Below, in pieces: positions 1 to 39,663 of a stretch of 39,663 nt of DNA. The stretch lies in contig JAUSPN010000039.1 of assembly GCA_030656555.1 (NCBI GenBank), positions 1 through 39,663 on the forward strand. The letters run 5' to 3'. The notes under the pieces are model-generated. The model did no database searches, was not told the origin of the DNA, and saw only the letters and a list, made by a program, of their open reading frames with translations. Position 1 is the stretch's first letter; each line of letters begins with the position of its first letter. Both the position numbers and the translations under genes were made by a program. The DNA comes from Candidatus Desulfaltia sp. Lineage in GTDB: Bacteria > Desulfobacterota > Desulfobacteria > Desulfobacterales > ETH-SRB1.

Positions 1-140
1 AGACCTTTGAAAAATGCTCAATTTTGTTCAATTTCAAGGAAGGCGAAAATTTTAACCGCAGGAATACATTGAGTATTTTGAGGATTAAAATTTGAGCCTG
101 ACGCCGCAATTGGGCAAAAGGGGGCGTTTTGCAAAGGTCT
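1..140. repeat. MITE-like long imperfect palindrome
   Basis: The first 19 bases and the reverse complement of bases 122-140 match at 16 of 19 positions (both begin AGACCTTTG). The inner sequence also pairs: the stretch around 24-56 resembles the reverse complement of 82-117, and AATAC/GTATT close a 5-base loop near position 70. The whole 140 bp can thus fold into one long interrupted hairpin with terminal inverted repeats. It encodes no protein. The layout suggests a non-autonomous miniature element or a REP-like unit. Because the window begins at its edge, no target duplication can be checked and it may extend further left. Confidence 0.6.
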
Positions 141-169
141 CGATAAGCTGTATACAAGGTTTTTATTGG

Positions 170-898
170 CTATTTTACCCTCTTTACCCTTAATATAATA
201 ATAGTAATATTGTCGTTTCCTCCATATTTATTAGCCAGATTCACCAACGTCTTGCATGCTTTATCCGGCCTTTCTTTATTAACAACCGCAAGTATTTCTT
301 CCAGAGAGACCTTATCGCTTAAACCGTCGGAACTAATAACCAGGGCATCATCTTTGAAACACTGAATTTCTTGGATATCAGGCCTTACTGTTTTTCCGAT
401 TCCTATGGCGCGGGTAAGCATGTGTTTGAATACGCTGCTCAGATGCTTTGCTCCTTCAGGGTCGATAGCTGTCTGTTCCGCAAGAAGATTATGAATTACC
501 GACAACAGCTTTATGCTTTTGTCACGCACAAGATATACAGGGCTGTCGCCAACGTTTGCGGCAATGACGGTATTGTCGGTGAAACAGACCGCCGATACAG
601 TGGAGCCCATCCCCTGGTATGAGTTTCTATTGTATGAGGCACGGAATATCACCTGGTTGGCCAGATGGATGCTGGAAAGGAGCCGATCGGCCCTTCCCCC
701 CTCCGCTTCCCTGAAGCGCTTCATGTATTTTTGAATTGTTTCAACCACCAGCTTACTTGCGACTTCGCCAGACTGGTGCCCCCCCATGCCGTCGGCCACC
801 ACATAAAGTCTCTGGTCATCGCCCAGAAACAGGCAATCCTCATTGTTTTTTCGTTTTCTGCCGATGTCTGTAATGCCGGATGATTCAATGATAACCAT
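170..898 (-). CDS. PP2C-family protein serine/threonine phosphatase
   Basis: This 242-residue protein is a compact bacterial PP2C (PrpC/Stp type) phosphatase: a metal-dependent enzyme that removes phosphate from Ser/Thr residues in the cytoplasm. The family motifs appear in order: DIGRKRKNNED near the N-terminus, VVADGMGG (metal-binding Asp and the glycines), GSTVSAV, ANVGDSPVYL, an LTRAIG segment, DALVISSDGLSD and GGNDNIT near the C-terminus. The length is normal for a stand-alone catalytic domain, with no membrane segment or sensor domain. No partner Ser/Thr kinase or FHA protein lies in the window, so its substrate is unknown. The start is the first Met before the conserved SGxTDxGxxR region; its Shine-Dalgarno is weak. 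It diverges from yraN. Confidence 0.9.
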   Translation of the reverse strand: MVIIESSGITDIGRKRKNNEDCLFLGDDQRLYVVADGMGGHQSGEVASKLVVETIQKYMKRFREAEGGRADRLLSSIHLANQVIFRASYNRNSYQGMGSTVSAVCFTDNTVIAANVGDSPVYLVRDKSIKLLSVIHNLLAEQTAIDPEGAKHLSSVFKHMLTRAIGIGKTVRPDIQEIQCFKDDALVISSDGLSDKVSLEEILAVVNKERPDKACKTLVNLANKYGGNDNITIIILRVKRVK

Positions 899-961
899 AA
901 TTATTTTTATATCACAAAAAAATATTTTACAGGAAGCTTTTTCCCAAACAACAATCCTGTA

Positions 962-988
962 TTGATTTTGTTTTAATAATATTATACT
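962..988 (+). promoter_or_regulatory. Possible promoter of yraN-rsmI
   Basis: TTGATT at 962-967 and TATACT at 983-988 form a candidate sigma70 pair, but the 15-bp spacing is short. The surrounding 900-1020 stretch is very AT-rich and must hold promoters for the divergent phosphatase and yraN genes. This is a weak prediction. Confidence 0.25.
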
Positions 989-1052
989 TTAAAATTAATT
1001 AAGCAAAAACCTCAATTGATAGTTGTCAGGGATTAGGATTAAGGGCATTGTT

Positions 1053-1430
1053 ATGACAACCAAGTATCAGAAATTCGGCGCAAAAAGTGAATCTATTGCC
1101 GTTGATTGCCTTAAAAAGCAGGGATACAGGATAATTGAGCTAAATTACCGCACCAAACTTGGCGAAATCGACATAATCGCAAAACAGGAGGAAACCCTTG
1201 TTTTTATAGAAGTAAAAGCCAGAAAATCCAGCCGGTTCGGTCGCCCTGAATTGGCGGTAACTCCAAAAAAACAAAGAAAAATTTCAATGGTAGCTTTATG
1301 TTATCTCAAATCCACAAAACAAAGCAATGCAAAGGCAAGGTTTGACGTGGTGGCTATTAATTCAGCAAAAGCAAAAGAGAGCCCAAACATTAAGATAATC
1401 AAAAATGCCTTTGAACTTGCCTACAAATAA
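1053..1430 (+). CDS. yraN: YraN/UPF0102 family nuclease-like protein
   Basis: This 125-residue protein belongs to the UPF0102 (YraN) family, which has a restriction-endonuclease-like (PD-D/ExK) fold; its cellular role is not settled. Family signatures are visible: a GAKSESIAVDCL helix, GYRIIELNYR, then LGEIDIIAK and LVFIEVKARKS, which carry the acidic and lysine residues of the putative active site. A TTG at 1023 would add ten residues, but the ATG at 1053 sits 7 nt after AAGGG and fits the family N-terminus better. The last 26 nt overlap rsmI, indicating translational coupling. Pairing of yraN with rsmI is common in bacteria. Confidence 0.88.
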   Translation: MTTKYQKFGAKSESIAVDCLKKQGYRIIELNYRTKLGEIDIIAKQEETLVFIEVKARKSSRFGRPELAVTPKKQRKISMVALCYLKSTKQSNAKARFDVVAINSAKAKESPNIKIIKNAFELAYK

Positions 1431-2280
1431 TCCTGAAAAGCCCGGCAAAAAGGGGGATCTTTATGTTATTGCCACTCCGATCGGGAATAGGGAGGATATT
1501 ACTTTAAGAGCCCTCAATATTCTTGGAAGAGTTGATCTCGTTGCCGCGGAGGACACAAGACATACCTTAAGATTTCTATCTCATCATAATATTAAACGCC
1601 GTCTTATTTCTTATCATGAACACAATGAAAGGGAGCGCACGAAGAACCTGCTTGATAAACTTAACTCCGGGTTATCTGTAGCGCTTGTGTCGAATGCCGG
1701 AACGCCGACCGTCTCCGATCCCGGCTATCAATTAATAAAGGCGGCCATAGAAAAGGACATAAGAGTTATTCCGATACCCGGCGTATCTGCAGCCGTTACC
1801 GCCATTAGCGTTTCAGGAATGCCAACCGATTCCTTTGTTTTTATCGGCTTTTTGGCGAAAAAAAAGGGAAAGAAGCTTGAGCAGTTGAGGAAACTGGCTT
1901 TTGAGCAAAAAACAATAATATTTTATGAATCTCCAAGACGCATACAGACACTTTTAGAGGAAATAATATTGAACATAGGCGACAGAAAGGGTGTATTGTG
2001 CCGTGAGATGACCAAGCTTCATGAGGAGTTTGTTAGAGGTAATTTATCCAAGATTCTTATATCGTTGAAAGAACGTCCATCAATAAAGGGAGAATGCACA
2101 CTTCTTGTGGCCGGAGAAGAGGAAAATAAAGATGTTTCCTTTGAAAAGGCAAGAGAGGAAATAAAAAAGAAGCTGGCATCCGCAAAAGGCGGCCTGTCGG
2201 ACATTGCAAAAGAGATAGCAAAGAAATATAATATCCCTAAAAATATAGTGTATGATGAGGCTTTGAAGATTAAAGATTAA
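1405..2280 (+). CDS. rsmI: 16S rRNA (cytidine1402-2'-O)-methyltransferase
   Basis: RsmI uses S-adenosylmethionine to 2'-O-methylate C1402 in the decoding centre of 16S rRNA. The 291-residue sequence has the tetrapyrrole-methylase fold with family motifs: GDLYVIATPIGNREDIT, VAAEDTRHT, a YHEHNE stretch, ALVSNAGTPTVSDPG, IPGVSA and FIGFLAKKKGK, followed by FYESPRR and a REMTKLHEE segment. The length is close to typical (about 280). The ATG used lies inside the end of yraN with no strong Shine-Dalgarno, suggesting coupling to yraN termination; the N-terminal dozen residues before GDLYVIATP are not conserved, so the start may be slightly long. Confidence 0.93.
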   Translation: MPLNLPTNNPEKPGKKGDLYVIATPIGNREDITLRALNILGRVDLVAAEDTRHTLRFLSHHNIKRRLISYHEHNERERTKNLLDKLNSGLSVALVSNAGTPTVSDPGYQLIKAAIEKDIRVIPIPGVSAAVTAISVSGMPTDSFVFIGFLAKKKGKKLEQLRKLAFEQKTIIFYESPRRIQTLLEEIILNIGDRKGVLCREMTKLHEEFVRGNLSKILISLKERPSIKGECTLLVAGEEENKDVSFEKAREEIKKKLASAKGGLSDIAKEIAKKYNIPKNIVYDEALKIKD

Positions 2281-2375
2281 TGAACCGCAATAGCGAGTGC
2301 ATTCCCTGTAGCTTGTTACAGGGCTCTTCAATTCGTAAAAAACTTGTAGAGAAGATTATTAAAAGGAGAAGGAAT

Positions 2376-4532
2376 ATGCAAGGCCTTGATGCGATTTTTT
2401 CCCCGGAATCGGTGGCCGTTATAGGAGCGTCCACCAAGTCCGGAAAGGTTGGACACGATATTTTTGCCAATATCTTAAGTGGAAATTATCAGGGAAAACT
2501 TTATCCTGTTAATCCTAATGCCAAGTCGGTTTTAAATATAATGGCATATACATCTATCCTGGAAGTGCCTGGTGATGTGGATCTCGCAATAATAATTCTT
2601 CAGCCTAAACTCGCCTTAAAGGCCGTTGAAGAGAGTGTGAGAAAGGGGGTAAAGGGAATTGTGATTGTGTCTGCCGGCTTTCGGGAAGTGGGCGCAGAAG
2701 GCTTGGAGATAGAAAGCAGGATAGCTGCTGTTTGCAAAAAGGCAGGGGTGCGTCTTGTGGGCCCAAACTGTCTTGGCGTGATCAATCCGGCTCCTTCGGT
2801 AAGTCTGAACGCGAGCTTTTCGGCGCGCATGCCTGCAAGCGGCAATATTTCCTTTATTTCCCAGAGTGGTGCATTATGCACGGCTGTTCTGGATTTTGCC
2901 GCTGACAGGGATTTTGGTTTTTCAAAGTTCATTTCCATAGGCAACAAGGCGGATGTGGATGAGCTTGATCTCCTGCGCTACCTGCATGAAGACATGGATA
3001 CAAGGGTTATTTTGATGTATCTGGAAGAGCTTAGAAGAGGCCCTGAATTTATAGAGATCGTGAAAGAGATTACCTCCGGGAACAGGCCTACCCCCATACT
3101 TGCCATAAAGTCGGGAAGGACAAGCGCCGGAGCCCAGGCAGCAGCGTCCCATACAGGGGCTCTATCCGGATCCGAGGCGGTGTATGATGCGATTTTCCAG
3201 CAGACAGGGATGATTCGTGTTGATTCAATTGATGAGCTTTTTGATTTTGCAATTGCTTTTGCCTATAAAAGTGAAAGCGCTTTGGGAAAACTCAGAAGGA
3301 AGATTCCGTACGGCAACAGGGTCGCCATTGTCACAAATGCCGGAGGGCCGGGGATTATAGCTACCGATATTACTATGTCGTCAGGTCTCATGCTTGCCAA
3401 ATTCCGTCAGGAAACAATTGATGCTCTTGCAAGCCATCTCCCACTTACAGCAAATCTTCATAATCCTGTGGATATCATCGGAGATGCAGCGCCGGATCGT
3501 TATGAAAACGCTTTAAGCGTTGTAATAAATGACGATGGAGTAGACGGAGCCCTTGTAATTCTCACCCCTCAGTCAATGACGAACGTTCTTGGAACAGCGG
3601 AAGCCATTATAAGAATTGCCAGGCGGACTCACAAGCCTATCCTCTGCTGTTTTATGGGAGTTGTCGATGTTTCCGCCGGAGTAAGATATCTTCAGGAGTA
3701 TGGTTATCCGGTTTATAAGTTTCCTGAAAATGCGGCAAAAGCTTTCGGAGCGCTTTATAGATATTTTAAGTGGTTGAACCGGCAGCATTTTGCGCAATAT
3801 GAATTAAAGCACGACAAAGAGCGTGCCGCCGATATTATTAAAAATTGTCTCGAATCAGGGAAAACCCGGCTGGGCGAACTGGACGGAAACGAACTGCTTA
3901 AATGCTACGGTTTTAATGTGTTGCCGACACAGCTTGCGGAAACCGAGGAAGAAGCGGCAGAGATCGCCGAAACCATGACCTTTCCTGTGGCGATGAAAAT
4001 TGTATCGCCGCAAATTCTGCACAAAACCGATGCTGGTGGAGTCATGTTGGGGCTTGAGAGTCCAGATGAGGTAAAAAAGGCTTTTAATGAGATAGTTGAA
4101 AAGGCCAAACAGCATGATCCAAACGCGGAAATAAAGGGGGTGCTGATTCAAAAAATGGCCATGCGCGGAGAAGAAGTGATACTTGGCATGAACAGGCAAC
4201 CGGTTTTCGGGACATTACTCATGTTTGGTCTTGGTGGAGTATATGTTGAACTTTTTCATGATGTTGTATTTCGCATAGCGCCTATCGGCAGAAATGAATC
4301 CCGCAGAATGATCCGTAGTATTAGAGGATATAAAATATTTCAGGGCTTCAGGGGAAGACCTGCGGTTGATATGGAAATTCTTGAAAAATCAATGGTAAGC
4401 CTTTCAGATATGTCAATTAATCACCCGGAGATCGATGAGCTGGATATAAATCCGCTTCTGGCTCATGAAAAGGGGGCTACCGTTGCTGACTGCAGAATCA
4501 TTTTAAAAAATCCGGATGGTTCAAAAAAATAG
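2376..4532 (+). CDS. ADP-forming acetyl/acyl-CoA synthetase, alpha-beta fusion
   Basis: The product (718 residues) is an ADP-forming acyl-CoA synthetase, converting acyl-CoA, ADP and phosphate to acid, ATP and CoA and so conserving energy by substrate-level phosphorylation. The N-terminal half is the CoA-binding/ligase region (SVAVIGAST, GPNCLGVINP, ISQSGAL) with the SHTGALSG segment holding the likely phosphorylated His (about residue 259). The C-terminal half is an ATP-grasp domain (YGFNVLPT, MKIVSPQILHKTDAGGV, FGLGGVYVE, ELDINPLL). No GNAT domain is present, which argues against a Pat-type protein acetyltransferase. The reading frame is open from 2280, but AAGGAGAAGG directly before ATG 2376 decides the start. 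Acyl specificity cannot be read from sequence. Confidence 0.88.
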   Translation: MQGLDAIFSPESVAVIGASTKSGKVGHDIFANILSGNYQGKLYPVNPNAKSVLNIMAYTSILEVPGDVDLAIIILQPKLALKAVEESVRKGVKGIVIVSAGFREVGAEGLEIESRIAAVCKKAGVRLVGPNCLGVINPAPSVSLNASFSARMPASGNISFISQSGALCTAVLDFAADRDFGFSKFISIGNKADVDELDLLRYLHEDMDTRVILMYLEELRRGPEFIEIVKEITSGNRPTPILAIKSGRTSAGAQAAASHTGALSGSEAVYDAIFQQTGMIRVDSIDELFDFAIAFAYKSESALGKLRRKIPYGNRVAIVTNAGGPGIIATDITMSSGLMLAKFRQETIDALASHLPLTANLHNPVDIIGDAAPDRYENALSVVINDDGVDGALVILTPQSMTNVLGTAEAIIRIARRTHKPILCCFMGVVDVSAGVRYLQEYGYPVYKFPENAAKAFGALYRYFKWLNRQHFAQYELKHDKERAADIIKNCLESGKTRLGELDGNELLKCYGFNVLPTQLAETEEEAAEIAETMTFPVAMKIVSPQILHKTDAGGVMLGLESPDEVKKAFNEIVEKAKQHDPNAEIKGVLIQKMAMRGEEVILGMNRQPVFGTLLMFGLGGVYVELFHDVVFRIAPIGRNESRRMIRSIRGYKIFQGFRGRPAVDMEILEKSMVSLSDMSINHPEIDELDINPLLAHEKGATVADCRIILKNPDGSKK

Positions 4533-4549
4533 CTACGGAGTTTGTTGAG

Positions 4550-5122
4550 TTGAATACTATTTATCCGGTTATACTTGCGGTTCCTGACGACAAGAGAAAC
4601 CTTTCCAGTAAAAACAGGACATTGTATCTCAGCAGGCATGCGAGGTATGCCCTTGAAATATCCGCCCAAAAGAGCCGCATTCATTTGGGTGATCTTTTAA
4701 AGGATAAAAACGGCGTTCCCATGCCTTGCGAAGGAAATTACTGGTCCCTTTCGCATAAACCTGCATATGTTGCGGCAGTAGTAGCTCATGAAAGAATCGG
4801 CATTGATATAGAAGAAATACGGACATGCTCAGAGTCTCTTTTCAGGAAAATAGCGGATCACAAAGAATGGGGGCTTGCTGATACAGATAAATTTAAGCTG
4901 TTCTTTCGATACTGGACCGCCAAAGAGGCGGTGCTTAAGGCTGTAGGGACAGGCCTGAAAGATCTTTCAAAATGCAAAATCACGCAGATTATTGATGAAA
5001 ACAATCTTGCCATAGACTATATGAATAAAAGATGGCTGGTTGAGCATCTCTTTTTTAACAGGCATATTGCATCGGTAAATAAAGGTTTATATGATATTAA
5101 GTGGTCAGTGGTCAGGGGATAG
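4550..5122 (+). CDS. 4'-phosphopantetheinyl transferase, Sfp/AcpT type
   Basis: This 190-residue protein transfers the 4'-phosphopantetheine arm of CoA to a Ser of acyl or peptidyl carrier proteins. Recognisable motifs are YWSLSHKPAYVAAVVA, GIDIEEI (Mg-binding acidic residues) and YWTAKEAVLKAVGTGL. It starts with TTG at 4550, ten bases after CGGAG and 17 bp after the synthetase stop, so it is probably co-transcribed. The last residues (SVVRG) are encoded by GGTCAG-type repeat sequence, so the C-terminal tip is probably repeat-derived and not conserved. Which carrier protein it serves is unclear, since no polyketide or fatty-acid genes lie nearby. Confidence 0.85.
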   Translation: MNTIYPVILAVPDDKRNLSSKNRTLYLSRHARYALEISAQKSRIHLGDLLKDKNGVPMPCEGNYWSLSHKPAYVAAVVAHERIGIDIEEIRTCSESLFRKIADHKEWGLADTDKFKLFFRYWTAKEAVLKAVGTGLKDLSKCKITQIIDENNLAIDYMNKRWLVEHLFFNRHIASVNKGLYDIKWSVVRG

Positions 5123-5124
5123 AG

Positions 5125-5284
5125 GATTAAAGGATTAAGGGATTAAGGGATTAAGGGATTAAGGGATTAAGGAATTAAGGGATTAAGGGATTAAGGGATT
5201 AAGGGATTAAGGGATTAAGGGATTAAGGGATTAAGGGATTAAGGGATTAAGGGATTAAGGGATTAAGGGATTAAGGGATTAAGG
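5125..5284 (+). repeat. Octanucleotide tandem array (GATTAAGG)x20
   Basis: Twenty contiguous 8-bp units of GATTAAGG; only two vary (GATTAAAG at 5125 and AATTAAGG at 5173). The array starts three bases after the PPTase stop codon. Its last unit supplies the AAGG of the AAGGAG Shine-Dalgarno for the downstream gene at 5294. Copy-number changes would not alter any reading frame but would change the leader length and the number of AAGG-like ribosome-binding sites. No spacers are present, so it is not a CRISPR. Confidence 0.97.
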
Positions 5285-5293
5285 AGTATTGAT

Positions 5294-6874
5294 ATGCATG
5301 TAACATTTTATGGCGCGGTCAGGGAAGTCACTGGATCGATGCATCTTATTGGAACCGAGACCAACAAGATACTGCTGGATTGTGGAATGTTTCAGGGACG
5401 ACGGAAGGAGACCGAACAAAAGAACAGAGTGCTTTCTTTTGACCCGCAGATTATTACAAATGTAGTGCTTTCGCATGCCCATATAGACCATTCCGGCCGT
5501 ATTCCCCTGCTGACGAAAGATGGGTTTAACGGAAATATCATCTGCACGCGAGCCACGGCCGATGCCTGTGAATATCTACTGAATGATTCCGCTTATATTC
5601 AGGAATCAGATGCAAATTATCTTAATTATAAAACCGTCCGTTCATATTTATATGGGTTGCTGACATCTTCGGATAAGAAAAAGAAATCAGACAGTGACAA
5701 TGAAAAGATAAAAAAAATTTTAAAGAGCCATCGTAATACTCTTAACACGGAAAAAATTAACGAATATATTGAGAAATACCATATAGAAGGTATCCGCCCA
5801 CTATATACTGTTGTTGAGGCACAGCAATCTTTTAAATATTTTAACGGTTATCCATATCTTCAACCTGTAACAATCGGTAAGGATACGACATGTACTTTTT
5901 ATGATGCAGGTCACATTCTTGGATCAGCCTTTTCCATTATCAAAACCATTGAAAACGGCAGATCATATACTATTTGTTATACCGGTGATATAGGCAGATT
6001 TGATGTGCCGATACTAAAAAATCCGACCCTGAACTTTCACGAAGAGGACAGGGACATAGATTTGCTGATTATGGAGAGCACATACGGCAATCGTTTGCAC
6101 GAACCGATGAAGGATTTAAAACAACAATTGAAGCAGGTGCTTATCGATACTTTCAACAGGGGTGGTTCTGTTTTAATACCCAGTTTTGCATACGGACGCA
6201 CACAGGAGATTTTATATTTTCTTCACAAACTCTATGATGAGGGAGAAGTGCCGCGGAGGCCGATTTATGTCGACAGTCCTCTTGCGACTAAATTAACAGG
6301 GGTTTACGGTGAACATCCCGAAGTTTATGATATGGAAACCAACGAAGTCTTTTTAAAGAACGGCAAAAACCCTTTCATATTTGACCAGGTCCGTTTTGTG
6401 GGATCGGTTGATGAATCGATGGATCTCATGCGGGATGAAAAACAGCATATTGTTATTGCCGCTTCCGGGATGTGCGAGGCCGGACGCATTTTGCACCATC
6501 TGCGTTATAAAATACATAATGCAAAAAATACCATTCTTATTGTCGGTTATATGGCTCAAAACACTCTTGGCCGTCGAATACAGGAAAACGGCGAAACATA
6601 CGAGAAATCCGGCAGAAAGGATCCGCCTCCACAGCTTAGATTCCTTAATAAAATTTATCCGCTTAAAGCCCATGTTACAAGGCTGGGCGGGTTCAGCGCT
6701 CATGCCGACAAAAATGAAATGCTTCGATTTGTCAAAGAGTCAAACTTACGCATAAAGAAGATCGCGGTAGTCCATGGAGAAGAGGATCAGTCGATTTTAT
6801 TTGCCAACCAGCTCGAAAATGAAGGTTTTTCGGTAGTTGTGCCCAGGGTTGGAGAGACAGTGTGGATAAAATAA
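5294..6874 (+). CDS. Metallo-beta-lactamase/beta-CASP RNase-like protein
   Basis: The protein (526 residues) is a beta-CASP metallo-hydrolase related to the CPSF73/Ysh1 and bacterial RNA-processing nucleases; it probably cleaves RNA with two zinc ions in the cytoplasm. Visible motifs are HAHIDHSG (residues 61-68), DAGHILGSA, TGDIGR, ESTYGNR, the beta-CASP segment IPSFAYGRTQE, IVIAASGMCEAGR, GYMAQNTLGR and GGFSAHADKNE, and a terminal HGEE. A Lys/Ser-rich stretch around residues 120-160 lies between the first zinc motif and the rest of the lactamase fold. AAGGAG before the ATG comes partly from the octamer array upstream. Its substrates are unknown. Confidence 0.88.
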   Translation: MHVTFYGAVREVTGSMHLIGTETNKILLDCGMFQGRRKETEQKNRVLSFDPQIITNVVLSHAHIDHSGRIPLLTKDGFNGNIICTRATADACEYLLNDSAYIQESDANYLNYKTVRSYLYGLLTSSDKKKKSDSDNEKIKKILKSHRNTLNTEKINEYIEKYHIEGIRPLYTVVEAQQSFKYFNGYPYLQPVTIGKDTTCTFYDAGHILGSAFSIIKTIENGRSYTICYTGDIGRFDVPILKNPTLNFHEEDRDIDLLIMESTYGNRLHEPMKDLKQQLKQVLIDTFNRGGSVLIPSFAYGRTQEILYFLHKLYDEGEVPRRPIYVDSPLATKLTGVYGEHPEVYDMETNEVFLKNGKNPFIFDQVRFVGSVDESMDLMRDEKQHIVIAASGMCEAGRILHHLRYKIHNAKNTILIVGYMAQNTLGRRIQENGETYEKSGRKDPPPQLRFLNKIYPLKAHVTRLGGFSAHADKNEMLRFVKESNLRIKKIAVVHGEEDQSILFANQLENEGFSVVVPRVGETVWIK

Positions 6875-6908
6875 AAATTTAAATAAGCAATCAGGTCAGA
6901 AAGGAAGT

Positions 6909-9900
6909 ATGGGCGGCAATATAAATTCGTTGGGTATATGCCTGGGGGCATCTACAGTTTCACTTGTCTGGATGGAGCTTGAGCAGGGCAGGGATGGAGA
7001 AAACAAAACAAAGCCTCGTGTGGTTAAATATTTACTTCATTCACACGAGGGAAATCCAAAGCAAACATTGCTTTCAGCTCTCGAGTCGCTGGATATTAAT
7101 TCATACGACAGGATTGCAGTGACAGGAAGGAGATTTCGTAACCTTGTAAAACTGTCATCCATATCCGAACCTGAAGCAGTGGAATACGCATACGGTTTTG
7201 TTAAACCAGCGGACATTGCATGTCCGGCAGTTGTTTCCGCAGGCGGGGAGACCTTCATGGTATATGCTCTGGACGGTCAGGGGCAGATATCCAATGTTTT
7301 GACCGGCAACAAGTGCGCATCCGGAACCGGTGAATTCTTTCTTCAGCAACTTCGCAGAATGAAAGTAACGCTGGAAGAGGCAGCCCGGTGGGCGGCTGCG
7401 GAAGAGCCATATCAGCTTTCCGGGCGTTGTTCGGTTTTTTGCAAATCCGACTGCACCCATGCAACCAACAAAGGCATTCCTAAATCAAAGGTAACCGCCG
7501 GGCTTTGCAAAATGATGGCGGAGAAAATACTTGAGCTTTTAAAAAAGGTGCAAAGGGAAAACATCATGATTACCGGTGGCACTGCTCTTAATCAGATGAT
7601 GATTGAGTATCTGCGCAAAGATATCGCCGGTATTATTGTTCCTAAGGAAGCTCCGTATTTCGAAGCTCTTGGAGCTGCTCTCTGGGCGCTGGAAAACGAG
7701 ACCGCCGAATTTCCTGGGATGTCGGATTTATTAAGAACAGAAGTCACATCGTTTGACACACTTATGCCCCTTATGGATTTTAAAGAAATGGTTGAATTCA
7801 AGACTGTCGAAATGGGGGATGTCCGGCAGGGGGATGAATGCATACTGGGGCTTGACGTTGGTTCGACAACAACAAAGGCGATTCTTCTGAGGATCGACGA
7901 TAATGCAATGCTTGCGTCCGTTTATCTGCGTACTGACGGCGATCCTGTTGAAGCTTCCCGTAAGTGTTATGATTCGATTCTTAAGCAGATAAGTAAAAAG
8001 GTAAATCCTGATGAAATAAGCATAACAGGACTGGGTGTTACCGGCTCGGGTCGCCAGATAGCCGGTCTCCATGCGCTTACAAAAGGGATTATTAATGAGA
8101 TAATTGCCCACGCGACTGCAGCAGTGTATTTCGACCCCAAGGTGGACACAATATTTGAGATAGGCGGACAGGATGCAAAATATACTTATATCACAAATGC
8201 CGTGCCATCTGATTATGCGATGAACGAAGCCTGTTCCGCCGGCACGGGTTCTTTTCTGGAAGAGTCCGCATACGAGACCCTGGGCGTGAAAATGGAGGAT
8301 ATTGGAGATATTGCTTTTCAGGGCAAGTGCCCGCCTAATTTCAATGATCAGTGCGCCGCATTTATCGCATCCGACATAAAGAATGCTATTCACGAAGGTG
8401 TGAAGCACGAAGATATTGTAGCAGGTCTGGTCTATTCCATCTGTATGAACTATTCAAACAGGGTTAAGGGGAACAAGCCCATAGGAGAGAAAGTGTTTAT
8501 GCAGGGAGGGGTATGCTATAACAGGGCGGTCCCGTTTGCCATGGCCGCGCTTGTGGGCAAGCCTATAGTCGTTCCTCCTGAGCCTGGGCTTATGGGTGCT
8601 TTTGGTGTTGCGCTTGAGGTCAAGAAAAGGATTAAAACGGGATTAATCGAAAAGAAGATTTTTGACCTGGAGGCTATGCTAAAACGTGAGGTGAAATACG
8701 GAAAACCGTTTATATGCAAAGGCGGAAAGGAAAAATGTGACCGACGCTGCAATATAGCTTTAATCAAACTGGAAGGAAAGAAATATCCCTTTGGCGGAGC
8801 CTGCAACAGATACTACAATTTAAGGAACAAGGTGAAACATGACGTGGAAAAGCTTGACCTTGTTCGTGTAAGGCAGCAATTAATTTTTGATAAGTATGGA
8901 GGCAAACTGTCTGAGGATGGCAGGAAAAAGCAAAGAGGGAGAATCGGAATAAACAGAAGTTTCCTTGTTAACACTTTTTATCCGCTTTATTCCACATTTT
9001 TTACTCAGCTGGGGTTTGAGCCTGTTGTGCCTGATTTCCCTTTTAAAGAAGGAACGGATCAGAAAGAGGCGGCCTTTTGCTATCCTGCAGAATTGGCTCA
9101 TGGTTTTTTCTATGCACTGATTTATATGGACAATCCTCCGGAGTTCATATTCCTGCCTCAGTTCAAAGCTGTTCCTGCTCAAAACGGTTATGCAAGCTCA
9201 CAGGTTTGTCCTTTTGTTCAGGGTGAAACATTTTATCTCGGGGCTACATTCAGGGGAAAACTGGATGAACTTAAAAGCAGAGGAACAGAAGTATTGACAC
9301 CGCTGCTTGATTTGACAGAAGGGCTGGAAACCGCAGAAAAGCCCCTTGTTGAAACAGCCTTAAAGATGGGTGTCGGCAGGAAAGAGGCTGGAAAAGCTTT
9401 TGAAAAGGCCCTAAAGAAGCAGATGGAATGCATTGCCGAGATGAAAAAGATCGGCAATAAAGCCATTGAAGAGCTGGAAAAGGATCCGGATAAAACAGCG
9501 GTGGTGATATTTGCACGGCCTTACAACGGATTTGTTAAGGAAGCGCATATGGGAATTCCAAACAAGCTTGCATCAAGGGGCGTTCTGGTAATGCCGTTTG
9601 ATTTTCTTACATTTGATGATGAGAAAACGAAACGCCATATGTACTGGGGAATAGGACAAACCATATTAAAGGCGGCAAGGGTTGTTAAGAATCATCCTCA
9701 GCTGTTTGGGACTTATATAACAAACTTTTCCTGCGGCCCGGATTCATTTATAGTCGGATATTTCAGGAGTCTTATGGGGCAAAAACCGTCACTGACCCTT
9801 GAACTGGACAGCCATACGGCAGATGCCGGAATTGAGACCAGGGTTGAGGCGTTTCTTGATATAGTAGCAACATACAGGCAGCTTTTGGAAGAGAATATGA

Positions 9901-11264
9901 TTTCTCAAAAGGAGCGTGCTTTTGTTCCTGCTAAATTAGAATTCGGGAAAGGAAAGTTTGACCTTATAACATCTTCCGGTGAAGTGCTGCCGGTCGGTGA
10001 CCCGCGTGTTACTTTTCTGCTTCCGTCTATGGGCAGAATTTCCTCCGAATCGCTGGCAGCGGTATTTCGCAGTCTGGGGTTCAATGCAATAGCTCATCCG
10101 CCGTCTGATGAGGCTGTATTGAAACTCGGACGCGCCAACAGTTCCTGCAAGGAGTGTTTGCCGCTGATACTTACAACAGGAACATTGCTTAATTATATTT
10201 ACAATATAAAAAAGGAAAATGAGGTTCTTATTTACTTTATGCCCACAGGATCAGGCCCATGCCGGTTCGGGCAGTATTACATATTCATGGAGGACCTTGT
10301 AAAAAGGCTTGAACTGCCGGATGTAGCCATGTTTTCACTGACATCGGAGAATTCTTATGCCGGCCTGGGGAAAGATTTTCAGCTAAGAGCATGGTGCGCC
10401 ATTGTAATATCGGATGTTATGGAAGACATACGGTCAATGATATTAGCCAATGCAACAGATACCGAAGATGGGACGAGGATATTTAATGAGGAATGGAATC
10501 TGATATTGGAAAAGATAGAAAGAGGGAATTTTTCTAAACTGGAAAAACAGCTGGTTCATACTTCCGAACGTTTTAGCCGGATTTCTGTGAAACTTCCTTC
10601 AAAAGATGTTCCTGTAATCTGTATTATAGGTGAAATATTCGTTCGCAGGGATTCAATATCGCGCCAGTATTTGACAAGACGTCTGGCAAAAAGCGGATTT
10701 GCCACTATCTGTTCACCGGTTGCGGAATGGATATTATATTCCGACTACATCATGGGAAAAGGGCTTACTGAACACAAGATGTCAAAAATGGATAAGCTGG
10801 AATTTATAATTAAACAGAAATATATGGTTAAATATGAAAAGCTTATTAAATCCATTTTATCCGGATCAGGGCTTGTTTGCGCAGAACCTCTTAATATTGA
10901 AGAAATAATCAACAACGCCAGGCCTTATATATCGCCAAACCTTACTGGTGAAGCTGTTCTTACAGTGGGAGGCACTATAACCGAAGTAGCCTCTAATGCA
11001 TGTGGCGCTATTGCCATAGGTCCGTTTGGCTGTATGCCGAACCGTCTTTCAGAGTCTATCCTGAATGTGATAATGAACCGCAAAGGAAAACTGGCAACTG
11101 ACCCGACAAATAAGCGGCTACGAAAAATCCTGACAAATATTGAAGACCTGCCTTTTCTGGCAATTGAAAGCGATGGTTCTCCTTTCCCGCAACTGATAAA
11201 TGCAAAACTGGAGACCTTCTGCCTGCGAGCAGAGAGATTGCATAAAAGAATGCTTGATGCTTAA
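6909..11264 (+). CDS. Giant acyl-CoA dehydratase activase-like fusion (two BadF/BadG ATPases plus DUF2229/HgdB-like regions)
   Basis: This 1451-residue protein combines modules of 2-hydroxyacyl-CoA dehydratase/benzoyl-CoA reductase activators. Residues 1-300 form an actin-like BadF/BadG domain with atypical nucleotide motifs (GICLGAST, GGETF). Residues 310-580 form a second, canonical one (LGLDVGSTTTKAIL near 311, GGQDAKYT near 418) with NEACSAGTG and NFNDQCAAF cysteines, expected to hold a [4Fe-4S] cluster at a dimer interface. From about 676 a DUF2229 region starts (GRIGINRSFLVNTFYP), and a second HgdB-like part from about 1034 contains NSSCKECLPL. Such fusions occur in anaerobes; the known activators drive ATP-dependent low-potential electron transfer to dehydratases, but the target here is unknown. 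AAGGAAG precedes the ATG. Confidence 0.85.
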   Translation: MGGNINSLGICLGASTVSLVWMELEQGRDGENKTKPRVVKYLLHSHEGNPKQTLLSALESLDINSYDRIAVTGRRFRNLVKLSSISEPEAVEYAYGFVKPADIACPAVVSAGGETFMVYALDGQGQISNVLTGNKCASGTGEFFLQQLRRMKVTLEEAARWAAAEEPYQLSGRCSVFCKSDCTHATNKGIPKSKVTAGLCKMMAEKILELLKKVQRENIMITGGTALNQMMIEYLRKDIAGIIVPKEAPYFEALGAALWALENETAEFPGMSDLLRTEVTSFDTLMPLMDFKEMVEFKTVEMGDVRQGDECILGLDVGSTTTKAILLRIDDNAMLASVYLRTDGDPVEASRKCYDSILKQISKKVNPDEISITGLGVTGSGRQIAGLHALTKGIINEIIAHATAAVYFDPKVDTIFEIGGQDAKYTYITNAVPSDYAMNEACSAGTGSFLEESAYETLGVKMEDIGDIAFQGKCPPNFNDQCAAFIASDIKNAIHEGVKHEDIVAGLVYSICMNYSNRVKGNKPIGEKVFMQGGVCYNRAVPFAMAALVGKPIVVPPEPGLMGAFGVALEVKKRIKTGLIEKKIFDLEAMLKREVKYGKPFICKGGKEKCDRRCNIALIKLEGKKYPFGGACNRYYNLRNKVKHDVEKLDLVRVRQQLIFDKYGGKLSEDGRKKQRGRIGINRSFLVNTFYPLYSTFFTQLGFEPVVPDFPFKEGTDQKEAAFCYPAELAHGFFYALIYMDNPPEFIFLPQFKAVPAQNGYASSQVCPFVQGETFYLGATFRGKLDELKSRGTEVLTPLLDLTEGLETAEKPLVETALKMGVGRKEAGKAFEKALKKQMECIAEMKKIGNKAIEELEKDPDKTAVVIFARPYNGFVKEAHMGIPNKLASRGVLVMPFDFLTFDDEKTKRHMYWGIGQTILKAARVVKNHPQLFGTYITNFSCGPDSFIVGYFRSLMGQKPSLTLELDSHTADAGIETRVEAFLDIVATYRQLLEENMISQKERAFVPAKLEFGKGKFDLITSSGEVLPVGDPRVTFLLPSMGRISSESLAAVFRSLGFNAIAHPPSDEAVLKLGRANSSCKECLPLILTTGTLLNYIYNIKKENEVLIYFMPTGSGPCRFGQYYIFMEDLVKRLELPDVAMFSLTSENSYAGLGKDFQLRAWCAIVISDVMEDIRSMILANATDTEDGTRIFNEEWNLILEKIERGNFSKLEKQLVHTSERFSRISVKLPSKDVPVICIIGEIFVRRDSISRQYLTRRLAKSGFATICSPVAEWILYSDYIMGKGLTEHKMSKMDKLEFIIKQKYMVKYEKLIKSILSGSGLVCAEPLNIEEIINNARPYISPNLTGEAVLTVGGTITEVASNACGAIAIGPFGCMPNRLSESILNVIMNRKGKLATDPTNKRLRKILTNIEDLPFLAIESDGSPFPQLINAKLETFCLRAERLHKRMLDA

Positions 11265-11338
11265 CAAGGTGTCTGGTGGCAGGTGATTTTGTTCAGAAGG
11301 TGACTTGTGTGACGCACTTAATTTAGAAGGGGGGCTTA

Positions 11339-12250
11339 ATGACTGCTTTAAAATTAAATCACAATATTTTTACGTTAGACGGCAGGCAGCTACTCTCTGC
11401 CGGAACGGTAGTTTCAAATGAAATTGTAGAGGAACTGATTTCAACGCATGAAAGTCCTTCCACTAAAAGTTCTCCTTTTTTAAAACACAGATCAATAAAA
11501 GACAATATGTTATTATTTTTCTCTCAACCTCCTTATAATACTATTTTCGCTGATGAAAAGAAAATTGCAAACATTCTGGATCTTATGGAGCAGGTCAATG
11601 TGCCGTATCCAATATTAGAAATAATGGATTATTTCAAGCTGAATGATTTTTACACATATCGCCATTTTTTAATGGTTTATGCCCTTTTAATTCTTTTAGC
11701 CCAAGATCTTATGGGTAATAATAATGATATGCTGAAAGAAGTTTTGGCAGGCCCGACCCATGACTTAGGGAAAATTTGCATCCCTTTAAACATTCTGAAA
11801 AAAACCGATCCACTGACCAGGTCGGAACGCCTATTTTTGGAGCATCATACTATAGCAGGCTATGTGCTTCTCAGCTACTACCTTCAGGACAGCAAAATTT
11901 TTTCAGCAAAGGCGGCCAGGGATCATCATGAAAGAAATGACGGCTCAGGTTATCCTTGCGGTACTCATCTTAAAGACCGCATGATCGAAATTGTCGTTGT
12001 AAGCGATGTTTATGACGCTCTAATTTCGCCAAGGCCCTATCGCCGCCTTTCATATGACAACCGGACAGCTCTGGAAGAAATCTCATTGATGGCGGAAAAA
12101 GGTAAAATAAGCTGGGAAATAGCGCAGGCCATTGTAGCCGTCAACCGAAAGGATCGGCCTCACTATAGCGAGTGTATAGTATCATTGGATAAAAGAGGTA
12201 CTCCACCTCCTGATAACTTGTATGGCATTATTGTGGATGAAGAAACTTAA
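11339..12250 (+). CDS. HD-GYP domain protein, probable cyclic-di-GMP phosphodiesterase
   Basis: The protein (303 residues) carries an HD-GYP domain, the class that hydrolyses cyclic di-GMP. The metal-binding THDLGK motif (His 141, Asp 142), a distal EHH, HHERNDGSGYP and DVYDALISPRPYR are all present, so it looks catalytically intact. The N-terminal 100 residues have no receiver, PAS or membrane segment that I can identify, only a short TLDGRQLLSAG-like beta section. A good Shine-Dalgarno (GAAGGGGGG) precedes the ATG. It ends tail to tail with the M24 peptidase, sharing 4 bp at the overlapping stops. What signal it senses is unknown. Confidence 0.85.
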   Translation: MTALKLNHNIFTLDGRQLLSAGTVVSNEIVEELISTHESPSTKSSPFLKHRSIKDNMLLFFSQPPYNTIFADEKKIANILDLMEQVNVPYPILEIMDYFKLNDFYTYRHFLMVYALLILLAQDLMGNNNDMLKEVLAGPTHDLGKICIPLNILKKTDPLTRSERLFLEHHTIAGYVLLSYYLQDSKIFSAKAARDHHERNDGSGYPCGTHLKDRMIEIVVVSDVYDALISPRPYRRLSYDNRTALEEISLMAEKGKISWEIAQAIVAVNRKDRPHYSECIVSLDKRGTPPPDNLYGIIVDEET

Positions 12251-13452
12251 TAAAGAATTCTTATTTCATCCAAACCCGGCGTAAGCCTCTTTCCCCCTTC
12301 AGGGGTTACCTGGAAGGTATTTTCTATACCAACAAGCCCTACACCTTTGATCCCTTTTTTTGGCTCTATTGCTATTACCATATTTTCTTTGAGCGGATAA
12401 TCTATTTTTTTTGCTATGGCGGGAAACTCGTTAATGACAAGTCCGATGCCGTGCCCGAGAAACCGGACCTGATTGTCCCCAAAACCCATGAAATTTGATT
12501 CAAAGCTTTCCGGAACAACAATCTCATCAAATATCTGCTCGAATATCCTTGAAGGGAGTTCCCCGGGTTTTAAAAGTTCCTGAATCTTTTTCTGAATGGC
12601 AAGGCAGGTTGCATGGGCATTCATGGCTTCCTGTAGCGGTTTGCCAAGAGAGAATATTCTTGTTTTATCCGTATAATACCCATTATACCCGAAGCCTGTA
12701 TCAATATAAATGATATCTCCGCGCTTTAATCTTTTATTACCCCCGAGAAAAGGAAAGGCCGGGGACTGACTATTGACGCCGCCGGGGCCGTCAAAGGCGG
12801 AGGGATGATTACCGGATTCACCGAAGCAGATGTTCCCTCCGAACAGTTCGCTGTTGAATCCTGCCATGCGCGTGATGCCCATGGAGCCGAGCTTTAACAT
12901 TTCGCACACGATCAAAGTTCCGAGTTCCCATTCCGTTATTCCTTCATGAATCAGATCAGGTATAATTGCGTAAACCGTTTCGTGTCGTTTGCCGGCCTCT
13001 CTGATCTGAGCGATCTCATAGGCTGATTTTACGGACCGTATTTCTGTCAGGGCAAAGCCGATGTCGCTGAATGTAGTGGCCGGAAGCGCCTCTTTGAGCA
13101 TCTTGAACAGGCGCAGCGGAGTGGTATTTTCATCAATGCCGAGCATGGAAAAGTCGTAACCGTAAGCGTTAAGTGCCGGCTGGATATCTTTGAACCTTTT
13201 AAATTGTATCAGGTTTTCAAGCGGGGACTCTTGTTTCCCCATTTCAAGGCTGCGGCGTATAAAAAAAACAGGATCACCCGAGTCAGGGATAAAGAGCACC
13301 CCGTTCTGCATTGTCCCGCTGTAGTAAAAAATATTGATTTTATCCTGAATCAGGCAGCCGGGCAGATTGCACTCACCAAGCTTGGCTTGAAGGTATGAAA
13401 TCCTTTTTTCAATTTCTTTTTCAGGGAGGATATGAGTATTGTCTTTTTCCAT
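12247..13452 (-). CDS. M24 family Xaa-Pro dipeptidase/aminopeptidase-like protein
   Basis: This is an M24 (pita-bread fold) metallopeptidase of 401 residues with a creatinase-type N-terminal domain followed by the catalytic domain. The five metal ligands can be placed: the two Asp in IDTGFGYNGYYTD (about 251 and 262), His in LGHGIGLVINE, Glu in AIEPKK and Glu in GIENTF. This predicts hydrolysis of Xaa-Pro bonds, although catalytically diverse relatives (lyases, creatinase) share the fold. The frame is open up to 13521, but the ATG at 13452 gives the normal family N-terminus and leaves a roughly 100-bp divergent promoter region against the radical SAM gene. No strong Shine-Dalgarno is visible. 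Confidence 0.85.
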   Translation of the reverse strand: MEKDNTHILPEKEIEKRISYLQAKLGECNLPGCLIQDKINIFYYSGTMQNGVLFIPDSGDPVFFIRRSLEMGKQESPLENLIQFKRFKDIQPALNAYGYDFSMLGIDENTTPLRLFKMLKEALPATTFSDIGFALTEIRSVKSAYEIAQIREAGKRHETVYAIIPDLIHEGITEWELGTLIVCEMLKLGSMGITRMAGFNSELFGGNICFGESGNHPSAFDGPGGVNSQSPAFPFLGGNKRLKRGDIIYIDTGFGYNGYYTDKTRIFSLGKPLQEAMNAHATCLAIQKKIQELLKPGELPSRIFEQIFDEIVVPESFESNFMGFGDNQVRFLGHGIGLVINEFPAIAKKIDYPLKENMVIAIEPKKGIKGVGLVGIENTFQVTPEGGKRLTPGLDEIRILY

Positions 13453-13505
13453 CAAAACAGAATATAATAATTTAGGATCGGTTGCAAGTACCAGATGAAA
13501 AGGCC

Positions 13506-13535
13506 TTGAACCTTTTTTCAAAAAGGGATCATAAT
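13506..13535 (+). promoter_or_regulatory. Candidate sigma70 promoter for the radical SAM gene
   Basis: TTGAAC (13506-13511) and CATAAT (13530-13535) are separated by 18 bp, placing a start point about 15 nt upstream of the GTG codon at 13557. The spacer contains the short palindrome CCTTTTTTCAAAAAGG. Confidence 0.4.
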
Positions 13536-13556
13536 GTCGCGAAATTAGGTTATATT

Positions 13557-15251
13557 GTGAAGATACTGCTCATATATCCATATTGTCTTGAAGACAGGCT
13601 TCATGCCGAAGAGGTGAGCTTTGTGCCGATCGGGCTTTACTATATAGGGGCTCTGCTAAAGGAAAATAATTATGATGTAGAAATACTGAACTGGCACAAC
13701 ATTAATGAAACACCTCAAAAAATAAAAGAGACCTTTATCGAAAAGAAGCCGGATGTGATAGGCTTTTCAATCGTGCACGCAAACCGCTGGGGCGCCATAG
13801 ATATCGCCAGGATTGCGAAACAGCTTGATACGGACGTAAAGATTGTTTTTGGAGGAGTCGGAGCCACATTTTTATGGAAGCATCTGTTAACACATTTCAA
13901 GGAGATCGATTTTGCCGTAACAGGAGAAGGTGAGCACACCTTTTTAAGCCTTATTAAATGTTTTGAAAAGAATCGTTCTGGTAAGACAAGGCACAAAAAC
14001 ATAAAAAACATTAAGGGAATCGCTTTCAGAAAAGACGGCAAAGTAGTTAAGAACAAGCCTGCTGATAAAATTCAGAACCTCGACGAACTGCCTGTTCCTG
14101 CAAAATATTTTACATATCAACATGTTGCTTTGACCAGGGGATGCCCAGGAAACTGCACCTTTTGCGGGTCGCCCAAGCTTTGGGGGCATAAGGTCAGGTT
14201 CCATTCTGCCGACTATTTTGTCAAACAGATAGAGCTGCTTTATGAAAAGGGAGTTAAATTTTTTTATTTTTCGGATGATACATTTACTTTTAAAAAAGAG
14301 CTGGTGATAGAGGTTTGTAAAAAGATCATTGAAAGAGACCTCCAAATCATCTGGGTGGCAATTTCTCGAGTTAATTATGTAAGCGAAGAGATTTTATACT
14401 GGATGAGAAAAGCCGGCTGCATTCAGATCAGCTATGGGGTGGAAAGTGGTTCTGAGAAGATAAGAGATATCCTGAATAAAAATATTAAGACCGATCAAAT
14501 CAAAACAGCCTTTGCGCTGACAACAAAGTACGGCATACTGGCACGGGCCTATTTTATTTATGGTTGCCCTGGAGAAAACTGGGATACGATTCAGGAGACC
14601 ATCGATTTGATTCATGAGATCAAACCGCTTGGCACTATATTTTACATACTTGATATATTTCCAGGAACAGCCCTTTATTCGGATTTTAAAAGGAGAGCCA
14701 GGCAAACTGACAACGCCTGGTTAGAGCGGGTAGAAGATGTTATGTATTTTGAAACCGATCCGGCTTTATCCAGAGAATTGATACTGGCTTTTGGAAAAAA
14801 ACTCAGAACCGACTTTTACGAAAATCTTTCCGGTTTCGCCGATGAAGTTAAGCTGATAGATGATAAAAAACTATATAAAATGCATTCGGATTTTTGCTCA
14901 AGACTGGCGATGACTTTTGACCATGGCGATTATTCCGGGATTGAAGGTGTAAAAGATAAAGAAGGGGTTGCTGAAAGACTGTATGAAAAGTCTCTGGGTT
15001 ATTATCCTGATCATCGAGCATATTTAGGATTGGGCATTATTAAGCAAAAAAAAAGGTTGTACGAGGAATCCATTAACGTCCTTTTAGACGGTGTTGAGAA
15101 ATTTCCGGACAGTGAGCAGCTCCATATCTGTCTTGGGATAAGTTATATGAATATAGGAAAGTATAACAAAGCAATTTCATATTTTCAAAAGTTTAAAGAT
15201 TCAGACCAGGCGCGTTATTATATCGAAAGTTGTTATAAAGCATTGGAATGA
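13557..15251 (+). CDS. B12-binding-type radical SAM protein with C-terminal TPR-like repeats
   Basis: The protein (564 residues) has an N-terminal Rossmann domain of the cobalamin-binding type (VKILLIYPY, GLYYIGALLKENNYDVEIL, a GGVGATF loop), then a radical SAM core with RGCPGNCTFCG (Cys 196, 200, 203) that should bind the [4Fe-4S] cluster and SAM. Motifs such as GVESGSEKIRD and YGCPGENWDT fit the P-methyltransferase/oxidoreductase-like class. The final 100 residues look like two to three tetratricopeptide repeats. Substrate is unknown; methylation or another modification of a lipid, cofactor or peptide is possible. GTG at 13557 with AGG upstream fits the family start better than the in-frame ATG at 13482, which would overlap the divergent peptidase gene. 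Confidence 0.82.
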   Translation: MKILLIYPYCLEDRLHAEEVSFVPIGLYYIGALLKENNYDVEILNWHNINETPQKIKETFIEKKPDVIGFSIVHANRWGAIDIARIAKQLDTDVKIVFGGVGATFLWKHLLTHFKEIDFAVTGEGEHTFLSLIKCFEKNRSGKTRHKNIKNIKGIAFRKDGKVVKNKPADKIQNLDELPVPAKYFTYQHVALTRGCPGNCTFCGSPKLWGHKVRFHSADYFVKQIELLYEKGVKFFYFSDDTFTFKKELVIEVCKKIIERDLQIIWVAISRVNYVSEEILYWMRKAGCIQISYGVESGSEKIRDILNKNIKTDQIKTAFALTTKYGILARAYFIYGCPGENWDTIQETIDLIHEIKPLGTIFYILDIFPGTALYSDFKRRARQTDNAWLERVEDVMYFETDPALSRELILAFGKKLRTDFYENLSGFADEVKLIDDKKLYKMHSDFCSRLAMTFDHGDYSGIEGVKDKEGVAERLYEKSLGYYPDHRAYLGLGIIKQKKRLYEESINVLLDGVEKFPDSEQLHICLGISYMNIGKYNKAISYFQKFKDSDQARYYIESCYKALE

Positions 15252-15283
15252 CCGATTCCATGAGTGCTAAGTTAGTTTTAAAA

Positions 15284-15467
15284 GATGAACGTCCAACATC
15301 GAACATTGAACGTCGAACGTCGAATAATGATGTCGCTCTGCTATTCGTTCGATATTCATTCTAATCTTCTCATCCTCTCACCATCTGACTTTTAACCTCC
15401 GTCCTCTGTTTCTTCATCTTTTTTCATTCAACATTCGATGTTCGACGTTGGACGTTCGATGTTCATC
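15284..15467. repeat. Inverted GAACRTC-type repeat arrays between convergent genes
   Basis: The 219 bp between the radical SAM stop and the MFS stop hold no gene. The left arm (15284-15325) and right arm (15426-15467) are inverted copies matching at 33 of 42 positions. Each arm is itself a degenerate 7-bp tandem repeat (GAACGTC/GAACATC). The 100-bp loop is pyrimidine-rich on the + strand. The structure could act as a bidirectional terminator for the convergent genes, or be a repeat element. Confidence 0.85.
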
Positions 15468-15469
15468 TT

Positions 15470-16645
15470 CTAATCCGTCCCTCTTGCCCCGGCATCTCTT
15501 TGTTTAATCATCTGTGATCCTTTAAATACAGCCCCGCCCACAAGCGCAATAAAAGCGCTAACAAGAAACAGGACAAAAGACCCCATGCTTTCGTACAGCC
15601 AGCCGCTGATTAAAAAGCCTATTGTCATGCCGAGCCCGTAACTTACGGCATTATTTGCGGCCTGTCCCAGGGTTTTCGCTTTATTCGGAGTCAGAGAATC
15701 TATATAGAGTATGCTTGCAACATGAAACGATCCGTAAGTTATTGCATGAAGAGTTTGTGAAAGCAGAATTATTGCCGGAGATGTTGCAAAAAAAAGTATC
15801 AGCCATCTTAAAGTTGCCACAGCAAATGAAAACACTATTACATTTTCCATTGAGTAGCGTTTGAATATTGTGTCTGATTTTATCATTACAATGATTTCCG
15901 CAAGTGATGCCAGTGCCCAGGCAATCCCGATAAATGTGCTGCTATACCCGATATTTGCAAGGTGAATGGAAAAAAAGGTATAATAGGCTCCGTGGCTTGC
16001 CAGCATTAAAAAAGCGCAAAAAAGAAAGATAACGACCGGTTTTTTAAGAAGAACCTTTGCGTTGGAAGTATAAGGTTGCTTTTTAAAAGTGACGGTATCC
16101 GGGATTTTCGTGGAAATAAAAGCCTGGGCCAGGGAACCTGCGAAAATAAGTATAATAATTATTTTTATGGAATACAGATCGATTATTTTACCGAGAATTA
16201 AGACAATCGTTATAAAGGCTATTGAGCCCCAGACTCTTAATGAGCCATAGCTTTTTTTTTCTTTACCTAATACATCGATTGTAAATGCTTCAAGGAAGGA
16301 AATAATTGGAGCATAAAAAATGCCGTAAAAGATCGTAATGACAAACATCGGCCAAAAGTCGGCAGTAAATATGAAAAAGGCCCATATTGCAGCGCTGATA
16401 AAATTACATAATATATATATCGGTTTCCTGATGTGAAAGCGATCTGCCATGGCTCCCCAGAACAAGGGAAATAAGATAATAGCTATTGTTCTTAAGGCCG
16501 ATAGAATACCTATTTGAAAACCGCTGAAACCGATATGAAAGCAGTATAGATTAAAATAGGGCAAAAAAATGCCCATTACGCCAAAGTATATAAAGTACTG
16601 TGAACTAATAACGAATTTGCGTGAAGTGTTATGTGTGTCAGCCAG
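15470..16645 (-). CDS. MFS transporter, LacY/HcaT-like (MFS_1-like)
   Basis: This is a 12-helix major facilitator permease of about 391 residues, related to the phenylpropionate/nucleoside symporter branch (GIFLPYFNLYCFHIGFSG, a WGAMADRFHIRKP loop after helix 2, SYGSLRVWGSIAF). The first ATG (16576) would cut off the start of helix 1. The frame continues upstream as a conserved-looking segment (SRKFVISSQYFIYFGV) with no ATG, GTG or TTG before the upstream gene. A CTG at 16645 sits five bases after GGGAGG and overlaps the NodT stop codon, so it is the most likely start. Substrate unknown; it may export a compound related to the adjacent efflux genes. It is AT-rich, unlike NodT upstream. Confidence 0.75.
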   Translation of the reverse strand: MADTHNTSRKFVISSQYFIYFGVMGIFLPYFNLYCFHIGFSGFQIGILSALRTIAIILFPLFWGAMADRFHIRKPIYILCNFISAAIWAFFIFTADFWPMFVITIFYGIFYAPIISFLEAFTIDVLGKEKKSYGSLRVWGSIAFITIVLILGKIIDLYSIKIIIILIFAGSLAQAFISTKIPDTVTFKKQPYTSNAKVLLKKPVVIFLFCAFLMLASHGAYYTFFSIHLANIGYSSTFIGIAWALASLAEIIVMIKSDTIFKRYSMENVIVFSFAVATLRWLILFFATSPAIILLSQTLHAITYGSFHVASILYIDSLTPNKAKTLGQAANNAVSYGLGMTIGFLISGWLYESMGSFVLFLVSAFIALVGGAVFKGSQMIKQRDAGARGTD

Positions 16646-18155
16646 TCGAACCTCCCTTTGTAAGATTGTCGGATTTGTCCGTAGCCGGCGGTTTCAGTGA
16701 TTTCCATCCTCCGCCGAGGGCCTTGTAGAGACGCACCAGATTGGATATAACAGATCCTTCACTCTGTGCCAGTTCATCCTGGAAGGACAGCAGCGAGCGC
16801 TGAGCGATCAGTACGCTGCTGAAATCTACCAGCCCTGCCTGATATCGATCCCTGGCCAGCAAAACAGCCCGTTTGGCGGCGTCCGTGGCCCTGGCGAGAA
16901 ATTCTTTCCGGTGCTGTTCCTTGGCATAGGCAATAAGGACGTTTTCTACATCTTCCTGGGCATTGAGTACCGCCGATTCGTATTGAATCAGGGCCTGTTC
17001 CTGGATGGCAGACCGAACCTCAATATTTTGCCGGATGGCGCCCCCATGAAAGATACTCCAGGAGATGCCGGGACCAATGCTCCATGTCCGGCTGGCAGAT
17101 TCAAAAAAATCTCCTGTGGAGATGGATTCAAGCCCTATGGTACCCAACAACCGGAATTTGGGATAAAGGTCTGCCGTGGCTACGCCGATGCGTGCTGTCT
17201 GGGCCGCCAGGTTACGTTCTGCCTTACGAATATCGGGCCTATTGCGCAGAGTCTCTGCCGGAACCCCGACAGCCACAGTCACAGGAAGCGTTGGTATTGG
17301 TTTCTTCTCGGCCAGCTCCTGATGGACTTCGCCAGGTTTTTTGCCGAGCAGCACCGCCAAACGGTTTTTAGCCGCCTCCAGTCCGGTTTGCAGGGTAGGA
17401 ATCTGGGAACGTGTATTCTCCAGGTTGTACAGGGATTGCTGCACGGCCAGATCATCGATGATACCTGCATGGTATCTCGACCGGTTCAGTTCATAAGCCT
17501 TTTCCTGTGACCTGATATTTGCCTCGGTCACAGCCAGTCTGGATTGGTAGGTGCGTACCTCAACATAATTCAGAGCCACCTCGGCCAGCAGGCTTACAAG
17601 CACATCGCGCAGCTCCTCCTGCGTGGCTTCGAGATCGGCTTGGGCTGCCTCGATGGCCCGGCGGGTGCCGCCAAAGACGTCCAGCTCCCAGCCGGCATCA
17701 AATCCTGCGGAATAGAGTTTGATTTCCTTTCCGGTGCTACCGCTACTGCTGGTGCGAGAACTGGTGGCCGAACCACTGGCGTCCAAAGTGGGGAAAAGAT
17801 CGGCGCGGCTTACGCCCCGCAAGGCTCTGGCCTTGCGGACGCTGGCCCGGGCGTTTTTCAAATCCAGATTGCCCTTGACCGCACGTTCCATCAGACTTTC
17901 GAGTTCCGTGTCGTTCAGAATACTCCACCAGCGGGCCAGGGTATCGGGTTGGAGCACCTCTGTCGTCAAGCCGCCGGCCAGTTCGGTATGCCATTTGATC
18001 GGGGCATCGGGCTCCACCTTTGTGTAGTTTGGTCCAACCGCCGAGCATCCGCTCAGGATCAGCCCGATGACAACAACGGGCAGGATTGAGAAGGGAGAGC
18101 GGTTCCCGCAAAGTGCCGGCTTATGATGGTATTGATTAAATAATATAAATCTCAT
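16638..18155 (-). CDS. NodT/OprM-type outer-membrane efflux lipoprotein
   Basis: The protein is a TolC-like trimeric outer-membrane channel of the NodT/OprM family, the exit duct of an RND pump. The N-terminus has a lipoprotein signal ending in LILSGC, then the typical SAVGPNYTKVEPDAP segment, and two repeats of long helices with motifs such as LARWWSILND and RNRPDIRKAERNLAAQ. From the Met at 18155 the product is 505 residues; in-frame Met codons at 18173 and 18221 would add 6 or 22 residues, the last overlapping the RND gene. AAGG lies about ten bases before 18155. It belongs to a G+C-rich three-gene block with the pump and adaptor. Confidence 0.88.
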   Translation of the reverse strand: MRFILFNQYHHKPALCGNRSPFSILPVVVIGLILSGCSAVGPNYTKVEPDAPIKWHTELAGGLTTEVLQPDTLARWWSILNDTELESLMERAVKGNLDLKNARASVRKARALRGVSRADLFPTLDASGSATSSRTSSSGSTGKEIKLYSAGFDAGWELDVFGGTRRAIEAAQADLEATQEELRDVLVSLLAEVALNYVEVRTYQSRLAVTEANIRSQEKAYELNRSRYHAGIIDDLAVQQSLYNLENTRSQIPTLQTGLEAAKNRLAVLLGKKPGEVHQELAEKKPIPTLPVTVAVGVPAETLRNRPDIRKAERNLAAQTARIGVATADLYPKFRLLGTIGLESISTGDFFESASRTWSIGPGISWSIFHGGAIRQNIEVRSAIQEQALIQYESAVLNAQEDVENVLIAYAKEQHRKEFLARATDAAKRAVLLARDRYQAGLVDFSSVLIAQRSLLSFQDELAQSEGSVISNLVRLYKALGGGWKSLKPPATDKSDNLTKGGSTG

Positions 18156-18183
18156 GCTTATCTTACCTTGCATTGTTGTTTTT

Positions 18184-21100
18184 TTAATTTTTATTGGTGG
18201 TTTCGATAGCCGTTTTTTCACGGCGTTTTGCTCGCCAGGCGTTGCCCTTTTCGCGAAATGACTGAAACGCGTAATATAGTGGCGGAATCAAAAAGATGCC
18301 GACCAGAGTCGCCGCCAGCATGCCGGAAAAGACCGTAGTGCCGATGGCCCGGCGGCTGCCGGCGCCGGCGCCGGTGGCGACCACCATGGGCGCGACTCCC
18401 ATGATAAAGGTAAAGGCGGTCATCAGCACTGGCCGGAAGCGGATGCCGGCGCCTTCAATCGCGGCATTGTAAACCGAAAGGCCATGTTCCCGACGGCCTT
18501 TGGCAAATTCCACGATGAGAACGGCGTTCTTGGCGGCCAGGCCGACCAGCAATACCAGTCCGATCTGGGCGTAAATGGACAGCGGGAAGTGCAGGAGCCA
18601 CAGGCCGACCAATGCTCCCAGGCTGGCCACTGGGATCGACAGAATAACAGACAGCGGGATGTTCCAGCTCTCATACTGTCCTACCAGGAAAAGATAGCAA
18701 AACAACAGTGCCAGCGCGAACAGAAATCCGACCTTACCGCTTGCCTTGCGCTCCTGAAAAGACATGGACGACCAGGCAAAGGTATATCCGGGCGGCAAGG
18801 TTTTGCCAGCAATCTGCTCCATGGCAGCCATGGCTTCGGCCGAAGAAAAGCCCGGAGCAGCGTTGCCGTTGATCTGGACGCTGGTGAACTGGTTGTAGCG
18901 GTAAACGAGCTGAGGGGCCAAAACCGTGGACAGAGTGATAAGGCTTTTCATGGGCACCATGCTGCCGTCATCGCTGCGAACGTAAAGTCCGAGGATGTCT
19001 TCCAGGTTGTTGCGGAAAGCCGCATCGGCCTGAACCTTGACCTGATAAGTGCGGCCATAAAGGTTAAAGTCGTTGACGTAGCCCGCGCCCAGCTGCTGCT
19101 GAAGGGTGGCAAACACCCGGCTGGCAGGCACCTTGAGGGTTTCGGCTCTAGTGCGGTCCAGATTAACAAAGATCTGGGGCGTATTGGCGGTGTACGTTGA
19201 AAACACGTGGTTCAGGGTCGGGTCTTGATTGGCGGCAATTACCAGCGCACTGACGGCGGCTGCGATTTCCCGGGGCGGCTGGTCTTCCAACGCCATGAGC
19301 CGGAAGTCAAACCCGCCGGTGGTGCCCAGCCCCTGAATGGGCGGCGGCGCAAAGGCAAAAATATTGGCTGTGGATATGGACAATAGTCGCCCCATGGCCT
19401 GTCCCACAATGGCGTTTAACTGCTGTACCGGACGCTTTCGTTCATCCCAGGGTTTCAGAACAGCGATGCCGAAGCCCACATTTTCGGCCGTGCCGCTGAG
19501 CAGACTGAACCCGCTGACGCCCAGAACATCGTTAACGCCATCGATCTGCTGAAGGGTTTTTGTAACCTGTTCCATGACCTTCTTGGTTCGATCGATGGAT
19601 GCGCCTTCAGGCAATTGGGCATTGATAAAAAAGGCACCCAGGTCTTCCTGGGGGAGAAAGCTGGTCGGCATGTGGCTTGACAAAAACCAGGCGCCGCCAA
19701 TTACGGCCATGAAAATCAGCATGGCAACAGTCAATCGCCGAATCAGCCAGGCACTGCCGGCCACGTACGCGTTGCGTGAGGCCGCCAGTGACCGGTTGAA
19801 CCAGGCAAGGGGGCCACGTTGGGGAATTTTCGGTTCTCTGAGCAGTACGGCGCAAAGGGCCGGGCTCAGCGTCAGGGCATTGATGGCGGATATGACCACA
19901 GAGACGCATATGGTCACGGCAAACTGTTTGTAAAGCTCGCCGGTGATGCCTGGCATGAAGCCGACCGGCACAAACACGGCCAGCAGCACCAGGGTGGTGG
20001 CAATTATCGGGCCTGTGACCTGCCCCATGGCCCGGATGGTCGCCGGCTTGGGACTCAGCTTGTGTTTATCCATGATCCGGTAGACGTTTTCCACCACGAT
20101 AATAGCGTCGTCCACCACCAGCCCGATGGCCATGATCAGGGCAAACAGCGATATGGTGTTTGCATTGTAGCCCAGAACCAGGAGTACAGCAAAAGTGCCG
20201 ATAAGCGAGACAGGAATGGTCACGGTTGGCACCAGGGTAGCCCGCCAGTCCTGCAGGAAAATGTAGTTCACGAAAAGGACCAGAAGAAACACAATAACCA
20301 GCGTCAATACGATTTCATGAATAGCTGCTGACACATACTTGGTAGTATCGTACATGACATCGTACTGCACGTCTTCCGGCATCCGTTCAGCCAGTTGTTT
20401 AAGCCTGGCCCGCACCGCCTTCATGGTTTCGATGGCGTTGGCCTCTGATGACCGGTAGACGGCCATCCCCAGGGAGTTTTGGCCGTTGATAGTCGAGTGG
20501 GTGCTGTAAGACTTACCGCCAAGCTCTACACGGGCAATGTCACGAACCCGCACCAGCCCACCCTGATCGTTGCTGCGCACAATGATGTTTTTGAATTCTT
20601 CGGGGTCATTGAGTCGACCCTTGGCCTGCAGGGTATATTGAAGCTGCTGGCCGGCAGTGCCTGGCGATGTTCCGATGGCACCCACCGCAGCCTGGATGTT
20701 CTGCCTGCGAATGGCCGTAATTACGTCATCGGCGGTCAATCCCCGGGCGGTAAGCCGATCCGGGTACATCCAGATTCTCATGCTGTATTCAAACTCACCA
20801 AAAATATAGACGTCACTGACCCCGTCCAGACGGACCAGGGCGCCCGAGATGTTTTTGCTGACATAGTTGCTCAAAAAAAGCCGGTCTCGGGTCCCTTTGG
20901 GAGAAACGAAAGTGATTACTCCCAAAATATCGGTGGAGCGCTGGCGCACGGTGACGCCCTGATCGACTACTTCCCGTGGCAATTTGGCAGTGGCCAGTTG
21001 TACCCGGTTCTGCAGGTTGACCTGATCAATGTCCGGGTCGGTGCCTACGGCAAAGGTGACGGACAAATCATATCGACCGTCGTTGGAACAGCTCGAAGAC

Positions 21101-21336
21101 ATATAGAGCATCTTCTCAACGCCATTGGCCTCCTCTTCGATGGGCGCGGCCACGGTATCGGCTACCACCTGGGCGTTGGCACCCGGATAGACCGCGCTGA
21201 CCCGAATCTCCGGGGGAGTGATGGGCGGGTATTGGGCCACGGGGATATTAAACATTGCAATGAGGCCGGCCAGGGTGATTATAATTGATACTACCACTGC
21301 CAGGCGAGGACGTTCTATGAAAATCCGCGAGAACAT
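18184..21336 (-). CDS. RND (HAE1/AcrB family) multidrug efflux permease
   Basis: This is a full-length (1050 residues) inner-membrane proton-driven efflux pump of the AcrB/MexB family. Helix 1 ([18 protein letters not shown]) leads to the first periplasmic porter loop ([18 protein letters not shown]); the helix-4 proton relay [13 protein letters not shown] contains the two adjacent Asp residues, and the [15 protein letters not shown] segment opens the second half after helix 7. It works with the adaptor encoded four bases upstream and the NodT channel downstream. The three genes form an operon with tetR. The likely cargo is amphipathic toxic compounds, but specificity cannot be inferred. Its base composition is distinctly G+C-rich. 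Confidence 0.95.
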
Positions 21337-21339
21337 AGA

Positions 21340-22467
21340 CTACCTCCCGTTCTGGTTGTTTGTGGTGATGATTTTCACGATCTGTCCGGGCTGAACCTTC
21401 TGAACCCCCTCTGTAATAACCTTCTCGCCGGCGTTCAGACCTGACGCCACAGACCAGTTGACGCCGACTACAGGTCCTGTCTTAATCCGCCGCACGCTCA
21501 CCCTGTCCTGATCGTCCACAACAAGGACGTAGCGCCCATCATGGTCTTCCAGTATGGCCGACTGGAGTATCACCGGCATCAGTTTGGGTTTGCTGCGGGT
21601 AACCATGATGGTAACATACTGCCCGGGCAGCAATATGCCGTCGGGGTTATCAAACATCGCCCGCACTGCAATGGTGCCGGTGGCAGGGTCCACAGCATTA
21701 TCCACGAAATCTATCTGCCCCTCAGTTTTGAGGATTTGGCCATCGGACAGTTTGATACACTGTTTCAGCACAGAAAGCTTTTTGTCTGTTTCCGCATCCT
21801 TGAGAACCATCTTGATTGCCGTAAGGTCGTTTTCGCTGATGGAATAGACAACCCGGATGGGATCGAGTTGGACAATACGGGCCAGAGCTCCTGAAGCAGG
21901 ATTCACCAGGTTGCCCTTGGTGTAAGCAGTGCGTCCAATGCGCCCGCAGATGGGTGCCTTGACCTGAGTATATCCCAGATTGATTTGCGTTGTTGTGAGC
22001 TTTGCCTTGGCTTCTGCAAGCTGGGCGCGGGCACTGAGTTCCTCGGCCACAGCGTTATCCATGTCCGTGGCGGGCACACTTTCGGCCCGCGCGGACCGCA
22101 ATCTCGAAAGGTGCTGACCGCCCTTGCTGAGGCGCGCCTCGGCAAGGGCCACATTGGCCCGGGCGGCTTCAACTGTGGCCTTATAAGGCAATTGTTCTAT
22201 ATGGTAAAGCAGGTCGCCGGCGTTAACATCACTGCCCTCCTTGAAATTGACCTTTTCCAGAAAACCCTCGACCCTGGCCCGCAGATCGACCGTCTGTATG
22301 GCTTCCACATGGCCCACGTATTGGGCCGGCGGGTTGACGTCCTGCTCGGTGACCGCCTCAACCGTCACCAGCGGCGGCGGCCCGCCGCCCGGACCTGGGG
22401 GGGCAGCGACAGCTGGAAAGGCTGCTGTTAAGAAAACAATGAACATCAGAATGATAGCTCTACTCAT
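21340..22467 (-). CDS. RND periplasmic adaptor (membrane fusion protein)
   Basis: The 375-residue protein is an AcrA/MexA-type adaptor that joins the inner-membrane pump to the outer-membrane channel. A Sec signal peptide ending near AVAAPPG is followed by a Pro/Gly-rich linker, the first lipoyl half (QTVDLRARVEGFLEKVNFKEGSDVNAGDLLYHIE), an alpha-hairpin (ARANVALAEARL to AEAKAKLTTTQINLGYTQVKAPICGRIGR) and the beta-barrel and membrane-proximal parts (NPDGILLPGQYVTIMV). No lipobox is seen, so it is probably anchored only by contacts. The ATG overlaps the last 8 bp of tetR, indicating coupled expression. Confidence 0.93.
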   Translation of the reverse strand: MSRAIILMFIVFLTAAFPAVAAPPGPGGGPPPLVTVEAVTEQDVNPPAQYVGHVEAIQTVDLRARVEGFLEKVNFKEGSDVNAGDLLYHIEQLPYKATVEAARANVALAEARLSKGGQHLSRLRSARAESVPATDMDNAVAEELSARAQLAEAKAKLTTTQINLGYTQVKAPICGRIGRTAYTKGNLVNPASGALARIVQLDPIRVVYSISENDLTAIKMVLKDAETDKKLSVLKQCIKLSDGQILKTEGQIDFVDNAVDPATGTIAVRAMFDNPDGILLPGQYVTIMVTRSKPKLMPVILQSAILEDHDGRYVLVVDDQDRVSVRRIKTGPVVGVNWSVASGLNAGEKVITEGVQKVQPGQIVKIITTNNQNGR

Positions 22468-23092
22468 CTCTTGTTTCTCCCTCTTTATAAATCTGCTGAA
22501 AAAATATATTTACGATCAGGTCTGCATCAAACGGGTGTGCATCAGAATGTTCAATGTGTTGAAATAGAAGAGCGTTAGAAATACCATCAAGGGCTACCGC
22601 AAGAAGGTAGGGGTCGAATGCTTTGAAAAGTCTCTTTTTAATTCCGCTTTCAAATACACGTGCCAGTTTTTCAAGAAACTCTTCATACCTCACCTTTATG
22701 TCGATATCCAGACCAGCCTTAATATTAAAACTGGCCGTACGTGTTTCAGACAGATAAAGACGGACATAATCTAAATTCTCGGTAAAGACTTTTATCTTAG
22801 CTTCTACACAAGCCCGGATCTTTTCCATTTCGTTCCCTGATGTTGCAAGCGCTGCCATCAATGATGAATGAAACGCTTTCGACGCATCTATCATAAGGGC
22901 GCTGTAAAGGGCTTCTTTATTTGAAAAAAACTTATAAAGCGTACCAACGGCAAATTCGGAGGCGGTTGCTATTTCATGCATTGATACATTGTGGAAGCCT
23001 TTTCCAGAAAAGAGTTTCAAAGCCACCTTAAGAATCTCCTGGCGATGGCGTAAATATTCCCGTTCCTTTCTTGAAAGCCTGGTATTTTCCAT
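22460..23092 (-). CDS. TetR/AcrR-family transcriptional regulator
   Basis: This 210-residue regulator has an N-terminal helix-turn-helix (ILKVALKLFSGKGFHNVSMHEIATASEFAVGTLYKFFSNKEAL) typical of TetR/AcrR repressors and a helical ligand-binding C-terminal part. Its stop overlaps the adaptor start, so it probably controls the efflux operon that it leads, binding its own promoter and releasing it on ligand capture (inference). Unlike the adaptor, pump and NodT genes downstream it is AT-rich, for example 20 G/C in 22621-22680. A good sigma70 promoter lies about 50 bp upstream. Confidence 0.9.
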   Translation of the reverse strand: MENTRLSRKEREYLRHRQEILKVALKLFSGKGFHNVSMHEIATASEFAVGTLYKFFSNKEALYSALMIDASKAFHSSLMAALATSGNEMEKIRACVEAKIKVFTENLDYVRLYLSETRTASFNIKAGLDIDIKVRYEEFLEKLARVFESGIKKRLFKAFDPYLLAVALDGISNALLFQHIEHSDAHPFDADLIVNIFFQQIYKEGETRDE

Positions 23093-23144
23093 TCTTAAAC
23101 CCCTATACCTTGTGAACCGTCCGTCACCATATGAACCAATTGTC

Positions 23145-23173
23145 TTTATGCGACGAAATGTTCATGTTGTCAA
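23145..23173 (-). promoter_or_regulatory. Sigma70-type promoter of the tetR-efflux operon
   Basis: On the minus strand TTGACA (23173-23168) is separated by 17 bp from CATAAA (23150-23145), a strong match to the consensus. It lies about 50 bp before the tetR start. GTTGTCAAC, a small palindrome, overlaps the -35 box and is a plausible part of an operator. Confidence 0.6.
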
Positions 23174-23226
23174 CTAGAAAAAACGTGGTCATAAGGGCAG
23201 GTTCCTCCTCCGGTAAATTTAAGAAA

Positions 23227-23252
23227 AACACACAGCCTTGTGCCTGTGTGTT
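23227..23252. other. Hairpin between tetR and hsp20
   Basis: A perfect 9-bp stem (AACACACAG/CTGTGTGTT) with an 8-base loop lies in the 273-bp divergent region between tetR and hsp20. No T-run follows on either strand, so it is not a clear intrinsic terminator. It may be an operator or RNA structure; the rest of this region holds only the tetR promoter and no recognisable heat-shock promoter. Confidence 0.5.
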
Positions 23253-23365
23253 ACGCACATTCAGAAAAATCCGGCAAAAAAAGTTTGCAATACTGATCAT
23301 TTTTCCGTAAAAATATTTATTGTATAAGTTTTATCTTTATGTCGGTATAAAATCAGGAGCAAAAA

Positions 23366-23812
23366 ATGGATTATATTAAAATAAAATTTATCAAAGGATC
23401 CGATCACTTAAATTCAGCCACAGGAAGAGGCATAGAGGGCATGTTTCGATCAATAAGCCCGCTCTTTGCTCTTTCCGAAGGCTTGTGGAAGCCTCAGATG
23501 GATATATACGAAACAGATGAAGAGATAATTATTATAGCCGAGATTGCAGGTGTAGGCAAAGAGAACCTGGGTGTGGAAATCAACACCAGGGCAGCCAAAA
23601 TTTATGGTAACCGCGCTGAAATGCCCAGGGTTAACAATTCAACATACAGACTGGCAGAGATACAATATGGTAAATTTGAGCGCATATTGTTTCTTCCATC
23701 TCCTATTGATATTGATAAAGTGGTTGCAACATATTTAAACGGGTTGCTTCAGATCAGACTTGCGAAATTGCCGACTGATAGAACGCACAGGATACCGATT
23801 GTAAATGGATAA
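23366..23812 (+). CDS. Hsp20/alpha-crystallin family small heat-shock protein
   Basis: The 148-residue protein is an ATP-independent holdase chaperone. The alpha-crystallin domain runs from about residue 43 (PQMDIYETDEEIIIIAEIAGV) to 135, with the YGKFERILFLPSPID and YLNGLLQIRL strands, and a C-terminal IPI motif used for oligomer assembly. AGGAGC lies 5 nt before the ATG. It is directly upstream of lon, so the pair forms a protein quality-control cluster: holding unfolded proteins and degrading them. Confidence 0.9.
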   Translation: MDYIKIKFIKGSDHLNSATGRGIEGMFRSISPLFALSEGLWKPQMDIYETDEEIIIIAEIAGVGKENLGVEINTRAAKIYGNRAEMPRVNNSTYRLAEIQYGKFERILFLPSPIDIDKVVATYLNGLLQIRLAKLPTDRTHRIPIVNG

Positions 23813-23848
23813 CCTTTTATATTATTTGTCATTTTTTTGGGGGGGTCT

Positions 23849-26197
23849 ATGACCGAACAGCTACCGCATAACGAGCCTAAATCTAATACTGTTCCGGAAG
23901 TTCTTCCTGTTTTGCCTTTAATTGATACAGCGCTTTTTCCTAAAATGGTTGTGCCTGTTATAGCGATGCAAAAGGAATCGGTGCAACTGGTGGATGAAGC
24001 AATGTCTAAAGATCGTATCATAGGGCTTATTATTGCTAAAGAAATGAAAATCAAACCCAGTTATACGCCTGATGATCTATATTTGATCGGCATAAGCGCT
24101 TTTATACTTAAAATGGCAAAGACCGAAGATAATACGACCCAATTACTTGTTCAGGGTTTAAGCAGGTTCAGGGTAAAGGATTTTATAAAAACAAAGCCAT
24201 ATCTTCAGGTACGAGTGGAGTATATTAATGATAAAGAAGAGAAAGATAAGGAAACTGATGCACTGATGGCAAATATTATTGGTTTATTTGCCAGGGTAGT
24301 TGAGCTTTCTCCTGGTTTGCCGCAGGAAATCGGGGCAATGGCGAAGTCAATACAGGAGCCCGGCACATTGGCCGACATGGTTGCTTCGCTTATTAACTCA
24401 ACACCCGAAGAGAAACAAAAGATTTTAGAAGTTTTTGATATTAAAAAGCGATTAAAAGAAGTTACAAGGCTTTTAAATTATCAGGTAGAGGTTTTAGAAT
24501 TAGGGAACAAGATACAGTCTCAGGTAAAGGGAGGCATGGATAAGCAGCAGAGGGAGTATTATCTGCATCAGCAACTTAAGGCTATCAGGGAAGAATTGGG
24601 TGAAAAGGATGAAACCGCTGTTGAAATTGAAGAATACAAGGCAAAAATAAAGGAGAAAAAGCTTCCTGAAGAGGCCCGCAAAGAAGCTGAACGTGAAATC
24701 AACCGCCTGTCCCGCATGCACCCGTCTTCTGCCGAATATACTGTAGCGTCGACCTATCTTGACTGGTTGACTGTTCTTCCCTGGTATGAAAGCACCATGG
24801 ACAACCTTGATATAAAAAAGGCAAGAAGGATATTAGATGAAGACCATTTTGGACTCAAGAAACCAAAAAAGCGTATTATAGAATATCTTGCCGTTCGCAA
24901 GTTAAAGCCTGAATCAAAGGGGCCGATACTCTGCTTTGCCGGTCCTCCGGGAACCGGCAAGACATCCCTGGGCATGTCAATAGCAAAGGCTTTGGGACGA
25001 AAATTTATCCGCATTTCATTAGGTGGCGTCAGAGACGAGGCTGAGATCAGGGGACATCGGCGAACTTATGTCGGCGCACTTCCCGGACGGATAATTCAGG
25101 GGATAAGACGCGCTGAATCAAACAATCCTGTTTTTATGCTGGATGAAATAGACAAACTTGGGAATGATTTTCGAGGAGACCCGTCATCAGCCCTGCTGGA
25201 GGTTCTTGATCCAGAGCAGAATTTCTCTTTTACGGATCACTATCTTGATGTGTCGTTTGATCTTTCAAAGGTAATGTTTATTACCACTGCAAATATTCTT
25301 GACACCATACCTCCTGCACTAAAGGACAGAATGGAGGTGTTGGAACTTTTAGGTTATACGCAGGACGAAAAGATTAGAATTGCGACACGGTATCTTATAC
25401 CACGCCAGCGTGAAGCACATGGCCTTAAAGCCTCTCAGATATCTTTTTCAAAAGGGGTATTGCAGAAGATAATTTCAGGCTATACACGAGAGGCCGGCCT
25501 GAGAAATCTGGAGCGTGAAATCGCAACCATTTGCAGGGGGGTTGCGACAAGGATAGCTGAAGGCGAGGCAGAGTCTGCGAAAATAACGGTTAAGGATGTT
25601 GCGGTTTATATCGGCTCTGTTCGATTTGCTTCGGAAGTCAGCGCAAGAACTTTAACACCCGGTTTAGCCATGGGGCTTGCCTGGACACAGGCAGGAGGCG
25701 AACTTCTGTTTGTTGAGGCCACCGCAATGAAAGGCAAAAAGGCTCTTACCTTAACCGGACAGCTTGGGGATGTGATGAAGGAATCCGCGACAACGGCTCT
25801 TAGTTTCATACGTACAAACGCCGTTTCCCTTGGGATTGCCGAAGATTTTTTTGAAACTCAGGATATACATATTCATATACCGGCAGGAGCAATACCCAAA
25901 GACGGCCCTTCCGCGGGCGTTACCATGCTTACCGCCCTGGTTTCACTTCTTACGCATAAAAAGATTCAAAAGGATCTTGCCATGACCGGTGAAATAACCC
26001 TGAGAGGTCAGGTGCTGCCGGTTGGTGGCATAAAGGAAAAGATCCTTGCAGCCCATCGAGCAGGCATAAAAACAATTATTATGCCAAGCTGGAATAAGAA
26101 GGATTTGGAGGACATACCTGAAAAGGTTAAAAATGAAATCCATTTTCACTTTGTTGACAAAATGATGGATGTTTTGAAAATTGCGCTCGAGAAATAA
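23849..26197 (+). CDS. lon: ATP-dependent Lon protease
   Basis: Lon (782 residues here) unfolds and degrades damaged and regulatory proteins in the cytoplasm. The N-terminal substrate-binding domain ([16 protein letters not shown]) is followed by a coiled linker, the AAA+ module with GPPGTGKT (about 364) and Walker [10 protein letters not shown], and the C-terminal peptidase with the Ser-Lys dyad in [10 protein letters not shown] (Ser about 688) and [14 protein letters not shown] (Lys about 730). A TTG at 23837 is also in frame, but ATG 23849 follows a G-rich Shine-Dalgarno (GGGGGGG) at good distance. Its stop TAA shares one base with the rlpA ATG. Confidence 0.97.
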
Positions 26198-26958
26198 TGA
26201 TAAAAAAGAATAGCTTTTATATATTTTTAAGTTTTCTTGCTGTCTGCGGCCTGTTGTTTTTTGTTTTTGGTTGCTCGAAGACAAAGCCTCCTCAAAGCAT
26301 TGACGGATATCCAAAACCTTATAAAGTCATGGGCGAGTGGTACCAGCCTATTCCTCATTCTCAAGGTTTCAGCCAGACCGGAAAAGCGTCATGGTATGGC
26401 AGTAAGTTTCATGGAAGGAAGACCGCAAACGGAGAGACATATAATATGTACGCAATGACGGCAGCGCATAAAACTCTGCCGCTTGGCACCTGTGTCAGAG
26501 TGAAAAATCTTCAAAACAACAAAGAGATTGATGTAAGGATCAATGATCGAGGGCCGTTTGTCCGTGGCAGAATAATAGATCTTTCCTATACCGGGGCAAA
26601 AAAGCTGGGCATTGTCGGCCCGGGCACAGCACCGGTTCAAATAACAGCGCTTGGAATCCCTGTTCTATCAACGGCAACGGCAAAAAAGGATTCCGGTCCA
26701 TCCTATGTTCCAATAGACTACTATAAAGGGGATTTTACCGTTCAAATAGGGGCATTTGCCGATCGCAATAATGCTGAGAAATTAAAGCAACAACTTGATT
26801 TAACATACAAGAATGCTCATATAACGATATTTAACAACGGAGCTGAAACATTCTACCGTGTGCGTGTCGGCAGATGCTCAACCCTGCAGCAGGCTATTGA
26901 ATACGAAAATAAACTTATTGAAAACGGATTTAAAGGAGCTTTTGCAATTGCAGAATAG
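26197..26958 (+). CDS. rlpA: RlpA-family lipoprotein with SPOR domain
   Basis: The protein (253 residues) is a septal-ring lytic transglycosylase-type lipoprotein. A hydrophobic signal ending FVFGC predicts lipid attachment. The double-psi beta-barrel RlpA domain contains GKASWYGSKFHGRKTANGE, MTAAHKTLPLGT and RINDRGPFVRGRIIDLS, including the His and Asp residues associated with catalysis in active RlpA. A C-terminal SPOR domain (FTVQIGAFADRNNAEKL to YRVRVG) should bind denuded peptidoglycan at the division site. It starts one base inside the lon stop and its end overlaps the probable gmhB start, so lon-rlpA-gmhB-recD2 appear to be one transcript. Confidence 0.92.
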   Translation: MIKKNSFYIFLSFLAVCGLLFFVFGCSKTKPPQSIDGYPKPYKVMGEWYQPIPHSQGFSQTGKASWYGSKFHGRKTANGETYNMYAMTAAHKTLPLGTCVRVKNLQNNKEIDVRINDRGPFVRGRIIDLSYTGAKKLGIVGPGTAPVQITALGIPVLSTATAKKDSGPSYVPIDYYKGDFTVQIGAFADRNNAEKLKQQLDLTYKNAHITIFNNGAETFYRVRVGRCSTLQQAIEYENKLIENGFKGAFAIAE

Positions 26959-27532
26959 AAGACAGAGTAAAGTAACGTTGCAACGAGTTGTTTTCCTTGA
27001 CAGAGACGGTGTTATAAACAGGGATTCGCCGGACTACATAAAAAGCTGGGAGGAATTTGAGTTTCTTCCCGGAAGTATTGAAGCGATAAGGCTTTTAAAT
27101 TCAAATGGATTTGCCACGATAATTATTACAAACCAGTCTGCAATAAATCGCAACATGATATCAAAGCAGAAACTCGAGCATATTCATGCCTTGATGAAAA
27201 AAGCGATTAAATCAGGGGGCGGCGAGATAAAGGACATTTTTTTTTGCCCGCATACTCCTGAAGAAAGATGTAATTGCCGCAAACCTGAACCAGGGTTGAT
27301 ATACCAGGCGCAAAAAAAATACCAAATCGATCTTACAGCTTCAACAATGGTCGGAGATAATGCAAAGGATATTGAGTGTGCGCGCAGGGCAGGTTGCGGG
27401 TCGAGTGTTCTGGTAAAGAGCGAAAACTTTTTAAATACTGAAAGGCTCCTGTCGGAAAAGAAAATTTCACCCGATTATACAGCTCTTGATCTCTATGATG
27501 CTGCAAACTGGATAAGCAGCCACTTCTTATGA
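26948..27532 (+). CDS. gmhB: D-glycero-D-manno-heptose 1,7-bisphosphate 7-phosphatase
   Basis: This HAD-III phosphatase (about 194 residues) removes the 7-phosphate of heptose bisphosphate in ADP-heptose synthesis for the LPS core. Motifs: FLDRDGVINRDSPDYIKSW with both nucleophile-region Asp residues, IITNQSAINR, the zinc loop CPHTPEERCNC, RKPEPGL and MVGDNAKDIECARRAG. The frame extends to 26858, but AAAGGAG before TTG 26948, and the end of rlpA, make that TTG the likely start; TTG 26978 is an alternative. HisB-type histidinol phosphatases share these motifs, so the role is by similarity. The stop overlaps the recD2 start as ATGA. Confidence 0.85.
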   Translation: MQNRRQSKVTLQRVVFLDRDGVINRDSPDYIKSWEEFEFLPGSIEAIRLLNSNGFATIIITNQSAINRNMISKQKLEHIHALMKKAIKSGGGEIKDIFFCPHTPEERCNCRKPEPGLIYQAQKKYQIDLTASTMVGDNAKDIECARRAGCGSSVLVKSENFLNTERLLSEKKISPDYTALDLYDAANWISSHFL

Positions 27533-29790
27533 TTACTCTCCAAGGACATCTTGAAAGAATTACCTACTATAACGAAGAAAACCATTATACTGTCGCGCGA
27601 TTAAAGACAGACAAAGATCAAACACCTGTAACCGTTACAGGGTTCATGCCGGCTGTCAGCCCGGGCGAAACTCTTAAAATAAGAGGCAGATGGGAGACAC
27701 ACCCAAAATATGGCCGGCAATTAAAGGTCGAGTCGTTTGAGGTCGTCCTTCCCGTAAGCGCTGATGAAATAAAAAAGTATCTTGAATCAGGTTTTATTAA
27801 TGGAATAGGCCCAAAAATTGTTGCAGCCTTGATTAGTCGTTATAAAGACAGAACCCTTGAGATAATTGAAAAGAATCCTGAAAAGCTTACCGATGTCAAA
27901 GGAATAGGCAAGGTAAAGGCAGCGCAGATAAGTAATTCCTGGAGAGAACATCACGCATTAAGAGATATTATGCGGTTTCTTCAGGAAAACGGGATTGCAA
28001 CTTCATACAGCGCAAAAATATTCAAAGAATATGGAAATGATGCCGTTAACATCATCCAGAATGATCCTTATTGTATTGCAGATATCCCTGGAATCGGCTT
28101 TTATATTGCCGACAGGATAGCGCAGAATCTGGGCGGTCTAAAGGATAAGCCGGAAAGGATTAACGCATGTATTATTCACATCATAGAACAATTTGTCGCA
28201 CAAGGACATACATTTGCCTATGAAGAGCAGATTCTTAAACGCTGCGAGAATATTTTTAAGATCGAGCGAAGTAAAACTAAAGATGCCATGCTTTATCTTG
28301 CAGATGCAGGAGAACTGGTTATAGAAAAAACTGTGGGCGCTGAGACCGGCGCTGTTTATCTGAAAAGCCTGCATGAGGCGGAAACAGGTATTGCCGACAG
28401 GATAAAGGCTGTTTTGTCTGTTCCAATTCCTCCTTTACATATAGACCCACAGCAGATTACGCAGGAAGTATTGAGAAAACTTGCCATCAAACTTTCTTCT
28501 GAGCAGCTGAATGTTTTGCAGGAGTGCCTTTCTCACAGAGCTATCGTAATAACCGGAGGCCCTGGAACAGGTAAAACAACACTTATCAGATCTATTAATA
28601 CCGTCTTTGAACTTCTTGGAAAGAAAATCATGCTTGCAGCTCCGACCGGGCGGGCGGCCAGGCGTCTTTCAGAGGTTACCCGCAGGGAGGCAAACACCAT
28701 CCACAAAATTTTGGGATATAATTTTAAGGATGGTTTTTTTAATAAAAATCAGGACAATCCGCTTGATGCAGATGCGATAATCATTGATGAAGCCTCGATG
28801 GTGGATGTATATTTAATGTTTTATCTGCTTAAGGCAATTTCCATGCACTGTTTATTAATACTGGTCGGAGATACTTTTCAGCTTCCATCAGTAGGCCCTG
28901 GAAATGTTCTTGCCGATATTATCAATTCAAAAATAATAAAAACTTTTGAGCTTAAGAAGATCTTCAGGCAGGCCCAGGGAAGCCCCATTGTTATGAATGC
29001 ACACAGAGTTCGTGCAGGGAAGATGCCTGACCTCAAAAAGGATTGTATTTCTGAAAACCTGTCTGAGTTTTACTTTATTGAGCAAAACAAACCAGACAGG
29101 GCTGTTGAAACAATAGTTGAGTTATGCACCAAAAGAATTCCAAAGGTTTTTAATTTTGACTGTGTAAATGATATTCAGGTATTAACCCCGATGCACAAGG
29201 GCGAGGCAGGCACCGCCAATCTGAACCAGGCACTTCAAAAGGCTTTAAACCCAGGCTCTGCGCTCAAAGGCGGTCGTTTTAATATAGAAGACAAAGTCAT
29301 GCATTTGAAAAACAACTATCAAAAAGAGGTTTTTAACGGTGATATCGGAACAATTATCTCCATTGATACTGTAAACAGCCGGCTTTCCGTGGATTACTAC
29401 GGCAGGATAGTTGCCTATGATTTTGCGGAAACAGAGGAGCTTTCACTGGCGTATGCCATAACCGTGCATAAGTCACAGGGGTCGGAGTATCCTGCCGTTA
29501 TTGTGCCCATAATGACCCAGCATTTTGCTTTGCTCCAGAGGAATCTGCTGTATACGGCAATAACAAGAGGCAAAAAACTGGTAATACTTGTAGGTTCAAA
29601 AAAAGCTATAAATATCGCATTAAAAAATGACAGGCCTGGAAATCGCCTTTCAGGGCTGGCAAACAGGCTGATTAAAGGGCCATGGATTGGGGATCGGGGA
29701 TCAGTTGGCGGAAGTGCATGGGAATCGAACCCACCCGAGACGGTTTTAGCGCCTCACACCGGATTTGAAGTCCGGGAGCCCCACCAGTGA
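27529..29790 (+). CDS. recD2: RecD2-like helicase, reading frame extended into antisense tRNA-Sec
   Basis: RecD2 is a 5'-3' superfamily-1 DNA helicase that acts in DNA repair without RecBC. The N-terminal OB-like and helix-hairpin-helix part (INGIGPKIVAALISRY, DVKGIGKVKAAQI, DIPGIGFYIADRIA) precedes the motor: GGPGTGKTT (about 343-351), APTGRAARRL, IIDEASMVD, GDTFQLPSVGPG, VLTPMHKGEAG and the C-terminal AITVHKSQGSEYP and YTAITRGKK. The recognisable domain ends near LANRLIKG; the last 30-40 residues are encoded by a GGGGATC-like repeat and the antisense of the tRNA-Sec gene and are not expected to be conserved. The frame has no earlier stop, so the tail is probably really made. Confidence 0.92.
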   Translation: MITLQGHLERITYYNEENHYTVARLKTDKDQTPVTVTGFMPAVSPGETLKIRGRWETHPKYGRQLKVESFEVVLPVSADEIKKYLESGFINGIGPKIVAALISRYKDRTLEIIEKNPEKLTDVKGIGKVKAAQISNSWREHHALRDIMRFLQENGIATSYSAKIFKEYGNDAVNIIQNDPYCIADIPGIGFYIADRIAQNLGGLKDKPERINACIIHIIEQFVAQGHTFAYEEQILKRCENIFKIERSKTKDAMLYLADAGELVIEKTVGAETGAVYLKSLHEAETGIADRIKAVLSVPIPPLHIDPQQITQEVLRKLAIKLSSEQLNVLQECLSHRAIVITGGPGTGKTTLIRSINTVFELLGKKIMLAAPTGRAARRLSEVTRREANTIHKILGYNFKDGFFNKNQDNPLDADAIIIDEASMVDVYLMFYLLKAISMHCLLILVGDTFQLPSVGPGNVLADIINSKIIKTFELKKIFRQAQGSPIVMNAHRVRAGKMPDLKKDCISENLSEFYFIEQNKPDRAVETIVELCTKRIPKVFNFDCVNDIQVLTPMHKGEAGTANLNQALQKALNPGSALKGGRFNIEDKVMHLKNNYQKEVFNGDIGTIISIDTVNSRLSVDYYGRIVAYDFAETEELSLAYAITVHKSQGSEYPAVIVPIMTQHFALLQRNLLYTAITRGKKLVILVGSKKAINIALKNDRPGNRLSGLANRLIKGPWIGDRGSVGGSAWESNPPETVLAPHTGFEVREPHQ

Positions 29791-29803
29791 GCTACGCACT
29801 TCC
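29706..29803 (-). tRNA. selC: Selenocysteine tRNA (anticodon TCA) with encoded CCA
   Basis: The minus strand encodes a 98-nt tRNA-Sec. The acceptor stem is 8 bp (GGAAGTGC/GCACTTCC) as expected for bacterial tRNA-Sec, followed by discriminator G and encoded CCA. The anticodon arm CCGGA-CTTCAAA-TCCGG gives anticodon TCA. A long variable arm (GAGGCG/CGTCTC) and a T arm with loop TTCGATT complete the fold. The organism therefore can insert selenocysteine at UGA; no selA, selB or evident selenoprotein gene is in this window. It is convergent with and overlaps recD2 by 85 bp. Confidence 0.97.
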
Positions 29804-29832
29804 GTATTTGTTGAAAATTTTATTACCATATT

Positions 29833-29860
29833 ACCATATTACCATAATTTTTTTTGTCAA
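29833..29860 (-). promoter_or_regulatory. Promoter of the tRNA-Sec gene
   Basis: On the minus strand TTGACA (29860-29855) and TATGGT (29838-29833) are 16 bp apart, about 30 bp upstream of the mature tRNA 5' end. The following leader is AT-rich, with three direct copies of ATTACCAT on the + strand. Confidence 0.6.
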
Positions 29861-29889
29861 TAATTTTGAACTAAAAAATCGGACATTCT

Positions 29890-29952
29890 CACCACAGAGC
29901 ACGCAGAGATTTAAAGTGATTAAAAAAGAAATTCTCTGTGTTCTCTTTGGTG
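29890..29952. repeat. CACCACAGAG-type inverted repeat
   Basis: Two 23-bp arms (29890-29912 and 29930-29952) are inverted copies matching at 19 of 23 positions, around a 17-base AT-rich loop. The repeat ends 40 bp before the M20 peptidase start. It is one of several distinct inverted-repeat families in the window and could terminate leftward or rightward transcripts. Confidence 0.8.
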
Positions 29953-29991
29953 AAATTTGACAATGCTAAAGTGAGAAAAAGGGGTAAATTA

Positions 29992-31152
29992 ATGATAAAC
30001 AAAGATAGGCTGGCGGAAACATTCAGGCTCCTTGTCGGCATTGACAGTGTTTCAAAAGAAGAAGCCGCTGTTTGCTGTGAAATTAGAGAAATTCTAAAAT
30101 CTATAGGAGCTAAGACAGTTGTTGACGAAGCCGGAGACAGGACAGGGAGCAACACAGGCAATCTTATTGTCAAATTTGACGGAAACCGGCTCGATGAAAG
30201 CTTGCAAATAGAGCCGCTTCTTTTTAATGCCCACATGGATACGGTTGAACCAGGCAGAGGTATAAATGCGGTATTAAGAGACGGAGATTTTACAAGCAGC
30301 GGTTCAACAATACTTGGAGCAGACGATAAAAGCGCAATCGCCGTTCTTTTAGAGACAATGAGAACTCTCCAGGAAAAAGATCTGCTGCATTGTCCTATAG
30401 AGATTGTGTTTACTATCTGTGAAGAGATTGGTCTTCTGGGTGCAAAGAATCTTGATTACAGTCTTATCACCGCAAAACGCGGTTATGCTCTGGATGCAAC
30501 AGACACGGAAGGGATTGTGACCCGGGCTCCTGCCTTAAACAGGCTAAAGTTTAAAATACACGGCAAGGACGCCCATGCTGGAGCAAATCCTGAAGACGGA
30601 ATAAATGCAATTGCGATTGCAAGCAGAGCAATCGCCGGTCTTAATATCGGCCGGATTGATAGCGAAACAACATGCAACATAGGCACAATAGAAGGGGGTA
30701 TTGCTGTCAATATAGTGCCGAATCTTGTAACTGTTAATGGGGAAGTCAGAAGCCATAATGCTGAAAAACTTGATAAAATTACAAATGACATAGTATTATC
30801 TTTTAAGAATGTCGTTGAAAATTATACAAATTCGTCGGAAGATAAACTTCCGTACCTTGAAGTTTTTGTGGATAAGGAATTTCTCAGCACAAATATTGCC
30901 GTAGATCATCCTGTTGTGCTTTTAGCCCAAAAAGCTGCGGCAAATCTCGGGATAAAGATGGTTGCCAAGACAACCGGAGGATGCTCGGATGCCAACATAT
31001 TTTTTGAGAAAGGAATCATAACAGGGGTATTGGGCACGGGGATGCATGACATGCATACTGTTAGGGAATCAATACGGCTTGATGATATGGTAAAAACAGC
31101 GGAACTTTTACTCGAGATAATAAGACTTCATTCGTCAGGGATTAAGGATTAA
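29992..31152 (+). CDS. M20 family metallopeptidase, peptidase T-like
   Basis: This 386-residue zinc aminopeptidase of family M20 resembles peptidase T (tripeptidases). The metal-binding residues are visible: NAHMDTV (His 81, Asp 83), LGADDKSA (bridging Asp), CEEIGLLGA (catalytic and ligand Glu), ALDATDTEG, and HDMHTVRE near the end; the dimerisation lid contains HAGANPEDGINAIAIAS. It probably degrades short peptides in the cytoplasm. The frame begins at 29938 inside the inverted repeat, but ATG 29992 after AGGGG is the better start. The C-terminal GIKD and the spacer to larC are made of GATTAAGG-like sequence. Confidence 0.88.
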   Translation: MINKDRLAETFRLLVGIDSVSKEEAAVCCEIREILKSIGAKTVVDEAGDRTGSNTGNLIVKFDGNRLDESLQIEPLLFNAHMDTVEPGRGINAVLRDGDFTSSGSTILGADDKSAIAVLLETMRTLQEKDLLHCPIEIVFTICEEIGLLGAKNLDYSLITAKRGYALDATDTEGIVTRAPALNRLKFKIHGKDAHAGANPEDGINAIAIASRAIAGLNIGRIDSETTCNIGTIEGGIAVNIVPNLVTVNGEVRSHNAEKLDKITNDIVLSFKNVVENYTNSSEDKLPYLEVFVDKEFLSTNIAVDHPVVLLAQKAAANLGIKMVAKTTGGCSDANIFFEKGIITGVLGTGMHDMHTVRESIRLDDMVKTAELLLEIIRLHSSGIKD

Positions 31153-31182
31153 AGGGTAAAGATTAAGGAGAATTACAATAAT

Positions 31183-32349
31183 ATGATAGCTTATTTTGAC
31201 TGTTTTTCAGGTATAAGCGGCGATATGACCCTGGGAGCTTTTATTGATCTTGGAGTGCCTGTAAAATGGCTGGAAGAATCTCTTTGCGCTATTCCATTAA
31301 CAGGTTTTGACATAGCTGTTTCATCTGTTGTCAGGCACGGGATAACGGCTAAGAGTGTTCATGTTTATTCAGAGGATAACGCCCAGTCAAGGGATTATAC
31401 TGAGATAAGGTCTTTAATTGAAAAAAGTGCTTTATCGGTAATGGTTAAAGAAAATAGCCTTAAAATTTTTGAAAGGCTTGCAAATGCTGAATCAAAAATA
31501 CACGGATGTCCGGCGGAAAAGGTTCATTTTCATGAAGTCGGCGGCATTGATGCCATAGCAGATATTGTCGGAGCAGCTCTTTGCGTTGAGTATCTCGGCA
31601 TTAAGAGGATAACCGCCTCAAGTCTGGCTCTTGGAACAGGCTTTGTATCCTGCCGGCACGGCACATTGCCTGTGCCGGCCCCGGCCACGCTTGAAATTTT
31701 AAAAGGGATTCCGGTATTTGGCTCAGGAATTACCCATGAACTTGTAACTCCCACAGGAGCTGCAATTATAGCTACACTTGCCGAATCTTATGGACCAATG
31801 CCTGATATGGTTATTAAAAAAACAGGCTATGGCGCCGGTAAGCAAGACATTCAATCAAAGCCGAATCTTTTGCGAATTATCGCCGGAACACCGCAAAACC
31901 ATCAAACCGGTTGTCAAAAAGAGACAATAGTTGTGATAGAAACCTGTATTGACGATATGAATCCTGAAATCTTCGGATTTGTCATGGATCGTTTGTTTGA
32001 AGACGGAGCTCTTGATGTTTACTGGATTCCGGTTTTTATGAAGAAAAACAGGCCTGGGACAATGATGCAGGTCTTGTGCCGGAAGAGCCGGAAGGATATA
32101 ATAATAAAGCGTATTTTATCTGAAACCACCTCATCGGGCGTAAGATACTATAATGTTGAAAGGGCAATACTTGCTCGCGAAGAGATAATCGTTAAAACCG
32201 GATACGGGAGGATTAAGGCTAAACGTATTACAGACCCTGCGGGCAGCATGCGGATCGTTCCAGAGTATGAGGCCTGCAAAAAGATTGCTCTTGAAAAAAA
32301 TATTCCGATACGAGTTGTGTATGATACAATAGCAAAAGAAGGACCATAA
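31183..32349 (+). CDS. larC: LarC-type nickel-insertion protein (nickel-pincer cofactor synthesis)
   Basis: LarC inserts nickel into pyridinium-3,5-bisthiocarboxylic acid mononucleotide to make the nickel-pincer cofactor of lactate racemase-type enzymes (family knowledge). The 388-residue sequence shows the family signature YFDCFSGISGDMTLGA at the N-terminus, VHFHEVGGIDAIADIVG, GTLPVPAPATLEIL, ELVTPTGAAI and CIDDMNPEIFGFVMD. It is one continuous frame, whereas the Lactobacillus gene needs a ribosomal frameshift. AAGGAG lies upstream of the ATG inside GATTAAGG-like repeats. No larB, larE or larA is nearby, so the client enzyme is unknown. Confidence 0.9.
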   Translation: MIAYFDCFSGISGDMTLGAFIDLGVPVKWLEESLCAIPLTGFDIAVSSVVRHGITAKSVHVYSEDNAQSRDYTEIRSLIEKSALSVMVKENSLKIFERLANAESKIHGCPAEKVHFHEVGGIDAIADIVGAALCVEYLGIKRITASSLALGTGFVSCRHGTLPVPAPATLEILKGIPVFGSGITHELVTPTGAAIIATLAESYGPMPDMVIKKTGYGAGKQDIQSKPNLLRIIAGTPQNHQTGCQKETIVVIETCIDDMNPEIFGFVMDRLFEDGALDVYWIPVFMKKNRPGTMMQVLCRKSRKDIIIKRILSETTSSGVRYYNVERAILAREEIIVKTGYGRIKAKRITDPAGSMRIVPEYEACKKIALEKNIPIRVVYDTIAKEGP

Positions 32350-32356
32350 CAATACC

Positions 32357-32384
32357 TTGACAAAAAACATGCCTAGGCTATAGA
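32357..32384 (+). promoter_or_regulatory. Candidate promoter just upstream of pgpA
   Basis: TTGACA (32357-32362), a 16-bp spacer holding the palindrome GCCTAGGC, and TATAGA (32379-32384). A start point 6-9 bp downstream would fall almost exactly on the pgpA ATG at 32393, which has no Shine-Dalgarno, suggesting a leaderless mRNA. Confidence 0.45.
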
Positions 32385-32392
32385 AAATACCC

Positions 32393-32854
32393 ATGAATTT
32401 TCGAGAAAAATCGGTCATGTTTTTTGCGACCGGCTGTTTTATCGGGAACATTCCTTTTGCCCCCGGCACCCTTGGAACCATCTTGGGGCTTCCGCTTTAT
32501 TTTTTTTTATCAATAACAAATTTTTCGGTTGCTGTCATTCTGACAGTGATATTTATTATTTTTGCCATATTCATAGCTCATCATGCTGAAAAAATATTAA
32601 AAAGAAATGATCCAGGGTGTATTGTTGTTGATGAAATTGCAGGATTTATGATAGCAATATTTGGCTTGCCTTTTAATGCCGCCTATGTGTTGGCTGGATT
32701 TGTGATATTCAGATTTTTTGATATCCTGAAACCTTTTCCTATACGTTTGATTGAAAGAAAATTATCAGGCGGGACAGCAATTGTTATGGATGACGTAGCG
32801 GCAGGAATTTGCAGTAATTTGGTATTAAGAATTATTTTGCATTTATCGCAATAA
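32393..32854 (+). CDS. pgpA: Phosphatidylglycerophosphatase A
   Basis: PgpA dephosphorylates phosphatidylglycerophosphate to phosphatidylglycerol in the inner membrane. The 153-residue protein shows the family motifs GNIPFAPGTLGT, IVVDEIAGF, FRFFDILKPFPI and the VMDDVAAGI segment, along with several transmembrane helices. Length is normal for the family (about 160-170). There is no clear Shine-Dalgarno before the ATG, but a promoter-like sequence ends right in front of it. It is followed by an inverted repeat before lepB. Confidence 0.93.
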   Translation: MNFREKSVMFFATGCFIGNIPFAPGTLGTILGLPLYFFLSITNFSVAVILTVIFIIFAIFIAHHAEKILKRNDPGCIVVDEIAGFMIAIFGLPFNAAYVLAGFVIFRFFDILKPFPIRLIERKLSGGTAIVMDDVAAGICSNLVLRIILHLSQ

Positions 32855-32858
32855 CCCT

Positions 32859-32949
32859 GCCACCAAGGCACAAAGACACAAAGTATGAATATGGGTCGAG
32901 AGTTTTGCAAAAAGCCAACAGTATCTTGGTGTTTTAGTGCCTTTGTGGC
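32859..32949. repeat. Inverted repeat GCCACCAAGGCAC-type between pgpA and lepB
   Basis: Two 25-bp arms (32859-32883 and 32925-32949) are inverted copies matching at 20 of 25 positions with a 41-base loop. Within each arm CACAAAG-like units recur. It occupies most of the 131 bp between pgpA and lepB and may act as a terminator or processing site. Confidence 0.85.
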
Positions 32950-32985
32950 TGAACTAATACAAAAAAAGAAAGGCAACAGAATATC

Positions 32986-33630
32986 TTGAAATCAAAAGAT
33001 TCTTCTAAAATAGAAATCTCTGTAACAAAAAGAAGCGCTCTTCGAGAGAACATAGAAGCAATAATTGTTGCAATATTAATAGCCTTATTTATACGCACTT
33101 TTGTTGTTCAGGCCTTTAAAATTCCATCAGGCTCAATGAAGCAGACGCTTTTAATAGGCGATCATATACTGGTAAATAAGTTTATTTACGGGGTTAAGAT
33201 TCCATTTTCAGATATTACGCTTATCCCGATTAAAAACCCAAAGCGCTGGGACATAATAGTCTTTAAGTTCCCAGAGGATCCAAAAAAGGATTTTATAAAA
33301 AGGGTTGTCGGTATTTCAGGAGACGTGGTTGAGATACGTGATAAACAGGTATATATTAACAACATCCGTCTTGATCAAAACCATGGCATTCACACAGACC
33401 CACATATAATTCCCGGAGTTTTTCAACCAAGGGACAATTTTGGACCTGTTACTGTGCCTCCTGCTTCCCTTTTTGTGATGGGGGACAACAGAGACCACAG
33501 CTATGACAGCAGATTTTGGGGTTTTGTTGATTTAAAAGCCGTAAAAGGAAAAGCATTTATTGTTTACTGGTCATGGGATAATGGAAGTTTTGGAGTCAGG
33601 TGGAACAGGATTGGGCATTTGTTAAAATAA
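32986..33630 (+). CDS. lepB: Signal peptidase I
   Basis: LepB cleaves Sec and Tat signal peptides on the outer face of the inner membrane. The 214-residue protein has one N-terminal transmembrane segment (IEAIIVAILIALFIRTFVV), then the catalytic Ser 50 in PSGSMKQTL, the general-base Lys 105 in FIKRVVGISGD, and the box GDNRDHSYDSRFWG. It begins at a TTG with AAAGG about ten bases upstream. Only one membrane helix precedes the active site, the simpler arrangement seen in many non-enteric bacteria. It is 12 bp before pyrB. Confidence 0.95.
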   Translation: MKSKDSSKIEISVTKRSALRENIEAIIVAILIALFIRTFVVQAFKIPSGSMKQTLLIGDHILVNKFIYGVKIPFSDITLIPIKNPKRWDIIVFKFPEDPKKDFIKRVVGISGDVVEIRDKQVYINNIRLDQNHGIHTDPHIIPGVFQPRDNFGPVTVPPASLFVMGDNRDHSYDSRFWGFVDLKAVKGKAFIVYWSWDNGSFGVRWNRIGHLLK

Positions 33631-33642
33631 AACAGGTGGATT

Positions 33643-34581
33643 ATGCAGTTTTCAAAAAAAGATATTCTGGACATGGAATCGCTTTCTGTTGATGAAATTA
33701 CCTTGATTCTTAATACTGCACAGCAAATGAAGGAAATCTCAAAAAGGCCTGTAAAAAAGGTTCCTACTTTGCGAGGCAAGACAATAGTGCTTTTTTTCTA
33801 TGAACCCAGCACTCGTACCCGTACATCTTTTGATATTGCGGCAAAGCGGCTCAGCGCCGACAGTATTTCAATATCCGGAAGCGCCAGCAGTTTAGTAAAA
33901 GGGGAAACACTTATAGATACAGCGCGGAACCTTGAAGCCATGAACCCTGATGTGATTGTTATGCGTCATTCTATGGCAGGCGCTTCACATATGCTGGCAA
34001 AAACTGTCAAGACATCCATTATCAATGCAGGCGACGGCATGCATTCGCATCCAACCCAGTCGCTGCTCGATCTTATGACTGTCAGAGAAAATAAGGGAAG
34101 GATTTCAGGTCTGCGCATTGCTATAATCGGCGATATATCTCACAGCAGAGTGGCGAGATCGAATATAATAGGGTTTACAAAAATGGGCGCAGACGTCGTG
34201 CTGGCCGGCCCGCCAACCATGATTCCAAAAGGAATTGAAACCCTTGGGGCTTCCGTCACATATAATGTGAATGATGCTGTTTGTAATGCTGATATCATAA
34301 TGATGCTCAGGATACAAAAGGAGCGGCAAAAAGGCTTTTTGTTTTCGACTGAACGTGAGTATTCAAAGGTGTATGGGTTAACAATGGAAAGAATGAAAGG
34401 CGCTAAAAAAGATGTGCTGATCATGCATCCCGGGCCGGTTAATCGGGGCGTTGAAATAGCGCCGGAGGTCGCGGATGGACCATACTCGATAATTATTGAT
34501 CAGGTAACAAACGGCGTTGCCGTTCGTATGGCTCTTTTATATCTGACTGCAGGAGGTGTGCGCAATGTTGATGCTGATTAA
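33643..34581 (+). CDS. pyrB: Aspartate carbamoyltransferase, catalytic chain
   Basis: PyrB condenses carbamoyl phosphate with aspartate, the committed step of pyrimidine synthesis. The 312-residue sequence carries the carbamoyl-phosphate-binding motif [22 protein letters not shown], the HPTQSLLDL loop, [22 protein letters not shown] and [11 protein letters not shown]. No pyrI regulatory subunit is adjacent; pyrC follows with a 17-bp overlap, as in fused or paired PyrB-PyrC systems where both enzymes interact. Confidence 0.96.
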
Positions 34582-35845
34582 GGGCGGAAGAGTAATTGAT
34601 CCCGGCAATTTAGATGGCATCATGGATATTCTGATTGAAGATGGGAAAATAGTTGAAATAAAAGAGCAGGGGTCAGGGGTCAGGGGTCAGGGGTCAGGGG
34701 TCAAAACAATTGATGCTTCAGGCAAAATAGTGACGCCCGGGCTGATTGATATGCATGTACATTTTCGTGAACCGGGGCATGAATATAAAGAAACCATAGA
34801 AACAGGCTGCATGGCCGCGGCCTTTGGCGGTTTTACGGCGGTCTGTACAATGCCGAACACAAACCCTGTAAACGACAACAGCCAGGTTACTGAATATATA
34901 TTAAAAAAGGCCGGCCTTGCGGACACTGTTCGTGTTTACCCTGTCGCCGCAATAAGCCCCGGGCTTCAAGGGAAAGGCCTTTGCGAATATGGGGATTTGA
35001 AGAATGCGGGAGCTATCGCTGTTTCTGATGACGGAAACCCTGTAACAGACAGCCGGCTGATGCGCAGTGCGCTGGAATATGCAAAAGGATTCGGTCTTCT
35101 TGTAATATCCCACTGCGAGGATCTTGATCTTACTGTAAACGGGGTTATGAATGAAGGGGCGGTTGCGACACGAATGGGGCTTGGCGGAATACCAAATGCT
35201 GCTGAAAGCATTATGGTTATGCGTGATATAGCTCTTTGTGAATTAACAGGGGCTTCTCTTCATATTGCTCATGTGAGTACACTTGAATCTGTGCGCGCGA
35301 TAAGGGATGCAAAAATCAGGGGCGTTCGTGTGACCGCTGAAACAGCGCCGCACTATTTTACGCTCACAGAGGATGCGGTGACAGGTTATAACACAAAGGC
35401 AAAGATGAATCCCCCCTTGCGTTCGGACCGGGACAGGGAAGCGGTGCTTGAAGGATTGTCCGATGGAACTATTGACGTTATTGCCACAGATCATGCGCCC
35501 CATTCTTCCATTGAAAAAGATGTTGAATTCGACATTGCGGCAAACGGCATGATAGGGCTTGAGACATCACTTTCCCTGGGTTTAAAGCTGGTTGAAAAGG
35601 GCGTAATAACAATCATTGATCTTATAGCAAAGATGTCAACAAACCCTGCCTGTATTTTAGGGCTTGATCATGGCATAAAAAAAGGCAAGCCTGCCGATAT
35701 AACCATCATAGACACCGACATAACCTATAACGTGGATGCCGCCGGCTTTCAATCTTTAAGCCGCAACACCCCGTTTGACGGCTGGAATATGAAAGGAAAA
35801 GCGGTTCTGACCATGGTAGGCGGGAAGGTCGTGCTTGGAAGATAA
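34565..35845 (+). CDS. pyrC: Dihydroorotase with an in-frame heptanucleotide repeat
   Basis: This is a class I (426-residue) dihydroorotase, which cyclises carbamoyl aspartate to dihydroorotate. Zinc and substrate motifs: [46 protein letters not shown] and [14 protein letters not shown] eight bases before ATG 34565 decides the start; the frame also allows GTG 34556. Around residues 35-46 the stretch [12 protein letters not shown] is encoded by five copies of a 7-bp repeat, lengthening the loop before [16 protein letters not shown]. All catalytic residues remain. Confidence 0.95.
34667..34701 (+). repeat. Heptanucleotide tandem repeat (CAGGGGT)x5 inside pyrC
   Basis: Five perfect contiguous copies of CAGGGGT lie in the 5' part of the pyrC coding sequence. 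As 7 is not a multiple of 3, gain or loss of one copy would shift the reading frame. A related GGTCAG repeat encodes the C-terminus of the PPTase at 5101-5119. Confidence 0.97.
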
Positions 35846-37502
35846 TTTTCTGAAGAGAAGAATTCAATGGTTGATGTTTTTCAGGGTTGTAATTGCAACC
35901 TTCCTGCTTGGAATTGCGACTTTTATACGGATTAAAGCAGGAGAATCATCTTCGCAGACAGCGTATGCGCCAATATATTTCATTGTAGCATTAACCTATC
36001 TTTTTTCTTTTGCCTGCCTTTTTATTCCAAAGACAATAAAAAACATCAGGGTAAACATATATCTGCAAAGCCTTTTAGATGTTTTGCTTATAACCGGACT
36101 TGTATATGTAACAGGCGGAATTGAGAGCATCTATTCTGTATTGTACCCACTTGTTATTATATATTCATCGCTTTTTTTAGCGGGCAGAGGAGGCTTAATT
36201 TCAGCCTCAGCCTGCAGCATATTTTACGGGCTGCTGCTTGATCTGGAATACTACGGTATTGTTATACCCATATACCAGTGGGGCTATAATTACGACCGCG
36301 ATGCAGGTTATGTTTTTTCGAGAATTTTTGTCCATATTATATCTTTTTATATTATTGCATTATTGACAAATTATGCTGTTAAACAGGAACAAAAGACCAG
36401 AAAGCTTCTCGTGGAAAAGGAAAGCGCTTTTGATCAGCTTGACCTGCTGTACAAAAGTATAATCGAGTCTGTAAATACAGGTATTTTAACAGTCGATCTC
36501 CATGGAAACATAAAATCCTTTAACACCGAAGCTGAAAAGATCACCGGTTTTTTGCATTCCGAAATTATAAATAAAAAAATCGATGATATCTTCCCTGTCC
36601 TTTCAAAAATGTTGAATAAAAAAGGCCAGTGGAAAGCTGGAGACAGATTTGAAGTTGCTGATTCAGGTAAGATACTGGGCTGTTCTGTTTCCCCACTTGT
36701 TGACGGCAACAGAGAAAAAATAGGCAATATTCTGATCTTTCAGGATTTGACGGTTATTAAAGAAATGGAAGCTCAGATTCAAAAAAACAAACGGCTTGCA
36801 TTTGTTGGTGAAATGGCCGCAGGTCTTGCCCATGAAATAAGGAACCCTCTTGCATCAATCAGCGGGCCGATTCAGATGTTAAGCAAAGATTTAAAGCTGG
36901 ACGAAACAGACAGAAGGCTCATGCAGATCATTTTAAACGGGAAGGATCGACTTGAAAGCTTTGTTAAAGACTTTCTTCTTCTGGCTCGGCCTAAACGGTC
37001 TGAGCGAAAAGATATTGACGTTAAAGCCATTATAGATGATGTGCTTGAATCTCTTCACTTTAACCCTGAATGGAGCGAATATATTGAAGTGATTAGGAAT
37101 TTGTGCGATCAGAACAATATATATGGTAACAAGGCGGAAATAAGACAGGTAATCTGGAACCTGATTTTAAATGCTGTTCAGGCGATGCCTGAGAAAGGCA
37201 TACTGAAAATAGAAACCACCTCAAATGAAAAAAAATATCTTGAGATATTGATAAGCGATAATGGATGTGGAATCGAAGCAAAAGATCAAGACAAAGTATT
37301 TGAACCTTTTTACACAACAAAGAAAAACGGCACAGGCCTTGGAATGGCAATCGTAAACAGGATTGTGGAAAGCCACATGGGTAAAATCACAATTAAAAGC
37401 AAACCAGGAAAAGGCACGGATTGTATAATATCGCTGCCTGTAAAAGAGTTAGAAGTGCCTGTAACTCAGGTTCACAGTTCACGGTTCAAGGTTCAAGGTT
37501 AG
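35835..37502 (+). CDS. PilS-like membrane sensor histidine kinase
   Basis: The 555-residue kinase has about six N-terminal transmembrane helices (residues 12-190), a PAS domain (about 205-310; [20 protein letters not shown]), and a HisKA/HATPase core: phospho-acceptor His 333 in [15 protein letters not shown]-box [11 protein letters not shown]1 DNGCGIEAK and G2 [16 protein letters not shown]. This architecture matches PilS-type sensors that phosphorylate a sigma54 regulator, and such a regulator (PilR-like) follows. It starts at a TTG overlapping pyrC by 11 bp, after GGAAGG. Its last dozen residues ([11 protein letters not shown]) are encoded by GGTTCA repeats, so the native C-terminus was probably replaced or extended. 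Confidence 0.88.
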
Positions 37503-37529
37503 AGAGCGATGAAAATCGGATGTTTAAAT

Positions 37530-37547
37530 CCCCTCTAATAAGAGGGG
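37530..37547. repeat. Left CCCCTCT hairpin of the DUF559 module
   Basis: Perfect 7-bp stem CCCCTCT/AGAGGGG with loop AATA, preceded by TAAAT. The same TAAATCCCCTCT context occurs in the right-hand hairpin in the same orientation. Confidence 0.9.
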
Positions 37548-37602
37548 TGGACGCGGAGCGGACGGGGTGTGTAAAAATGGGGTCGTAAAGATAGATGGCA
37601 AG

Positions 37603-37983
37603 ATGAGAGTACACTACAATCCAAGGCTCAAAGAACTTGCTCGAACACTTCGAAATAACAGCACATTATCTGAAGTATTGTTGTGGAATCACCTCAAGGG
37701 CAAGCAGATGAGAGGCTACGATTTTCACCGTCAGAAGCCAATTAATAATTACATTGTGGATTTCTTTTGTCCCAGATTAAGGCTGATCATTGAGATTGAC
37801 GGACAGAGCCATGCATTTAAAGGCAAAAAGGATGAAAAGAGAAAGAATCGTCTTGGATCGTTAGGGTTTTACATATTGAGGTTTGACGATTTGGATGTCA
37901 AAAAGAACATGGAGGGTGTTTTGGCTGCCATTGAGAAATGGATTGAGGAATATGAACAGACGCAACATGAAACACACCCCTAA
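37603..37983 (+). CDS. DUF559 family (Vsr-like) endonuclease-domain protein
   Basis: The 126-residue protein is a DUF559 member, a PD-(D/E)xK-type fold related to very-short-patch-repair endonucleases. Typical segments: HYNPRLKELARTLRNNSTLSE, LLWNHLKGKQMRGYDFHRQKPI, then YIVDFFCPRLRLIIEIDGQSH holding the acidic catalytic residues, and ILRFDDLDVKKNMEGV. The frame is open from GTG 37567, but the ATG at 37603 matches the usual family start. Its stop codon is formed by the right-hand repeat (HP then TAA within ACACACCCCTAAAT). Function is unproven; it may nick DNA for repair or for spread of the flanking repeats. Confidence 0.85.
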   Translation: MRVHYNPRLKELARTLRNNSTLSEVLLWNHLKGKQMRGYDFHRQKPINNYIVDFFCPRLRLIIEIDGQSHAFKGKKDEKRKNRLGSLGFYILRFDDLDVKKNMEGVLAAIEKWIEEYEQTQHETHP

Positions 37984-37985
37984 AT

Positions 37986-38003
37986 CCCCTCTTGTTAGAG
38001 GGG
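37986..38003. repeat. Right CCCCTCT hairpin of the DUF559 module
   Basis: Perfect 7-bp stem CCCCTCT/AGAGGGG with loop TGTT, again preceded by TAAAT. It begins two bases after the DUF559 stop codon and could terminate its transcript. Confidence 0.9.
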
Positions 38004-38075
38004 ACTTGTGAACTGTGAACCGACAACCGTGAACGGTTATATATACTTTAGGCACTTTCTTACAAGGAGTAATAA

Positions 38076-39440
38076 ATGGCGAAGATTCTCGTTGTTGATG
38101 ATGATCAGGGTATGAGAGAATTTCTCGAGATCCTGCTTGTCAGAGAAGGATATGAGGTTACCTCTGCTTCAGGAGGTAAAGAGGCGCTGGGCCTTTGCAA
38201 AAAACATAAATTTGACCTGGCAATTACTGACTTGAAGATGCCTAAAGTCGATGGAATCGATGTTTTGAAAACTATCAAGGAAATTTCACCTGAAACAATG
38301 GTCATATTAATTACGGCTTATGCTTCAGGAGAGACAGCCGTTGCCGCAATGAAAGAGGGCGCATACGACTATCTTGAGAAAAACTTTGATGTTGAGGACC
38401 TCAAGGCTGTGATAAAGGATGCGCTCAGCAAAAAGGATATCAAAGAGGAAGATGCGGTTTTTATGAAGGATGTGGAGGACGGCCTTTCCTTTGGAAATAT
38501 GATTGGGAAAAGCAAGGGGATGCTGAAGGTCTATTCACTTGTTAAAAAAGTGGCGGATACTGCCACCAACATTCTTATTACCGGAGAAAGTGGCACAGGT
38601 AAAGAGCTGGTCGCCATGGCCATTCATGAAAACAGTTCCAGAAAAGATAAATCGTTTGTTGTTATAAACTGCGGCGGCATACCGGAAAACCTGCTTGAAA
38701 GCGAACTGTTCGGTTATATGAAGGGGTCATTCACCGGAGCTACTTCTGATAAGGCAGGTCTTTTTGAGATTGCCCACAATGGAACGATTTTTCTTGACGA
38801 GATCGGTGAACTGCCGACATTTCTTCAGGTTAAACTCCTTCGGGTGGTTCAGGAAAAAACCTTCAGAAGGATAGGCGGCGCAGAAGATATCAAGGTGGAC
38901 GTAAGGATTATATCTGCAACGAATCAGAATCTGGAGCAACAGGTTAAAAATGGTGGTTTTAGAGAAGATTTATATTACAGGCTTAATGTAATTCCTTTGG
39001 AGATTCCGCCTTTAAGGGAAAGGAATGAAGACATTCCTTTGCTGGCGAGCTATTTTATAGAAAAGTATTCAAAAGAATTTAAAAAGGAGATTAAAAAGAT
39101 CTCTCCTTATGCACTTCAGCTTCTTATGCAGCATCCTTTTCCCGGAAATGTAAGGGAGCTGGAAAATATTATTGAAAGAAGTGTGGCGCTTGAGACTACC
39201 AATATAATCATGCCGGAAAACCTTGTTATACCCGAAGACAGCGGACAGAATCGGGATAATGCTTTAAATATTGATATTTCTGAAGAAGGCATAAATCTGA
39301 ATGAGGAGCTGGCAAAGGTCGAGGGGCTTTTAATTAAAAAAGCTCTTCAAAAGGCAAATGGTTCAAAGACAAAGGCCGCTAAACTTCTCAATGTAAGTTT
39401 TGATTCACTTCGCTACCGGCTTGAAAAACTGGATACTTAG
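38076..39440 (+). CDS. PilR-like sigma54-dependent response regulator (NtrC family)
   Basis: The 454-residue activator has an N-terminal receiver (VVDDDQGMREF, phospho-acceptor Asp 52 in ITDLKMPKVDG, ITAYAS, and Lys in the YLEKNF segment), an AAA+ sigma54-activation domain with GESGTGKE (about 169), GSFTGA (about 216, in place of the more common GAFTGA), FLDEIGELP and RLNVIPLEIPPLRERNEDI, and a C-terminal Fis-type helix-turn-helix (KTKAAKLLNVSFDSLRYRLEKL). The GSFTGA variant and the pairing with a six-helix PAS kinase fit PilR, the activator of type IV pilin transcription, but no pil genes are in the window. AAGGAG precedes the ATG. Confidence 0.9.
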   Translation: MAKILVVDDDQGMREFLEILLVREGYEVTSASGGKEALGLCKKHKFDLAITDLKMPKVDGIDVLKTIKEISPETMVILITAYASGETAVAAMKEGAYDYLEKNFDVEDLKAVIKDALSKKDIKEEDAVFMKDVEDGLSFGNMIGKSKGMLKVYSLVKKVADTATNILITGESGTGKELVAMAIHENSSRKDKSFVVINCGGIPENLLESELFGYMKGSFTGATSDKAGLFEIAHNGTIFLDEIGELPTFLQVKLLRVVQEKTFRRIGGAEDIKVDVRIISATNQNLEQQVKNGGFREDLYYRLNVIPLEIPPLRERNEDIPLLASYFIEKYSKEFKKEIKKISPYALQLLMQHPFPGNVRELENIIERSVALETTNIIMPENLVIPEDSGQNRDNALNIDISEEGINLNEELAKVEGLLIKKALQKANGSKTKAAKLLNVSFDSLRYRLEKLDT

Positions 39441-39465
39441 TTCCTGAACAAAAACTAACCGTTAC

Positions 39466-39504
39466 CGTTCACGGGTTCAGAGGTTCAAGGTTCAAAGGTT
39501 CAGG
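39466..39504. repeat. Degenerate GGTTCA tandem repeat downstream of the PilR-like gene
   Basis: Five to six GGTTCA/GTTCAC units in tandem, related to the repeats at 37469-37500 and 38008-38036. The final 223 bp of the window hold this repeat, the AGCTAA inverted repeat and no gene that I can support. Confidence 0.85.
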
Positions 39505-39508
39505 ATAA

Positions 39509-39584
39509 AGCTATTAGCCATTAGCTCTTAGCTGAAGGTGTTAACTGTTTGATTTTTTAAGCTAAAGGCTAATTGCTAAAAGCT
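39509..39584. repeat. AGCTAA-type inverted repeat
   Basis: Arms of 25 bp (39509-39533 and 39560-39584) are inverted copies matching at 21 of 25 positions. Each arm is built from three to four degenerate GCTAAN units. It may terminate the PilR-like transcript. Confidence 0.85.
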
Positions 39585-39663
39585 AACTGCTAACAATCTT
39601 CGATTTAAAAATATTGGTGCATAGCAGTTGCCCGGCGCTCCAAGAAAAATAACCCTGAACCTC

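Follow-up and report, generated by a model that had tools for sequence, protein, structure and literature searches.

An octamer array between a PPTase gene and a beta-CASP gene of Candidatus Desulfaltia is one copy of a dispersed tandem repeat family anchored at stop codons

What does a near-perfect tandem array contribute to a gene when it fills the space ahead of that gene and supplies part of its ribosome-binding site? We addressed this question in a window of 39,663 nucleotides, by which we mean the whole analysed stretch of Candidatus Desulfaltia sp. DNA (contig JAUSPN010000039.1 of assembly GCA_030656555.1); it is contig C75 of a 2.73 Mb genome assembled in 107 contigs. Tandem Repeats Finder placed a GGATTAAG octamer array at 5124-5284 (forward strand; period 8, 20.1 copies, 98% matches), and a unit-by-unit count resolved 5125-5284 into 20 octamers, of which 18 read exactly GATTAAGG, the odd ones being unit 1 (GATTAAAG) and unit 7 (AATTAAGG). 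The 16-mer GATTAAGGGATTAAGG occurred 16 times in the window, every time within the array, and was absent from 100 dinucleotide shuffles of the window. The array is sense to both flanking genes. It begins 1 nt past the TAG stop codon (5120-5122), its anchor, of a 4'-phosphopantetheinyl transferase (PPTase) gene (Pfam ACPS; 4550-5122, forward), the last codons of which hold 2.3 copies of an AGTGGTC heptamer (5100-5115, forward). At its other end, the array runs into AAGGAG (5281-5286, forward), the Shine-Dalgarno sequence of the downstream gene; this motif sits 7 nt ahead of the ATG at 5294 and takes its first four bases from the end of the last repeat unit. The downstream gene (5294-6874, forward) encodes a beta-CASP/RMMBL metallo-hydrolase (TTHA0252-like ribonuclease) with Lactamase_B, Beta-Casp, and RMMBL domains; its best match among solved structures was the Thermus ribonuclease TTHA0252, and the named relatives above 57% identity came mostly from Desulfobacterales or Deltaproteobacteria MAGs. 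An earlier note on this sequence had described just such an arrangement, with 20 octamers (18 of them near-perfect) leading from the PPTase stop into the AAGGAG of a beta-CASP RNase gene, and our analysis confirmed it: the array abuts and overlaps the Shine-Dalgarno sequence. The same note went further and proposed that the array builds this Shine-Dalgarno sequence and that its copy number could tune expression.

The exact count of 20 units is not certain, because the array is about 160 bp long and the assembly consists of 107 contigs. A short-read assembly could have inflated the count, and the contig of one congener, G003, ends inside the array. However, the junction also carries arrays of this family in four further genomes of the genus and in two genomes of a sister genus, and the single-contig genome G026 bears an 11-unit GGATTAAG array elsewhere, which argues against an assembly or sampling artefact; we regarded this explanation as highly improbable.

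Across seven species, the PPTase/beta-CASP junction carried 20, 10, 6, 3, 2, a split 4, and 0 units. In particular, the junction held 10 units, mostly GGATTAAA, in G004 (beta-CASP protein identity 93%), 6 units of the GGATTAGA and AGATTAGA kinds in G002 (92%), 3 units in G005 (90%), 2 units in G009 (77%), 4 units with some 140 nt of other sequence between them in G007 (77%), and none in G013 (74%); in G003 (91%), the contig end falls inside a repeat unit. The distance from the PPTase stop to the beta-CASP start was 171 nt in the window versus 82 nt in G004, 42 nt in G002, and 21 nt in G005. The orthologous PPTase stop lies within the repeat in G004, G002, G005, and G007, and the last residues of the PPTase vary accordingly. 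The opposite end behaved differently: AAGGA(G/A)TATTGAT stands ahead of the ATG in G004, G002, and G007, which have 4 to 10 units, and an altered form of it is found in G005, G003, and G009, including the species with 2 or 3 units. In other families of the order, no array was found upstream of the beta-CASP gene at any of 19 loci (those of 20 with at least 160 nt upstream), whereas a Shine-Dalgarno-like 4-mer was present at 18 of these 19. Because the start-proximal segment is kept or only slightly altered whatever the number of units, we concluded that the PPTase stop is where the array grew, reaching up to a Shine-Dalgarno sequence that already existed; its stop-codon end moves, its start end is largely kept, and it is between the two that the array grows and changes. 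These results do not support the proposal that building the Shine-Dalgarno sequence is what the array is for. In contrast, the expectation of length polymorphism was borne out, although at the level of species only, and the near-identity of the units fits the recent expansion that had been suggested from it. A difference in unit number between genomes at one site, seen here across seven species, is also a property of phase-variable repeats before start codons.

A ladder of weak Shine-Dalgarno sites might nevertheless hold the 30S subunit before the beta-CASP start, so that the number of units, which does vary between species, would tune RNase expression. We calculated duplex energies of three unit copies with an assumed 16S tail sequence and ranked them among the 70 orderings of the same letters. 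The window unit gave -8.6 kcal/mol (rank 4 of 70), whereas the upstream regions of 532 genes had a median of -5.8; the beta-CASP gene's own region from -20 to -3 gave -8.7, which is stronger than 75% of the 532 genes. The array overlaps the Shine-Dalgarno sequence, its unit pairs as well as the gene's own region, and the rank of the unit leaves room for the ladder. However, sister unit types gave -6.0 (GGATTAAA), -7.8 (GGATTAGA), -8.8 (GGATTAGG), and -2.6 (AGATTAGA), and G004, with half the units, had the same -8.7 at the beta-CASP start. When two copies were used, the unit gave -6.0 versus -5.8 for the reversed unit, and the three-copy comparison was the more favorable one to the ladder. The claim that every unit resembles a weak ribosome-binding core thus holds for the unit of the window but not for some of its sister units, of which AGATTAGA pairs least. 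On this test, which is a weak one, the junction does not look like a site of maintained anti-Shine-Dalgarno complementarity.

The distribution of the repeat places the junction in a broader context. The pattern GGATTARRGGATTARR matched 46 times in this genome, compared with 5 matches of a control pattern read backwards, and the pattern-match list gave GGATTARR arrays at about 20 separate places, 20 by our count. Among the 58 genomes searched, this one included, all seven of the genus and both of the sister genus had 14 to 104 matches each; four others (G008, G026, G027, and G054) had 5 to 20, five (G021, G022, G037, G052, and G053) had 1 or 2, and the remaining 40 had none. A second family member in the window, GGATTAAGGATTAA (31139-31152, forward), ends in a TAA that is the stop codon of the ORF 29992-31152. 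These results indicated that the window array belongs to a lineage-specific family of short tandem repeats, dispersed over the genome, with the core GGATTA followed by one or two purines. The window array is the longest copy in this genome. Of 395 genomes sampled from the phylum, only G026 and this genome itself contained the stricter 24-mer of three window units, and within this genome it was confined to the window array and one place in contig C71; deep conservation of the array was rejected on these grounds. Dispersal by phages was likewise set aside, since the 24-mer occurred in one contig of an IMG/VR scan, which indicates no vector. Two long isolated arrays in more distant genomes, located with cruder gene calls, were also sense: 11 GGATTAAG units 44 nt behind a stop codon in G026 (L228), and about 19 units of the GGATTAGA and GGAATAGA kinds 52 nt behind a stop in G008 (L229). 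A literature search, with most subscription papers outside its reach, turned up neither this octamer nor comparable repeats of Desulfobacterales among the papers listed.

Where the family sits relative to genes was determined in a sample of 69 arrays (24 from G000, 26 from G005, 9 from G002, and 10 from G003). Genes were called by our own codon-usage script, rather than by a published caller, across 676 kb of this genome and in the stretches around arrays of G000, G005, G002, and G003; its choice of starts rewards Shine-Dalgarno-like words and may pull starts towards arrays, and stops are unaffected. The G005 array of the window junction, the G002 arrays at contig ends (C175 and C210), the arrays of G001 and G004, and most of those of G006 stand outside the sample, and six of the 69 were excluded from the position counts because a called gene was missing on one or both sides. 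Among the 63 arrays with called genes on both sides, co-directional gaps accounted for 49 sense and 5 antisense arrays, convergent gaps for 6, and divergent gaps for 3; none of the 69 was scored as lying inside a called gene. Of the 49 sense arrays, 45 began no more than 50 nt from the upstream stop, versus 25.3 expected under uniform placement, and 42 were closer to the stop than to the start, pooled counts that are not independent because orthologous loci were counted once per genome. A cleaner test, limited to co-directional arrays that begin past the stop, gave 23 of 27 within 50 nt versus 12.0 expected, and G000 alone had 20 sense and 2 antisense arrays, with 18 of the 20 within 50 nt of a stop (10.6 expected). 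As a cause of the sense bias, replication strand could not be told apart from gene direction. The stop codon was contained in 23 of the 55 arrays behind a sense gene and abutted by 2, a figure that is partly trivial in that any frame entering an array must stop there; such a stop reads GAT-TAA or GAT-TAG, the sole way in which a GGATTARR unit yields one. A G006 array, with cruder gene calls, also lay behind a sense stop codon, at -7 nt. Thus, the arrays of the family lie in sense orientation and are anchored at the preceding gene's stop codon, either immediately behind it or spanning it.

Other repeats offered a comparison. An AACCGTG/AACTGTG family in the same sample had 10 sense and 6 antisense arrays spread over the gap and showed no stop anchoring, whereas the few AAGATTG and AGGTTC arrays looked stop-proximal as well, so that the stop rule may not be confined to GGATTA. 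We could place 18 of 45 congener arrays against the G000 sequence; several of them mapped to one shared repeat, some mapped to gaps with other repeats or with none (L211), and some alignments looked unreliable, and we drew no insertion rule from empty sites. The placement counts also bear on the Shine-Dalgarno ladder: a start codon lies within 20 nt of the array's end in only 9 of the 49 co-directional sense cases, and the 6 arrays in convergent gaps have no gene following on that strand. This tie to the preceding stop does not support a family that exists to build the next ribosome-binding site, and we considered tuning of the beta-CASP RNase by a ladder to be improbable.

The sense bias and the proximity to stops would, however, suit an element that acts at the 3' end of the transcript, and this is the main rival to a nearly neutral repeat. 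The G-rich sense repeat would form a quadruplex in the RNA, or a hairpin with an inverted copy downstream, and would thereby terminate transcription or block 3' exonucleases. In support, an inverted unit was found within 200 nt downstream of 12 of the 69 arrays and upstream of none, with both arms of a pair counted, and four of the five antisense arrays face such a unit within 200 nt. Four G3N5 quadruplex motifs fit without overlap into the window array itself, and the predicted energy of the leader fell from -15.9 to -27.7 kcal/mol when quadruplexes were permitted in the folding. Against this role, the G3 quadruplex motif was found in none of the four orthologous arrays tested, neither the window array nor most of the others have an inverted partner within 200 nt, and the longest array sits in a 171-nt gap between co-directional genes, an odd place for a terminator. 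A role as a 3'-end RNA element therefore appeared quite unlikely on balance, and its narrower form, a quadruplex conserved at this junction, was rejected because the motif is lacking from all four of those orthologues. Arrays that face an inverted copy downstream, and that could form a hairpin behind a gene, were seen at L121 (G000:C71, about 13040-13120), L197, L203, and L215; divergent inverted pairs of GGATTARR arrays were not seen.

We also determined the period spectrum of exact tandem runs with at least 8 matched positions in 90.5 kb of intergenic sequence (the window and 40 other stretches, 676 kb in all), with a first-order Markov control. Period 7 gave 76 runs (2.1 expected) and period 8 gave 42 (1.9 expected), whereas periods 3 to 6 gave 2, 6, 3, and 1 (1.6 to 2.4 expected). 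Periods 9 and 10 gave 22 and 14 runs, and longer ones (14, 16, 19, 21, and others) were raised as well; with at least 12 matched positions, there were 22 runs at period 7, 11 at period 8, 1 each at 9 and 10, and none at 3 to 6. The common 9- and 10-bp words reached at most 1.9 copies and mostly fewer than two full ones, so that this part of the peak is weak and we give the size class of the unit as 7-8 bp. The runs were concentrated between genes, with 42 period-8 runs in 90.5 kb of intergenic sequence versus 13 in 585.8 kb of coding sequence, and dozens of intergenic unit types occur in this genome, several of them recurring. The sharp intergenic peak at 7 and 8 indicated that the octamer array is a single instance of something more general. 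Among the other arrays of the window, a GGTTCAA array (37483-37500) extends to the stop codon with which an ORF ends at 37502, which accords with the stop anchoring of the octamer; 3.2 copies of TATTACCA lie between genes at 29821-29846, as do decayed GGTTCAA and GCTAAAAGCTAACT types at 39474-39593. Elsewhere, in L121 (G000:C71), eleven TCAATCT copies at 7259-7335 overlap a putative short ORF.

One array of this size class is coding. In the dihydroorotase (PyrC) ORF at 34571-35845, a loop is encoded by a heptamer array (34667-34703), and the loop was heptameric in all ten genomes compared (L252-L261), with the frame kept and a homogenized unit that differs by species: TCAGGGG in the window, TCAGGGT in G003, TCAAAAC in G004, TCAGAAG in G005, TCAAAAT in G002, TCAGAGG in G001, TCAGAGG and TCAAAGC in G006, and mixed units in G007, G009, and G013. 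As judged from match lengths, the loop was of equal length in seven of the ten and 21 bp, or three heptamers, longer in G001, G006, and G013. An exact heptamer run was present in pyrC at 14 of 15 loci from this taxonomic family and, with other units, at two (L271 and L272) of the 15 loci taken from other families; among the matches listed, PyrC-type units also form arrays elsewhere in these genomes. The swap of units could have come about by local slippage and selection for frame in several rounds, or by replacement from other arrays in one. The second possibility leads to a more radical proposal, in which a process of a new type writes and rewrites arrays with 7-8 bp units and hardly ever with 3-6 bp units: units from a shared vocabulary would be installed in sense orientation at gene 3' ends, and whole arrays would swap their unit between sister species with position, and coding frame as in pyrC, preserved. 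The mechanism would then be ectopic replacement of units or their templated synthesis, and not local slippage of the usual kind. We advance the new process tentatively, as rather unlikely.

Several features of the octamer have precedents. The closest are the heptamers GGGAATC and GGGGA(C/T)T, known from Xanthomonas and Nostoc (Rehm et al. 2015, PMC4692102) and described there as dispersed, G-rich, over-represented between genes, preferentially on the coding strand within 50 bp of stops or overlapping them, single or in inverted pairs, variable in length between close relatives at kept positions, and endowed with quadruplex-forming G tracts and a preference for four units; that study found no function for them. 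The octamer arrays are similar in being dispersed and G-rich, in lying between genes and on the coding strand, within 50 nt of a stop or overlapping it at 45 of the 49 co-directional sites, in occurring singly or as inverted pairs, and in differing in length between relatives at kept positions, and GGGATTAA shares GGGATT with the Nostoc unit. In contrast to those heptamers, the period is 8 rather than that of the 7-nt GGGNATC or GGGGA(C/T)T, the unit carries a stop codon, the phylum is different, and the predicted quadruplex capacity is not kept between the window array and its tested orthologues. Next in closeness are the TAACTGA heptamers of Beggiatoaceae, Cyanobacteria, and Bacteroidetes (MacGregor 2015, PMC4679880). 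These are dispersed intergenic direct repeats co-oriented with genes, with stops in all three frames, some overlapping the upstream stop, and a suggested translational role; they are mostly forward, end a few nt before a start codon, and have little Shine-Dalgarno character. The octamer arrays are likewise dispersed, intergenic, co-oriented with genes, and stop-bearing in three frames, and some lie across the upstream stop, but their unit is GGATTAAG, and they end in AAGG and are anchored at stops, with few arrays close to a start. The tandem repeats of Borg elements, as exemplified in the available portion of PMC9879509, have units of 18-21 nt, divisible by three in ORFs, unlike the 7-8 bp units here, the coding pyrC array included. 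Thus, the octamer belongs among dispersed short-unit intergenic tandem repeats; it is a member of neither named heptamer family and behaves like that of Xanthomonas and Nostoc.

Taken together, we proposed, with a probability of roughly 0.65, that the array is a fast-turning, nearly neutral repeat that grows and turns over at gene 3' ends, and that it is probably no device for tuning the next gene. The placement and orientation of the arrays, the turnover of copy number and unit between species, and the persistence of the start-proximal segment were observed directly, and near-neutrality for the beta-CASP gene is what we infer. A seed at or just behind the stop codon would have been multiplied and cut back, with slippage or unequal exchange as the simplest presumed motor, and members of the family would gain and lose units and switch unit type at the 3' ends of genes. 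An array behind a stop would be tolerated because the sense repeat carries GAT-TAA or GAT-TAG every 8 nt, so that no reading frame stays open for more than about 24 nt; at the present junction, the short gap to the next gene means that the array runs up to a Shine-Dalgarno sequence that the lineage already had. A modest effect at the RNA level, through cistron spacing, a quadruplex, or weak 30S contact, is possible but not needed. Arrays are, however, often found at the same junction in several species, which could mean constraint and weighs against a neutral reading, and plain slippage leaves unaccounted for the recurrence of one unit at about 20 places, the sense bias, and the near-background level of periods 3-6. 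What looked like a Shine-Dalgarno ladder is a single member of a repeat family that is spread over the genome and keeps to stop codons, a rule already reported, with another unit, for unrelated bacteria. The sharp unit size of 7-8 bp, the shared vocabulary, and the array-wide swaps of units make the origin and spread of such repeats testable across close genomes, seven of which are available in this genus.
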